Program-made: the position numbers and the translations under genes
Notes under the pieces: model-generated
The model's database searches: none
What the model saw: the letters and a program-made list of their open reading frames with translations, nothing else
What the model was told of the DNA's origin: nothing
Assembly (NCBI RefSeq): GCF_000315915.1
Contig: NC_020188.1
Coordinates: 451,501-515,500 of the forward strand
Length of the DNA stretch: 64,000 nucleotides
Direction of reading: 5' to 3'
From: Henningerozyma blattae CBS 6284
Taxonomy: Eukaryota; Ascomycota; Saccharomycetes; Saccharomycetales; Saccharomycetaceae
Shown here: piece after piece, positions 1 through 64,000 of the stretch
Position numbering within the stretch: the first letter of the stretch is position 1
Layout of the letters: every line of letters starts with the position of its first letter

Positions 1-1671
1 CGTCAACCAGCTGAAGTCTCTATTGCTGAAAAGAATGCTTATGTCGAAGATATTATCAAGATCTTAGAAATGGAAAAATATGCTGATGCTATTGTTGGTG
101 TTGCTGGTGAAGGTTTAAACGTTGAACAGAGAAAGAGATTAACCATTGGTGTTGAATTAGCTGCTAAACCTAAATTATTGGTCTTTTTGGATGAACCTAC
201 TTCTGGTTTAGATTCTCAAACTGCTTGGGCTATTTGTCAATTGATGAGAAAATTATGTAATCAAGGTCAAGCTATCTTATGTACTATCCATCAGCCATCT
301 GCTATCCTAATGCAAGAATTTGATCGTTTATTATTTATGCAAAGAGGTGGTCAAACTTGTTATTTCGGTGAATTGGGTGAAGGTTGTCATAAGATGATTG
401 ATTATTTCGAAAGTCATGGTTCTCACAAATGTCCTCCAGATGCTAACCCTGCTGAATGGATGTTAGAGGTTGTTGGTGCTGCTCCAGGTTCTCATGCTAA
501 TCAAGATTATCACGAAGTTTGGAGAAATTCCGAAGAATATCAAGCTGTACAAAGGGAATTGGATTGGATGGAAACTGAATTACCTAAAAAGAGTACTGGT
601 ACTGATGAAAACCTTCATAAGGAATTTGCCACTAATTTAACTTATCAATGTAAGATCGTTATCATTCGTCTATTCCAACAATATTGGAGAACTCCTGATT
701 ATTTATGGTCCAAGTTCATCTTAACTGCTATTAATCAGTTGTTCATTGGTTTCACTTTCTTTAAAGCTGATAGATCCATGCAAGGTTTACAAAATCAAAT
801 GTTATCCATTTTCATGTTCTTAGTTTGTTTCAACCCATTGTTACAACAATATTTGCCATCTTTTGTTCAACAAAGAGATCTATATGAAGTCAGAGAACGT
901 CCATCAAGAACTTTCTCTTGGATCGCCTTTATTGTTGCCCAAATTGTCGTTGAAATCCCTTGGAATATCTTAGCCGGTACCCTTGCTTATTTCATCTACT
1001 ACTATCCTGTTGGTTTCTACTCGAACGCTTCAAAAGCTGGTCAACTACATGAAAGAGGAGCTTTGTTCTGGTTATACTGTATTGCCTATTACGTCTACAT
1101 CGGTTCCATGGGTATCTTTGTCATCACTTGGAATCAAGTCGCTGAATCTGCTGCTCATTTCGGTTCTCTATTGTTCACTCTAGCTTTATCCTTCTGTGGT
1201 GTTATGGTTACCAAAGAGGCTATGCCACGTTTCTGGATTTTCATGTATAGAGTTTCTCCATTAACTTACGTTGTTGAAGGTCTATTGGCTACTGGTGTCG
1301 CCAATGTTGATATCCAATGTTCTGATTATGAATTCACCAAATTCACTCCTCCTGAAGGTCAAACTTGTGGTCAATACATGTCTCCATTCATCAAGAACAT
1401 GGGCACTGGTTATTTGCAAGATCCAAACGCCACCGACATGTGCCATTACTGTTCTTTCTCTTACACAAATGATTACTTATCTCAAGTCTTTGTCTCGTAC
1501 CATCACAGATGGAGAAACTGGGGGATCTTCTTGGGTTTCATCTGCTTTGATTTCGCCGCAGGTATTTCTTCTACTGGTACACCAGAGTTCCAAAGAAATC
1601 TTTCAACAAGAAGAAGTAAGGACTTCCGTGTGTTTTCTGTTTTTTTTTATTCACACCTCATTTTAATATAG
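1..1671 (+). CDS. PDR5: PDR5/PDR15-type pleiotropic drug ABC transporter, 3' part, apparent C-terminal frameshift
   Basis: The 5' part lies outside the window; the frame is open from base 1. The product is the second half of a full-size PDR-subfamily (ABCG) plasma-membrane exporter that pumps drugs and lipids out of the cell. Visible in order: the degenerate second-NBD signature LNVEQRKRLTIG, Walker B LLVFLDEPTSGLDS, the H-loop CTIHQPS, then the second membrane domain with hydrophobic segments and the QLHERGALFW and MPRFWIFMYRVSPLTY blocks typical of Pdr5. Identity to Pdr5 is high up to FDFAAG, near codon 497. From base 1563 the +2 frame reads YFFYWYTRVPKK and stops at 1617-1619, matching the family C-terminus, whereas the frame as written runs on to 1671 with unrelated residues. 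One base therefore appears to be missing near 1563. PDR5 and PDR15 are duplicates, so the symbol is approximate. Confidence 0.93.
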   Translation, partial: RQPAEVSIAEKNAYVEDIIKILEMEKYADAIVGVAGEGLNVEQRKRLTIGVELAAKPKLLVFLDEPTSGLDSQTAWAICQLMRKLCNQGQAILCTIHQPSAILMQEFDRLLFMQRGGQTCYFGELGEGCHKMIDYFESHGSHKCPPDANPAEWMLEVVGAAPGSHANQDYHEVWRNSEEYQAVQRELDWMETELPKKSTGTDENLHKEFATNLTYQCKIVIIRLFQQYWRTPDYLWSKFILTAINQLFIGFTFFKADRSMQGLQNQMLSIFMFLVCFNPLLQQYLPSFVQQRDLYEVRERPSRTFSWIAFIVAQIVVEIPWNILAGTLAYFIYYYPVGFYSNASKAGQLHERGALFWLYCIAYYVYIGSMGIFVITWNQVAESAAHFGSLLFTLALSFCGVMVTKEAMPRFWIFMYRVSPLTYVVEGLLATGVANVDIQCSDYEFTKFTPPEGQTCGQYMSPFIKNMGTGYLQDPNATDMCHYCSFSYTNDYLSQVFVSYHHRWRNWGIFLGFICFDFAAGISSTGTPEFQRNLSTRRSKDFRVFSVFFYSHLILI

Positions 1672-2298
1672 ATTTTGCATTGTACATTAATCATTCATTA
1701 ATTTTGAATTCATTATTATTATCACTATTTTTTTTCTATGCTTTTATTCCTCTCCTCACATGATTACCCACTTTTTCAAGTTCTTTACTACTTCTACTCT
1801 TAGTATTATTTCCAAAAACTCAAAAAAACAACAATTAATAAATAAACTTATATAAATACCCATTGTGTATATCCTCGTCTAATATAATAAACATTTTTTA
1901 CTTTTATCAATCTGTATTATCCTTAGTATTATCTACTATATGTTTCTTTGTATTTACTGTCACGTCGGCGTTTCTGGCGTCTGTTGCGATGCCACACGCG
2001 CAAAATAAATCCTGCGTCATCGCATCACCAACAACATATAAAAGCGGGTCATTTTTCAGTCGCGAAATTTTCAAGACCCTCTCTCGGGTTGTCTTATAAG
2101 TAGAAAAAAAAAAAAGACATATCACGCGCCCAGAAACTCCAGCAGCAACTATCATTCACCATACTTAAGGAATTGCCAATAAGACATAATATAATTAATA
2201 ATAATAATAAATATAATAAAAATAATAATAATATATTAATTTTTTTTTAGAATTTTAAAACCCTTAATTTCTATTCTTTGTTTTTAATATAATTAATT
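1672..2298. other. Intergenic region, PDR5-like 3' end to NCB2 promoter
   Basis: No gene is seen. The stretch holds the 3' flank of the transporter gene, a GC-richer patch near 1960-2100, and then AT-rich (TAA/ATA)n low-complexity sequence directly before NCB2. Short overlapping reading frames on both strands have no recognisable content. Confidence 0.6.
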
Positions 2299-2793
2299 AT
2301 GCCAATTGACTCAGATGAGGTATCCTTGCCTCGTGCTACCGTGCAAAAAATTATCTCAGAAGTACTCGACCCAGAGTATACTTTCTCTAAAGAAGCTCGT
2401 GAAATAATAACTAAATCTGGTATAGAATTCTTAATGATTCTGTCATCAATGGCTTCTGAAATGGCTGATAATGATTGCAAGAAAACTATTGCTCCAGAAC
2501 ATGTCATTAAGGCCTTGACTGAGTTAGAATATAACCAGTTCATCCCTTTTCTACAACAAAGATTATACGAATATAAAGGTACTCAAAAAGTTAAAGAAAA
2601 GAGAGATGATAAATTTAAAAAATCAGGTCTTTCAGAAGAGGAATTACTACGACAACAAGAGGAATTATTTAGACAGTCAAGATCAAGGTTAAATAATAAT
2701 GTGGTGATGAAAAAAATAGTAGTGATAATAATAGCGTGGATTCATAATAAAATTCACTCATATTTATTTTATATTTTTGCCTTCTTTATTTAA
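2299..2793 (+). CDS. NCB2: NC2 beta (DR1-type) TBP-regulating histone-fold subunit, C-terminus possibly frameshifted
   Basis: This is the beta subunit of negative cofactor 2, which binds TBP on promoter DNA together with Bur6 and represses or tunes RNA polymerase II transcription. The N-terminal 100 residues form a histone fold (LPRATVQKIISEVLD, FLMILSSMASEMADN, IAPEHVIKALTELEY), followed by the conserved KFKKSGLSEEELLRQQEELF helix. The protein matches the yeast family through RLNNN, near residue 136. After that the frame encodes a hydrophobic tail unlike NC2 beta. Adding one base to the seven-A run at 2710-2716 would give a short polar tail ending DNNSVDS and stopping at 2745-2747. S. cerevisiae NCB2 is, from memory, interrupted by an intron near its start; no intron is needed here. 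The start is the first ATG and begins the conserved N-terminus. Confidence 0.93.
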   Translation: MPIDSDEVSLPRATVQKIISEVLDPEYTFSKEAREIITKSGIEFLMILSSMASEMADNDCKKTIAPEHVIKALTELEYNQFIPFLQQRLYEYKGTQKVKEKRDDKFKKSGLSEEELLRQQEELFRQSRSRLNNNVVMKKIVVIIIAWIHNKIHSYLFYIFAFFI

Positions 2794-3230
2794 TTCATTT
2801 TCAAGCTGAACACCAATTTTTTTTAACTCATTTCAAATTTTTTCTAAGACTCTCTACTCATTTCTACTCATTATTTAATCTAATCAATTCCATATGTCAT
2901 TTTGTTACACTCTACATGCACTTCTAATTCGGGGGAAAGGTTATTATTATTATTATTATTATTTTTTTTTTAACTCTTTTATTTAACTTTTTATTAATTT
3001 TTTTTTCTTATTATAAACTTCATATATATATATATATTTTTAATAATTTTTAGTGCATTTTTATGATTACAAAACAAGAAAGCTTTACATTTCCTATAGT
3101 TATCAAATATATTTTATGAGAAATCTTTGGCATACGTTTAAAGTTTAAAAAACGACAATTCGAAAAAAACAAACAAACTATAACTCAAAGAATTAAGTTG
3201 CAACCATATATATATCTATATATATAAGAA
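2794..3230. other. Intergenic region with simple repeats, NCB2 to SMP3
   Basis: No gene is seen. It contains a (TTA)n microsatellite at about 2941-2963 running into a T tract, and two (TA)n tracts near 3029 and 3208. The second lies directly before the SMP3 start. Confidence 0.6.
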
Positions 3231-4820
3231 ATGCAATACAAGTTTATCATCTTCATTTCCATTGGATTAATAATAACAACCCAACCTTCATATATTCATC
3301 CAGATGAACACTTCCAATCATTAGAAATATTATCAAATTTATTCTTTAATATTAAAGGAACCATACCTTGGGAATTTAATCCACTTCATTCAGCAAGAAG
3401 TTATGTACCTCTTTTACTCAATTATTCCCCATTTTTCCTTCTGATAAAATCATTCCCAATTTTAAAGACACCTTCTATAATCCTATATGGTTCAAGATTA
3501 ATAAATCTTTCGATATTCCTTTTAACAATTTTCTATATTTTGAATTTAAAGAAAATTACAAAATATTTCATCCTAACTTCATTTGTTACTTTTACTTTAC
3601 AATCACATACTTTTTCAAATTCTTTAGAAACAATTATATTATTATGGGTATTAAATTTATATTCAAAGAATATTGACAAGAGTTCCAAATCATTTGCAAA
3701 TTCAATTTGGATTGGTACATTAATTTCATTGGGGGTTTTTAATAGAATGACCTTCCCTGCGTTTATTCTATTACCTTCCATTTATATGCTATTTACTTAC
3801 TATGCATATAATATATTCTCATTGATCATCATCGTATCTTCCTTTTTAACAACATCCTGTCTTTGCATATTAATTGATTCCAAAATATATGGAGCCAAAA
3901 AGAATATTTTCATTATTACACCATTGAACAATTTTTTATATAATTTATACGTACAAAATTTGAAATTACATGGGTTACATGCTTGGTATACTCATTTACT
4001 CATAAATTTACCTCAATTGGTGGGACCTTTAATTATTATTTTGCCATGGTCTATATTCCAAATATTATCCAATATTCGTCAAAAAACTATGCAAAATTCA
4101 TCAGAGCAAAAGAGAAAATATTTTATCACTTTATCTTCTTTATCACTTATTGGTTCATTAATGTTACTTTCATTGTTTAAACATCAAGAATTGAGGTTTT
4201 TAACACCATTAATGCCATTAATAATTATCGTCATTTTGGAACCCTTTACGAAATCAAAATATAATAAATTTTTGAATTCTAATAAATTATGTTATCTAAA
4301 AATTTCATGGATTTTATTCAATTTTTTCATGTCTTTATTATTAGGCTGTTTCCACCAAACTGGTATAATAAAATATATATCTACTTTTCAATCGAACAAC
4401 ATAACTCCCCAAACTCAAGATTCAATAGGCATTCATATTTGGTGGAAAACTTACTCACCTCCTACATGGATGTATTTAAATCAAAATTTAATAGTTTCTA
4501 CAACAACCATAAAATCTGATATTGAAACAATTGATGATATTAATTTTGATATTTTACAAAATCATATTATTGATTTAAAGGGTTCTGATATAAATCTTTT
4601 GAACGATACTTTACATACTTACTTAATGAATGATACCCTCAACAATGCCACTTTAATTTTACCCAGGTCTGTTACTAGTAAACTAATAAACTTAAAGGAT
4701 AACTTTGTTTTCACGCAAATTTATTCAACTAATGTACATCTTGATCTAGATCATATAGATTTTGACGACTTATCTAGTTTGTATCCAGGCCTTATTGCAT
4801 ATTCCGTAAGACATAAATAA
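3231..4820 (+). CDS. SMP3: GPI mannosyltransferase 4 (GT22 family)
   Basis: This multi-pass ER membrane enzyme adds the fourth, side-branching mannose to the GPI-anchor precursor, using dolichol-phosphate mannose. The N-terminus has a hydrophobic segment followed by the GT22 luminal motif in QPSYIHPDEHFQSLEIL, where the His-Pro-Asp-Glu is the catalytic-loop signature. It continues with TIPWEFNP and ARSYVPL, as in Smp3. Roughly ten hydrophobic segments follow, with KHQELRFLTPLMPL, the conserved GT22 luminal block, near residues 315-335. At 529 residues it is close to yeast Smp3 (about 516). Alg12, Alg9 and Gpi10 share the fold. The Smp3-like N-terminus and the nearby SPP2, PNO1, ELG1 and THI80 (its neighbours on yeast chromosome XV) favour SMP3. 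Confidence 0.88.
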   Translation: MQYKFIIFISIGLIITTQPSYIHPDEHFQSLEILSNLFFNIKGTIPWEFNPLHSARSYVPLLLNYSPFFLLIKSFPILKTPSIILYGSRLINLSIFLLTIFYILNLKKITKYFILTSFVTFTLQSHTFSNSLETIILLWVLNLYSKNIDKSSKSFANSIWIGTLISLGVFNRMTFPAFILLPSIYMLFTYYAYNIFSLIIIVSSFLTTSCLCILIDSKIYGAKKNIFIITPLNNFLYNLYVQNLKLHGLHAWYTHLLINLPQLVGPLIIILPWSIFQILSNIRQKTMQNSSEQKRKYFITLSSLSLIGSLMLLSLFKHQELRFLTPLMPLIIIVILEPFTKSKYNKFLNSNKLCYLKISWILFNFFMSLLLGCFHQTGIIKYISTFQSNNITPQTQDSIGIHIWWKTYSPPTWMYLNQNLIVSTTTIKSDIETIDDINFDILQNHIIDLKGSDINLLNDTLHTYLMNDTLNNATLILPRSVTSKLINLKDNFVFTQIYSTNVHLDLDHIDFDDLSSLYPGLIAYSVRHK

Positions 4821-5312
4821 TTAATTAGGCATTATAAACTTTAATAATTCAGTTATAAGATAACATTACTCTTACACTTTTTATGGAAGAACATTATATT
4901 ATCAGTTTTTTTTGTTTTTTTTTTGTTGTTTTGTATACAGATAAATTATATATACAAAATATGCACCTATATAAGAATTTAAGACAAATATCAAAACGAA
5001 TATTGTATATATTATTTCAAATTCTACTTGAAAAAAAAGTAATAATAATAATAATATAAAATAGTTCTTATGAGTATTTTCCAGAATTGACATCAATATA
5101 TTAATTACTATTAGATGGTCAGAGTGAATCCTTTTAAATTTTTGAACTTGACTAGAATTTATGAAATATTTGTAAAAAAATTTGGGATTGTCTCTGCAGT
5201 TTAATTGGTATATTAAGGACTAGTTTTTAATCTCATTTGCTTTTCTTTTTCTTATTATTATATTTGTTTTTAGTTTGAAATTGAATATTTTGCCATAGCT
5301 ATGACTAATCGA
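4821..5312. other. Convergent intergenic region, SMP3/RPT3
   Basis: No gene is seen. This is the shared 3' flank of two converging genes, with T-rich tracts near 4905-4930 and an (ATA)n tract near 5040-5057 that could serve 3' end formation. Confidence 0.55.
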
Positions 5313-6602
5313 TTATTTGTAAAATTCAAATTTATCAACATCGCTATCTGACTTGACTTGGGAAGCATATGCCTCTTCTAAATCATTTTGTAGGATAACA
5401 TATCTATTTTTCCTTACTGCACGCAAACCTGCTTCTTGCATGATAGCAGCAATAGTAGCACCAGATAAGGAATCGTTTCTAATAATTAGAGAATCTAAAT
5501 CTGCTTCTGGAGCTAATGACATTTTGGCTGCAATTGTACCAAAAATCAAACGACGTTCACGCCTGTCACGTAAAGAAGGAAACTCGATTTTTCTATCTAA
5601 TCTACCAGGCCTTAATAAGGCAGGATCTAAGGTATCTGCTCTATTTGTTGCCATAATGACTTTAACATTTGTAGATTGATCAAAACCATCCATTTGAGTT
5701 AATAATTCAATTAAAATACGTTGAACTTCTCTATCTGAACCTGTTTGGGCATCAAAACGTTTTGTAGCAATAGAATCAACTTCATCAATGAAAATAATCG
5801 ATGGTGCATTTTCTCTTGCCAACCTAAAGACATCACGGACCATTCTTGGACCTTCACCCAAATATTTATGTACAAATTCAGAACCATTCACTCTGATAAA
5901 AGCTGCATTTGTACTATTTGCAACAGCTTTAACTAACATAGTTTTACCAGTACCTGGAGGACCATATAATAAAACACCACTTGGAGGATCAATACCAATT
6001 TGTTCATATAAATCGGCTTGAACTAAAGGTAATTCTACTGCTTCTCTAATTTCCTGTTTTTGCATGTCTAAACCACCAACGTCAGCGTAAGTAACGTCTG
6101 GTTTTTCGCCAGAGCCTAAAATCGATATACTGGAGTCTGAATCTGGCGGTAAAATATCAACTAGCGCATTTGAATGACGATGCAAAGCAACTGACATTGA
6201 AGGCTTTAATAATTCACGATCTAAAGTGGATAATATTCTGACCACATAACTCATACCTGTGGTACTTGAAACAATACCTGTATTTTCATCAATTGGCTCT
6301 AAGAATTGCCCTATGACTAAAGGAACAGATTGAATCCTTTTAACTTCCTCTTGTGCTCTTAATAATTCTCGTCTTAAATGACGTTGTTCATCTTTAATAT
6401 ACTCTTCTTGTAAAATGATCAATTCTAATTCTTTTTCTAGTCTTTTCAACTTTAAGTAAATATCTGAAGTTCCATTATTTTGATTATTGCCTGTAGATTT
6501 ATTTAATTGTGCTAAAAGAGATGCAAATGTTTTTTGATTACTTGAGGATTCTTTTAAATCTGTTAACTTTTCATTACTTGTAGATATTCCCAATTCTTCC
6601 AT
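5313..6602 (-). CDS. RPT3: 26S proteasome regulatory ATPase Rpt3
   Basis: One of six AAA ATPases in the base of the 19S regulatory particle, it unfolds ubiquitinated substrates and feeds them into the 20S core. Visible: an N-terminal coiled coil (about residues 47-90), the OB-fold region, Walker A GPPGTGKT (214-221), Walker B IIFIDE (269-274), the second region of homology including [21 protein letters not shown], and a C-terminal HbYX-type tail FYK that docks into the 20S alpha ring. At 429 residues it is nearly collinear with yeast Rpt3 (428). The first ATG starts the conserved MEELGI. A PACE box about 210 bases upstream points to Rpn4 control. In S. cerevisiae RPT3 is next to SHE9, as it is here. 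Confidence 0.98.
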
Positions 6603-7142
6603 TATTGCTTAATATTTCTATTTAAATGACTGATAAATGAGTGCGGAAGATAAAAAAAACACAATTATTAAAAATATTCAGTATATTATATGTGCCTCAA
6701 CCTGATTGCTAAATCTAAGTTATATTTTTCTATTTTGGAAATAAAAGTTTTAAAACTCTAAAACCTTTAATGAATCCTTTAAAATCTATTTAACATGATG
6801 CTAACTATCTTTTGCCACCCTGAGATGCTTGAGGCTACCAAAAACGTGACTTCGCCCGAAGCATCTCGGAGTGAGAAAAACAAAAAAAAAAATTGTAAAA
6901 AGTAAGTGACATTAAAAAAGGAAGTGAATTAATGACACCGCTACAGAGGAGACTAGAGCTTATAGGTTTAAAGCCAATATTTTAAAGTTTATGCTTTCAG
7001 AATATTAAAGATGTAATATATATACAAAGAAGGCTTATATAGTTGAATACATGTACATATAGGTAGAATTCTTTATAAGGTCTAGATGTATTGTTTTTAG
7101 TTATGAATAATAATAAGAGGTTGGCAGAATTGCTATAATCCG
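6603..7142. other. RPT3 promoter region and SHE9 3' flank
   Basis: No gene is seen in these 540 bases. The stretch holds the PACE box, a 9-bp inverted repeat (6822-6830 and 6859-6867) and A-rich tracts. Confidence 0.6.
6811..6819 (-). promoter_or_regulatory. PACE box (Rpn4 site) of RPT3
   Basis: The plus strand reads TTTGCCACC, which is GGTGGCAAA on the coding strand of RPT3. This is an exact match to the proteasome-associated control element bound by the transcription factor Rpn4. It lies about 210 bases upstream of the RPT3 start codon, in the right place for an upstream activating site. Confidence 0.85.
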
Positions 7143-8576
7143 TTAACTGGCAGATCTTAGGAGAGATGTAAATACAGTACCGATTAAGAAAGAAAGCCCT
7201 GAAAATATGTAGATGTCCAATGATCTCAATGAATTCTGCGCGTTAAGGTGTGATAGATCTAGATTTCTAAAACGGGCAGAAATAGAATTGATAATCACCA
7301 TACTACTAAAGAATGCGTATTTGACTACGTCGAATAAGTCATTTAGCGAGCGAATGTCTTTGATGGAGATTTTAGAAGACTCATATTCATTTATTTCATT
7401 GATAACTGGTATATGGTTAGCGTCATTCAATGTATTTTTCTTTTCAGTTGGATTTTTCAGAACTTCTACACTTTTCGTCATATTTAAAGTATTATCCTCT
7501 TGAATTATTTTTTCCCCATCCTCTGAATTTTCAGGGGTATTTACTAGTCCTACATGATCTTTAGAAAATTGTTCCAAAGCAACTTTAACCTTATCTTCGA
7601 AAGATCTTGTTAAACGACGCCTTTTCCATGGTTCTAACAGAAGCTGGAAAACTGTAAACAGTAAAATATTGACTCCCATCAGGATAAATGTACCCCAGGT
7701 AGAAGTTCTCCTAATCTTATCGGACCAAATTTGTTCCTCATGATACCTTGTCAGTATAGCCCTGTACAAATCATCATTTAATTGTTCTTGCTTTATTTCA
7801 ATTTCATTAACTAATACTTTCAATCTTTCTTCCTCCTTTAAATTATTTGCATCTTCCTTATAAACTTTGGTAAATATTTCTAAATCACTCGGTGACCATG
7901 TACTTTTTCTCTGCAACAATTCGTTCAGTTTTTTCTGAGAAGCATCTTTACGGTGCTTGGAAGTCAAGTGTTGTAATTTAGTTGCTTTTAGTTCTTGCTT
8001 AGTGGATTCTAATTGAGATTCCATTAATTCGATGCTATTTCTCAATTTTTGAATACCAGAATAACCTGTTACATCATTTAAAGCCTTTGTTGCCGTAAAT
8101 ATCGTCTCTTGCAACGAATCTAAATAAAATTCTAACTTTCTACTCCAAGTTCTTCTATGAAGTTCTCTCTCAGAGGGTAGATTCTCAATCTTATCGTTAG
8201 TTTGTAAATCGGTGTTATATGTTAACCGCTTATCCGAGGCCTCTTTTTCCTGTTCTAACAATTTTTTATTGGCCTCTTGAATCGAATGTTTAGCAAATCG
8301 CAGATGCTTCAATAATTCTAACATAGTAGCATTACAGTTAGTCTTAGTTTGATGTATTTTTGTCTTCAGACTATTCCACTTCTTGTCATTGATAAATTTG
8401 TCAACGTTGTTAGTAAATTGTGACTTTTTCTCACTGAATTGAATTCTATTCTGATGAAAATAGGCTTTTTGAGTAGGCAGTAGTCTTCTTTTAATTAGCA
8501 AAACATGTATAGGATAAATAGTGCGATTGGATCCAAATGTATCTTTCCTAAGCAAATGGTTCTGGATTAATTTCAT
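7143..8576 (-). CDS. SHE9: She9/Mdm33 mitochondrial inner-membrane protein
   Basis: She9 (Mdm33) sits in the mitochondrial inner membrane and is needed for normal mitochondrial shape, probably acting in inner-membrane fission or remodelling. The sequence has a basic, Ser/Asn-rich N-terminus suited to a mitochondrial presequence and a long coiled-coil middle (about residues 50-290) rich in Glu, Lys and Leu. A transmembrane segment follows ([19 protein letters not shown], about 297-318), then a charged linker and a second hydrophobic segment at the extreme C-terminus ([19 protein letters not shown]). At 477 residues it is close to yeast She9 (about 456). Adjacency to RPT3 in the same orientation matches yeast chromosome IV. 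The start is the first ATG and precedes the presequence-like stretch. Confidence 0.9.
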
Positions 8577-8907
8577 ATTTTTAATTTTCTTATATTAAAT
8601 CCACATCTATCAAAACCTATTATGCAATATAATATTTATTAATAATGGCAACAAGTATTAGACTAGACGCTTAACTATTAATCTTTTTAGATACTTCCCA
8701 TAGTTTTTTTTTAAAAATAACACATTTGTATTAAAACATTTAATTAAATAACCTTTTCGGGTTTCTAAATTGAAGATTAACTAATTCCATAATCATTAAA
8801 AAAGTTCCAGCTCTACGCCTAAAAAAGACATTGGAATACTATTAGATATTTAACTGAGTTAATTCATCGAATAATACTACATTCTATATCCCTACTGAAA
8901 AACTAAA
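8577..8907. other. Divergent promoter region SHE9/SPP2
   Basis: This AT-rich divergent intergenic stretch of 331 bases holds no gene. It must contain both promoters; no specific factor site is convincing. Confidence 0.5.
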
Positions 8908-9600
8908 ATGAATGGAGTTTCAATCAGTTTAAGTTCATCCGTAGCCAAGAAAAAAGTAATTAAGAAGAACAAGAAGAAAGTCACAAAAGGAAAAAAAATT
9001 GGTAATAATATTTTCCAAGATGATGAAGTTGAAATAGAAAGAAAGAATGATAAAATAAGTTTAAGTGTTCTTGAAAAACACGTAGAGTCGGAGCAAACTG
9101 ATAAAACAGAAAAGGATGAATTGGTAATCAAACCCAAGGATCTTTCCAATAAACGTATTTTCCCTATTAATAAAATCACAAAAGAAAGTAGCCATCCGTA
9201 TGGGTTGATAGAACCAACATGTGGTAATAAAATAGAAAAACAGAATTCTCTGCCTCAGATAATTACTTATGATGAACTTCTTCAAAAAGAATTGGAACAA
9301 TTACCAAAGGAAACTAAACAGGAAGAATATGATGAAGTTCCAGTTGAAGAATTTGGTGCAGCTTTACTGCGAGGTATGGGCTGGAATGGTAAAGATGACA
9401 ATGATACTACAGTGAATAAGCAATTCGGGGGAGTATCACTATCAGAACAACTTGCTCCCAAACCTGCGTTTTTAGGTATTGGCGCAAAACCGGCTCTCTC
9501 ATCAACAGCAGGAGATGGCAAAGGAACATTTAATCATAAACCCAAAGTAGACTCCGATGATTCATTCTTGCCAATTAAAAAGGTTGAGAAAACTGAGTAG
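8908..9600 (+). CDS. SPP2: Spp2-type G-patch splicing factor
   Basis: Spp2 activates the DEAH helicase Prp2 in the spliceosome before the first catalytic step, through its G-patch. The G-patch core is EEFGAALLRGMGW (about residues 148-160), preceded by VPVEEFG exactly as in yeast Spp2. The N-terminal half is lysine-rich and low in complexity (residues 10-35) and likely disordered. Further Gly-containing blocks (PAFLGIGAKP) follow. At 230 residues it is somewhat longer than yeast Spp2 (about 185), mostly in the N-terminal part. It neighbours SMP3 and PNO1 on the ancestral track, as on yeast chromosome XV. The start ATG at 8908 is the first in frame. Confidence 0.88.
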   Translation: MNGVSISLSSSVAKKKVIKKNKKKVTKGKKIGNNIFQDDEVEIERKNDKISLSVLEKHVESEQTDKTEKDELVIKPKDLSNKRIFPINKITKESSHPYGLIEPTCGNKIEKQNSLPQIITYDELLQKELEQLPKETKQEEYDEVPVEEFGAALLRGMGWNGKDDNDTTVNKQFGGVSLSEQLAPKPAFLGIGAKPALSSTAGDGKGTFNHKPKVDSDDSFLPIKKVEKTE

Positions 9601-10026
9601 GTAAACTAATTAAGCTACTAACTTTTCAGACTTCTTTAATTACATACTTTCTCAAAACCAATACATTTATTCGTGAATGATTAGAAGAGTAGTCAATAAA
9701 GAACTAAATTTGATATCACTAGAAAATATAAAAGTTTAAAATATGAATAATACATTATATTTTAGGGGGTTTGCCATTTACTAGTGCATACTCTATATCC
9801 TGGCCTGATCACTAGTCACGTGTATTCCGTGGAAAATTTTTAGAAGTCATCGCATCTCATCCTAAAAGAAAAAATAAAGTCCACTTCTATCTCTTACAAA
9901 AAATATGGCAAAAAAAGGCTTTATTTAACAAAGTGAATACTATTTTTAACTATCAGCTCAGATCGTTAGAGATTTAGCAAAGCTTCAGCTCAGTAGCATA
10001 TATACACATATTTTGCAACTAATACG
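9601..10026. other. SPP2 3' flank and PNO1 promoter region
   Basis: No gene is seen. It holds a TACTAAC box followed closely by TTTTCAG just after the SPP2 stop, but no matching donor. Closer to PNO1 are a CACGTG site (TCACGTG, 9816-9822) and the RRPE/PAC-like words described separately. Confidence 0.55.
9832..9861 (+). promoter_or_regulatory. RRPE-like and PAC-like elements of PNO1
   Basis: GAAAATTTTT at 9832-9841 resembles the ribosomal RNA processing element. CTCATC at 9856-9861 is the core of the PAC box (GATGAG on the other strand), although the flanking bases are not the full PAC consensus. The pair lies about 165-195 bases before the PNO1 start and is the usual promoter signature of ribosome-biogenesis genes. 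Confidence 0.5.
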
Positions 10027-10842
10027 ATGGTGGCTCCAACTGCTTTAAAGAAAAACATCACTAATGAAAATACATCCACAACTAGTAGGATCGTTGGTAT
10101 TAATAACACTGAAAATATCGAGGAAGAAGATGACGATGATGTCTTATTAGGTAATGAAGAGGATACAGAAGAAGTTACCAAAACCGAGGATTCTGAAGAA
10201 CCTGAACAAAAAGCTGAAGCTACTGGGGTTGTATTAGATGCAGAAGGTAAACCAAGATTTGGTGCTGCTAATAAATCCAAACAAACCAAAGTTAAATTAG
10301 AAAGCCGAAAAGTAGCAGTTCCACCACATAGAATGACTCCATTAAGAAATAATTGGCCCAAGATATACCCCCCTCTCGTAGATCATTTGAAATTACAAGT
10401 CAGAATGAATTTAAGAACAAAAAGTGTGGAATTAAGAACTCATCCAAAACATACCACTGATCCAGGTGCTCTTCAAAAAGGTGCTGATTTTATTAAAGCT
10501 TTCACTTTAGGGTTTGATCTAGATGATTCTATCGCTTTGTTAAGACTAGATGATTTATATATTGAAACTTTCGAGGTTAAAGATGTCAAGACCTTAACTG
10601 GTGATCATTTATCTAGAGCAATTGGTCGTATTGCTGGTAAAGATGGTAAAACTAAGTTTGCTATTGAAAATGCTACAAGAACAAGAATTGTTTTAGCAGA
10701 TTCTAAAATTCACATTTTGGGTGGGTTTACACATATAAGAATGGCTAGAGAATCTATAGTAAGTTTAATTTTAGGTTCTCCACCAGGAAAAGTCTACGGT
10801 GGTTTACGTACTGTTGCTTCTAGGCTTAAGGAACGTTACTGA
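10027..10842 (+). CDS. PNO1: Pno1/Dim2 KH-domain 40S assembly factor
   Basis: Pno1 (Dim2) binds pre-18S rRNA near the 3' cleavage site, works with Nob1 and Dim1, and is required for maturation of the small ribosomal subunit in nucleolus and cytoplasm. The N-terminal 70 residues are acidic and probably disordered. The rest is the conserved core with two KH-like folds, including HRMTPLRNNWPKIYPPLV, the RTHPKHTTDPGALQKGADF block, and the GRIAGKDGKTKFAIENATRTR nucleic-acid-binding turn. The C-terminus GGLRTVASRLKERY is family-typical. Length 271 residues versus 274 in yeast. In S. cerevisiae it lies beside ELG1, as here. Confidence 0.97.
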   Translation: MVAPTALKKNITNENTSTTSRIVGINNTENIEEEDDDDVLLGNEEDTEEVTKTEDSEEPEQKAEATGVVLDAEGKPRFGAANKSKQTKVKLESRKVAVPPHRMTPLRNNWPKIYPPLVDHLKLQVRMNLRTKSVELRTHPKHTTDPGALQKGADFIKAFTLGFDLDDSIALLRLDDLYIETFEVKDVKTLTGDHLSRAIGRIAGKDGKTKFAIENATRTRIVLADSKIHILGGFTHIRMARESIVSLILGSPPGKVYGGLRTVASRLKERY

Positions 10843-11349
10843 ATACTATAACTATCTGTACCTTTCATTTTTATTATTTATGCATAGTTTTTATACAGGG
10901 TAAGTAACTTCTATTGTCTTATATTATTAGATAATATACCATTATGTACATTATTTGGAAAAAAAATAACCGTTCTAATTAAACACATGCCTGATTGCTA
11001 TTTTGTTGCTTCTTTTTCTTCAGTTAATAGACTTCTAATAATCACCATTCCGATATTTCATTTGAAGATGAGTATGTCGCGTCGCGTAAACTTTTATTTT
11101 AATGACTTAATAATATAGTACTTTAACTTTTAATTTTTAGATGTAGATCTGTAATAAGAAAAATATTCACCATTCATCTGAACTTAATTTTTCTGCTTTC
11201 AAAGTTTTAAGTTGAGATATTTTATCAGATAATATTGATTCTATTCCTTCAAACAGACGATATCTAAAATCGGAATAGAACAAATAGGATTTGAGATAAA
11301 AAAGCAAAATAAAATAGCTGTTATCCTAGTTAATCGAGATAATATACCA
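10843..11349. other. Intergenic region PNO1 to ELG1
   Basis: This 507-base stretch between two plus-strand genes has no gene. It carries the overlapping ACGCGAC words described separately and is otherwise AT-rich. Confidence 0.5.
11076..11087 (-). promoter_or_regulatory. Near-MCB repeat upstream of ELG1
   Basis: Two overlapping GTCGCGT words (ACGCGAC on the minus strand) occur at 11076-11082 and 11081-11087. They resemble but do not equal the MluI cell-cycle box ACGCGT read by MBF in genes expressed at G1/S. ELG1 acts in S phase, which would fit. The distance to the start, about 260 bases, is plausible. The call is tentative because the sixth base differs from the consensus. Confidence 0.35.
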
Positions 11350-13812
11350 ATGGATAAGCCTGTTTCTTTAAAAAAATTATTAAGTGGGAAACCTATTTCA
11401 AAACCTAAAATACGAAAAGTTCAAAAACAATTGTCTAAAGCTAATGCTATATCCAAAGAAGAAATACCTATAGAAAAAGGCATCTCATCACACCCATTTT
11501 TACCTGAAAATATTTCTACAGAAACTAATGGCCTTACTAATAAGAATAATGAAAGCTATATAATAGATTTGGAAGAGTCTTCAACAGAAGATATTATTGA
11601 AGATCCCAATAATGTATTAGCTTCTTCATCACCTTTAAAACCTAGCAAAATTGAACCAACGATTTTAAATAATTCTCCTCAGAAATCTGTCCATAACATA
11701 TTAATGAACAGACATAGAAAAAGAAAGATGGATGATATAAAACGTAATATAATTAGTATAGACGATGATCCCGATACATATGATAACTCAGACAGTATTA
11801 AATCTCCAGCAAGACTATTACCTACTGCTAACATGAAAAAGACAACTTTAAAAGGACTTTTCACAAATTTCAAAAAACCCAAAGGCTCAGCAGATTCAAG
11901 AGTTAGTACCAAAGAATCAACTGCGTCATTAAGTCAATCAATTATTAGAACTAAGCTTTCCAGAAAAAACGAAATTTCAAAGCTGAAAGAAATCCCTTGC
12001 CCATGGCCTTTGGTTCAATTAGTTAAACCACTTCAATCTAATTCTGATGTAGGAAGTGCTGAGCCAATCGATATAAAATTACTGAAAAAAGATACCTCAA
12101 AATATTATAACTCTAATTATAATTTTACAAAGGAGGAATATGGTACTCTTTTGCAGAATCATGAAGTGTTAAAGCCTTCAAAGGAATCATTAAGCTTTAC
12201 ATCACCATTAAGCAAATCACCCCATATTTGGACAACTCTTTTTGCACCAACTTGCATGGATGAGATATTATTGAGTCAGAGCGTAAAAGAAAATATTAGT
12301 TCGTGGATTATGAAAGCTTTTCAACGTCTGAAGAAACCTACTACAAGAAGAAGATTAACTGATGTAAATAGAAAGGAAGAAATTGATGAATTTGCAAATT
12401 TTATTGTACATGATGATTTTGATGATACTAACACTGAGAACACGCAATCAGACGAAATAGAAGATTTTGTACCATTACTTATCTTACATGGAGAAGCAGT
12501 TGGAAAAAACACTCTCTTTAAAGTTCTTATGGACTCCCTTGATGGAAAAATCTTTGAAGTAAACTCTTCTAGCAATAGGGGCAAAAAAGAAATTTTAGAA
12601 ACTTTGTCAGATTTTGCCACTACGCATCACGTCAAAGCCCAAGGCTCTAATGGTATTATATTGATTAATGATGTAGATGTTATCTTTAAAGCTCATGATC
12701 GACATTTTTGGCAAGCCATTACTAAACTATTAGCGATTTCAAGAAGGCCAGTTGTTTTATTATGTAGAGATTTAGAATTCGTTCCTTCTAATTTGATAAC
12801 TATAGCTAATGAAGAAGAGTCTCTATTTTTTGCACAACCGTCATCGATTATTGACTTAAAGAAATACATCATGAGATCTTGTAGATCTATCCTGTTGTCT
12901 GTGAAGGAAAAGGAAATTGACTTTCTAATTACTCAGTATGGAAATGATATAAGGAAAATATTATTAAATCTTCAGTTTTATAGTAACCCAGGAGACCCTT
13001 TACCAATTTCAAATGCAACACGAGATGAAAATTATTTAAAATTTTTATCAGTTAAAGCTTTTAGCGAATATTCTGATGTAGTATCTTCTTCAGATGTTAT
13101 TGAATCATCAACAAAGTATAGTTCCTTGATTTCAGAAAATATTGATTTCACACTAATGAGTTTTCAAAATAGAAGCAGAAATAACAAAAATACTTCCCAA
13201 GCAGGCCCAAAAGTTTCCACGTCAATTGATGATCAATGGGAATTAGATCATGATTTTATGATGGATTACAGTTTACATATTACCGACACAAAACATGTTG
13301 CATTGAAATCACATGAACTCGATATTGCTGCATATTTAAGTAATTTTTTAGGAATATGCCATCTATTAGAACCGTCGTCAGCTCTTATTAAAAAAAGATC
13401 CAAACTTATTATGGACCGATCAATTGAATATATTTCCTCAAGACAAAACTCACCTTTTCAAATGACAAGATTTACAAGAAGTTCAAGGATATCAAGAGCT
13501 ATTTTAGAAGAATTTGAAGAATCTTCTTTAAATACTAGAAATAATAGGATAGAAAGTATTCGGTTAGACTTTTTAAACAGTTCTAAAAGCGTAATACATT
13601 CTGAATTAACTTCTTTCATTTTAGAAATAGCCAAGGATGAAAACTTCAAGAGGAAATATAATACTAACATCATTAAAGAAGCACATCTACAAGATCCTAC
13701 GAAGGCTGAATATGAAATAACCTTTGCATTAATTCAAAAAAATCTATTAAAGAATTTTTATTTTCATTCAAACGCTCAAACTGTTATAGACAGCTGGAAA
13801 GAGACACTATAG
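11350..13812 (+). CDS. ELG1: Elg1-type alternative clamp unloader subunit
   Basis: Elg1 replaces Rfc1 in an RFC-like complex that removes PCNA, including SUMO-PCNA, from chromatin after replication. The N-terminal third is disordered and carries two SUMO-interaction-like stretches, YIIDLEES (about residue 70) and NIISIDDDPD (about 133). The AAA-like domain follows: HIWTTLFAPTCMDEILLSQ, a Walker A-like HGEAVGKNTL near residues 380-390, IILINDVDVIF in the Walker B place, and later helices. The Walker A reads GKN where GK[ST] is canonical, and the Walker B Asp-Glu is Asp-Val, so ATPase activity of this subunit may be weak. At 820 residues it is close to yeast Elg1 (791). The context beside PNO1 matches yeast chromosome XV. 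Confidence 0.92.
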   Translation: MDKPVSLKKLLSGKPISKPKIRKVQKQLSKANAISKEEIPIEKGISSHPFLPENISTETNGLTNKNNESYIIDLEESSTEDIIEDPNNVLASSSPLKPSKIEPTILNNSPQKSVHNILMNRHRKRKMDDIKRNIISIDDDPDTYDNSDSIKSPARLLPTANMKKTTLKGLFTNFKKPKGSADSRVSTKESTASLSQSIIRTKLSRKNEISKLKEIPCPWPLVQLVKPLQSNSDVGSAEPIDIKLLKKDTSKYYNSNYNFTKEEYGTLLQNHEVLKPSKESLSFTSPLSKSPHIWTTLFAPTCMDEILLSQSVKENISSWIMKAFQRLKKPTTRRRLTDVNRKEEIDEFANFIVHDDFDDTNTENTQSDEIEDFVPLLILHGEAVGKNTLFKVLMDSLDGKIFEVNSSSNRGKKEILETLSDFATTHHVKAQGSNGIILINDVDVIFKAHDRHFWQAITKLLAISRRPVVLLCRDLEFVPSNLITIANEEESLFFAQPSSIIDLKKYIMRSCRSILLSVKEKEIDFLITQYGNDIRKILLNLQFYSNPGDPLPISNATRDENYLKFLSVKAFSEYSDVVSSSDVIESSTKYSSLISENIDFTLMSFQNRSRNNKNTSQAGPKVSTSIDDQWELDHDFMMDYSLHITDTKHVALKSHELDIAAYLSNFLGICHLLEPSSALIKKRSKLIMDRSIEYISSRQNSPFQMTRFTRSSRISRAILEEFEESSLNTRNNRIESIRLDFLNSSKSVIHSELTSFILEIAKDENFKRKYNTNIIKEAHLQDPTKAEYEITFALIQKNLLKNFYFHSNAQTVIDSWKETL

Positions 13813-13887
13813 AATCCGTTTTTATAAAATTATATATCTAATATTTAATTGAAAACTATTAACATAAGGAGCATACCAATATATCTT

Positions 13888-14877
13888 TTACAGTAGGACT
13901 GGCTTAGATCTTAATCTGCCTCCTCGGAAATTTGTTAATACTCTGCCCTTCATGTTTACTTTTTGTAATACTCTCCAAGCCTCATGTATTTCTTTAGCTG
14001 TGAGCGGGCTTACTACATTATCAGGACCATCAAATAGCCTCTTTTTAGTTCGCATAGTAGTAGTTTCCATAATATTGTCTGGAATGGTTGGCTGACTTTT
14101 GCTTTTCTGGCGCTGTATGAGTTGTTCATGCTTTTTAACATTTAGAGCCATTTCAGTTAAAGAACAAACAATTTCAAAAGTAAGAAAACCTAAGATATCT
14201 ATTACATCATCATGAGGCTTACCATCTGTAAGTTGATTGATACCAGACCAATCTTTAAATCTTTTACTTTTTCTAAATGTGAAACTTGCTTGTCTACAAT
14301 CTGACCAATGAACATACTCTTCCTTTGTCATATTTCTAGTACGATCATCTGCTGTTTTTAACCTTTTCAATGTTGCAATATTTGCTTCCCTCTGATCTTC
14401 ATCTAAATCTTCATTATCATCAAATGTTTCCAAGGGTTGTTCATTAAACATAAATTGTAATTCCCAAGGAAGTTTGATTTGTGATTTTTTAACCTTCATC
14501 ATATTACCTCCATCCTTATCATCTTTATCATTTTCTGGCTTTTTGACATCTTCATCAGCACCCCCTGCTGCTCCATCCATTACACCCGCATTGGCATCTT
14601 GATCTTTAGCATTCTTTCTAAGATCCTTCCAAGAAAGATACGTCCTAAGTCTATTAACTTTTGCTTTATCATGCCTTATCAGAAAAATTACATCTTCTGG
14701 CTGTATAACTTTGCTACCTCTAGCATGTGCAGTTTTATTGGCCTGTATTAGAACCTCAATCACTTGGCCTTTAACAATATCTTCTATTAAAGAAGTTGTT
14801 TCTACAGGTGGATCATTTGTCTCGCCAGAAACAAACATCATTTGCTGAATTTCAATTCTATACTTATATTTATCCAT
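13888..14877 (-). CDS. SPT3: SAGA subunit Spt3
   Basis: Spt3 is the SAGA subunit that contacts TBP and helps place it on promoters. The sequence has two histone-fold regions. The first (about residues 5-95) includes YRIEIQQMMFVSGE and VIQPEDVIFLIRHDKAKVNRLRTYL. The second (about 190-260) includes FRKSKRFKDWSG and DDVIDILGFLTFEIVCSLTEMAL. An acidic low-complexity linker near residues 95-130 separates them. At 329 residues it matches yeast Spt3 (337). It converges on ELG1 with a 75-base gap. In yeast SPT3 is next to SHE9 on chromosome IV; here it sits among chromosome XV relatives, as expected when two duplicated tracks are merged. Confidence 0.97.
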   Translation of the reverse strand: MDKYKYRIEIQQMMFVSGETNDPPVETTSLIEDIVKGQVIEVLIQANKTAHARGSKVIQPEDVIFLIRHDKAKVNRLRTYLSWKDLRKNAKDQDANAGVMDGAAGGADEDVKKPENDKDDKDGGNMMKVKKSQIKLPWELQFMFNEQPLETFDDNEDLDEDQREANIATLKRLKTADDRTRNMTKEEYVHWSDCRQASFTFRKSKRFKDWSGINQLTDGKPHDDVIDILGFLTFEIVCSLTEMALNVKKHEQLIQRQKSKSQPTIPDNIMETTTMRTKKRLFDGPDNVVSPLTAKEIHEAWRVLQKVNMKGRVLTNFRGGRLRSKPVLL

Positions 14878-15207
14878 TCTTTACAAGTATTTAGAGTTCA
14901 GTCAGTTAAATTAGAAACCACAGTTCCGATAATGCTAGGTATTTTATCGTATGTTTTTTTTTAACAAATTCCTACCATACGTAAGAGACTTTTTTAGTCT
15001 TTAATTGCATACCAATTTTTGACTACTATCCCGAATACCGAAAGGTTCATCGAAGGGATCATCGCAGACCATTGAAAGCTTTCTCAATGGATTCGGTAGC
15101 TGTTCCTTCATGACATATAAATGTAGATATTCAAAGTTAAATATTTTAATTATAATTGTATAATATTACTTCCATGCTTATAACTAAAACTGATATCTGT
15201 TTAAGAA
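14878..15207. other. Divergent promoter region SPT3/THI80
   Basis: No gene is seen. A 7-bp inverted repeat, CCATTGA at 15069-15075 and TCAATGG at 15084-15090 around an AAGCTTTC centre, stands out between the two promoters. Its role is unknown. Confidence 0.5.
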
Positions 15208-16197
15208 ATGGCTGAGAAATGTATTGAAAATGAAGACCGAATTCCAGTTGAGATAGAACCTGGTCGCTACCAACATGAAATGAAGTTGGAGGGTTTTTTA
15301 AATTTAAAGCCAACCAGTAAATCTGCATTACTTATATTAAATCAAGAGATAGATGTACCTGAAATATTTTTAAATTTATGGTCCTACTATGACATAAAGG
15401 TATGTGCTGACGGTGGTGCCAATAGATTATATGATTTTTTCAGAACTTTAGAGTTTACAACTACCCTAGAATTAGATGAATTGAGGAAGAAACATCTTCC
15501 AAATTACATCATTGGTGATCTAGATTCATTGAGAGATGATGTCAGACAATTTTATCTTTCAAATGGTGTTGTAATAATCAAGCAAAACACTCAATATTCT
15601 ACTGATTTCACCAAAAGTACAAATTTAATCACTTTACATTTTAATGATCCTAATTTTAGAAAAATGCTTACAATTAATACCATCACTGATAATTTTGGTA
15701 TTGATTTCGAAGATGGTATTCATTTACTATACCACAAACTAAAGGAAACCGCAGATTACAATAATCCTTCTCATCCAATACCAAATATTAAAATCCTAGC
15801 ACTAGGTGGGATTGATGGCCGATTTGATCAAACAATTCACTCCATGACGCAATTTTACACTTTGAGGATATCTGATCCTTTCATTGACTTGTATTATTTA
15901 ACTCACACGGACTTAATTTTCTTAATACCTTCATCAGGATGTTTAATAACGTATGAAAAAACATTTAGGGATAAATTTATTGGTTGTTGTGGACTTTTAC
16001 CAATTGGAGCACCAACAGAGTTAGTAGAAACAATTGGCTTAAAATGGGATATTCAAAATTGGCCAACAAGTGTAACGACCGGCAGGGTTAGCAGCAATAA
16101 TAGGTTTTGCGGCATTGATAAATGTTTCATAAACTCAAAAGACCCGATTGTGTTTAACGTCGAAATATTTGTAGATAGACTAACAGAATTATTCTAG
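15208..16197 (+). CDS. THI80: Thiamine pyrophosphokinase
   Basis: The enzyme transfers pyrophosphate from ATP to thiamine, giving thiamine diphosphate, the cofactor of pyruvate decarboxylase and transketolase. Family motifs seen: KVCADGGANRLYDF (about residues 64-78), NYIIGDLDSLRDDVR (about 98-112), NTQYSTDFTKS (about 131-141) and LALGGIDGRFDQTIHSM (about 197-213). These Asp/Gly/Gln/Thr residues line the ATP and thiamine sites. The C-terminal half is the beta-sandwich thiamine-binding domain, ending with TGRVSSNNRFCG. Length 329 versus 319 in yeast. It is the last gene of the block before the junction with the tRNA-Met region. Confidence 0.97.
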   Translation: MAEKCIENEDRIPVEIEPGRYQHEMKLEGFLNLKPTSKSALLILNQEIDVPEIFLNLWSYYDIKVCADGGANRLYDFFRTLEFTTTLELDELRKKHLPNYIIGDLDSLRDDVRQFYLSNGVVIIKQNTQYSTDFTKSTNLITLHFNDPNFRKMLTINTITDNFGIDFEDGIHLLYHKLKETADYNNPSHPIPNIKILALGGIDGRFDQTIHSMTQFYTLRISDPFIDLYYLTHTDLIFLIPSSGCLITYEKTFRDKFIGCCGLLPIGAPTELVETIGLKWDIQNWPTSVTTGRVSSNNRFCGIDKCFINSKDPIVFNVEIFVDRLTELF

Positions 16198-16405
16198 AAC
16201 ATTGAATGTTATACTTTTATAAGTTAATGAAAGATTTTTATTTAGACTTAGCCTAAATTGAATGTATATTTTTTTAAGAAGAATATTTCTCCCAAAAAAA
16301 AAGAACACAGAATACTTTGCTGTAGAATTTTAAAAACTAGATTCTCTTTAACCCAATTATCCAGATTATATAGAAGATGAAAGTCTAAAAATACAACAAT
16401 TATAG

Positions 16406-16477
16406 AGCGCCGTGGCGCAGTGGAAGCGCGCAGGGCTCATAACCCTGATGTCCCTAGATCGAAACTAGGCGGCGCTA
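16406..16477 (+). tRNA. Initiator tRNA-Met (CAT)
   Basis: This 72-base gene starts AGCGCCGTGG and has the anticodon loop GCTCATAAC. It differs from S. cerevisiae initiator tRNA-Met only by compensating changes in the T stem (CCTAG/CTAGG). Initiator hallmarks are visible: an A1-T72 closing pair and the atypical T loop GATCGAAAC with no TTC. A TTTTT run just after the gene serves as Pol III terminator. No intron is present. Confidence 0.97.
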
Positions 16478-17499
16478 TAATTTTTAAATACACATGTGTA
16501 AATCACGTGATTAAAAGACAGATTACCATCCAAATGTGTCTTAGATTGTTCTACGGTCAGTTATAATTCTTGCTATATAGAATGTATGTTACCCAGTTTT
16601 CGAATTCAGCCAGGAATTAATATAAAATTTGGTTGTTTCGTTAAACAGAATACTCTTTCTGAATATCCACCTTCATAGAACGTTCCTCTTATATAAGACC
16701 TATGTCTCGTCAGACACAAGCTTCCTGGACATAACAATTATGTTCTCATCAGAACCGGCGTTCTGGAAGATACTCTTGACGAGCAGAATTGTAACCGCAG
16801 TCCCAATTCGTAGACTACGCCTACCGCATAGTCTCTGCCGATGATAGTAGTACGGTACCTCAACATTTACCTATCATCCCACTTGTAGAGTTAACTCAGA
16901 AGTTAACCTACTTCTAACTTATATCTGATATCTACAGGCTCGATCTGTAGATCATCTCAGATCCCTTGTCTTCTTAGATACTCCTGTATCTCTTAAGACC
17001 CGATGATAGATTACGCTATCCTCTTTCGGAATACATTCTTCCTGTGCACATTTTCAAGCTACATACTTATTCATCTGTATAAGCTCCAAAGTCTGGCTTC
17101 TGACCACGTGACGCCACAAGCTCTTGGTCACATGTCCGAACGGGATCTACCACAGAATGAAGTTTAATAGTCAATATCTTCCAAGATTGCTGTTATCAGA
17201 ACAATACATAGATCAAGTAAACTCGAGTAAAAAACTTACTACGAGATGGGAGGGTAGGCCATAAAAATTTCCATACCAATTTTATGTTTGGGATATTTAT
17301 AAGTCTTACCCGATTGAAGGATATCGCTATATACGGTGGCGTATATGAGTGCCGATCTAAATGACACCCTGTCCTCGTACCTACGTATATATATATTAAC
17401 CTCCAAACCTAATCTATTAGAGTCATTACTGTATAGATATATAGAAGTATCGAATAATAATATAATAATTGGTATATTGACTATATCACAAACTATTTA
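16478..17499. other. Gene-free stretch beside tRNA-Met, possible solo LTR
   Basis: No convincing gene is seen. Base composition is richer in G+C from about 16630 to 17170 than in neighbouring intergenic DNA. A segment from 17191 to 17525 begins TGTTA and ends TAACA, about 335 bases, the size and termini of a yeast solo LTR, but no 5-base target duplication flanks it. A CACGTG occurs at 17105-17110. A plus-strand frame of 71 codons at 16629-16844 does not resemble a known protein. Confidence 0.35.
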
Positions 17500-17724
17500 T
17501 TAACTCCGCAGAATACATTCTAACATTTTATTATGCTCAAAAAAAGTAGAGTTTAATCTTTTGTACTCTTGAATTAGTAAAAGTTTTAACAGTAATGGAG
17601 TATCATGAAACAATGTGATTATACGAAATGTCTCCAAAACATAAGAAAGCCTGTCGAAAAATTTTCTTGTTTGGTATTTCATATTCATTTTCTTAAAAAA
17701 AGAAAAAAAAGATTGAGTACCCAT
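17500..17724 (-). CDS. Small hypothetical protein (74 residues), doubtful
   Basis: An ATG-started frame encodes 74 residues with a basic, Phe-rich N-terminus (TQSFFSFFKKMNMKY) and an amphipathic Leu-rich middle (FRIITLFHDTPLLLKLLLIQ). I do not recognise a family, and there is no signal peptide, Cys motif or clear membrane span. It lies 453 bases downstream of the GEA1/GEA2 gene in the same orientation and overlaps the end of a possible LTR, so it may be chance. Conservation in relatives would be needed to accept it. Confidence 0.25.
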   Translation of the reverse strand: MGTQSFFSFFKKMNMKYQTRKFFDRLSYVLETFRIITLFHDTPLLLKLLLIQEYKRLNSTFFEHNKMLECILRS

Positions 17725-18177
17725 GTTCTAATTTTAAAAACATAACAATAATAATCCTGCTTTGTTTTTACTTAGTATTTGTCTTTTATACAGTGACTAC
17801 AATAAGCTTTCTATCTTTTCTAATTTTATCTTAGATATAAGCCGAATATAATTGACGCCATTTTGATATTAGCTTTATCCAAACTAAAGTCATGTTCGAT
17901 AGTGTATATTTCTGTTATCCTACAGTTTGTTTTTACTTTTTCAGAGTTAATATTATATAATGCCCTGCCTGGCAGACATATGGTATTGTAAGGTAATTAA
18001 ACTTGGTTCTGCAACAAGAAAAAAATTTAGTATTTGAAAGCTTTATTTATTCAGACTAATATCTAAAAATCATTAATGCTGTTTACAATTTATTAAATAT
18101 ATACATCAATAATATAAAATTCTCCTGTTTGATGAAGTAAACTAGTTTATAATCAGGAATTTGGATGTTTCAATCTA
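17725..18177. other. Intergenic region, GEA1/GEA2 3' flank
   Basis: AT-rich 3' flank of the large minus-strand gene; nothing further is recognised. Confidence 0.5.
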
Positions 18178-21100
18178 TTATGAATCATCGACTTTAACTT
18201 CGATATTATTTTCCGTTTTAGTATTTGTGTCATTATCATTATGAACTTTTACATCAGCATTGGTTGCATTATTTGTGGTATTACTATCATCAATTGGGTC
18301 AGAAGTCACATTGGTATTAATAATATTATTTTTATTCGATATAGAATATACATCTTCCTCACTTCCTGACACCTGCTCAGATTCAGATGTCCCTTTAAGT
18401 TGCCTTTCAATCTCCTTTTTCTCAGTTATTAATTTTTGAACTTGAACCTCAACCTCACTAGAATCGACATATTTATTAAATACATTTAAAATTTTCAAAA
18501 AAGTTTCATCATCCGTAATTCCCTTCTTTAAATAGTAAACAAAGACTTTTTGAAGCATAATTAAAACATCAAGTATTAAGGGTTTTACAAGTTTATGCCT
18601 TTTATTTAGTTCAGTAACGATGCCAAGTTCTATGACAGATTCTAGATCCTTAATATTCATTTTAGAATATTCAATATTGGCGGTTAAAATGGTTTCAACA
18701 GCAGTTAAAATGGATGATCTTAAAGATTTTTCAGAATATACTAATTTGAAAAATAGAGTTTGTATAATTTTAATTATGCGATCTACTGTTAGTAAATTTG
18801 ACACGGAGCGCTCACCTGTTAATGCAATAACAAATGACACCCATCTCTCAGTGACTTCTGACCCATCTAGTAATACCTTAAAGTCATTTTTATTCGAATT
18901 CTGTAGATCACTTTTTTCAACAGTTACCTTCTGTTTTTTAACTATATGCATTCTATTTTCAAATATTTCAAGAATATATTCAATAGTATTTTTGTTAATA
19001 ATTTTCTTTTCAGCTCTAATTGAGTCTTCCAAAAATTTGCAAATCTTGTCGGATGAATAGTCTTCTTTAGTAGTATAATTTAGCAAGGTCCAAAATCCCT
19101 TATTATTTAATAATTCTTCTTTGTAATTATCAATTTCAGAAAAATAGAGTATATTATCCAATAATTTAGAGCCAGCTTCATTGGCAAAGAATTTAGGAGA
19201 GAATATTTGTTTGGAAGCTAAAATTTTATCGTTAATTAATGATGTTAGATATTGCTCTTTCTCATCTAGAATAGATAGTAATAGAACCTCATAAGCTACA
19301 AAACGACGATATGTTTCATTCGATAAGTTTTCCAACCTTGAGAGAATAGATAATTTTGATAGAATAAAATTACCCAATTCCTTTTCATTTTTACAAAATG
19401 GAAATAAAGATACAGATATTTCAACTAAAAATAACATTTCAGGTTCAAAATAATTCTGATTTTCGTCCGTTTTCTTATATTCAATAGATTCTAATAGAAG
19501 CTTAATTATAGTGGGGGTAATATTAATATCATTCCCAAATATAGAGGACGGTATGTTACTAGTTTTCACACAGTTAATTGCAATTTTGGCGTATTCTATT
19601 TCTTCATCTGTTGGCTCTTCATCACCTTTTAAGTATGAAGCGAAAGTAGATAAGATACCTTTATTTTCATTTGTTTTAAGAATAACGAAATCCGGTTGTG
19701 GCCTTGGTAGCGTACCAAGCTTTAGTTTTTGCTGAAGGTCCCCAAAAATATCAGGTGTTATTAAGAGATTCTCATATAGGTTTAACACAACTTGAATAAT
19801 TTCAGTCCATATCTTAACAGTAATAATATCACTATTAGTGTTGTTCTGCAGGATAGAAAATAATAATATAGTGCATAATTGAGCTTTTTCAGATCTACCT
19901 AATCTCATTGCTAGAGTACTTACAGGAACGGAAGCTCGAGTTTCTTCAAAGTCTATACGTACTAAAGGAATTTCTTCCACATTGTATTGAATTTTATTAG
20001 GAGAAGGATTTTCGGGATTAGTTAAAGTAGTTATTCTTACTACGTGACGTAATAATTCGTTGAATAAATTTTTGTAATTATAATATGATGCAATTGAGGC
20101 ACATTTTTCTATGCATTGAATCACACGAGATGAGCGATGCTCATCAGAAGTAGACATATAAGTTTTGAAAATTGCATTTATCAGAACAGCACCAACATTC
20201 TTGAACAATAATCTACCAAATTGCACCTTCTCAATCGAATTTAGATTCTCCGTTACAGTTGATGTGACAGATGAAATATTAGTAATAACTGTATTGGATG
20301 ATATTAAATTATTCCAAGCATCCTCAAACCATTTTTCATTACCATGATGTTCCTCAGGCATAACGATTTCTTTATCTCTGATTGATGCGTATATTTTGTC
20401 TAAATACCAGAAGGGAAAATCGTTCTTATTGTAACAACCTTTTAAATTACTAGAATAATCTTCAAATGACATATGTTCTTTAACTTGCGGATTATGAAGA
20501 TCTGTATTTAGCATAATAATTGAATAACTTAAAATAAATACTGAGTCCGAATCCGGTTGTAATTGTGTACCCTCAGATTCATTTCCATAAATAGTGGTAT
20601 CATTAGATTGATAATTTTGACTATTAGCATATCTGCTTGAAAATTCCTCTATAATTCTTTCAATTTGTTGGGATTCCCCAGGTAATCTGAATTTTGTTAG
20701 TAGCATTCTAATTGCTTCATCTACCCTAAAGCCTTTAAAATCGAAGAGATTCATATACATTTTTAACAAAGATATTTTATTAGGGTCAGATAGTAATAAA
20801 CCGATTGTTCTTTTGTTAATTCGGGTATTATTTTCAAAAAGAAATTGTGCTAAATCTTCGTCTTTATCAGAGGTAAGAAAACTACTTTCAATCAATAAAG
20901 GGATGCCTTTCTTTGGCTTTTCATTGAACGCTTCTACACATTTAATGAATTTAGTTTTGCGTTCTCTTTGCCTTAATTTAATATTTTCTTTCCTTTCTGA
21001 TAAAAATGTTAATCTGTCAACGGAATTTAAGTTGGTATGGATTTCATCAACAAAAGAACAAATACCATCTAAACTTATTGGTGTCATACTTTGAGAACTT

Positions 21101-22635
21101 GGTTCTAAATTTACCATTTTTGCTAAAGTTTTTAAGAGTTTAGTCGCTAAATCAGATCTATCTCTACTACAGTCAAAATCGACAAAAGTTTTAATGAAAA
21201 GGTTAGATGAGCATGTCCATAGAAGGGACAGTTGTTCTAACAATAGTTCTTTAATTGGCAAAGACTTGATTTCTTTTTCTTCCGGTTTATTTTTACCATT
21301 ATTGTCTGTAGTATCACGACTTTCTTTTAGAAGGTCTAGAATACAATTTAATGTTAATTCTACTTGAGAATGAACATTTTCTCCAAATACAATTACTATT
21401 GTAGTGAAAAGTTCCATGGCTGCTTGAACTAATGATAATTTGTTTGAATTTTGAATTACAAAAAATAAACTTTTAAAAATTGGATCAGCAACCAGACTGA
21501 ATAGTCTTGGATGAGATAAAAATCTACCACCCGATAGTTCAATGGCAGTGTTCAATAATTGAAATGATAGAATACTAGAAAAATTACCATGATTATTAAT
21601 GTTTTCAGGGATTACAATGGATAGTAACATATTTAGATATTGACAAATTACTTTGAACCCGTAGTTTTCATCAGTAGGTGAAAGAACTAACGCACTAGTA
21701 CTTTTTATATTTAGATCATTGACTGATAATTTAGAATCTATATCGCTTTCTATGTTTTCTGCACCTTCATTTCTTTGTGTTATCTCAGTGGGCTCTTCTA
21801 CATCTGCTGTCTCTGTTCTTGGCCCTATTGAAGAAGATAGCTCACTTCTAGAATCATCCATACTTATCTTTGCGCCGACTGTATCACTTTTTAGAGTATT
21901 ATTAGCGTATGCTTCATCATTTATATAAATATGTCTCGACAGAGTTGGGTCAATATCATCCAATTTCGAAAATATTTTAACAGTTAAAGATATCATAGTT
22001 GTTTCAGCTGCCTTTCGTAAGACTTCAGTTCTTCTTTTATTGCATGCCAAGGACATAATTGTTTGAAGAATCCCATGAACGATTGAATCGGATAAAACAT
22101 CACCCATTAGTGAATTAACTAATGATCTTAATAATATAACTACTTTTAATAATACAGAATCATCCGCCATTTGGCTTATACCCTCAAATCTGCAATGAGT
22201 TAATGCTTTGGCAACCTCTCTGTACGCCGCTACATAGTTTTTTGAATGCTCAGTGATAATGTTCGTGGTTAAAAATTTTTGTAAAGAATTTAATGCTAAG
22301 GATGTGATGTAACCTGAAATAGTGCTAGTTCTAATAACTAAAAGGAACGGTTGAAGAACAGTTAAGGAATCAATATTTTCGAGTGATTCTAATTTATCTA
22401 GCATTAGCTTTAATTGGATAAATCCAGACAGAAGGGGGTCATTTTGTTTTGCTTGAGGAATTGTAGCAAATGAGTCTGAAATAAAGATATCATCACTACC
22501 ACCACCAAGAATTGCTGCCATTCCTGACTGAGAAGTCAAAGTGGAGTATTTTCTCATGGCGGTAGACATAGTTATACATTCCTTAAGAACGATGGTCACC
22601 GGATCTACAGCGACTCTGACTGGCTTGTTTACCAT
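18178..22635 (-). CDS. GEA1: Gea1/Gea2-type Golgi Arf guanine-nucleotide exchange factor (Sec7 domain)
   Basis: This large GBF1-class factor loads GTP on Arf at the Golgi and drives COPI coat formation. The N-terminal DCB/HUS region (about residues 10-560) begins VDPVTIVLKECITMSTAMRKYS and has the LGGGSDD and FEGISQMADDSVLLKVV blocks of Gea proteins. The Sec7 domain spans about 565-765, with the catalytic glutamate in FRLPGESQQIERIIEEF (near 648) and MLNTDLHNPQVKEHM. HDS repeats follow, then an Asn/Asp/Thr-rich tail. At 1485 residues it compares with Gea1 (1408) and Gea2 (1459). Sec7 itself is longer and differs at the N-terminus. GEA1 and GEA2 are duplicates; RAV1 next door supports the GEA1 side, though the symbol is approximate. 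Confidence 0.95.
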   Translation of the reverse strand: MVNKPVRVAVDPVTIVLKECITMSTAMRKYSTLTSQSGMAAILGGGSDDIFISDSFATIPQAKQNDPLLSGFIQLKLMLDKLESLENIDSLTVLQPFLLVIRTSTISGYITSLALNSLQKFLTTNIITEHSKNYVAAYREVAKALTHCRFEGISQMADDSVLLKVVILLRSLVNSLMGDVLSDSIVHGILQTIMSLACNKRRTEVLRKAAETTMISLTVKIFSKLDDIDPTLSRHIYINDEAYANNTLKSDTVGAKISMDDSRSELSSSIGPRTETADVEEPTEITQRNEGAENIESDIDSKLSVNDLNIKSTSALVLSPTDENYGFKVICQYLNMLLSIVIPENINNHGNFSSILSFQLLNTAIELSGGRFLSHPRLFSLVADPIFKSLFFVIQNSNKLSLVQAAMELFTTIVIVFGENVHSQVELTLNCILDLLKESRDTTDNNGKNKPEEKEIKSLPIKELLLEQLSLLWTCSSNLFIKTFVDFDCSRDRSDLATKLLKTLAKMVNLEPSSQSMTPISLDGICSFVDEIHTNLNSVDRLTFLSERKENIKLRQRERKTKFIKCVEAFNEKPKKGIPLLIESSFLTSDKDEDLAQFLFENNTRINKRTIGLLLSDPNKISLLKMYMNLFDFKGFRVDEAIRMLLTKFRLPGESQQIERIIEEFSSRYANSQNYQSNDTTIYGNESEGTQLQPDSDSVFILSYSIIMLNTDLHNPQVKEHMSFEDYSSNLKGCYNKNDFPFWYLDKIYASIRDKEIVMPEEHHGNEKWFEDAWNNLISSNTVITNISSVTSTVTENLNSIEKVQFGRLLFKNVGAVLINAIFKTYMSTSDEHRSSRVIQCIEKCASIASYYNYKNLFNELLRHVVRITTLTNPENPSPNKIQYNVEEIPLVRIDFEETRASVPVSTLAMRLGRSEKAQLCTILLFSILQNNTNSDIITVKIWTEIIQVVLNLYENLLITPDIFGDLQQKLKLGTLPRPQPDFVILKTNENKGILSTFASYLKGDEEPTDEEIEYAKIAINCVKTSNIPSSIFGNDINITPTIIKLLLESIEYKKTDENQNYFEPEMLFLVEISVSLFPFCKNEKELGNFILSKLSILSRLENLSNETYRRFVAYEVLLLSILDEKEQYLTSLINDKILASKQIFSPKFFANEAGSKLLDNILYFSEIDNYKEELLNNKGFWTLLNYTTKEDYSSDKICKFLEDSIRAEKKIINKNTIEYILEIFENRMHIVKKQKVTVEKSDLQNSNKNDFKVLLDGSEVTERWVSFVIALTGERSVSNLLTVDRIIKIIQTLFFKLVYSEKSLRSSILTAVETILTANIEYSKMNIKDLESVIELGIVTELNKRHKLVKPLILDVLIMLQKVFVYYLKKGITDDETFLKILNVFNKYVDSSEVEVQVQKLITEKKEIERQLKGTSESEQVSGSEEDVYSISNKNNIINTNVTSDPIDDSNTTNNATNADVKVHNDNDTNTKTENNIEVKVDDS

Positions 22636-23055
22636 TTCTAATACGTATTCTTAAATGTGGCCAGGTATCATATACGAAGCTCCCCAACAAGCTAGCTATT
22701 CTCCAGTTAAGTATGCAAAATATGACTTTTTTGAATTGATCTATGCATGAAGTAAAACATGACACCTTTGACAATTATGTCTTTTTTGGCATAATATAAT
22801 TTCACGAAAAATTGGGAAAAGCGAATCGACGTCGGAATCGAAGAAAGAACGTCACATAATCAAAAATAAAGCATGTTTCTAACTTCAAGTAAATAATTAA
22901 CTTCAAACAAGGAGATCATAAAATACTTCTTAGATTTAATAGTTATTAAATATAAAAAGGGCTGATGTATTAATTTCATTACAAACAAAGATAATAATAT
23001 TGAAGATCAAAAGTAGTATGTTCTATAAAATGCCAAAGGTGAGAAATGCGTGAAT
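22636..23055. other. GEA1/GEA2 promoter and RAV1 3' flank
   Basis: 420 bases between two minus-strand genes. No gene is seen; S. cerevisiae has CPR7 at this place between GEA1 and RAV1, and no trace of it is visible. Confidence 0.5.
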
Positions 23056-26000
23056 CTATGTTATATACTCATCTAGAAGATTTTTGGGTGGAGAATGAGG
23101 CTGAATATCACCAACAATAGTATCTCTCGCAGGGCGTATTATACTAATATTTGGATCAGTGTTAGAAGCATGGTTAAATATTTCCAAAGAATTTAGCGTG
23201 GAATCTCTATGAGGTGAAGTTTTAACTGGAATTATATGTTCTGCTTTCAAGTATGTAAAATTGCCTTCTAGTTGCTCAATTGAGTTTTTATTCGGCTCTT
23301 GTGATGAAATATACGCTGTTTCCTTCACCTTGTCGCACGGAAAGTTTATTGGTTGAATTATTACTTGTGAACTAATAGTATTACAATTAGACCTCTGTGG
23401 CTCATAATTTTTTATTCCTTTGCTTAAAAGATTACTATATTCTAATGTAATGGCTCCTGGTTCTAGCATATTTTTCAGATTACTTATATTCTGGGATCTA
23501 AAGGTACCTTCTAAAGTAGAATCAATACTATTAACCCTAGAGTGTCTAAATTTTACACGTAACGTTGGATCAATGCTATTCGTTCGGGATCTTGAAAAAG
23601 TATTAACATGCCTTGTCTTAAGATTTTTGTCAAATTTGTCAAATAAGCTTGGTATGACAGCCGTTGGTGTTGTAGGTACTTGTGTCATTAATTCAACACC
23701 AGAATTAGCGCGCTCTCTTCTTGGAACTTGTCTCAAATTAGAAAGATTTTCGGTCTCTCTAATAAACAACCAATTTTTAATCATTGAAGTTGCTAAAAGT
23801 TCACACCCCATCCTAACTAAGATATTTAGAACTCTTAAAATTAAAGTATACTCTATTTCCAAATCAATTTCCATTGATGCAAGAAAATAGGCAACATTTT
23901 TTCTTCTTAGGTAATCATAAATAACAAGTAACGCTGGATCTTCAAGCTGAAAAGATTTATCAATATATTGGTTATTTGTGACAAATTTATAATTGTCCTC
24001 AATGCTAATTGGTTGAGTGATAAGAGCTTTGATTGCCACATCTCTCCTTAGTTGTTTCCAATACACAAAACTTGTTGTCCATCTGTCACCTTGAATCACA
24101 GCCAAAGGCAGAATTCTTGAATTTAGAAACTGTCCTAAAACTGGACCATTGTCTCCTTCATAAATTCTACATATACCTATTGCTAAATCAGTATCTTCTA
24201 AATGTTTAAAAATTATATCGATACAATCTTTCAAAGCGTTACCAAGTAAAAAAAAAATTGCAGATTCTCTATAACGATGTTGACTTAGTAGTACATATGC
24301 ATTTTTTAAAGCAGCCTTTCTCCATCTATCTATACTAAAATCATTCTGTAAAAAGTTCAATATTTTACCCCTTTCGGGATGCCCAACAGACAGTCTCCAT
24401 AAGCTGACTAGGATTTGTTTTTTCCTTAAAGCTAGGTAATACAAGGCACAATTAGAGGGATCCTTTTCAGTAGTTGAGGTATATTCTATTTTTGCAATTT
24501 TTTCAAAATGCTCCTTCAATTGATCGATGGGTAGCCAGTAAGCTACTCTATAAGATCTTGATTTTTGCCAATCTGGACAATGATGCTTGATAAGACTCCA
24601 TATTATTTCCTTATTTGTAGAATGCAGAGCCCACGTAACATCTCTCATTAATATGCTCTTTTGAGTAGTCTTATGTGACGAATATAGTTGTGTACCTAAA
24701 ATAAATCGTAGACCATTAAAGTCTAATATGCCCTCATTCTTTGATATTTTACCTACTGCTTCAACAACAGTGACAAGAGTGACTTGTTGGTGACGGGTCA
24801 GATAAGGAAGAGACACTTTAGTAAGTAAAACGGTCAAGCTTTCTATGACCATTGAATTAAAACTATCGTATGGCTCTGGATATTTTCCCGGGATGTAATG
24901 CTTATCATCTTTGATGAGAAACTTATATGGTTCAATACCCAACATATAGTCAAGATGTACAATGTCTTTTGAATTAAAATGTAAACTTCTTAGTTGTAAG
25001 AATAATCTTAGCAAAATCTCTCTAACTAACTTTAATTTTTTTGAATATATAGCTTGGATTAAGAATTGAGGATGATAAACTGGTAAAGGGCCGTTTAATA
25101 CTGAAGTTAAGGTTATTAGATCTTTCGAAATGATTTCCCTAGACCCTAAGGATTGCGAGGAAAAAGTATCTGTCAAATCTAAGGATTTATCTTTAATGTA
25201 TAATTGATTACCTGCTGCTATTACATAATTACCATATTTTAGCCATATTGAATCTCCAATAATATGATTCGTATAATTCCGTATTTCAGTTTTAGCAACT
25301 GGGATATAGCTTGCATTATTTGTAGCATAATCATATCTCATTTGAACATACATCAGAGAATAGCTTTCAAACACAATAGAAATAATGCATTGGTCTTGTT
25401 CAGTATTTGTCCAAGCAACATCAATAATAGTACTATCAAAGGTCTCTGAATATTCTAATAAACTCCAATTAACATTCCACAAAGTCATTGTCTTTCCAGT
25501 TGCATCCACAATACAAAATTTCCCAGTAGAAGATGCTTTAAATAAAGAAGCTTTAGAAATGTTAGTTTGAAACTCATGAACTTTTTCCCATTCTGCTGAA
25601 TATTTATGACTAATGCATTGGTCTTCTTTAATATTTGCTGAAAACATCTTAATATTACCATCTACAGTTAAAACAGATATCAAAGATCTATTATAGTGGC
25701 ATCCATGGTGTAATTGATCTATTGCACAAATTTTATATATTTTATCATTATCAAGCTTTAACGAGCTTGAGGAAATTTCAATAAACTCTGATCTTGGTTC
25801 ATAATTATTGTTTGTTATTTCATTATCTAGAGAATTGCATTCACTATTAAATTTGAACGCTAAAATGGATCCATTATCATATATCAAAGACATAACATAA
25901 TATTCAGATGGAATTTCTTCATTATTCATTACACTACCAATAGTAACGTTTCCCTGATCATGATGATAATTCTTATGATCATGATGATTCACAGAATTTA

Positions 26001-27771
26001 CTAATGGTTCTAATTTATAAGGTATTTCAGTTATTAAAATTGGTAAATTATTTTCACCTTTTTTTGAATTTGAATCAATATCAAAGATATTAAGCTGAGC
26101 AATTAATTTTGAGGAATCCCTTGAAGAATCCCAAGCTTGAAAATAACCGTTTTCTAACAGTACAATAAGTAGCTTACCTCTATGCAGTACGAGAGCATTT
26201 TTAATAGGGGATTGAGTATTTAAAGAACTTCTTAGCCATAGGTATGTAGCTTCACCGGCTTTTTGCAAGCGCCATACTTTTGCTTCAGTAAACCTCGAAA
26301 TGGAAAGTAATCCATCACCTTTATTACTCCTAATTAATCTTTGAATTGATTTATAGTGTCCTGACCATAAATTTCTTAGCCTACCTATTTGGTTATATTT
26401 TGTCATTATAGAAGCATTTGGTGAAAAATTGATGTAATTTCGATGTGAGTTGTTATGAGTATCACGATTATGGTAATTAACAGCAGTATGTAGATGTGGT
26501 AGCTGTTGATTATTATAATGATCACCTGATGTGTCCGTTTTAAACAACTCAAAGATATCAATACTAAAATGTGATATTACCCCTGATGAAACGTTATGAA
26601 AAATAATAGATACTTCCTGTAAGGCACGATCATAGGGTTGAACTTCTGGGATATATAAATAATTGTCTATTACATTATGCATTATTGATTTTTTGAAAAA
26701 TTTTGTTCGTAAGTTCCTTATTTTAATTGGTCGAGGGGGATTATGAGATAAACCATCCACATTGTAAATATTAATCTCCCCATCTTTTGAAAAAGTTAGG
26801 ACAAAATCAGGATTGGAAATTGTAAAGCATTCTTTCTTAGTATTCTTAGCTAAGCAGTCCTGTAGTAGCCAACTATCAATAATTAAGCAAAATGTGTCTG
26901 TATTTCGAAGAGGAACAGATCCCCATAATTGTATTGACGTTGTATAATTTAAACCATAACAATCCCAAATTCTTAAAACATTATCGGCACAGAGACTATA
27001 TAAAACTTGACGAGATTCTTCTTTTTCTTTCTCTATATCAGATCTTGGGATAACGCCTCTGCAGCTGACATCTGGGCTGGTTATTGTTTTGGTTGATTCT
27101 TCAGTATGTGAATGGTTCCTCCACCTAATCTTTGTTACATAGTGTGGTTGTTTCAAAATAACCAGAATGAAATCTATAGTAAGATCATTATTTCTTTCAT
27201 TGGAATTTTTTTCATCACAAAACTTATTTGTTTCAATGTATTTTTTTTTCCAGATTTTAATGTTTTTATCATATTTTCCTATAGTAGCAATGTATTTTGA
27301 GTCATTAGAAACTGTTAGATAAAAAACTGGTTTTGTTAATTTTTTATTCCATAACAGAATTGGTTTCATTACTTGGCTAAACTGTTGAGTTAAATCCCAG
27401 AAAGAGAGATAATCTGAGCCTAATACGATGTTATTATTGTAGCCCCAATTTATGCAATTTAATTTTGAGTCGTCATGATAAAATTTACAGCAGAAGATCC
27501 ATTCTGATATATTATTTTTATAATTGATTAAAGGTTGATAAATATAAGCGTAGTTCTTAACCGTTACCGCGATTAAGCCTGACGTATTATTAATAGAAAC
27601 TGAGGTGCAATCGTTTTCGTGATAAATTGTTTGAAGTTTCTTATATTTCCCTGTTAATATAATTAAATTGTTTCCTGAACAATAAGCTAGAACGTTCTGT
27701 GAGTTCCAATATGCCTGATCAATAGCATGGGCTGTTGAATTGGGCCGACCTGGTTGGAACCTAATTACCAT
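23056..27771 (-). CDS. RAV1: Rav1, RAVE complex subunit (V-ATPase assembly)
   Basis: Rav1 is the large subunit of RAVE, which with Skp1 and Rav2 reassembles the V1 and Vo sectors of the vacuolar H+-ATPase when glucose returns. The N-terminus FQPGRPNSTAHAIDQAYW and YCSGNNLIILTGKYKKLQTIY match the family start. WD-type repeats fill about residues 1-600, and the conserved Rav1 C-terminal domain (about 640-1290) includes GPLPVYHPQFLIQAIYSKKL and RVYEGDNGPVLGQ-like blocks. At 1571 residues it is longer than yeast Rav1 (1357), partly through inserts in the propellers. The tail keeps IPSLFDKF and ends NLLDEYIT. It carries a tandem copy of an R-x-NSID-x-TL segment near residues 1392-1425. Confidence 0.97.
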   Translation of the reverse strand: MVIRFQPGRPNSTAHAIDQAYWNSQNVLAYCSGNNLIILTGKYKKLQTIYHENDCTSVSINNTSGLIAVTVKNYAYIYQPLINYKNNISEWIFCCKFYHDDSKLNCINWGYNNNIVLGSDYLSFWDLTQQFSQVMKPILLWNKKLTKPVFYLTVSNDSKYIATIGKYDKNIKIWKKKYIETNKFCDEKNSNERNNDLTIDFILVILKQPHYVTKIRWRNHSHTEESTKTITSPDVSCRGVIPRSDIEKEKEESRQVLYSLCADNVLRIWDCYGLNYTTSIQLWGSVPLRNTDTFCLIIDSWLLQDCLAKNTKKECFTISNPDFVLTFSKDGEINIYNVDGLSHNPPRPIKIRNLRTKFFKKSIMHNVIDNYLYIPEVQPYDRALQEVSIIFHNVSSGVISHFSIDIFELFKTDTSGDHYNNQQLPHLHTAVNYHNRDTHNNSHRNYINFSPNASIMTKYNQIGRLRNLWSGHYKSIQRLIRSNKGDGLLSISRFTEAKVWRLQKAGEATYLWLRSSLNTQSPIKNALVLHRGKLLIVLLENGYFQAWDSSRDSSKLIAQLNIFDIDSNSKKGENNLPILITEIPYKLEPLVNSVNHHDHKNYHHDQGNVTIGSVMNNEEIPSEYYVMSLIYDNGSILAFKFNSECNSLDNEITNNNYEPRSEFIEISSSSLKLDNDKIYKICAIDQLHHGCHYNRSLISVLTVDGNIKMFSANIKEDQCISHKYSAEWEKVHEFQTNISKASLFKASSTGKFCIVDATGKTMTLWNVNWSLLEYSETFDSTIIDVAWTNTEQDQCIISIVFESYSLMYVQMRYDYATNNASYIPVAKTEIRNYTNHIIGDSIWLKYGNYVIAAGNQLYIKDKSLDLTDTFSSQSLGSREIISKDLITLTSVLNGPLPVYHPQFLIQAIYSKKLKLVREILLRLFLQLRSLHFNSKDIVHLDYMLGIEPYKFLIKDDKHYIPGKYPEPYDSFNSMVIESLTVLLTKVSLPYLTRHQQVTLVTVVEAVGKISKNEGILDFNGLRFILGTQLYSSHKTTQKSILMRDVTWALHSTNKEIIWSLIKHHCPDWQKSRSYRVAYWLPIDQLKEHFEKIAKIEYTSTTEKDPSNCALYYLALRKKQILVSLWRLSVGHPERGKILNFLQNDFSIDRWRKAALKNAYVLLSQHRYRESAIFFLLGNALKDCIDIIFKHLEDTDLAIGICRIYEGDNGPVLGQFLNSRILPLAVIQGDRWTTSFVYWKQLRRDVAIKALITQPISIEDNYKFVTNNQYIDKSFQLEDPALLVIYDYLRRKNVAYFLASMEIDLEIEYTLILRVLNILVRMGCELLATSMIKNWLFIRETENLSNLRQVPRRERANSGVELMTQVPTTPTAVIPSLFDKFDKNLKTRHVNTFSRSRTNSIDPTLRVKFRHSRVNSIDSTLEGTFRSQNISNLKNMLEPGAITLEYSNLLSKGIKNYEPQRSNCNTISSQVIIQPINFPCDKVKETAYISSQEPNKNSIEQLEGNFTYLKAEHIIPVKTSPHRDSTLNSLEIFNHASNTDPNISIIRPARDTIVGDIQPHSPPKNLLDEYIT

Positions 27772-28708
27772 ATCCCGCGATGTCTTTCACTTGATTTTTA
27801 TTAATCAGTAGTTATATTTATAACTATTTCCCTTTTCTAGGAACTATTTGATTCTCTTTAAAGGCAACAATGAAGATTCAACAGTAGCGCGGAGTTATGT
27901 TTGCCGATTATAATATTTCTTCTATCAAAATATTAGAATGGCATTCGCGTAAGTAGCCTAAATGTGTTGATAAGCAAACGATATTTCCCACTATTAGGAT
28001 CTTATTTGCAATATTTTAGTAAAATTTGACTACACTGCAATGCCCCTAATCAATTTTAAGATGGGAATATATAGACTTCATTAAATACGAATATACTTAT
28101 GCTTGGTATTAGAATTTTTTAGTTATGTAGGGAGTTGTCCTTTCCAATTACGGTGCACTTACAACATTAGTCCAATCAAGCAACTGTAACTATAATGAGT
28201 TCCTTCTTTGTTTTCGTTGTATAGCCTATAAAAGATCTCTGAATTGAATCATTTTCACTTTTGCAACTTTGCCGGTAAAACAGGGTTCTCCTGAAGAAAA
28301 CGCGGAGAACCTTTGTTTACAGGGAGAAGATGCAGAGAAGATATAGTGACACAAACTACTAAATAATCGAGCTTCGTTATATTCTTTATCTCTTTTAGAT
28401 ATCTATTTATTTGCACTTTAACAAAAAGTATTTCTCAATTATAAAAATTATGCCAGATTTAACGAATAAACTTTTTTAATAATATAAGATTTTAATTAAG
28501 TTTCTATTAGACATCATTCTTTGGTTTTTGTAGATTTACAATATAAGTTTGAGTAGTTTAACTGAATTGAAATAGAATGTATCTTAATTATGATTTTAAA
28601 TTCGAGTACCTTTGCATTAAGCCATATCACAGAATAAGGATAGACTAAAATAAACCTAATTTCGTACTACCCGGACTTGGATCAACCCCGTCTAATAAAG
28701 TTAATTCC
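27772..28708. other. Long RAV1 upstream region
   Basis: 937 bases with no gene seen, longer than most promoters here. An 8-bp perfect inverted repeat, GGTTCTCC at 28284-28291 and GGAGAACC at 28304-28311, could be a paired binding site or an RNA hairpin. No tRNA or box C/D snoRNA pattern was found. Confidence 0.45.
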
Positions 28709-31700
28709 TTAAGGTGTAACAAAACAAATGCTATTCAAAAAAGTACTGGGTATATCAGTCATTTCAGTTACATAACTTTCCCCATGCAGCTTGATAGCAG
28801 CCTGTGTTTCTTCGTTAATTACTTGGACATAATGATCTGAATAAAGCAAGCATGTGTAATAATTAGTGTCTTTATTCATATAGTTAAAAAAAGAACCACT
28901 TTTTTCAAGGGAATCAGTAAATATTTTTTGTTGAGAAGAAAGTATAGTTGTTGCATGCAGATGCTGAAATCCTTCAGGCCCTCTCTCTCTTTTGTATAAG
29001 CTAGGGTTTTGGGGTTGATACTTATTGAGATGGTTATTCTCAAGTTTATAGTCCATATAATCTCCATTATTATAGAGCACTCGTATTTTTCGATTTCCTT
29101 CAATGCTTTCATAGCTGGCTATTGGCAACCCCATCTTTGGATCATACGCATTTGAAGTAATTTGAACCTTTTTAATACTTGTAATATCTCCATAATTAGA
29201 CTCATGGTCTATTTTAAAGGAATAAGCAGCCATATTATTGCCAAATAGATATAGTAATTTATCGTACTTACTAAACGATATAGTTGAAACTAAAAAATTA
29301 TTATTTTCAACTATTTTTCTGGTACCTTTCAATCTCCCTCTATAATTTAGTTCAAATATTCTTATTATTGATAATTTACCATTCTCAACACAATTCAAGA
29401 AAATGTAATGAGATATGTTCCAGCTCACATATGTAAAGTTAGAATGTTCACATAATTTGTGAATTTCAAATGAATCAGTTAAATTTAACTGATAGTCATA
29501 AATCTGAAGATATACATGCCTGGTTTGGCTATTTTGATTTAAAATTATAAACTTATCGATAGATTCAATATATTCCATTTGAATTGGGACATTTTTTATA
29601 ATCTTATATGCGGTAAGTGAAGTATCAAAGGTTGAGGTACTTTCTAATTGCATCACGTATGAGTGAAGCACATTACAAGTATCTAAAATGTGAAGCCATT
29701 TTCCCCCATTTATCTTATCAGCACTATATCTCATTATTAACGGTTCATATGCTAGGTCAATATGAAAATACTGTTGAGTAGCAATGCTAATAAATATAGT
29801 TTCTTTATAATTATAATAAACCATGAAATTATTCTCTGAAACTCGAAGTGATTTAAAGGGCTCTCTAAATTTTGATTTTATATGGCATTCAAATATTGAG
29901 TTATTATTCATATATTGAAAATATATATCACCCTCTGCGTTCATATATATTATTTGAGGATAAAAGTTTGAAGTAAATTGGAGTTGTACATCTATTGGAG
30001 AAAAATCGGAATTTATGTATTTATTATACATAGAAAAGGTAGATTCTAAGTATGCATCTTCAAATCCAACATTGAAAAGATATGATTTTGTCTTAGTATG
30101 AAGTATTATTCCAAAAGAATCCTTTTCTTTTAACTGAAAACCTGTGATTGCAATTATATCTTTATATCGCAGGTTTTTTCCAAATTGGCTTCGATTTATA
30201 CTATCAAAGGTTATTAATTCAATTATCGTTTCTTCTTTATTAGTAGATGTATATGAATTAATTTTAACACGTAAATCAGTTATAGGTATGTCATCGTTTC
30301 CCATTTGGAAAGGTGCAAAAATAAATCCAAAATATTGTCTGTCATTAGAATTTGAGATTATCTCTGTAATAGAAATTAAAGTTGGTTCCTCTTCAAGAGG
30401 TAAATATTTGCCGAATTTTGTAAAGCAATGCAGAGTAGTTAACCGCTTAAGAAGAGAAGGACTATTTACGTCAATAGTTTGTGGTTTAATGCCAGTATCT
30501 GTCACAATAATGTCATATATTATGTCATTTTTATTAAAATTTGTAAGACGCTCATTTTTAAGAATGGGATAAGGTTTAAAAGAATGCTTTTCAAGGAAAC
30601 CAGTTGAAGTTGAATTAAAAAAGCCTCCTTTTATAACAAATTTGAAGTTTTCTACAGGGCATATAGGCTTTGTGTTGTGTTTTATCATCCTGGGGAGATA
30701 ATTTATCCAGCAAAAAGTTGTGTATGTTTTTTTCTCATATGCAGTTAATATTACACCTGAGTGGTTTGGGACTTTTCTACTTTTAAATGAATAATACTTA
30801 ACAATAAAATAATCAGCAAAAATACACATCTTTTTGGTATAAGCAAATACCTTGGTAACTCGATGATCATTGTCGAACAATCCCATTAAATGTGACTTGG
30901 CTATCTTCCATTTTAGTTGTTTAATACTCCCAAAGTCTCTCGTTAAGGTTGTTTCGTAATATGTTCCATTATCTAACCAAATAGACATATATAAGGACTC
31001 GCCTTGCAGATGACATTTTTTAAAATCGATTTTGGATGCATCAGTATATTGCCAGTTATTTTTATACTGAAATAACGAATGGTTATGAAATATACAGGTG
31101 TATACTCGAGATACGCAAAATACTATATCATCCTTTGGTAAAGAACCATAGAGTAGTTTTGATGGATAAGTGGTAAATATATTGTATGATTTGATATTTA
31201 AAAGATCAAAGCTTCCATCTTTTTGCCTCTCCAAGACATCAAGATTTAATTTATTATCATAAGAATCGATATTGAAGATAAATAAAGTGTCTATCGAAGA
31301 TAATTGTTGTTCCTTTACTTTTCTATGCTTTAAATATCCAAAATGAAGCCATCTCGTACTAATATCTGGTAAAAATGGAACCACTTCAAGTATTCCCTTC
31401 TCTATTACATCTGAAAGATTAATATGTAAAGTATTTGTATAATCAATATTAATACATAATAAATTATCTAATCTTTCAGAAATAAACCTCATATTTCGTT
31501 TATATTTAAAGCTTTTAGTTTTCTTTCTAACCGTAAAAAAATCAATACAGTCATTATTTTGATCATTAAAACGATAATAATATATTACAATTTCCCCATC
31601 AGAGAAGAAACAAGTGTGGAATATGAAATCACCTTTGTTATGGCCTACATAATATATGCATCTGCTAGAAGCGAATTCAATAAAATTCACCAGTTTACCA

Positions 31701-31945
31701 GATTTATATATTTTTAGTTTGTCAGTAAAACATAAAAATAAATAACTGCAATATTGTGACCTATTAGTGAAGTAAGATCCTACTCCATAATGTTCTCTTT
31801 TGAGAACTGATTTTGTAATCACACTATGGCTAATATCCTGGTTGTTGTATTCATCTGGTAGTTGCCTAGCGCAGGTTGCGATACTAAAGTCTAATCCTGA
31901 AAGCTCTGTGTTATTTATCATGGTAAGATCGTTATATCTTCTCAT
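28709..31945 (-). CDS. Unrecognised 1078-residue beta-rich (propeller-like) protein
   Basis: The frame is long, has no frameshift and shows host-like composition, so the gene is very likely real, but I do not recognise it. Short beta-strand patterns repeat throughout (alternating hydrophobic and aromatic residues, many Tyr, Ile and Phe), as in beta-propellers. The segment SIIRIFELNYRGRLKGTRKI followed by LLYLFGNNMAAYSF loosely resembles CPSF-A/DDB1-type proteins such as Mms1, Rse1 and Cft1; this is only an impression. No signal peptide or transmembrane segment is clear. It sits between RAV1 and RAD26, where S. cerevisiae has the small gene PET191. ATGs at codon 1 and codon 9 (MINNTEL) are both possible starts. 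Confidence 0.75.
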   Translation of the reverse strand: MRRYNDLTMINNTELSGLDFSIATCARQLPDEYNNQDISHSVITKSVLKREHYGVGSYFTNRSQYCSYLFLCFTDKLKIYKSGKLVNFIEFASSRCIYYVGHNKGDFIFHTCFFSDGEIVIYYYRFNDQNNDCIDFFTVRKKTKSFKYKRNMRFISERLDNLLCINIDYTNTLHINLSDVIEKGILEVVPFLPDISTRWLHFGYLKHRKVKEQQLSSIDTLFIFNIDSYDNKLNLDVLERQKDGSFDLLNIKSYNIFTTYPSKLLYGSLPKDDIVFCVSRVYTCIFHNHSLFQYKNNWQYTDASKIDFKKCHLQGESLYMSIWLDNGTYYETTLTRDFGSIKQLKWKIAKSHLMGLFDNDHRVTKVFAYTKKMCIFADYFIVKYYSFKSRKVPNHSGVILTAYEKKTYTTFCWINYLPRMIKHNTKPICPVENFKFVIKGGFFNSTSTGFLEKHSFKPYPILKNERLTNFNKNDIIYDIIVTDTGIKPQTIDVNSPSLLKRLTTLHCFTKFGKYLPLEEEPTLISITEIISNSNDRQYFGFIFAPFQMGNDDIPITDLRVKINSYTSTNKEETIIELITFDSINRSQFGKNLRYKDIIAITGFQLKEKDSFGIILHTKTKSYLFNVGFEDAYLESTFSMYNKYINSDFSPIDVQLQFTSNFYPQIIYMNAEGDIYFQYMNNNSIFECHIKSKFREPFKSLRVSENNFMVYYNYKETIFISIATQQYFHIDLAYEPLIMRYSADKINGGKWLHILDTCNVLHSYVMQLESTSTFDTSLTAYKIIKNVPIQMEYIESIDKFIILNQNSQTRHVYLQIYDYQLNLTDSFEIHKLCEHSNFTYVSWNISHYIFLNCVENGKLSIIRIFELNYRGRLKGTRKIVENNNFLVSTISFSKYDKLLYLFGNNMAAYSFKIDHESNYGDITSIKKVQITSNAYDPKMGLPIASYESIEGNRKIRVLYNNGDYMDYKLENNHLNKYQPQNPSLYKRERGPEGFQHLHATTILSSQQKIFTDSLEKSGSFFNYMNKDTNYYTCLLYSDHYVQVINEETQAAIKLHGESYVTEMTDIPSTFLNSICFVTP

Positions 31946-32600
31946 TATTTTCTTTGGTTATGGTTTAAAGTTCGATATATAACTTAAATAGTTATTTCTT
32001 AAACTGTTTTAGAGAGATACTAATAAAGCTTACTATATCTATAGGATATCTATTTTTTAAGAAATGAAGCGGACATACACACTCAGAATAAATAGCAAAA
32101 GTTGAAAAGCATCTATGATATTTGGCTCATGTATATATCCTAAAACTGTATTTATTTAACTTTCAATTAATTATTTTCTATAAAAAAATACTCAAATTTT
32201 CAGCATTTTATGAAGACATGTCTTTATAAAGAAAAATAGAAGATGCATGTATCTTTCACATAGAAGAAAAGAATAAATAACAGAGCATACGGTAAGTTCG
32301 AGTATCACCAAGATCTATAGAAGTTCTGAGGTATACATATATATAGATATGCAGCTGTTCCTTTTTGAACTTCAAACTTTATTGGGGGTAAAGTATGTTA
32401 GAATTGTTTTTATTAACTCAAACGGTGTACGGATGTAAACTTAAGTATGAATTCTTTTATTTGTTGTAGCCTAGTTATTAATGCCTTTGTGAAAAAAGTA
32501 CGACTTAAATAATTAAGAGATATTCAAATGTTAAAATATTACATTAATTCATTCTAAATTTAACCTTGTAAAATATTGTATTTTTTGATACGAAAATAGT
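31946..32600. other. Divergent promoter region, unknown gene/RAD26
   Basis: 655 AT-rich bases with no gene seen. PET191, expected beside RAD26 in S. cerevisiae, is not present as a reading frame. Confidence 0.5.
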
Positions 32601-35600
32601 ATGAGTTATTTCAATGAGGAGATTGATGATGAGTTAAATAGTTTGGATGTTGATGCCTTATCACAAAATAATTTAGAAAACCAGATTACAAGTAATGCAC
32701 AATATCTACTTAATTCTCAACTATTAGAAAATGAAGAAAGCCGACTGCAGAGATCTGCTAATTTGCTTAATAAACTTTTGAGTAAAAAAAGGTCTCTATT
32801 AAAAAAACTAGAAATAACTAATAGAATTTCAATTAAACAAAAATTAAAAGAACAAATCTCAGTTATTGAATCAGTTGAAATCCCACCTGTTTTAAAAGAT
32901 ATTAAGGATATTAAGAAAAGAATTAGTGATATTTCCAATGAAAATAAAAATTCTTCCCAGACTATAAAATCTCAGGATATTGTGTCCAGTAATTTAGATA
33001 AAATCAAAGGAAATAGAAATCCTGGTGAAACTGAGAAGGATTATTTGATCAGAACCGGCCAAATTACGGCATTTGGAACTAAAAGTGAGTTTGTTTTAGA
33101 AGATGATAGTATATATACAGAAGAAAATGTCTCTCATGAAAACATACCAATTGGTCAGTATATTAAAAAAGAACAGTTAGTAGATATTGCATCTCCAGCA
33201 CAAGATATTAAAGCTAATGATTATAATGCGTTACCAATAGAAAATGAAACAGAGGATTTATCACCGGTGATCTTAGATTCTACACCAGCCGCCCCCAATG
33301 TTATTGACGTCAAAAATGAAAGCTCTGAAGAGGATAATTTAAGATATCATAATAGTCAAGATGAATACAAACCTTCTGAGGATGAGAGAATACCGAGTGA
33401 TAATGATGAATCGTATAGTTCAGACAAATCTGAAGGCAGAACAGAAAGACAGGATTTTTATCAAGATGAGGATTCATATGATGAATTAGATATAGAAGAA
33501 CACATTTCAAAAAAAGATCGAAAGTCTAAAACTAAAGCTAGTAATGCTATAGATGATGGTGATGAAATAGTTTACCAAAAACGTCTTAATCATTGGATTA
33601 AGAAGAGATCAGAAAATCGTAAGGTAGATAACAACTCGCGTCTTGAGGAGTATCAAAAACCACATCCTGATTTTAAAGGTGCTAAACTAAATGATACCTT
33701 TAAAATTCCAGGAGAAATTTTTTCCTCATTATTTAATTACCAAAAAACTTGTGTTCAGTGGTTACATGAGCTTTATCAGCAAAAATGCGGAGGCATTATA
33801 GGTGATGAAATGGGTTTAGGGAAAACCATACAAATTATTGCATTCTTAGCATCTTTACACCATTCAAATCTTTTAAATGGTCCAATCATTATTGTTTGCC
33901 CAGCTACTGTGATGAAACAATGGTGTGCAGAAATACATAAATGGTGGCCGCCATTTAGAACAATTATTTTACATTCAATTGGTGCTGGTATGCTAATAAA
34001 CAAAAAAAAGATGTCTGAAGAAGAAATGGAGAATATAATAATTAATTCAAACCCGAATGAATTTACCTATGAGGATTTTAGAAATTCTTCTAAAATTAAA
34101 ACAGAGACAGAAACTAAATCTGCAATTGATACATTAGTAGAGAAAGTTATAAATGATGGTCATATTATTATTACTACGTACGTGGGCCTTAGAATACACG
34201 CAGAAAGTTTACTTAAGGTAAATTGGGATTATGCGATATTGGATGAGGGTCATAAAATAAGAAATCCTGATTCTGAAATATCATTGACGTGTAAAAAAAT
34301 AAAGACATATAATAGAATAATTCTATCTGGAACACCAATTCAAAATAATTTGAATGAACTATGGTCATTATTCGATTTTATATATCCAGGGAAGTTGGGT
34401 ACCTTACCAGTATTCCAGCAACAATTTGTAGGCCCAATAAATGTAGGTGGTTACGCAAATGCTACCAATATTCAAGTACAAACAGGATATAAGTGTGCAA
34501 TTGCATTGAGAAACTTAATCTCTCCTTATCTATTAAGAAGGGTCAAAGCAGATGTTGCAAAGGATTTACCTAAGAAAAAAGAAATGGTATTATTCTGTAA
34601 ATTAACTGAATATCAAAGGAAAAAATATATTGAATTCCTCAATTCACGAGAATTAGAACAAATTAAAAGAGGTAAAAGACAAGTTTTATTTGGTATTGAT
34701 ATTTTGAGAAAGATCTGCAATCATCCTGATATATTGGATTGTAAAGAAGAAGAAAAAAGACAATCTATTCAATATGGTGACCCTAAAAGATCTGGCAAAA
34801 TGCAAGTTGTACAAACAACTACTTCTTTTGTGGAAGAAAAAAATTACAAGACGTTATTGTTTACACAATCAAGACAAATGTTAGATATTCTTGAAGAATT
34901 TATTTCATATAAAGATAAAGATTTACAAGGTATTAAATATTTAAGAATGGATGGTACGACTAGCATTTCAATTCGGCAAACATTGGTAGATAAATTCAAC
35001 AATGATAACGATAGAGATGACAATATTGATCTATTTCTTCTAACTACTCGGGTTGGTGGATTGGGTGTAAATTTGATCGGGGCCAATAGAATCATTATAT
35101 TTGATCCTGATTGGAATCCTTCTACTGATTTACAAGCTCGTGAAAGGGCGTGGAGAATTGGCCAAAAGAGAGAAGTTTCGATATATAGATTAATGATTAA
35201 TGGTACTATTGAAGAAAAAATTTATCATCGACAAATTTTTAAGCAATTTTTAACTAATAAGATATTGTTAAATGATATAAAACAAAAGAGATTCTTCAAG
35301 ATGCATGAACTTCATGATTTATTTACACTGGGTGGTGAGAACGGTTATGTTACTGAAGAAATGGAAGCAGAGGTTCGTAAGAATACTAATAAGATATTAA
35401 CAGATAATGATGTAACGTCAAATAATGATAAAAAAGAAAGTGACGATTTTGCAGAAGTAGCAAAATTTGCTGGTGTATCAAAATTAGAGGGGTTTTATAA
35501 TGGTAAAGAGCAGGAAGATGAAAAAACGAATGAGGATGATCGATTAATTAAGGGATTAATAGGTGACAAAAATCAATTAATTAGTGAAGATCAAATAATA

Positions 35601-36134
35601 GATTCGCACAATAAACCTATTAGATTAATAAATAAAGAAGCGGAGAAGAATGCGGAAGATGCAATGAATGCCCTAAAGAGGTCAAGAAAGATGAGAAAGA
35701 AATATAAGATAGGGGTACCTACATGGACAGGTAAGTTTGGACAAGCAGGCAAAACCCTTAAGAAAAGGAAAACTCTGGTCAATAAAAACGGGAAAAATAA
35801 AAGTATTGGCTCGATGGAAATTCTTGCTAATATTAGGGAAAGCCAAAATAGAAATGTAGATATAACCGTCGAGCCAGAAACAAACACCAATACAAGGGAA
35901 ACTAAACTAATAGAAGATAATAAGGAAATAATAGTAGCGATTGAAAATTTTCTAAGGAACCAACCAAATCAATTTAGCACATCAAATGCTATTATTCAAA
36001 ATATCAAAGGTATTCGTTTTGATCAAAAGGAAGATGTAATTAGAATCCGTGCCTTATTGAAAAAAGTTGCGCGATTCGATAAGATTCGTAAAGGATGGGT
36101 TTTAGACAATGATCTTCATGAGGAATTTGAATAA
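32601..36134 (+). CDS. RAD26: Rad26 (CSB-type) SNF2 ATPase of transcription-coupled repair
   Basis: Rad26 is a DNA-dependent ATPase that binds stalled RNA polymerase II and promotes transcription-coupled nucleotide excision repair. The N-terminal 370 residues are charged and disordered, with an early coiled-coil part. The SNF2 core follows: GGIIGDEMGLGKTIQ (motif I, near residue 400), AILDEGHKIRNPDS (motif II, near 548), LSGTPIQNNLNELWSLFDF (motif III), then the C-terminal lobe with LLTTRVGGLGVNLIGA and DLQARERAWRIGQKR (motif VI, near 846). The C-terminal region (RFDQKEDVIRIRALLKKVA) resembles the CSB winged-helix end. At 1177 residues it is slightly longer than yeast Rad26 (1085). RAV1 and RAD26 are near neighbours on yeast chromosome X. 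Confidence 0.97.
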   Translation: MSYFNEEIDDELNSLDVDALSQNNLENQITSNAQYLLNSQLLENEESRLQRSANLLNKLLSKKRSLLKKLEITNRISIKQKLKEQISVIESVEIPPVLKDIKDIKKRISDISNENKNSSQTIKSQDIVSSNLDKIKGNRNPGETEKDYLIRTGQITAFGTKSEFVLEDDSIYTEENVSHENIPIGQYIKKEQLVDIASPAQDIKANDYNALPIENETEDLSPVILDSTPAAPNVIDVKNESSEEDNLRYHNSQDEYKPSEDERIPSDNDESYSSDKSEGRTERQDFYQDEDSYDELDIEEHISKKDRKSKTKASNAIDDGDEIVYQKRLNHWIKKRSENRKVDNNSRLEEYQKPHPDFKGAKLNDTFKIPGEIFSSLFNYQKTCVQWLHELYQQKCGGIIGDEMGLGKTIQIIAFLASLHHSNLLNGPIIIVCPATVMKQWCAEIHKWWPPFRTIILHSIGAGMLINKKKMSEEEMENIIINSNPNEFTYEDFRNSSKIKTETETKSAIDTLVEKVINDGHIIITTYVGLRIHAESLLKVNWDYAILDEGHKIRNPDSEISLTCKKIKTYNRIILSGTPIQNNLNELWSLFDFIYPGKLGTLPVFQQQFVGPINVGGYANATNIQVQTGYKCAIALRNLISPYLLRRVKADVAKDLPKKKEMVLFCKLTEYQRKKYIEFLNSRELEQIKRGKRQVLFGIDILRKICNHPDILDCKEEEKRQSIQYGDPKRSGKMQVVQTTTSFVEEKNYKTLLFTQSRQMLDILEEFISYKDKDLQGIKYLRMDGTTSISIRQTLVDKFNNDNDRDDNIDLFLLTTRVGGLGVNLIGANRIIIFDPDWNPSTDLQARERAWRIGQKREVSIYRLMINGTIEEKIYHRQIFKQFLTNKILLNDIKQKRFFKMHELHDLFTLGGENGYVTEEMEAEVRKNTNKILTDNDVTSNNDKKESDDFAEVAKFAGVSKLEGFYNGKEQEDEKTNEDDRLIKGLIGDKNQLISEDQIIDSHNKPIRLINKEAEKNAEDAMNALKRSRKMRKKYKIGVPTWTGKFGQAGKTLKKRKTLVNKNGKNKSIGSMEILANIRESQNRNVDITVEPETNTNTRETKLIEDNKEIIVAIENFLRNQPNQFSTSNAIIQNIKGIRFDQKEDVIRIRALLKKVARFDKIRKGWVLDNDLHEEFE

Positions 36135-36453
36135 TTTTATTGGTTTGTTCGAGAATAAATAAATAAATAAGTAACTATAGATATAAATATAGCTATGAAT
36201 ATTAATATATATAGATTGATAGATTTGAATATATATGTTGATGTAAAAGTAAGTATGGACAATGAAACGTAATTAATAAATATCACTCTCTAAACTGCCA
36301 TTCAAAACACACTCTCTCATTAATCATCTCGGAACTAATAAACTTACTTTCCAATGATAAAATTTAGTTCCGAGATGAGAGTATGACGTGAAAAGCAGTA
36401 TTGGGGGTGGTTTCTTTTGGAATATATACAAATGATAAGGGGAGGTATTGTGC
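36135..36453. other. Convergent intergenic region RAD26/RIP1
   Basis: Between two converging genes. It contains TA-rich sequence and one long inverted repeat, listed separately. No gene is seen. Confidence 0.55.
36325..36377. repeat. 14-bp perfect inverted repeat between converging genes
   Basis: CATCTCGGAACTAA at 36325-36338 is answered by TTAGTTCCGAGATG at 36364-36377 around a 25-base spacer. A transcript from either strand could fold into a stable hairpin. The site between two 3' ends suggests a role in bidirectional 3' end formation, but a protein-binding palindrome or a small mobile remnant is also possible. Confidence 0.7.
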
Positions 36454-37149
36454 TTAACCTACAATCAATGTATCATCTTGGAATTCATACGTTGGAATTT
36501 CCAAGTTTAGAGGAGCTGGACCCTTTCTGATTCTACCGGAGATATCATAATGTGACCCATGGCAAGGACAGAACCAACCACCAAAATCACCAGCTTCACC
36601 GATTGGAACACAACCTAAATGAGTACAGACACCTAACATGACTAACCAGCTTGGGTTTTTAACTCTATCAGCATCAGCTTGAGGATCCTTCAATGAAGTA
36701 ATATCCACTTGGTTAGCTTCTTCTATCTCGTGAGCAGTTCTATGTCTAATGAAAACTGGTTTACCTTGCCATTTCACCACAGCATTCTTACCTTCTGGAA
36801 TGGAAGCTAAGTTGACTTCAACTTTAGCCATAGCCAGGACATCGGCACTGGCAGACATAGAGCCTAGGAAAGTTTCCACAGTTGACTTACCACCAGCTGC
36901 AGATAACATACCTAGGGAACCAATCATGAAATATGCGTAAGATCTACCTTTGTCAGTAGATTTATCTTTTTTAACTGCATCACCAAAATCAGGTGTCTTG
37001 TAAGTAGATATTTGAGCTTTGTTGGTAGAAGATAAGCATCTTTTATTTATCATTAAGTTACTGTGATATTTGCTTGCCAAAAGTGAAGCAGAAGTCTTTG
37101 CAACAATAGTGTTTGGGTTTTTCAATAGAGTAGATCTTAAAGCTAACAT
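36454..37149 (-). CDS. RIP1: Rieske iron-sulfur protein of cytochrome bc1 complex
   Basis: Catalytic subunit of respiratory complex III carrying the 2Fe-2S cluster that takes electrons from ubiquinol and passes them to cytochrome c1. The N-terminal 45 residues are basic and Ser-rich, a mitochondrial presequence. A single membrane anchor lies at about residues 72-100, then the soluble Rieske fold with cluster ligands C175-T-H177 and C194-P-C196-H197. The disulfide cysteine is C180 (CTHLGC), paired with C196. Length 231 versus 215 in yeast, the extra residues lying in the N-terminal part. In yeast RIP1 is followed by YEL025C and SNU13, as here. Confidence 0.98.
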
Positions 37150-37705
37150 TTTTATATGTACTTTGTTATTATCTCTAGTAGGGCTGAATTGTACTATCTA
37201 TCTATTGTCTGTTTATTATAGATAAAGGTCGAATAATACGATATGTAAGACACTATATCGAATCGTAATTTCTGCGTTTCTTGTTTAATATAGGGTATAT
37301 ACTAATAGTTACTTGTGTTGTTATGAATCAAGAACTATTAAATATGTAAAATAATAAATATTTGATAATTTGCGGGTATCAGACCTCTGTATATTTTGGC
37401 TGTTGTTCGAGCAGTCCCTAATATGCGAGCCAGGAAATATCGACTCACCCCCAAAATATCTGTGAGTTTCGGTACTATATAAAACTTTTTCACAGTTCAA
37501 CTCCGATGGGGCCGGTGGGGTTAGAATTTTAGGGTTACAGGGTTGAATGTTTGTATTTAGGGTTTTGTGAATCACGTGTATATAGACATTGTGGCGCTAC
37601 CAAAAGATAGCCATAATAAAAGATCGTCAAAACTATTATATATTAATATTAAGTACTTGTCACAAGATCTGCAAAAGATTTGAAGGATGTATCATACCAA
37701 TACAG
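37150..37705. other. Divergent promoter region RIP1/YEL025C-type gene
   Basis: 556 bases with no gene. Notable are a G-rich patch near 37500-37570 with two TTAGGGTT words and a TCACGTG site, listed separately. A TATATAA-type element occurs near 37475. Confidence 0.5.
37529..37579. promoter_or_regulatory. Tbf1-like TTAGGGTT pair plus CACGTG site
   Basis: TTAGGGTT occurs at 37529-37536 and 37557-37564. AACCCTAA, its complement, is the core recognised by the general regulatory factor Tbf1. TCACGTG at 37573-37579 is a Cbf1-type E-box. The cluster sits about 130 bases before the plus-strand start and about 400 bases before RIP1, so it could act on either gene. Confidence 0.5.
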
Positions 37706-40700
37706 ATGGCTAATTCAACATATGCTAGCTCAGATTCAGAGGAAGAAATTCATACCAAGGCTCAGCAAAGGCTTGATAGCTATTCAGATGTAGTTATCAG
37801 TCAAGTGAATGAAGATTATTCATATACATACGATGGTCTTTTGCATAATGATATTATTTCTTTAAATGATGGAACTGTCATTAGAATCGATATAGATATT
37901 CTAATTGGTGTGCCGGGTCATACTTTGGGTGCATTACATTATTGGGATCCTTTTACTAACAGAGACTATTTGTTTGTTATCAGAAATGATGGAAAGCTAT
38001 TTAATTTTATTAATAATGTTCAATATGACGAAAATGAATTACCCTCCAACATTCTTTCTGAACGGAGGAATTCTAATTCTAGATGGATCTGCTTGGAGAC
38101 ACGTATTTTATTTTCTAATGACAGTAGTAAGGATAGTACTACTCCGACGGAAGCAAAGCTAATTATTGATGAGAATTATTTTTTATTATTCTGTTGTTGT
38201 TATCCCAAGGAACTCTTTGTTATTAAATTAAGAAGATCCTCGATAGATGGCCAGCAATTGCTGTCATTTGAAACAATTAATAATGATGGGTTAAATAAAG
38301 AGTGCATCTATTTACCAATATCAATAGATTATATTTATTATGATATTTCATATCATGAAGAATACGCTACTGGAAATGAATTTTTATTTGTTTCGGCACT
38401 GGTGAATGATTATCTTTCAAATACTTTCCATTTATATGTCTACCAATATTTCCCAAAGACCAGCGCAAAACGGTCTAAAACTGTTAAAGATGGTTTGCAT
38501 TTCAAATTGCTAATTGACAAGATAATCGATACTGACTCAACTTCACTCACCCTCAAAGCGGTTTATAATGTAGGGATAATAATATTTACCGAATTAGAAA
38601 TCATAGTAGTGCCAATTGATAGTATTAATTCTTCGCTTGTTATTAATAATTTCCGATTTAATTCTGCATCTAACTCCAAGGACAATGTCTACAAGAAAAT
38701 TCTTTCCAAGAAACTTCCACAGAAATTTTTTAAGGATGTTATTGTATCACCAATTAAAAATAATGGTTCGTTACAATTCACTCTAATTTTAAAAAACTCA
38801 TTTAGATATATTACTATACATTTAAATTTAATCTTTAACGACATAGAAAATGGATTAGCTCACTACGAAGATTTTATTGTTGATGATATAAAACAATTTC
38901 AAACTAATACAGACGATTATGTAATAACAAACGTTTATTATTCCACTGCTTTGACTACTAAATTTTTTGTTATAACTTTTACCAATGGCCTTCTGTATAC
39001 CAATATTGTACCAATACCAATTTCTAATTTCCATTTTATCCCCTCGCAAATTTGTAGGCTAAAGAATAAAATAAAATTAGATTCTCTAGTTATTGAAAAT
39101 CCTGTCATTAAATATGAATTTGCAGATAATTTTAATAAATTAATTTCCATTGATGTTGTAAGAGATGAATCTTCAATCATGACTATTAATTATTTTGCAT
39201 TAGAAAATATTTTTAATGAGGGAAGCTATCGATCCCTTACTCAAAACTGCAACACGAAAATTAAAAATATTTGGAACACAGATAATGGTATATTTTATAT
39301 AGATGATTTAAACATTCTATCTAAATTGAATGATCCAGATTTTGAAGCAATTGAATACGATATTCAATTTATACCGAAGAACTCAGACATTATTAAAGAT
39401 TTTGATCCAGATAATGTTATTGCTATCTCAAACATTCAAATTACACATTCTTCTTCGAATGAGCAGCTAGAGAGATTTTCTAATGATTTTGTTTTTATAG
39501 ACTCCAATGGTGTAATTAGAAGCTCAAATTCAAAAAAGATTTTTGTTAAGCCAATACGGTTACAAAATTTCAATAAACTATCAAAATTTGTGATATCCTC
39601 CATCTATTTCCAAGAAAAAGACTCCTTACAAACTGTAATATTAAATGATGATAATCAGTTGTTAATATTAGAAAATTATGCTACCGGGATAAATAATAAA
39701 AGAATCATCTCTCTTGAATCAATTCTTGACAACTCTGTTTGCCATGAAATATTAATTACCCAACATAATCATTTGTTTTTATCTGATATTAGTGGTTATC
39801 TTTATGATATTGATATTGTAAACAATAAATTGATTAATAAGGTTAAAATCTCAGACAATAGATTAAATTTTGAAATTCTTTCAATGGAAAAACATTATAC
39901 TTTAGTTTATTCCGTTGATTGTCTGTTCATTATAATGTTTAACTCTAAGTTTAAGAAATATCACATTAATAGAATTGATATTGATTTATCATTGAAACGA
40001 ATATCTGTATTAAATGAAAATAATATAATTTTTTTAACAAAAGACAACAAAATCTTACAAAGCAGCTTTGCTGACAACTCAGTCTCATGTTTCAAGCCTT
40101 CATCATTAATTACAAAGGCAGTTACTTTTAAAAATATATCTCATTTATGTCTGTTTAAAACAAATATTTCTCAGCAATATATTATTTCTAGTTCATTAAA
40201 ATCCAATGAATCAATTAATAGTTTTAATATAGACTCATCTGGAGCAAACTCTACTGATTCAATATTACAAATACATGATATAATAAATAAAGGTGAAGTG
40301 GCCTACACTTTTAATCTTTCGGAAATGTTCCCAAATTCATTTGTTACTTCTATTATTAGTTTACCATATAAATTAAGAAGTGTTAACACTTTACCTTATT
40401 CTGCATATATTAAATCTCAAAATTATGCCAAAAATTTAACCTTTAAGAAATGTTTTCTAGTATCTTTGGACTATGAAAATCATCATATTTCTTCAACATC
40501 TACAGAAAGTACTACTGCATTATTAAAAAATCTTTTATTGTTTTCAATAGATCCCTCCAATGGCTCTTTGGAATTGCAAGGTTCTTTTAGTTTGGGGACA
40601 AATATTATAAAACTCATACCTTATAAAAACGAAGCAGTTATAGTATTTGGTGATTGCGTGAATATTATATCTATCGATTATTCAATTCAAGAAAATATTT

Positions 40701-41449
40701 TCAATATCAATGTAGAATCTAACAATCTTTATTTCCCTTACAAATTGCAGGGATGTGAATCAATTGAAGATCATTCTAATAATGGCCAATTGTTAGCATC
40801 TCTTCGTGTAGCACATAAGCTTATTCCAGAACACACAAGAATAAATAGAATGATTTGTTTGACTAAAGATTATAATTTAAAAGAAGTATTAATTATTACG
40901 AATTTGAAGGCAACAAAATCAGAAAAGAAATATTTAATCGTTCCTAATATTTCTTCTGAGTCATTAGAAATAATAAATACTTGGAAAACACCAATGAAAG
41001 GTAAATTACTAAGTTCAATATCTTATAAGAATATTATGGTTCTAAATATAGCATGGTATGCACTATGTTCGGTAACTGAAGTTTATTTAAGAAAGGTAAA
41101 ATTGGACATGATTCATGGCGGTGAACATTTAATCTCAGAATATAAAATTACTTTACCCAATCAAATTATTAGTATTCGTTCAATAGATCTATCTGAGGAA
41201 GGGAAATTTGATGTTAATCATTACAGGGGACTGTTTGCTATCAATACAGTAGGAGGAGGACAGTTTATAGTAACCTTTTTACCTAACGGAGGGGATACCT
41301 ATCTCAATGAATCATTTATAAATCGTCTATCTGACTATTGTGTTGATAAAATAGAGGAAGAAGCTAATTTGGGATATGAATTACCTATTGATGAACAGAT
41401 ATTTTTTGTAGAAAACAAGAATAGAAGAGGATGGAAAATTTTGAAATAG
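37706..41449 (+). CDS. YEL025C-type protein of unknown function
   Basis: Identified by position: between RIP1 and SNU13, all three orientations match S. cerevisiae YEL024W-YEL025C-YEL026W. The protein has 1247 residues counted from the first ATG at 37706; the frame is open further upstream but only from a TTG. YEL025C is about 1182 residues. The N-terminus MANSTYASSDSEEE is acidic. The remainder is rich in short beta-strand patterns (for example DYLFVIRNDGKLFNF and HNHLFLSDISGYLYDID), consistent with beta-propellers, and ends in a helical stretch INRLSDYCVDKIEEEANLG. No catalytic motif or membrane segment is seen. Function is not inferred beyond a scaffold-like fold. Confidence 0.88.
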   Translation: MANSTYASSDSEEEIHTKAQQRLDSYSDVVISQVNEDYSYTYDGLLHNDIISLNDGTVIRIDIDILIGVPGHTLGALHYWDPFTNRDYLFVIRNDGKLFNFINNVQYDENELPSNILSERRNSNSRWICLETRILFSNDSSKDSTTPTEAKLIIDENYFLLFCCCYPKELFVIKLRRSSIDGQQLLSFETINNDGLNKECIYLPISIDYIYYDISYHEEYATGNEFLFVSALVNDYLSNTFHLYVYQYFPKTSAKRSKTVKDGLHFKLLIDKIIDTDSTSLTLKAVYNVGIIIFTELEIIVVPIDSINSSLVINNFRFNSASNSKDNVYKKILSKKLPQKFFKDVIVSPIKNNGSLQFTLILKNSFRYITIHLNLIFNDIENGLAHYEDFIVDDIKQFQTNTDDYVITNVYYSTALTTKFFVITFTNGLLYTNIVPIPISNFHFIPSQICRLKNKIKLDSLVIENPVIKYEFADNFNKLISIDVVRDESSIMTINYFALENIFNEGSYRSLTQNCNTKIKNIWNTDNGIFYIDDLNILSKLNDPDFEAIEYDIQFIPKNSDIIKDFDPDNVIAISNIQITHSSSNEQLERFSNDFVFIDSNGVIRSSNSKKIFVKPIRLQNFNKLSKFVISSIYFQEKDSLQTVILNDDNQLLILENYATGINNKRIISLESILDNSVCHEILITQHNHLFLSDISGYLYDIDIVNNKLINKVKISDNRLNFEILSMEKHYTLVYSVDCLFIIMFNSKFKKYHINRIDIDLSLKRISVLNENNIIFLTKDNKILQSSFADNSVSCFKPSSLITKAVTFKNISHLCLFKTNISQQYIISSSLKSNESINSFNIDSSGANSTDSILQIHDIINKGEVAYTFNLSEMFPNSFVTSIISLPYKLRSVNTLPYSAYIKSQNYAKNLTFKKCFLVSLDYENHHISSTSTESTTALLKNLLLFSIDPSNGSLELQGSFSLGTNIIKLIPYKNEAVIVFGDCVNIISIDYSIQENIFNINVESNNLYFPYKLQGCESIEDHSNNGQLLASLRVAHKLIPEHTRINRMICLTKDYNLKEVLIITNLKATKSEKKYLIVPNISSESLEIINTWKTPMKGKLLSSISYKNIMVLNIAWYALCSVTEVYLRKVKLDMIHGGEHLISEYKITLPNQIISIRSIDLSEEGKFDVNHYRGLFAINTVGGGQFIVTFLPNGGDTYLNESFINRLSDYCVDKIEEEANLGYELPIDEQIFFVENKNRRGWKILK

Positions 41450-41628
41450 ACTATATGGAAAACTACATAATTAGTCATGACAAATTTCTAATACGGTTAT
41501 TCTATTTACGATATTATAGTATTAAATCGATTTGAATTGGTTTATGAATTAATAAATATGAAAATAAATAAAACTATAAATCATATGAATGGAAATATAT
41601 AAAGTAATAATATACAAACGATTCCAGC

Positions 41629-42012
41629 TTAAATCAATAAAGTTTCAATCTTGTCCTTAACGGCGTAGATTTGGTTTTTGATAGCGGAAGCATCGTTAGT
41701 GGTGATAGAAGCAGCAATAACAGGTCTAGAAACACCGCAAGCTCTACCTAAAGCAACTCTGGATGGAACGAAGACGTAAGCAACATTTTTATCTTCACAT
41801 AATAATGGTAAATGCAATAAGATTTCGATTGGTTCACAATCAGCAGCCATGATGATGAATTCAGAGATACCACGATTCAAAGTCTTGGTAGCTTCATTAG
41901 CACCTTTTTTCAATTGTCTTAGATTGGCAGCTTGTTGAACAACATCCAAGATTTGTTGGGTTAAAGTACCATCAGCTAATGGGAAGGCTTTTGGGTTTGG
42001 AGTGGTAGACAT
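41629..42012 (-). CDS. SNU13: Snu13, L7Ae-family snoRNP and U4/U6.U5 snRNP protein
   Basis: Snu13 binds kink-turns in U4 snRNA and in box C/D snoRNAs (including U3), nucleating both the spliceosomal tri-snRNP and the methylation-guide snoRNPs. The 127-residue sequence is the full L7Ae fold: [19 protein letters not shown] for k-turn contact, [23 protein letters not shown], and [19 protein letters not shown] near the C-terminus. It is nearly collinear with yeast Snu13 (126). The start ATG gives the conserved N-terminus with [11 protein letters not shown]. It is transcribed away from the MULE-derived gene, sharing a 655-base upstream region. Confidence 0.98.
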
Positions 42013-42667
42013 TTTAATAACAATTACTTTTTGGAGAGTGGTTTGATAATTTCAAGTTCCTTGCAAAAGAAGCTCGCCTGAATGGTTTGGTGTGGATATT
42101 GAGATAAGATAAAATATATTTTCAATTCTACTAAAAAAGTTAGCAAAATATGTCCTCCATATATATTCCTACAGATGAGATGATGAGCTAAAAAAATTTT
42201 CAAAGCTGAACGGAAATCTGAAAATTGAAGAAAAAAAGAAAATCTATTCGGACGGAAAAAAAATGATAAAGGCTGTCCCATTACCCGCACACAAACTATC
42301 TCCGGATAAATAGGCTATCTATTCACCGATTAAGTATACGGAATGATAACTATAATGATATTATTAACGTCATTGTTGATCAAAAATCGTTCTTAATTTA
42401 AGCCCTGATTCTGAAACATTCTTAGTTTAAATTTTTAGGTGTATTTTTTTATTACTTTATTAGTATTTCTGTCATGTACAATGGAGTATTCTGTTATGTT
42501 TAACCCTTTTCTCAAATCTTACTGGTTTAGGATGTTGACTTTCCGAAACAACTTTTGAGAATTAATTCGCTATAAAAAAAATGAATTTGATAATAACAAT
42601 CGAAATGTAACTTACATTATTTACCAATCAATAGCCTACCTTAAGCAGGCCATATTCTTTGATCGAT
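42013..42667. other. Divergent region SNU13/MULE-derived gene
   Basis: No gene is seen in these 655 bases. The SNU13 side carries PAC/RRPE-like words and a Reb1 site, listed separately. The half next to the MULE-derived gene shows no recognised site and no terminal inverted repeat. A TTTCCGAAA word near 42540 recalls a centromere element but lacks the surrounding consensus. Confidence 0.5.
42174..42287 (-). promoter_or_regulatory. PAC/RRPE-like words and Reb1 site of SNU13
   Basis: GATGAG occurs twice (42174-42179 and 42182-42187), followed at about 42190-42203 by an A-tract and TTTTCA that read on the SNU13 strand as TGAAAATTTTTT, an RRPE-type word. TTACCCG at 42281-42287 is an exact core site of the general regulatory factor Reb1. 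Together these are typical of ribosome-biogenesis promoters; they lie 160-275 bases before the SNU13 start. Confidence 0.6.
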
Positions 42668-45600
42668 ATGGACATTTCTTTTTTAATCTTCGATCCCAAT
42701 AAGAAACCAGATAATTCTCAACTGCCTACTTCTCGAGAAAATAAGATTCAGTCTGACCAAAATAGAGACCCTTCTGTCACTAACAATTCAAATTCAGTAG
42801 AGCCTGATGATCAAAATCAAAGCTTAAATCAGAATATTATAAGCGGAGATTCTACTCCAAAACAACCACATACACCAGCTAATTCAACACAAAGTTCTAA
42901 AGTAATATCCCAACAATTACCGTGGGATCCAAAATTCTGTAGAACAATTGACTTTCAAGCTAGTCAAACAGGTTTTGATGATCAACTGCAAGATTATGAC
43001 CAAATATTAGGTCCTTCTGATTTTTTTCTGCCTTCCAAGAGAGAGAAGCGTGTCAAAAAATATCTTCTGGGAAAGTTTCATACCGTTTCGGAATTAACGG
43101 GTTACTTGAAGGATAAATTTAATCAAAAAGTATTACAATTAAATATAATTGCTACTATACCGTTCAATGATTTCAATCTTGGTTTTAATCCTTCGGTTCA
43201 AGAAATTTTGAATACATTTTCCTTTCTTTTTGATCAAATTGAAACACATTTAAAAATTAAATTAATTTCTAATGAATTTAAAGATAATTTAGATAAAGAA
43301 AATTCTAAATATATTTCAGTTTTAAAGTTTTGTAAAGATGATATTCAAATATCAGATGGTTATAATAACAATCATATCGTAAAAAAGCCGAAATTAAATG
43401 GCATGGATAATTATTCCACATCTCAGCATATTGGCACTACTGCTGAAACTTCAGGAAATCCCATTCGATTTGATTGCAAATCGAATTTCATATTAGAATC
43501 TAATACTGATTTTGGATTCATTCAACTTACAATGAAACATGATGAACATATTCCTTATCATCCACTAAATATACCTGAAGGATTAAATAGTTTTATACGA
43601 AGTCATTATTTGTTACTTCGAAGTGAACTAATCAATAATTTAAAAAAAAATAACGAATATAATCGATTTATAACTACTTATAAAGAGCGAGCACGTTCAT
43701 ATATTGAAAATGTATGGGCTGATGAAACTGCTTCTACTTGGCGTCGTCATAAAGTTGCATTTCTTAGTGCTATAGATTTGATAAGCACATCCAAATGGAG
43801 TAATTATATTCAAAGAATAACACTTCCTTCTTCATTAATTAATAACTCTTCGTATGTTTCATTTGAATTTAAATATCCAGGGTTTGATAAGATATTTTTT
43901 GGATCTGCAGCGTTAACTAGTGTCCAGAATATTAGTAAAACTTTTAATAACTGTCATATTGTAGTTGGAGATTATAAGGGCCGCGAATTTCCTATTGCAG
44001 TTTTATTTCTTGCCATTGAAGATACCTCACAATGTATCATTGAAAGTTTTTTAGAGGTTCTTAAAGTGAAAGGTTATACTTTTAACTATATCACTACTGA
44101 TCTGCAACTAATACATCGTAATGCAATTGATAAAATATTTGGTTCTAATACTGCTCAACTTTGTTTATGGAATGTGTTAAAGACTATTCGTGAAGTACCA
44201 AGTTGGGATGAATACAAAGTTTTACTTCAAGAAAAGAAAGCCACTAATTATTTACGAAGATATCCATTTTATTCTCAAAATTATGATAAATGTATTGTAC
44301 CATATTTGAATAGTTTTATGTGTCCATCAGTAGAAGAAATTGAAATTGTTCAAAATTTAATGAGACAAGTTTCAAAAATACATAAATATTTTTTTAATGA
44401 AATAAATTTTGAAAATGAAAAAATATATTTAAAATTTGTTGAAGATGTATTTAACGAGTTAATCCTTAAAAGGAAACAAATCAAATATTTTTTTTATTTA
44501 TGGTCTACATTCATTCAACCGTCAAGATTTAAGTTATGGGTGAAGATGTCACATGAAAATATTTTCCCTCTACGGAATACTAATTTAATAATTGATTTAT
44601 TTTTTCATAAATTAGAACATATTTATCCTAAGAGGCCAAGTTCTGTTCGAATTGATACTGTAATTTATGTTATGATTGAAACATTAATTGATAAATATAT
44701 TCCAAAGATTAAACTATATTCCACTGTAACAAATTTACATATCAAAGAGATGACTAATCTAATTAATAAATTTAAAATTCAAATATATGATAAAATTAAT
44801 AATATTTCTACTAAAATTAACTCCACTATTAAAAAAAATAATTTGAAAACTACTGATAAGAATAAATGGAATCAAAGCGTATTATATGCAAAACCTAGTC
44901 TTGAAGATTTAGGTATAAGTGAAGAAAGTGAAAATACTAATCAACACGTAGAGATTGTAATTGATATAAATTCAAGTAGTCAACGATTTTCTGAATTATC
45001 AATGAATTCTGAAGAATATGGTGATGCATTTGATATTGAAGAGATGCGGTTCTCAAAAGATCTTGAATTATATAATAAATTGATTGAAACCAAAGATGAA
45101 CTTTTTAATGAAGTGACAAGAGATTTTACAAATCTTTGCTGCTCATGTAATCGACAACAAGATAATATCTACTTGTTATGTATCCATTTAGTGTATGATT
45201 TCTTACGGAAATATAATTGGAAATATTGGGACAAGCTAGTAACGGAGACCTATTATTGTTATACTTTCCCTGTAGTTCGAAATCGATTTATGGAATGTGA
45301 TGGGAATGGCTTTAGCAAGAATATTGTTGAAACGGAAAAGGAAATAAAACCGGAAGTGGAAGCCGATATTATATCGGAAAAGGAAATGATAACGGAAGAA
45401 AAAATGAAAACGGAAACAAAAGCGGCTAATGAAAAATATGTAGAAACCCTTCCTGAACAAAGGGAAACAAATAGGGAAAATAAGACTGGTATTGATCAAA
45501 TCAGAATAGAAAATGAACAAATGATTCGTATCTTTAATGAATTATCTAAGCTTTCTAATGAAATCCGAAATTCGTTCCTTACGTTTATACAAGAAGATTT

Positions 45601-45766
45601 CAATTACAATTCTATTAAAGTATCGAAATATTATATGATCTTAAAAAAATTAATTCAAGAGATCGAAGCAGGTAAATTTAAAGTTACTATGGATAGACCT
45701 GATTGGATTCCCCTTGAATTTTGGAATACGAGCGTTGAGATTATAAAAAGTTACGAGAATATTTAA
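42668..45766 (+). CDS. MULE-transposase-derived protein with SWIM zinc finger, probably host-adapted
   Basis: 1032 residues from the first ATG (42668; the frame extends a little upstream only from a TTG). Residues 1-85 are Asn/Gln/Ser-rich and disordered. A Cys/His segment (about 269-300, FDCKSNFILESN through KHDEHIPYHPL) resembles the FAR1/WRKY-GCM1-type finger found in front of Mutator-like transposases. The MULE core is about 405-510: VVGDYKGREFPIAVLFLAIED, FNYITTDLQLIHRNAIDKIFG with D478, and C499-L-W501. The first catalytic Asp position seems replaced by Gly-Ser (412-413), and the usual C-x-W-H reads C-L-W-N. A SWIM finger C825-x-C827-x10-C838-x-H840 follows, then a Glu/Lys-rich repeat. 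No terminal inverted repeats flank the gene. It may act as a DNA-binding protein. I recall no S. cerevisiae counterpart. Confidence 0.85.
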   Translation: MDISFLIFDPNKKPDNSQLPTSRENKIQSDQNRDPSVTNNSNSVEPDDQNQSLNQNIISGDSTPKQPHTPANSTQSSKVISQQLPWDPKFCRTIDFQASQTGFDDQLQDYDQILGPSDFFLPSKREKRVKKYLLGKFHTVSELTGYLKDKFNQKVLQLNIIATIPFNDFNLGFNPSVQEILNTFSFLFDQIETHLKIKLISNEFKDNLDKENSKYISVLKFCKDDIQISDGYNNNHIVKKPKLNGMDNYSTSQHIGTTAETSGNPIRFDCKSNFILESNTDFGFIQLTMKHDEHIPYHPLNIPEGLNSFIRSHYLLLRSELINNLKKNNEYNRFITTYKERARSYIENVWADETASTWRRHKVAFLSAIDLISTSKWSNYIQRITLPSSLINNSSYVSFEFKYPGFDKIFFGSAALTSVQNISKTFNNCHIVVGDYKGREFPIAVLFLAIEDTSQCIIESFLEVLKVKGYTFNYITTDLQLIHRNAIDKIFGSNTAQLCLWNVLKTIREVPSWDEYKVLLQEKKATNYLRRYPFYSQNYDKCIVPYLNSFMCPSVEEIEIVQNLMRQVSKIHKYFFNEINFENEKIYLKFVEDVFNELILKRKQIKYFFYLWSTFIQPSRFKLWVKMSHENIFPLRNTNLIIDLFFHKLEHIYPKRPSSVRIDTVIYVMIETLIDKYIPKIKLYSTVTNLHIKEMTNLINKFKIQIYDKINNISTKINSTIKKNNLKTTDKNKWNQSVLYAKPSLEDLGISEESENTNQHVEIVIDINSSSQRFSELSMNSEEYGDAFDIEEMRFSKDLELYNKLIETKDELFNEVTRDFTNLCCSCNRQQDNIYLLCIHLVYDFLRKYNWKYWDKLVTETYYCYTFPVVRNRFMECDGNGFSKNIVETEKEIKPEVEADIISEKEMITEEKMKTETKAANEKYVETLPEQRETNRENKTGIDQIRIENEQMIRIFNELSKLSNEIRNSFLTFIQEDFNYNSIKVSKYYMILKKLIQEIEAGKFKVTMDRPDWIPLEFWNTSVEIIKSYENI

Positions 45767-45910
45767 CTTTATGAAACGTTATAACAATAATAATTGTAGT
45801 ATTAATAATAATAGTAATAATAAAGATAATATATAATTTTTAAAATGTATAAATGAGCTATGATAAAATAGCTTAATAATAATATAATATAACAAAAAAT
45901 ATAAAGTCAA

Positions 45911-46837
45911 TCAATTCATTTTTTTCACATCTCTTTGAGCACGTAATTTCATCTTTTCTTCTCTCTTAGATTTGGCTTCTGGACCAGCTTCAGTGTCCAA
46001 ACAATAATCCCACCATCTGAAAGAAGAAGCATAATTACCAATGAAATAATGATGATGTAAATCATGGTGTTCGGCACCAGCCCAGAATGGTAAGAATTTA
46101 TTTAAACTCCAAGGAAAGTCATAACCGGAGTGAGAATCCACAGCTTGGAATAATCTAAGAGTGATCCAAAGACATAAAGTAAATAAATGTAAATCACCTG
46201 TGTAAAGAACATAAAAGATTGGCATCCCAACGGTACCGAACCCTAAACTTAATGTTTCAGCTGGATGAGCATACTCTGCAGATAATCCAAATGGAGCCGC
46301 ATAACGGTGGTGTTGCTTGTGAATGTATTTGTAAAAGACGCCATAATGGAAAAGACGATGAGCCCAATAATGCCACACATCTTCAAGGACAAAGAAAAGG
46401 GCAATTTCTGGAACCATTTTTTTCCAAGATGGGAATGGAGCAGTCACTTTAATACCTAGAGTTTCACACAATGGATGGAAAGTCCAAATAGGAATGGCTT
46501 CAACAAGAAAATGTGATAATAAGACCGATTTGAAACAATACCATTGTTCTTTTATAGTTGGAATCTTTGTAGGTTGTAATTTCCAACGGCGGAAATAAGG
46601 GATTTGGTCTATAATGAACCAAGGGAGCGATCTGGAGAAATAGACAAACTCATGCAACAGGAAGAACATGAGACCAGTGGCCAAGATATCATTTGACATA
46701 TAAATATACCATGAAGCCCAATATTTTTCTATTAATGTTAATTGTGGTTGGTATAGGGATACATTTTTCAACGTTGCGGAGAAAGTATCGGCGTGAACTA
46801 GAGATACTAGTGACACATTAGCGAATACTGTGGACAT
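45911..46837 (-). CDS. ERG25: C-4 methylsterol oxidase
   Basis: This ER membrane di-iron enzyme performs the first oxidation in removal of the two C-4 methyl groups during ergosterol synthesis, with Erg26, Erg27 and Erg28. All three histidine boxes are visible: HRLFH (about 160-164), HKQHH (about 173-177) and HHDLHHH (about 257-263). Hydrophobic spans lie around residues 50-70, 105-120 and 195-225. The C-terminus KKMN is a KKXX ER-retrieval signal. Length 308 versus 309 in yeast, with very high identity. The upstream region has three tandem TCGTATA sterol elements, so control by Upc2/Ecm22 is likely. In yeast it lies three genes from LST7. Confidence 0.98.
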
Positions 46838-46919
46838 TTCGACGAATGGTTCTTTCTTATTGGATTTAACGAAGGAGATGATGTTGATGAAAAAATATCA
46901 AGAGCTTAAGCTTATATAC

Positions 46920-46995
46920 AGATCGAGGGTTGCTTACGCGAGCGCGATGGGGTACGAGGCGCGTGCGGCGTTTGTGGCGCCTCGAGCGGTGGCCA
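46920..46995. other. Short GC- and CpG-rich island upstream of ERG25
   Basis: About 75 bases, roughly two-thirds G+C and dense in CG and GCGC, sit in otherwise AT-rich DNA. They start about 85 bases before the ERG25 start, between the gene and its sterol elements. No reading frame there is convincing. The stretch could be a nucleosome-free promoter core or a captured foreign fragment. Confidence 0.6.
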
Positions 46996-47005
46996 TTAAT
47001 AATCG

Positions 47006-47034
47006 TCGTATAGCTCTCGTATAGCTCTCGTATA
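47006..47034 (-). promoter_or_regulatory. Three tandem sterol response elements (TCGTATA) of ERG25
   Basis: TCGTATA, the core sequence bound by Upc2 and Ecm22, occurs at 47006-47012, 47017-47023 and 47028-47034. The copies are exactly 11 bases apart, all in the same orientation, within an 11-base TCGTATAGCTC repeat. They lie 170-200 bases upstream of ERG25, a known sterol-regulated gene in yeast. Confidence 0.85.
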
Positions 47035-47120
47035 AGTTGTCGGAAATTCCGGGATAGAATGTGAACGAGATGATCAAATGAGAAAATCCAACAAACGAGA
47101 AATTTTGATGAGAAAAAAAC

Positions 47121-47206
47121 GAGAGGGTTGTGATAGGGTTGTGATAGGGATAAAATAGGGTTGATAGGGTAAAGAGGGGACTATTAGTGGGATATAATAG
47201 GGTAAT
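47121..47206 (+). repeat. TAGGG-rich degenerate array
   Basis: About eight GGG-containing words, mostly ATAGGGTTG or close variants, occur in some 85 bases. Spacing is irregular (about 8-18 bases). It resembles degenerate telomere-like or Tbf1-binding sequence, 285-370 bases before ERG25. Confidence 0.55.
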
Positions 47207-49478
47207 GTGATTATACTTGCATATCCTAGATGATCCAAGATAAAAAGTTAATATGTATACGAGTGTACAACTATTAATGATTGAATTTATCGTAACGTCA
47301 TAATTAGGATTACTGAGTGGTTACAATTTTTTTTATTTCTGGAAACAATTGAGGATTAGTCGGTTACTCAATTCTTGATAAGAATCAGAATTATCTTGGA
47401 GAGCATGTTGTCAGAACGTAAATTAACGGTCGTTACATACAAATTTTTATCTGTTTCTTTTAATTTTTTTTTATCGGAACAATGTTTCTGTGTGTACTGA
47501 GTAATGCTTTGATTAACAGATTTTGAATGGTTTTTAGAACACTGTTTTAAAAGAAAGAACAAAAACTGTTTCACAGTTTTATGGGTCATAATGTATTTAT
47601 GTTTAGCTCAACATTGAAGCGTTAGAAGTTCAGGTGAAAACTAATTAGCTTGAATCACTAAGCCATTTTAAAGAATGAAAAAGAAACCCTGCTCTATCTG
47701 TTTGTTTGTTTTTTAATTAGTGTAATACACATTCAGAATTTACATTTGAAGAATATCCAGATTATTAATACAAAAGAGAAAAATTACTCACAACACAAGA
47801 TATGATCTATAGTTGTACCATGCTCTGAGTCACGGTATGCTGATTAGCAGAAATTTTAGTTTGATCAATCTACAAGTATTTCTATTTTACAAGATGTCAC
47901 CTTGCAAGTTTCAAAAGCTTTTCTCCTTTAATTTTTTTTGTACTATTCTAATCCTTTTTACCATATTATGTATTGTATATTTGTAATTTGTATACTTTTA
48001 CGTAAATGGTTCTACGAACGTTTTTTTTTCCATATTTACTAGAGACTGTACGTTTAGCCCACGCTGCTTTGCCTTCGTCAAATGTAATTCGTTTTTTTTT
48101 ACAATTATTTTCTTATTTCCTGCAATGTTTCCTTAAGTGGAGTCCGTATCGCTGCTATAGTATCTATATTCTATTCTTATGGTTGAGTACTATATTTTGG
48201 TCTATTAGGAGTTGTTTTTAAATTTATCTGGATTACCATCTTTGTTTTAAAAAACGTCATACTTGATGAGTATCCCTTTTAATATATCAGTATGGAACGT
48301 CTTAGCTAAACTTGAATGAGGACTATCTATACAATATATCCCACAAATATCACAAGACATTAAAGTCAACAAATTGTTGTTGAACTTACAAGAATCTATG
48401 TCAATTGTTTTAGAATTTTGTGAAAATCGTCACTTATGTTAGATACAGCTACATTATAAACTATAACAAATTGGTAAAAACTTCTTAGACAATACATAAA
48501 AAAAAATAGATAACGGTTCTTGTAGTAGTAATTCCTTTTGTAACAATTTCAGGTTACAATAAATTACGATATCCATTTACGAAATTATGAAAAAAGTTCA
48601 TATCTAATATTGTTTCCACAACACGAATTGAAGATTGGCCGCAAATAAAGAAATTAATATTGTTACCACTGTGGCTAGTGCCTACAATGCTTCAATCGAG
48701 TCAAACATATAGCCATCTAGTTCAAAGGTCACAACACCAGTTACCTTTATCACAGGTGATACATATAAAAAAAAATAAAAATAAAAAAGAACTTCGCCAG
48801 TTCGATCATCAAGAACAAAAAGCATCATTACACTATTTTATCATGGATAACCATTTGTAAAAAATAGTTCCAAATAACAAATTGGTGTTGATCTCTGGTA
48901 AATATAAGGTTTAACAGATATACTGACATGTGAACTATTGAAGTAGAATTTTTACTCAAAAGAACGAAATTTAACCGTAGGATAAATTAATTAGAGTTTT
49001 ACGGAAGCTCATTGAGAGATTTGAGTCATAAGTGATTATTGAATGAAATCAGAAGAAGATATTAAGCTTCAGAGGTTTTGATGATAACATAGCTTTGTTT
49101 CGCACCTTTCTGCCAAAAGTTTTAAATCAATATATTCATACTACTCGCTACTGTGATTATCATCAGAAAGCACACAAGAGCAAGTATAGACAACAGACAC
49201 GAAATTAGATAAAGTACTTGAACTAATCGGAGGCTCTGCTTTTTAGGGGAAGAAATAAGTGTGAAATAAATACAAGCATTAGTGAAAGGTCAAAGGAAAC
49301 TGTAACATATAACAGTAATGGAAAGCTTAGAGATGGTCCTAATAAGTAAGATGAAAATCTAATGACTTTCCTGGGAACTAGATTCCAGCAGGTGACCTCA
49401 CTCTGAGCCAACTTTACTAGTTTATTAGTAACTGAACTAATTAAAAAATTACCACACAAAACTATTGATTATGCTAAA
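47207..49478. other. Gene-free region left of the gypsy remnant
   Basis: No intact gene is seen in about 2.3 kb. Short frames (for example 47368-47589 on minus and 48006-48221 on plus) have no recognised content. Near 49147-49190 one plus frame reads YCDYHQKAHKSKY, which could be a decayed gag zinc knuckle, lying just before the protease remnant. The boundary of the element and its LTRs could not be placed. Confidence 0.4.
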
Positions 49479-50660
49479 GAAAATATTACAATGTTGCTAA
49501 ATTGTGGGGTTATGAGCAATGTAATCGGTAACCAATTGGTAAATAAGTTGAAATTAGAACCTGGAGTATTGGATACTTCAGTTGCTCTTATAGGTTATAA
49601 CGAAGGAGCCATGGTAGAAAATCCTAGCATGGTACCCTTTCGAAGTTATAGGTCAAAAGCTAAACACACATGTATTAGTTTTTGGTACACTGTATGAAGA
49701 TCGTTTCTTGAAAATGCCATTTGTGTATAGTCATGCTGATAATTACAGGAGACGAGAGAACATCGGAAAAGCATATATATCTATGTAACTCTAAGAGCAC
49801 TATTGCTGATTCTGGTGTAGAAACACCTTATGTATAATCTAGAAGAGAGAAACAAGACAGGTTAACCATAGACTGTAAAGAAGGGATAGCAAATATGAGT
49901 GCAATCTGTTATTGGCACATTCTGATGAAAAACAGAGAAATATTCCAGCGGACCAATTATAGAAGCAGGTGCTGAGCAAACACCAATATGTAGAAACAAA
50001 GGACCACAACCGAAATAATATATAGTGGTAAAATTAAACACTACATCGAAGTAGTTACAGATAAGGTAATTCCACATATCCGTTCTCAAAGGATATCTGA
50101 TGATGGTAAAAAAATTATCTAGACAATTAGGTCAATTATTGGGGGGTAGGCGTATTTATCCTACCTCATCATCTTATGGCGCACCAGTGTTAGTCATTAT
50201 TAAGAAAATTGGTACAAAGAGATTATGTGTAGGTTTTAGAAAATTAACTGAAGATACTGTCAAGAGCATGTTTCTACTACCATTAGGTGACAATCTATTC
50301 GATCAATTGAAAGGTGCAAATTGGTGTTCATCGTTAGTTGTTTATTGCAGATGGCACCAAGTCCTTGTAGGGGAGGAAAATCAAGCCAAGACTATCTCTG
50401 TGACGCATCAAGGTTAGTATGGTTATTGGTTTCAGAATGACGAATGCACTTCCTATATTTAAGAAGATGATAGATTATCAGTTGAAAGATTTTTATTGGT
50501 AGATTCATCTGTGTAGTTGATTTTAATCTATTCTAAGACAAAAGAAGAGTATTAGGAGCGCGTACGTATGATGTTTGATAGATTGAATAAGTACAAATTA
50601 ATTTCTGGAAGGTCCAAATGTTACTTTTTCAGAAGGGAAGTCTAATTATAGCACTGCGAG
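49479..50660 (+). mobile_element. Decayed Ty3/gypsy retrotransposon pol remnant
   Basis: Pieces of a gypsy polyprotein appear in order but in shifting frames. A retropepsin-like stretch at about 49488-49640 reads MLLNCGVMSNVIGNQLVNKL, then IGYNEGAMVENPSMVPF, with the catalytic Asp position changed to Asn. Reverse transcriptase starts at about 50130-50410: SSSYGAPVLVIIKK, RLCVGFRKL (usually CVD) and NLFDQLKGANW. It continues after stops and shifts to LILIYSKTKEEY, a stop, then MMFDRLNKYKL and SKCYFF at about 50520-50640. The YLDD catalytic box is broken. This is a dead element; no LTR pair or integrase was recognised. Confidence 0.85.
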
Positions 50661-52221
50661 TATTTGTCTTGCGCTTCTGTTACCGGGTCTCATAACAATT
50701 CATTATTATATCTTTTTAATAAAATAATCCATCTGGAGAAATGCTACATAAATACTTGGGGTTGTTAAAAGTCAGGTCAAATCAATTTGAATAATAATAT
50801 GCTTCAAGATACGTAACAAATAAAATGAAGTTTTTGGAATACTCTATTAGAATATTATATTATGTATAATAGTAGCGTGTTTCAACTAAGTGTCATAATT
50901 CAGATGACTTTGAGTGTATGAAATAATATAATTGACCAGTGTCCTGTTCATTCTCCCTGCTTGGTAATTACCGGTCGCCAACTATACTGATCTTGGTGAG
51001 TAATTTGATCATTTTCTGTAACCAGAGTCAGACTTAAAAACAAAAATTATTTAGTGGTGTTAAAATCGTAAAGCAATATTCTTCAATGTATTTTCATTGA
51101 AGTTTGTGAGTATCACACAAAATCTTTTCCTACCATCCTTTTCATTGGTAAAAGCCTGTATGCAATAAAAATATGCTGGCCAATTACGACTCTTTGAATT
51201 ATGTTAGCACAGATCTTATATACTACTGTGCAGAAGAATGTTTAATTTACCCATTATAATTGACTTCTGCTAAGATTCTAACTAGTTATACATGAAATCC
51301 TCAGCACTTTCTACAAGAGCAAGTTTATTTACAGAATATGTGGTATGGTTGTTAAATTTGCCTGTAGTTATATGCTTTTCTTCTGCGTTATTGCTTTTAT
51401 TTGCTTCTTGTAATCACTTATGTGTAAATTCTGTTTAATAATATGCAAATTTTCTGCTCCAAATATAAATTCATAGTTATAGAAGCTAGGCTAGCATAAA
51501 TAGCTATTCTTACATTGACATATATATATATATATAGATAGAATAAGAATCTTTTTTTTTTGGCAATCCATACTTGTATCTTTATTACAAAGAGATACAT
51601 GACAAATAATCAATTGTCACTGTTAAACCTAGTAATACTTTTGATTTATCAAAATTACTATCAAGGTTAGTAATATTCTTAAAAGGATGTAATTAAGTCA
51701 ATATTTCTTCCTGTGAGATTCACTTGAGAAATCATTCATTTAAGTCAATAATCTGAACACTGATTGAAGGAATATCATAGCCTATTGAGTCTGAGGCCTT
51801 ACTACAAGTTTGCACAATGTTATTAACAACTTGGCTTATTTAATTTTATTTAGCATATTACCATTGCAACGACCAGCTATTAAGAATGCAGAACTAAACT
51901 ATATTGAGGATTTACATCTAATTACTAGAACAATTCTTGCAACACAATGAACACAGTAATAGAGTTGGTTTGAAGACTCCAGCTTTTGTCATTGCAGTTG
52001 TTTTTGTGTTCCTTTCTACTTCTTCTTTTTTACGCAGAGCAAAGTTTTTTTCTCTCTATATATATTTGCCACTGTTGCAGTAAATTGTGTATGATTTTCA
52101 AAATGGTTTTCGTGATGCTTCTCATTCACAACTCATTATATTCTCGCAGTATAGTTCATTACGTTCAGTGTACTGTTCGCCCCGTGACCCCGCGTTTCAT
52201 ATAAAAAAGAGTTAGGTATGA
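50661..52221. other. Gene-free region between gypsy remnant and DCR2
   Basis: About 1.5 kb of AT-rich sequence without recognised coding content, presumably decayed transposon 3' parts followed by the DCR2 promoter. A TA repeat occurs near 51520-51535. Confidence 0.4.
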
Positions 52222-54213
52222 ATGCCTATGGATATGCCTATCCTTATTTGTTTATACAATAATAACAATAATGCAATGAAAATGTTTAGATTTAGATTAC
52301 CGTACCAAGTTTTAGTCTCTAAACGGTACTTACGAACGTTATTAAACATATTATTAATAGTTCTTGGAGTGTTAGTTGTGTATGCAACACATCAAAAGAT
52401 AATATTTCGTCATGAGTTGCCTATTGAATTTACATTTGATGAAAATTACTTCCGTCATTATTACGAATCTTTCCCTGAACAGAAACAATTTGATTACTTT
52501 GCTGGTGATAATGACTATTACGACAATTATTACAAGTTGAATAATATGGTCCCACCGGGTAATGTAATATTGAATATTGGAATTCAAGATTGTACGAATG
52601 TGTTTAACTTAAATATGTTTTGTACTAACAAAGACTCTTTGGCCTCTATTCTTTCATCTGAGGACTCTTTAAATACAGTTGCCAATTACACTGCACGTAC
52701 AGTTCTACGTCCCGATATAAGCGTAGATTCGAGATATTTTTCACGATACGTTTATTTCGATTCCATACCATTGGAAACACTTTTACAATTAGAAGTGCCT
52801 GAATTACAAATACCTCTATTACAAAATGCTCCTGATGAATCATCAACAATCAATTGGCTCGGTATAATCTTCCGTCACACTACTTTGCAATCTCTTCTTT
52901 CTTCGGACCAACCTCTCGCCACGCATGCATACCAACATGGTCTAATATCTAATGCAGATGTGTTATTCGGTCATGACGCAGTAGAACCTCGACCCAATTA
53001 CGCTTTACAAGGGGTTATTGCTAACGGTTCCGACTCGCTCCCTGCATGGCTTTCGCTTCAGATATTCTCACCACCTCAGCGGCTATCACACCAAGACGGT
53101 CCTCGCCTGACAACTGACCCTGCAAATCATAAATTCAAAATTGTGCAATTGGCAGATCTACACTTGAGTACTGGCTATGGTGTTTGTCGAGACCCATTTC
53201 CTGCCAACCTTATAGCTGACGACGGTTCATGCCATGCAGACCCATTAACTTTACAATTTGTATCACAAGTCCTAGACGAAGAACAGCCACAATTAGTAGT
53301 ATTCTCTGGTGATCAAATCATGGGTGACAGATGCAAGGCAGATTCTAAGACTGCTTTACTGAAAGCTGTGGCACCTGTGATCCAACGTGGTATCCCTTGG
53401 GCTATGATCTGGGGTAACCATGATGATGAGGGCTCTATGGACCGTATCGAGATCTCTGAGTTTGCAGCTGCTCTCCCTGGCTCACAATTTCAATTCACTC
53501 CCTTTGACACTTCTGACAACACATTTGGGGTGGGAAATTACCTCCTAAATGTATACGATACTCAAGACGTTACACAGGTTACCCCTGCATTTACCCTATA
53601 CTTCCTAGACTCTCACAAGTATGCCACTACTGGCCGTTTCTCTGCTGGTTACGACTGGGTCAAACCCAAACAACTTCATTACTTCCAATACCAACACGAC
53701 CAATTACCGCCTACAGAACCTCAACACATCAGCATGGCATTCCTTCATATCCCAGTACCAGAATACCGCAACTTGCAATCCAATCGTCCGGAAACTCGCG
53801 GCGAATTAAACCCCTTCGTAGGGAACCACAAAGAACCTGTGACTGCTCCTGCGCGTGATTCAGGCACTCTATCAATGCTTCAACAGCTGGGTATCTCTGT
53901 CGTATCATGTGGCCATGATCATTGTAATGATTACTGTTTAGAAGACGACTCAACAGGCAGCGATGTATGGCTATGTTATGGTGGTGCTGCAGGTGAAGGT
54001 GGTTATAGTGGTTATGGTGGAACAGAACGTAGAATACGTATCTACGAGCTCGATGCAAAGGCAGGACGTGTAGTCACTTGGAAACGCAGAAGAGGTAGCA
54101 TGAACGAGGCACGTGACTACCAAGTTTTAGTTGACCGCGAAACTGAATCAGACCTGCACGTGCCCGAAGTGCCGGACTTTCCGAGGGCACCACAGGCGAG
54201 CGATATGCAGTGA
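52222..54213 (+). CDS. DCR2: Dcr2-type calcineurin-like phosphoesterase, membrane-anchored
   Basis: Dcr2 is a metallophosphatase that promotes G1 exit (through Sic1) and dampens the unfolded protein response (through Ire1). A hydrophobic segment TLLNILLIVLGVLVVYATH (about residues 39-57) is a signal anchor. The metal-binding core of the phosphoesterase is visible: QLADLHLSTG, VFSGDQIMGD, WGNHDDEGS, FLHIPVPEY and SCGHDHCNDY (about residues 310-575). The end GYSGYGGTERRIRIYELD is shared with Sia1 and Dcr2. At 663 residues it is longer than yeast Dcr2 (578). Sia1 is the closest alternative, but LST7 and RSC1/RSC2 next door support DCR2. The start could be the codon at 52276 (MKMFRF), which removes 18 residues. 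Confidence 0.87.
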   Translation: MPMDMPILICLYNNNNNAMKMFRFRLPYQVLVSKRYLRTLLNILLIVLGVLVVYATHQKIIFRHELPIEFTFDENYFRHYYESFPEQKQFDYFAGDNDYYDNYYKLNNMVPPGNVILNIGIQDCTNVFNLNMFCTNKDSLASILSSEDSLNTVANYTARTVLRPDISVDSRYFSRYVYFDSIPLETLLQLEVPELQIPLLQNAPDESSTINWLGIIFRHTTLQSLLSSDQPLATHAYQHGLISNADVLFGHDAVEPRPNYALQGVIANGSDSLPAWLSLQIFSPPQRLSHQDGPRLTTDPANHKFKIVQLADLHLSTGYGVCRDPFPANLIADDGSCHADPLTLQFVSQVLDEEQPQLVVFSGDQIMGDRCKADSKTALLKAVAPVIQRGIPWAMIWGNHDDEGSMDRIEISEFAAALPGSQFQFTPFDTSDNTFGVGNYLLNVYDTQDVTQVTPAFTLYFLDSHKYATTGRFSAGYDWVKPKQLHYFQYQHDQLPPTEPQHISMAFLHIPVPEYRNLQSNRPETRGELNPFVGNHKEPVTAPARDSGTLSMLQQLGISVVSCGHDHCNDYCLEDDSTGSDVWLCYGGAAGEGGYSGYGGTERRIRIYELDAKAGRVVTWKRRRGSMNEARDYQVLVDRETESDLHVPEVPDFPRAPQASDMQ

Positions 54214-54333
54214 TGATTATATGTTTATGTATTATTTATATTAATAATGTAATATTTACAAGAATGCAAGAACAAGATTGTAGAAAAGGAAACGAAGCAA
54301 AAAAGAAAAACAATTAAGCCAAAAGCGTCTAGT

Positions 54334-55089
54334 ATGGATATGTTCATTTCGCTGTCACATTTTTGTGATAAGCACGGACCAAGAGTGTTATTAGTCACCC
54401 AGATGAATTTCAACTCTAGTGACAATGACCCCCTGTTGTTACCTGATTACCCACTAGAATCGTATTGCGATTCATGTATATTACATTTTCCACCAGTATC
54501 TACCAAGCAAGATATACGATCCATGCGTAGTGTCTTGACGCATCACAACCATCAAATATCTTTTGTATCGACTCAATATTCTTCTATACGTTATCAATTA
54601 TTATCCTCTATAATACGGAAAACTTTTTCCGAAGAAACAATGATTTACGATATGACTCCTATGATTTTCCAAGATGACATCAATAAATTAAATTTTGTTA
54701 TGGGGTTCAAATTACATGATGAAAACGCAAGAGGTAATGAACGACGGTATTGTTTAACATTTTCTATCGATTCTACAGATCATTTGCAATCGATGCAATT
54801 ACTCTCAGCAAACATAGATTTTATTATTAATGGCTTCCAAAAGATGATTGGTTATATTAAACAACTTAGAGATGTACAATTGAATACGTTAGCAAAACAA
54901 GGGCAATTGGATGATAATTTGACGCCAATTATAAGTACTTATTTGAGAGGGAATAAGACTAAGTCATCCAAAAATTTGACTTGTTTGACTAATGATAAGG
55001 GGATTTTTGTAAAGTTGCATAAGTGGAATACTTTTTTGTTAAGTTCTTTGTATAAGAAGTGTCATGAAAAGTACGAGCGTGACGAGTAG
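54334..55089 (+). CDS. LST7: Lst7, folliculin-like subunit of the TORC1 activator
   Basis: Lst7 is the yeast folliculin relative; with Lst4 it forms the GTPase-activating complex for Gtr2 on the vacuole, passing amino-acid signals to TORC1, and it affects Gap1 sorting. The protein starts MDMFISLSHFCDKHGPRVLLVTQ, the folliculin longin-domain opening, and includes CDSCILHFPP and FVSTQYSSIRYQLLSSIIRKTFS. The whole length, 251 residues (242 in yeast), is the longin domain plus a short helical tail. It follows DCR2 by 120 bases on the same strand. In yeast LST7 is beside RSC1 and faces it as here. Confidence 0.94.
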   Translation: MDMFISLSHFCDKHGPRVLLVTQMNFNSSDNDPLLLPDYPLESYCDSCILHFPPVSTKQDIRSMRSVLTHHNHQISFVSTQYSSIRYQLLSSIIRKTFSEETMIYDMTPMIFQDDINKLNFVMGFKLHDENARGNERRYCLTFSIDSTDHLQSMQLLSANIDFIINGFQKMIGYIKQLRDVQLNTLAKQGQLDDNLTPIISTYLRGNKTKSSKNLTCLTNDKGIFVKLHKWNTFLLSSLYKKCHEKYERDE

Positions 55090-56939
55090 TATTGTGAGTG
55101 GTAGATAGTGAGTGAAAAATAATACAGCGGGCATGACGAGTTGTGTCATGAGCATTACCTTGCGAATATAAGAAATAATACTACTTCTGGCAAGTAGTTC
55201 TGCAAGTAGCGCTACGAATAGTTCAAGCAATTATGTTGCTTGAGACAATACTCGCTATATAATTGTATATTAGTCTCATCATTTGTGTAATAGAGTAGCA
55301 CAGCATTGGAATTAACTTCTACCTGAGTAACTCAAAAAGTTATCACCAGATACATATAATATTGTGAAAAATACTGTGTGGCAGTGGTTACAGGGAGCTG
55401 TGTTAAAAAGTTTAAATACTTCTGGTGGTACAACACGCGTTGTGAGTAAGTACTTTTGCAAATAACTTTTTGCCGCAGGTACTGCTAACGCCATGAGTGA
55501 TAATTAAGGTAGTATTAAAACTTTGTTCGTAGATAGTCACTGTGAGTAATCTCATTCATCTTGTCTTTAAACTTTCATTTTCTAAACAGTCTTGATATCA
55601 GAGGAACCTGAACGAAAAATGTGGAGATTTATTTTCTTGATAATAATTATCGACTAACCGGAACAAATGCTAAAAAACATTTCTTTTTTACCTTGTAAAA
55701 TAGCAACATCAATCTTCCACCAGAATGTATGAACCTTAACCTGTTGTTATTTATTAATGTGGGTGGTATCTATTAAAGATTATCTTTAAAGTTTTCTTGT
55801 AGAGATTTATAATTTTTTACCATTTATTGTTCTTTTAATTAGAATGTTCTTGATAAAAAATATTAGAATATTTAACAATAATCCAGTACATTGTTTCAAA
55901 TCTCGGACTTTTCATTTTTACATTGTGGTTCTAGGATTTTTCTTCTACTGTTTAAAAAATTTAAGGTATTCTTTCCTAAAGTTAAATTAACTGGTTAGGA
56001 GTAGAGGGGTCCCAGTAATTCATTTATCACTATAGATATTATTGCTAGATATTTATAGTCTTTATACATACAACAATAAATATACTGTCTTAGGATAAAA
56101 GATAGTATAACGTGAATATACGTGCTAATAAAAACCCCAATTAGAAAATTCATTGTCGTTAATTAAACATGAGAGATAAATAACTCTTGTGAGGTTAATT
56201 AGGTGAAAAATTTTCACTTATAGACGACGATGAATTGACTTCTCTTGTGCAAAAAATAATGTATAAATTGCCAATATGTCAGTCGACATCTAATCTTTAT
56301 ATTTTTATATTTTCTATAATTTTAATTCCTACTCAAAAGGGTGGGAGGTTTCTATACTATAAAATACTTACTAAAAAACAGAATTATTCTCTTAATTATG
56401 ACAAACCGCAATACTAATATTAAGGATTCAAATGTCGTACAATACTAATAGAGAAGAAAACAAAGTTAGTAATTCATGGATAAATAAAGATATAATTAAA
56501 TTATCGGAGATCTTATTACAGTGAGTATATCTAGAAATACGAACTTTCTAGTTTAAAACAAGTTAGTTACTTTAATTATAATATTGTTTTATGTACTTCA
56601 AATTGAAGCCCACTTTGAGGGCTACACTAAAGTATTAATTCATGCTTTAGGTTACTATTGCTGGCTAGTATTTTTTTATTCAATATTACCTTCCACAAAG
56701 GTTTCATGGCAATAATTCTCACATCTAAGAGCATAATCCTTTAAGATATTATTATTGTTATGAAATTATGCCAGTTGTACTTCCCACGTCTTATTTTAAA
56801 CTTGTTTAAATCAATTGTCCTGCTTACAAATATTTATATATTTCAAGAAATATTACGTGCTTTATATATATTTATTTATCATTAATATTACAAAATTATA
56901 TTACAAATATAAATGAATAAAATGCATGGTCTCATCTTT
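55090..56939. other. Convergent region LST7/RSC1 with repeat copy A
   Basis: 1.85 kb with no intact gene. The first 450 bases contain Ser/Ala-rich reading stretches (such as ASSSASSATNSSSNYVA near 55190) broken by stops, possibly decayed coding or low-complexity sequence. Repeat copy A (56042-56423) is listed separately. The rest is AT-rich. Confidence 0.4.
56042..56423 (-). repeat. Dispersed repeat copy A (LTR-like)
   Basis: Read on the minus strand, 56136-56042 matches 62666-62761 with about 8 mismatches and one gap in 96 bases. The homology continues more weakly to 56423 and is collinear with 61799-62215. It holds TATGTATAAAGAC and an AT-rich block after AACCTCCCACCC. The length, scatter and tRNA-proximal relatives suggest an LTR-derived family, but ends and target duplications are not resolved. 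Confidence 0.65.
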
Positions 56940-59672
56940 CTAGTTATTAAATGATGATAGCTTATATGAAATAAATTTTGCAGATGGTCTCAACCCTAAA
57001 GGAAATGTTCCCGATAAAGATCTACTTTCATTTTCTGTATCTTCCAATTCATCATTTTCCAAAGCTTGTGCATCTTTCTTTATATTTTGATTATGTCTTG
57101 TACAACCAATCGGTTTAGAATTTTGTTCCGTTTCAGATTCAACTTCTTCTTCAAATTCTTCATATTCGAATTTCCTTTTTTTATGAAACCATCTATTTAA
57201 AGGAATGTCATAACAATCATCATTAGAATTTATTAATCTTTCTTGAATGATAACACTTGGTCCACGAAACCATAACACTTCGCCACGTGGCCTGCGTGCC
57301 AATGGTTCGGAAGTCTTGGGTAATCTACGTAATTGGGCTCCAAAATTCTCTCGTTGAAGTAATTCAGAGTTCTTGGTAATTGAAATTGGTAAAATAAAGG
57401 TTCCTGGTTTATCAACGACAATTTGACTTAAAGCTGATTTAGAACCTTTCGATGAAACATTATTTAAAATATCTGTTATCTTGTTATAGTTTGAAGATAA
57501 TTTTCTTTTTTTTAACTGTTGTTGTTGGAACTGTTTTTGTAGTTGATGTTGTTTTAAAACATCTGCAGTCAAAGCACCTGCCCTGTTAGTAAGACCTGTT
57601 AATGGTAAATTCGATAGCGTACTAGTGTGGTCTGAATTGATATTAAGAGCATTGTTTTGAGCTGTAATTGGAGACATAGAATTACCTCGAGAGTTTATTT
57701 GATTAAAACTTGGAATTGGTGATTTGAAAGATGGTGATGCTGACTGTTGTCTTAATGTAGGTAATCTAGTTGAGGAGGAAGTAGTTTTGCCGTAACTAGA
57801 AGCACTTGGATATCCGGATACTATAATAGTGCCTGTCGCAAAATCAATTTTACCTTGTTCATGAGGATCTCCCGGTCTAATTATATAACGAGGACATTCA
57901 GATGAAGTTGAATATTCTCCTAAATCATCTTTTTCTAATTTAGGTCTTAAGTAAACAGCACCAATTAATGGTGGAGCATTTGGAGCACCTTCAGTAGGTT
58001 GTGGTATTGGGTCATTGATAGTAGCATTTGGTGGTAGTTTATCCTTTAAAGGTGATGGGTATTTAAAGAATTTTCTACCATTTACTGGTATTGTGCTATC
58101 ATCAATATTTCTAATTTCTTCTGGTAAACAAGCTTTCCAAGTTCTAATTTTATTAAAAACCTTATCATTTTCATTATAACGAAATTCACAAACAAATAAG
58201 GGGCCATCAATTTTTTTAGCTATATCACCACGTTGGAATCTAGTAAAATGGATAACGTATCCCTTCCCCACCAGTTCATCTGCTAAATGATCTCTATATT
58301 GGCCAGTCTTCATAACTTCATTTTTGTAAAATAATCTATCAACTCTATGAACTGTTTGTTCAGGTCTAAAATACCAGCAACAGTTAATCCATGTTTTACC
58401 ATCCTCAGTTTTCCAAATTTTAAAGATTTCACCAACAGTAGGCTTTACACCTTCGGCTGGATTACGAATTAATACCCAATCTCCAACTTTATAATTAATA
58501 CCTTTAACATCAACTTCTCCAATAGGTACCCTTGTTTCACCTTCTGGTAAAAATGAACGGTCAGGTTTTGCTAATTCATGTTTACACCATTTATCAAATT
58601 TTGTTTCTAATCTCATAGCTGTTTTTATTCTTTCAGATTCATCTTTAAATAAAGATTTGTAGGTAGATATCATTATTGAAAAATCGTCTTGGAATTCTTT
58701 GAAATTTTTATAGGTTCTTGTTAAAACTTTTGTTCTGATATCATCTAGCCAAATTGTTTTAGATAAAATAGCATTGGAAGAATCCAGTTGTGAATTTCTT
58801 TCGAAATATGCTACTAATGGTCTACCAGTTACGTCATTTTCTTTCCTTAGTAATTTTAATACATTTTTCATACGTTGAATATATGGGAAATCAATAATAG
58901 GTGGTCTACCTCTCTTCACATATTTCTTGCGTTCAGTTTTGATTTCATGGTGATTTAGTGGAGGGGTTGGAGAGCCAGGTTCTGAATAAATACTTGATTT
59001 ATTTCTAGTGACCCTTCTTGAAGATCTTCTTCTGCTTGTATCTATATAATCATCATCTCTTTCACTTTTAAAATTAGAACTGCCTTCAGGGTTATTATTC
59101 CCAGTATCTGCATCAGAACCGTTTTCTTTTTCATATTCTAAATTTTCTTCTTCGTTTACCTCCTTTACAGCTGCCTCTTCTTCAGCTTTTTTGAGATTAA
59201 TAACAGCCTGCTTAAATGTAGTTGCTCTTTTGCCAATAGGTATTATTGGAGTTATTTCTTTATCCGGTAAGGGTTTTTCATCTGGTAGAGGGCCAAGGTA
59301 AGGAATTTCCAAATGAGGGTAAATTTTTTTTAGTCTTGGAAAACATACTTCCATTAAATGTTTTTGAAGAATATTGGCGTCTACATAAAAAACAGAATCT
59401 TTCGTATTATAAGTCTTGGCATTCCAAGGTATTTGAAAAATATCATTGATGAAATATTGGGCATCAGTATAATGAGGAACTCTTTTCTTTAACGTGTTAA
59501 ATGATATTGGGGTTTTAATTACTGCATAATATTCAGGAAGTTCCTTTTTTGTTGGAAGTGTATTAAAAACCGGGTGGAGTTCTTTTCCATCTGCATCTTT
59601 AATTGTAAAGAATTCGTTATATTCGTCTCTGATATGTTGGCGGAGAATCTTAAAATCAGGATCTTCGCTCAT
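56940..59672 (-). CDS. RSC1: Rsc1/Rsc2-type subunit of the RSC chromatin remodeller
   Basis: Rsc1 and Rsc2 are alternative subunits of RSC, which slides and ejects nucleosomes. Domains in order: bromodomain 1 (about residues 5-115), an acidic linker, an AT-hook (VKRGRPPI, about 247-254), bromodomain 2 (about 262-365), the BAH domain (about 395-520) with YKVGDWVLIRNPAEGVKPTVGEI, then a Gln/Ser-rich part (QKQFQQQQLKKRK) and the conserved C-terminal segment. There are 910 residues from the ATG at 59672; the frame continues only to a TTG upstream. Yeast Rsc1 has 928 and Rsc2 889. The duplicates cannot be told apart here: LST7 supports RSC1, DCR2 supports RSC2. Confidence 0.95.
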   Translation of the reverse strand: MSEDPDFKILRQHIRDEYNEFFTIKDADGKELHPVFNTLPTKKELPEYYAVIKTPISFNTLKKRVPHYTDAQYFINDIFQIPWNAKTYNTKDSVFYVDANILQKHLMEVCFPRLKKIYPHLEIPYLGPLPDEKPLPDKEITPIIPIGKRATTFKQAVINLKKAEEEAAVKEVNEEENLEYEKENGSDADTGNNNPEGSSNFKSERDDDYIDTSRRRSSRRVTRNKSSIYSEPGSPTPPLNHHEIKTERKKYVKRGRPPIIDFPYIQRMKNVLKLLRKENDVTGRPLVAYFERNSQLDSSNAILSKTIWLDDIRTKVLTRTYKNFKEFQDDFSIMISTYKSLFKDESERIKTAMRLETKFDKWCKHELAKPDRSFLPEGETRVPIGEVDVKGINYKVGDWVLIRNPAEGVKPTVGEIFKIWKTEDGKTWINCCWYFRPEQTVHRVDRLFYKNEVMKTGQYRDHLADELVGKGYVIHFTRFQRGDIAKKIDGPLFVCEFRYNENDKVFNKIRTWKACLPEEIRNIDDSTIPVNGRKFFKYPSPLKDKLPPNATINDPIPQPTEGAPNAPPLIGAVYLRPKLEKDDLGEYSTSSECPRYIIRPGDPHEQGKIDFATGTIIVSGYPSASSYGKTTSSSTRLPTLRQQSASPSFKSPIPSFNQINSRGNSMSPITAQNNALNINSDHTSTLSNLPLTGLTNRAGALTADVLKQHQLQKQFQQQQLKKRKLSSNYNKITDILNNVSSKGSKSALSQIVVDKPGTFILPISITKNSELLQRENFGAQLRRLPKTSEPLARRPRGEVLWFRGPSVIIQERLINSNDDCYDIPLNRWFHKKRKFEYEEFEEEVESETEQNSKPIGCTRHNQNIKKDAQALENDELEDTENESRSLSGTFPLGLRPSAKFISYKLSSFNN

Positions 59673-61798
59673 TGTATATAACCTTATAGACAAAAAAATA
59701 CGAAGTTATAAATGTAAAATGGTAGCCTATGTGTTCAATTTGTTGTAGAATTTTGAAGAATCTAGCAAAATTATTCTTTAAATAATTTTTTTGCTTAGCA
59801 AATTGTTTCATTTATCTCTATTAATTTTTAACGATTGTTGTTTTTTTACGCGACGGATCGGATAAAAAGCGCCAGTTAGAATTAATTAAATTTAGAAAAT
59901 TGGAAAAAAATATCCAAATATGACATGGTATAAGCATCACTGAATTACCCATTTGTATCCAAACTATACAGTAGAACTGTAAACTTTCTTAATTTTATTG
60001 TAATATATCTTTGGATCGTTCAATAATCATTAAGAAAAATAAACCAAAAACTCTCATTAGATGAAAACTTTCTATCTGAATTGTACACAATGGAAAAAAT
60101 ATGATTGTTACGTTGTTAAAATACGTTTCATAGTTTCAAACTAGATTAGTTATTTAGGCACGCCGAAACCAATAAAACCATGGAAGATTTATGAAGCTAA
60201 TAAGGCATTTTTTGGTGAATAAACTCCTTTGAATGTACAAATCATTATATCATTTTAAAAATGAATAAATTAATTCTCCAAGGGAAAGGGTCAAGAGTTA
60301 TAGATATTTACAATTTATAACAAAATTAGATGAACAAAAACAAAATGTTTAGAATCTTTTAGAAAGGTGAGTATATAAAAGTTGAAGGAAAAGTAAATTT
60401 TCTACCAGAAATAAGTCATTAATTGATTATATATTATAAACTATTGGCAACCGTCAGGCTCAAAATAGATACGCTTTAGGATCTCTATAGAATCTTTCTT
60501 TCTAAATTGAATGCTCACCTCTAGTCAGTGCATGCTTAGTACACGTTGGTTCTTCTTGGCTTAGTATCCTTATAAACTTGTATGCTAATAACAGCTCGTA
60601 TTTTTACGAGTAATTATTAAATTATAGTGGTTATTACTTGTAGGTCTTAATGGTATAACCATTTGATGGGTTATATAACCCTCACAGCAGCTAATAAAAT
60701 ATAAGAGATTCAAGTATATTCTTGATTTTCTTGGTTGTGTGGTACTCTATTCAAGAATCACGACAACTAGATATTCTCACTAGATATAAAAAAGGGCAAT
60801 ATCCTTAGCTTGGGATAATAGATGTCTATTTTATAGAAAAGATATCCTTTTCTAAGCTAGGATTTACTGAAATTTGGTGAATAATGCCACGATATAGAAA
60901 CTATATGATGCATTGTGTCATAAATTATAGAAATACGGGGTAATTAAGCTCTAATCAAAAGTTATGTATATTTTTAGGTCTACAATTCATAAGTCATGCC
61001 ACCTGTTATATAATGTTGTAAATTAGTTAGTCAAACTAAAAATATGTTGTGTTTTAAATATTAAATTATGCCCCTCTACCATTATCACTATCCATAGTTG
61101 AAAAATGGGTTGATTTGAAGATATACAATGATGTCCTATTTGGAGTACGTGAAGGTGTGGTGTGAATACTATACTAAGCTAAAAAAAAACTTCCTCTACT
61201 AGTGAATTTTTAAACGCAATATTCAATATGTACTTGTATTTCTGTTTTTCAATAAAATATGTTATATTATGCACCAATAGTAAATATTAAAAATATTGCC
61301 CATATAGTATTATGCTATCTTGCCAGTCCAGCTTGTATATAAAACTAGTCCAATTCCCAGTATTGTCTAATTCTTGTTCATAGTTTTATATATTTTGTAT
61401 ATAAAAAAGAATAAAGTCTATAAGAGCAACAATCGTAAGGTAAAATATCATAACGAACCATTACAATACTCCAGAGACTCTTTGTGAAATAAAAGGCCTA
61501 GAAACTCTGGAAAATGCATGCCTTTCAAGAACGACAACGTAATATACTGATGATGTAGTTAGAAGAGAGTTACCAAAAAAACTAGCAAAAAGAGATCTAT
61601 TAAACATTAGAACCATCTGAACACTTGAGCTGCTCAAATGGTAAAGAGAATATAGGATCTTAGAGGAAGGGGATGGAGCTCTATCAGCAAATAGAAGAAA
61701 ATAATGAGTGATAGAATTTCAAAATAACCTGCCCAGCTACAGTTCGCCTAGTTTCCATCAATAAGACAAAACTTGTATTATCGGAAGTATAAGTTGTA

Positions 61799-62215
61799 TT
61801 AATATTAGAGTCCGACATTATTTAAAGAATAATTTTGTTGTTAATAGTAAAGTTATATTAAAAACCTCCTACCCTTCTGAATAGAAATAAAATATATAAA
61901 AATAAATATAAGAAATACAAGCTTATAAACGAATTTATGCAGGCTATTTATACGTTTCAATTTTGGACGAGAAGAGCCAATTCATGTTCTATACCTAATG
62001 AAAATATTTTCACTTAACTTACCTGTTTAGTGCATCATGATAATTATAATTAGATATATAATATTATGACACATCATTTATTTCAATAGTTAATCTTATG
62101 ACACATGAATTACCTAATTGGGATTTTATTAGTATTATTATTTGTACATCATACGCTTCTATTATTCCTAAACTAGTAATTATTACTTGTTTACGCATAA
62201 AGACCTATTATATTG
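61799..62215 (+). repeat. Dispersed repeat copy C
   Basis: This segment is collinear with copy A in inverted orientation. Matching anchors are TTAATATTAG (61799), AACCTCCTACCC (61863), AATTCATGTT (61980), a GAAAATATTTTCAC block, GGGATTTTATTAG (62120) and ATAAAGACC (62195). It is more diverged than A versus B. Confidence 0.55.
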
Positions 62216-62529
62216 GCCAGCGGTCAAACTGTTCAAAATATTGTTGCTCATAGTTTAATTCTTAGTTAAGTAATCTGTTTGAATAATTATTATATTATTA
62301 TTATAAAAAATCTGCTTGCTTCTTTCGAAAGGGAATATATAATATATACAGGATATACAATGAACAGTTGTAAACTTTTGGGATATTTTTGTGGTAATTT
62401 ATACTCCAAAAAATGGACAGATCCACCATCAACGAATTGATGGTCTGATATTAAAATAGAACCTATCACATCCTAATAACTTCTTAATAAAACTACTTGG
62501 GTATATTTAGTAGTGAGGCCACGTATGCT

Positions 62530-62765
62530 TAATTCATGTTGGAATATTTATTATATTAAGTTGTTATTGGTTGTTGTATAAATCTACAATTACGACTAAA
62601 TTCATACTTTATTAGCTGTTAACACAAACCCACGATTTATGACACATAATGTCACAGCTCTGACAGGTTTTTATTAGTAACGTATATTCACATTATACTA
62701 TCTTTTATCCTAAATCAGTATATCTACTGTTGTATGTATAAAGACCATGAATATCTAGCAAGTAC
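62530..62765 (+). repeat. Dispersed repeat copy B, near the tRNA pair
   Basis: 62666-62761 is the best-conserved match to copy A. The left part shares AATTCATGTT with copy C at the corresponding distance. The TGTTGGAATA at about 62538 recalls the start of a Ty1/Ty2 LTR, though in the alignment it is not clearly a terminus. It lies about 190 bases from tRNA-Val, the downstream (3') gene of the minus-strand tRNA pair. Confidence 0.6.
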
Positions 62766-62951
62766 TCTTAATCTTTAGTTTATAATTTTACCGTTTTGTT
62801 TACATAAAAAATTACTGCACAGTAGCAATAATAAAAATAAAATTTGAATTTTATAATAAAAACATAAAAATAACAAAACACACACAATAAACTTTATTGT
62901 GATAAGTTATATCACGTGAACAGTACAAATCGAGAAAGAAAAAATATAATT

Positions 62952-63025
62952 TGATTTCGCCCAGGATCGAACTGGGGACGTTCTGCGTGTTAAGCAGATG
63001 CCATAACCAACTAGACCACGAAACC
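62952..63025 (-). tRNA. tRNA-Val (AAC)
   Basis: 74 bases on the minus strand, GGTTTCGTGG to CGAAATCA, with anticodon loop CTTAACAC and T arm GTTCGATCC. Almost identical to S. cerevisiae tRNA-Val-AAC. A six-T run on the minus strand (plus 62939-62944) lies just downstream as terminator. No intron. Confidence 0.97.
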
Positions 63026-63028
63026 AAA

Positions 63029-63110
63029 CGACAACTACAGGATTCGAACCTGTGCGGGCAGAGCCCAAGAGATTTCTAATCTATCGCCTTAACCACTCGG
63101 CCAAGTTGCC
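63029..63110 (-). tRNA. tRNA-Ser (AGA)
   Basis: 82 bases on the minus strand, GGCAACTTGGCC to AGTTGTCG, with anticodon loop ATTAGAAAT, the long variable arm of class II tRNAs and the B box GGTTCGAATCC. It matches yeast tRNA-Ser-AGA. Its 3' end is only 3 bases from the tRNA-Val 5' end, with just three T residues between, too few for a strong Pol III terminator. Confidence 0.97.
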
Positions 63111-64000
63111 TCGTATTTGTTGTTGTTATTGACTTAATGTTATCAATAAAGAAAGAAAGATATTAGGTAAAAGGGAAAATATTGAGCAATAGTGACAGCA
63201 GTAAGAGAGTATGCCGGGATTATCAATATTAAACATAAAATGAAGTCAAAGTGACGTAAACAAAATAGAGATGAGGATGTTAAAAGTATAAACCGAATAG
63301 ATAATTGCTGGAATATGATTATATCATTTTCTATTTTAAGTGGTAAAAGACTTTTTATCACGTGACTTATTATTTAAAATGTGTTTTTCTGTTTATATCG
63401 AAAAACACTATTTAAGAAATATATTCATTTTAGTTATAGTATTTACTATATATTTCAAAATAGGATAATCGTCTTTACATCTTAAACACTGTATAACAAT
63501 GTCTAACTCTCTTGAATCCTAGTAATAATATAGAGTGTAGAGAGAAGATCCTTGCTTCTTTGCTTGGTGGTTTCTTTTTCTTTCTATATAAAAGAAATAT
63601 AAGAGAAGTTCACGATGAAACAAAGAAATCTTGCCCCTTTATATATGTTTTATTTTTCGTATGTAGGCACGCTAATAGTTGTAATTGACTAGTAGCAATT
63701 GGTCAATTACTTACCAGTTTTTGTATTAATTAGGAGTGTAATGTCCTTAGATTGGCATTAATGCTGGAAAATAATATAATTATTTTCTAATTATTTCGTA
63801 AAAAGCCATTTTTATCAAATGTTTAATTTTGACATGCCTGTTTGTGGTTCATAATTAAGGTATTAGTTAAATAAGGGAAATGTTCTTCAGAGTTATAATT
63901 ATATTATTTTCCAGCTTTATTAGTATATAGTGAACAAATCGGAACGTGATAATAATAATAATATTTAACTTACATAGGCTCAGGTATATAGTTGTATAAA
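63111..64000. other. AT-rich right end, no gene seen
   Basis: 890 bases without a recognised gene. ATCACGTGA occurs at about 63358-63366 and is followed by AT-rich DNA, but no centromere element III follows. A CTATATAAAAG near 63583 could be a TATA box for a gene beyond the window. Confidence 0.45.

What the first reader, a model, noticed from the sequence alone, without database searches (positions are those of the whole stretch)
42668..45766. Host-adapted MULE transposase gene with FAR1/WRKY-GCM1-like finger and SWIM finger
A single long intact frame combines a Cys/His segment of FAR1/WRKY-GCM1 type, a MULE core and a SWIM CxCx10CxH finger. This is the layout of Mutator-like transposases. 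It has no visible terminal inverted repeats, an ordinary divergent promoter with SNU13 and host-like AT-rich coding. I recall no S. cerevisiae counterpart. Established precedent: K. lactis uses a MULE-type protein (alpha3) in mating-type switching, and FAR1/FHY3 in plants are transposase-derived regulators. A similar domestication here, as regulator or DNA-rearrangement factor, is inference.
Basis: partly seen in the sequence, partly recalled or inferred. Interest (0 to 1): 0.8.

Follow-up and report, generated by a model that had tools for sequence, protein, structure and literature searches.

The report
Probable retired transposase gene in yeast
A budding yeast carries one intact gene that appears to descend from a jumping-gene enzyme but seems to have lost parts of its cutting site, so it is more likely a DNA-binding protein kept by the yeast than a mobile element, although this is not proven.

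Summary
The 1032-aa frame (42668-45766, +) is real. Species: Tetrapisispora (Henningerozyma) blattae, inferred from a labelled protein on the same contig. Pfam MULE matches below its cut-off (18.3 against 27.6 bits, E 0.003). A SWIM-type CxCx10CxH motif stands in the expected C-terminal place (4 of 5000 shuffles), but the SWIM and FAR1 profiles do not match; the FAR1/WRKY-GCM1 finger is unsupported. Searches found one intact copy and one decayed relic, no other copy of its flanks beyond AT-rich sequence, and no MULE-sized inverted repeats. A different MULE family, M2, does show many relics. New point: the active site looks damaged. D478 (D2) is kept; CxxH reads CxxN at D2+24, where His is essential in Muta1; the third acid is probably Asp, not Glu; the first Asp is uncertain. 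Best reading: a MULE-derived protein unlikely to transpose, probably retained as a nuclear DNA-binding protein. Orthologues, selection and function could not be tested. It lies on another contig from both MATalpha1 copies, unlike K. lactis alpha3.

The parts
42668..45766 (+). 1032-aa intact open reading frame, MULE-derived protein
43331..43561 (+). residues 222-298, C222..C270..H291/H294/H298: the segment called FAR1/WRKY-GCM1; not supported as such
43886..43888 (+). codon of D407, the only acidic residue from 401 to 434; possible but ill-placed first catalytic Asp
43955..44182 (+). residues 430-505, MULE (PF10551) core match, profile 19-98 of 99, below cut-off
44099..44101 (+). codon of D478, proposed second catalytic Asp, retained
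   Evidence: assignment by motif, inference
44171..44173 (+). codon of N502, 24 residues after D478, in the place of the essential His of the CxxH motif
44537..44539 (+). codon of W624, 19 residues before D643 (Muta1 W401-E419 are 18 apart)
44594..44596 (+). codon of D643, proposed third acid, Asp instead of Glu
   Evidence: position by spacing and motif, inference
45140..45187 (+). residues 825-840, SWIM-like CxCx10CxH motif; inside the segment shared with the decayed relic on contig C6

Best explanation
The gene descends from a Mutator-like (MULE) transposase, has probably lost the ability to cut DNA, and is kept by the yeast as an ordinary chromosomal gene. Shown: the intact frame, one intact copy in the searches made, a weak MULE core match, a SWIM-type motif, and no MULE-sized inverted repeats. 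Inferred: that the altered CxxN motif and the Asp in third position abolish transposition; that the gene is retained by selection; and that the SWIM region and remaining transposase scaffold bind DNA or a chromatin partner in the nucleus, so that the protein acts as a regulator, as the plant FHY3/FAR1 proteins do and MUSTANG proteins are thought to.
For: MULE core match and SWIM motif in the right order. One intact copy and one relic, while the same kind of search with M2 gave 23 matching stretches: M2 itself, M3, and 21 pieces at 8 other places. DNA matches of the gene with its flanks lie only in AT-rich 3' sequence. No MULE-sized inverted repeats. D478 kept; N at D2+24 where Muta1 has H307; D643 19 residues after W624 (Muta1 W401-E419: 18). 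Alanine at any of D214, D283, E419, H307 or W401 abolished Muta1 transposition (PMC5225508, section 11 read). The SWIM segment is shared with a diverged relic: 47 codons, identity 0.40/0.68/0.43 at codon positions 1/2/3, dN 0.59 (NG86) with dS beyond estimation, which fits long protein-level constraint. MUSTANG proteins keep the SWIM CCCH residues but most have lost at least one DDE residue (PMC3435246, passages).
Against: The MULE match is below Pfam's cut-off, and hhalign found no link to the two-sequence M2/M3 alignment (low power), so the active-site reading rests on spacing and motifs. D407 lies 71 residues before D478 (Muta1 69, M2 63, M3 64), so the first Asp may be present. H-to-N and E-to-D are not the changes tested in Muta1 (Ala was). 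C499 is 21 residues after D478, outside the 11-19 given for prokaryotic relatives (PMC3942029, passages), though as in Muta1. No orthologue was found, so conserved position and host selection are untested. The relic shows that the family was duplicated or mobile once. The single-sequence model of residues 805-870 (pLDDT 74) is three helices without the expected hairpin; its best Pfam hit is an unrelated one at E 0.05. The core model is uninformative (pLDDT 35.7).
Confidence: 0.5

Rival explanations
1. A lone immobile transposon copy: a MULE that lost its ends and active site recently and has not yet decayed, with no host function.
For: A decayed relative lies beside H3 and H4 genes in a stretch with Ty1/copia-like fragments. 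No orthologue was found. The genome holds genuine MULE relics of another family.
Against: 1032 codons stay open although key residues have changed, so mobility cannot easily be what keeps the frame, unless the changes are recent. Codon usage is host-like. No element ends were seen.
Confidence: 0.27
2. A still competent DNA-rearrangement enzyme, working like K. lactis alpha3 in programmed cutting at a fixed site.
For: alpha3 is a MULE-type protein that acts in mating-type switching (PMC5499181, passages). D407, D478 and D643 could form a DDD triad with a D1-D2 spacing close to Muta1 (71 against 69).
Against: H-to-N in the CxxH motif. Both MATalpha1 copies are on C1, the gene is on C4. No terminal repeats seen.
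Confidence: 0.1
3. Not a MULE derivative: an orphan host protein with a chance sub-threshold match and a chance zinc-binding motif.
For: The MULE match is below the cut-off. PF04434 and PF03101 are silent. No profile link to M2/M3. The SWIM piece folds without a hairpin in a single-sequence model.
Against: E 0.002-0.003 over all 24736 Pfam models, an independent SWIM motif (4 of 5000 shuffles) in the right order, and matching D2-N and W-D spacings. M3, a clear relative of M2, also escapes the Pfam MULE model, so a weak score does not exclude membership.
Confidence: 0.13

Closest known systems
Kluyveromyces lactis alpha3 (MATalpha3), MULE-type transposase
   Same: Budding-yeast gene of MULE type used by its host (PMC5499181 and PMC2762165, passages)
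   Different: alpha3 lies next to the MATalpha genes and the MULE is excised in switching; this gene is on another contig from both MATalpha1 copies and its active site looks altered. No alpha3 sequence was available here, so kinship was not compared.
Plant MUSTANG (MUG) and FHY3/FAR1 families
   Same: MULE-derived host genes with MULE core then SWIM; MUSTANG keeps the SWIM residues while most members lack part of the DDE triad (PMC3435246, passages; FAR1-MULE-SWIM layout in PMC8599713, passages)
   Different: Their N-terminal DNA-binding domain is recognisable; here it is unsupported. They form families conserved across many plants; here one gene in one species so far.
Muta1, active MULE of Aedes aegypti
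   Same: D2 to CxxH spacing (24) and W to third-acid spacing (18 against 19)
   Different: Muta1 has an intact DDE triad and H307, long terminal repeats and 8 or 9 bp target duplications (PMC5225508, passages and section 11)
M2 (TBLA_0D02870) and M3 of the same genome
   Same: MULE-type proteins with a C-terminal Cys/His finger-like segment
   Different: No detectable pairwise or profile similarity to the target. M2 is multicopy with an intact triad; M3 is single and intact with H-to-N and E-to-K.

Membership tests
MULE transposase (PF10551) | Profile match over the curated cut-off | tested here: not met
   18.3-19.0 bits against 27.6, E 0.0031-0.0019
MULE transposase (PF10551) | DDE triad plus C(2)H motif | tested here: inconclusive
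   D478 kept; CxxN at 499-502; D643 for Glu; no acid at the best D1 position, D407 possible; the alignment rests on spacing
SWIM finger (PF04434) | CxCx(n)CxH C-terminal to the core | tested here: met
   Residues 825-840; 4 of 5000 shuffles
SWIM finger (PF04434) | Profile match | tested here: not met
   No match in the protein at E<=10 or in the genome at E<=1; the model rang in 12 of 14 control genomes
SWIM finger (PF04434) | Beta hairpin followed by a helix | tested here: inconclusive
   Single-sequence model of residues 805-870, pLDDT 74, three helices and no hairpin
FAR1 / WRKY-GCM1 | N-terminal FAR1-type finger (PF03101) | tested here: not met
   No match in protein or genome; loose C2H2 pattern in 125 of 5000 shuffles and 2 of 21 other ORFs; PF03101 rang in none of the 14 control genomes
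Active Mutator-like element | Long terminal inverted repeats | tested here: not met
   None of MULE size in 41449-46837 (gapless pairs, 25 longest of 45 shown); target duplications were not searched for, there being no ends to search from
Active Mutator-like element | Several similar copies in the genome | tested here: not met
   One intact copy and one relic; M2 as positive control
Domesticated transposase | Collinear orthologues in related species | not testable with these tools
   No yeast relatives held; only the target itself returned
Domesticated transposase | Purifying selection on the gene as a host gene | tested here: inconclusive
   Only 47 codons against a relic: dN 0.59, dS beyond estimation
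K. lactis alpha3 system | Location in the MATalpha cassette | tested here: not met
   MATalpha_HMGbox matches at C1:1728048-1728227 and C1:1881817-1881996 only; gene on C4

The most novel reading that the evidence does not exclude
T. blattae holds two separately retired MULE proteins, the target and M3. Each has an intact frame, a single intact copy, CxxN instead of CxxH, and a changed third acid (Asp in the target, Lys in M3). They sit in a genome where a third MULE lineage, M2, has left derivatives 83-97% alike. The two may have been recruited independently as DNA-binding regulators, or as repressors that block live MULEs.
Probability: 0.2. Interest if true: 0.65.

Novelty: new member of a known kind. 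Interest (0 to 1): 0.45.

Why it matters
In the passages read here the only host-used MULE gene of a budding yeast is K. lactis alpha3, which still works through DNA cutting. A MULE protein that lost cutting but stayed intact in another yeast would show a second route of recruitment in a genetically tractable group, parallel to FHY3/FAR1 and MUSTANG in plants. The paper searches behind this cover open-licence papers only; the original alpha3 paper was not held, and a Yarrowia paper listed with Mutator-like elements was not read.

Tried and rejected
A FAR1/WRKY-GCM1 finger: rejected as unsupported. Kinship with M2/M3: no BLAST or hhalign signal. The repeat upstream of the C6 relic as a terminal repeat of this gene: rejected; at three of its five other places (the three examined) it lies in or beside Ty1/copia-like reading frames (label by eye). 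DNA matches of the target's 3' flank: AT-rich low-complexity sequence, window 45778-45903. Structure prediction of the core from one sequence: useless. The SWIM piece folded without a hairpin, reported as a result against the reading; no fold search was run. NCBIfam: nothing for the target. PHROGs: only families of unknown function, E 0.049 and worse. PDB sequences: one chance match, E 1.6. Terminal repeats and target duplications of the M2 derivatives: none found.

Full report
What was checked. The finding names one long frame at 42668-45766. It is there: 1032 codons on the + strand with ATG and stop. In 500 single-base shuffles the longest stop-free run was 119 codons, and the other five frames of the stretch reach at most 101. 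Codon usage lies within the range of 21 other ORFs of the window; GC3 (0.194) is the fourth lowest of the 22. The neighbours are an L7Ae-family gene (SNU13, name recalled) transcribed away from it and a fatty-acid hydroxylase gene (ERG25, name recalled). The window is C4:451501-515500 of a 14.04 Mb genome in 10 contigs. A second protein on the same contig carries the label TBLA_0D02870, Henningerozyma blattae CBS 6284, so the species is taken to be Tetrapisispora (Henningerozyma) blattae.

Domains. Pfam's MULE model matches residues 430-505 with 18.3 bits, E 0.0031, below the curated 27.6; residues 395-691 alone give 19.0 bits, E 0.0019. The SWIM-like motif CxCx10CxH stands at 825-840; it occurs in 4 of 5000 shuffles of the protein and in 0 of 21 other window ORFs. 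The Pfam SWIM model matches nowhere in the genome at E<=1, although it rang in 12 of 14 control genomes; it therefore also misses the finger-like ends of M2 and M3. The FAR1 model matches nowhere, but rang in no control genome either. A caution on profile scores: M3, a clear relative of M2 (33% over 388 aligned columns), gets no MULE match either.

Copies. The whole protein finds itself and one decayed piece at C6:196046-196189, 44% over residues 811-858 with two stops. Two part searches, residues 255-691 and 795-1032, add no new place. A frameshift-tolerant alignment extends the relic to residues 795-906, score 112, against 60 single-base shuffles with mean 62.5, sd 9.3 and maximum 96; the other strand scores 69. 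The relic lies beside genes that read as histones H3 and H4 (by eye). Upstream of it is a dispersed repeat with five other places; at the three examined it lies in or beside Ty1/copia-like frames (by eye). In 47 aligned codons identity is 0.40, 0.68 and 0.43 at positions 1, 2 and 3; NG86 gives dN 0.59 and no estimate of dS, and two other methods failed. Permuting the codons gives 0.27-0.31 with sd 0.06 at each position, so only the second position stands out clearly. That fits long protein-level constraint on a very small sample, and does not say whether host or transposon imposed it. As a positive control, M2 gives 23 matching stretches in the same genome: itself, M3, and 21 pieces at 8 other places.

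Element ends. Of 45 gapless inverted-repeat pairs in 41449-46837 the 25 longest were shown; the longest is 28 nt at 71%, far from the >100 bp terminal repeats typical of MULEs (PMC5225508, passages). The gene with its flanks has 11 DNA matches elsewhere, all within an AT-rich stretch at 45778-45903.

Active site. In Muta1, a MULE shown to transpose, D214, D283, E419, H307 and W401 are each needed; alanine at any of them abolished transposition (PMC5225508, section 11 read). In the target D478 takes the place of D283. C499-x2-N502 stands where CxxH should be, and N502 is 24 residues after D478, as H307 is after D283. W624 and D643 are 19 apart, against 18 for W401 and E419. The first Asp is uncertain. 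By the I-F-x-D pattern of M2 its place would be G412 (my alignment by eye). The only acidic residue from 401 to 434 is D407, 71 before D478 (Muta1 69, M2 63, M3 64), but it is 35 residues before the proline that follows 25 after the Asp in M2. So one residue essential in Muta1 (His) and probably a second (Glu) are changed. H-to-N and E-to-D themselves were not tested in that paper. In prokaryotic relatives the C/D(2)H motif lies 11-19 residues after D2 (PMC3942029, passages); C499 is 21 after it, as the spacing of Muta1 implies.

What it most likely does. Mobility cannot easily explain an open frame of this length if the enzyme cannot cut. The simplest reading is a host-retained, MULE-derived nuclear protein that binds DNA or chromatin through the SWIM region and the transposase scaffold. 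Retention and function are inference. Plant MUSTANG genes show a like pattern: the SWIM residues are kept and most proteins have lost at least one DDE residue (PMC3435246, passages). A role like K. lactis alpha3 is less likely: alpha3 lies beside the MATalpha locus (PMC5499181, passages), while here both MATalpha1 matches are on C1 and the gene is on C4.

What stands against it. The MULE score is below the cut-off. hhalign found no link to M2/M3, with only one sequence against two. Two searches with the target in 5.8 billion proteins returned only the target; one search drew its words from the first 500 residues, from residues 470-870. The search with M2 returned only M2 and not M3 of the same genome, so, if M3 is held there, such searches miss true relatives and their silence says little. 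Every statement on selection is limited by this. The structure models do not help: core pLDDT 35.7, SWIM piece pLDDT 74 but all helical.

Other MULE proteins of this genome. M2 (C4:706105-707871) has D234, D297, H320 and E400 in place and is just over the MULE cut-off (28.6 against 27.6). Four derivatives at other loci share an internal deletion and one sharp left end. M3 (C7:302341-304668, 775 aa from ATG, two masked residues) has D376 and D440 but N463 and K544, numbered in its 808-residue open frame. Its only matches elsewhere are M2, M2 relics, and decayed pieces at C2:1311963-1312780 of 31-49% identity. M3 is thus a second candidate for a retired transposase, and the pair is the basis of the novel reading.

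Literature. Searches for T. blattae with transposon and domesticated (2 papers), MULE with Saccharomycetaceae and transposase (2 papers), two of Mutator, Tetrapisispora and class II transposon (20 of 66 listed, none of the 20 with Tetrapisispora) and TBLA0D (none) showed no description of this gene in the open-licence library. The alpha3 paper (PMC2802189) and the WRKY-GCM1 paper (PMC1702500) are not held and are known here only through other papers or recall. Papers seen: passages of PMC5499181, PMC2762165, PMC8599713, PMC3435246 and PMC3942029; passages and section 11 of PMC5225508; all others as listings.

Verdict. A real gene, MULE-derived with good but not final support, single and without element ends in the tests available here, and probably catalytically impaired. 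Domestication is likely but unproven.

Noticed in passing
L032:3315, L033:3572, L040:3157, L039 reverse strand:3438 (C2:2287314, C1:2612571, C8:154656, C1:1820062): Four M2 derivatives share a left end GAGACTTGACAACCTG and have CACGTG 36, 35, 36 and 24 bp before it, in otherwise different flanks. 114 of 19140 sampled 40-bp stretches hold CACGTG. A further copy at C1:774374-774606 lacks the end and was not examined. Possible insertion preference near an E-box.
   Followed up: partly
L030:2842-5169 (C7:302341-304668): M3: single intact 775-aa MULE-type gene with CxxN and Lys at the third acid, about 3 kb from a gene that reads like ribosomal P0 (by eye); a second candidate retired transposase.
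   Followed up: partly
window 62761-62895: 83% match to the right part of the M2 derivative; a CACGTG starts 18 bases after its end (62913) and a tRNA-Val gene 56 bases after it (62951).
   Followed up: partly
L030:6681-7533 and L005:7168-8023: A 93% identical duplicate of about 860 bp holding a Cys-rich, metallothionein-like ORF (by eye) lies near M3 on C7 and near the target's relic on C6.
   Followed up: no
L003:1982-2058: A short repeat just 3' of the C6 relic recurs at C10:97769, C6:198298, C4:345496 and C3:912637, 77-84% identical; nature unknown.
   Followed up: no
window 50100-50417: Short ORF that reads like a decayed Ty3/gypsy reverse transcriptase (by eye).
   Followed up: no
window 36454-59672: By recalled S. 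cerevisiae gene order, RIP1-YEL025C-SNU13 on the left and ERG25-LST7-RSC1 on the right come from different chromosomes, so the gene would sit at a synteny break.
   Followed up: no
L004:8010-9983: ORF near M2 with GCR1_C and NDC10_II domains, a Crypton-like layout (recalled).
   Followed up: no
L039 (C1:1819399-1820062): An M2 relic lies between the two MATalpha1 matches at C1:1728048 and C1:1881817; perhaps chance.
   Followed up: no
window 1-64000: CACGTG occurs 9 times against 2.39 expected; 0 of 100 shuffles reached 9.
   Followed up: no
window 52222-54213: Metallophosphatase ORF with the highest GC1 and GC3 of the 22 window ORFs compared (0.541 and 0.351).
   Followed up: no
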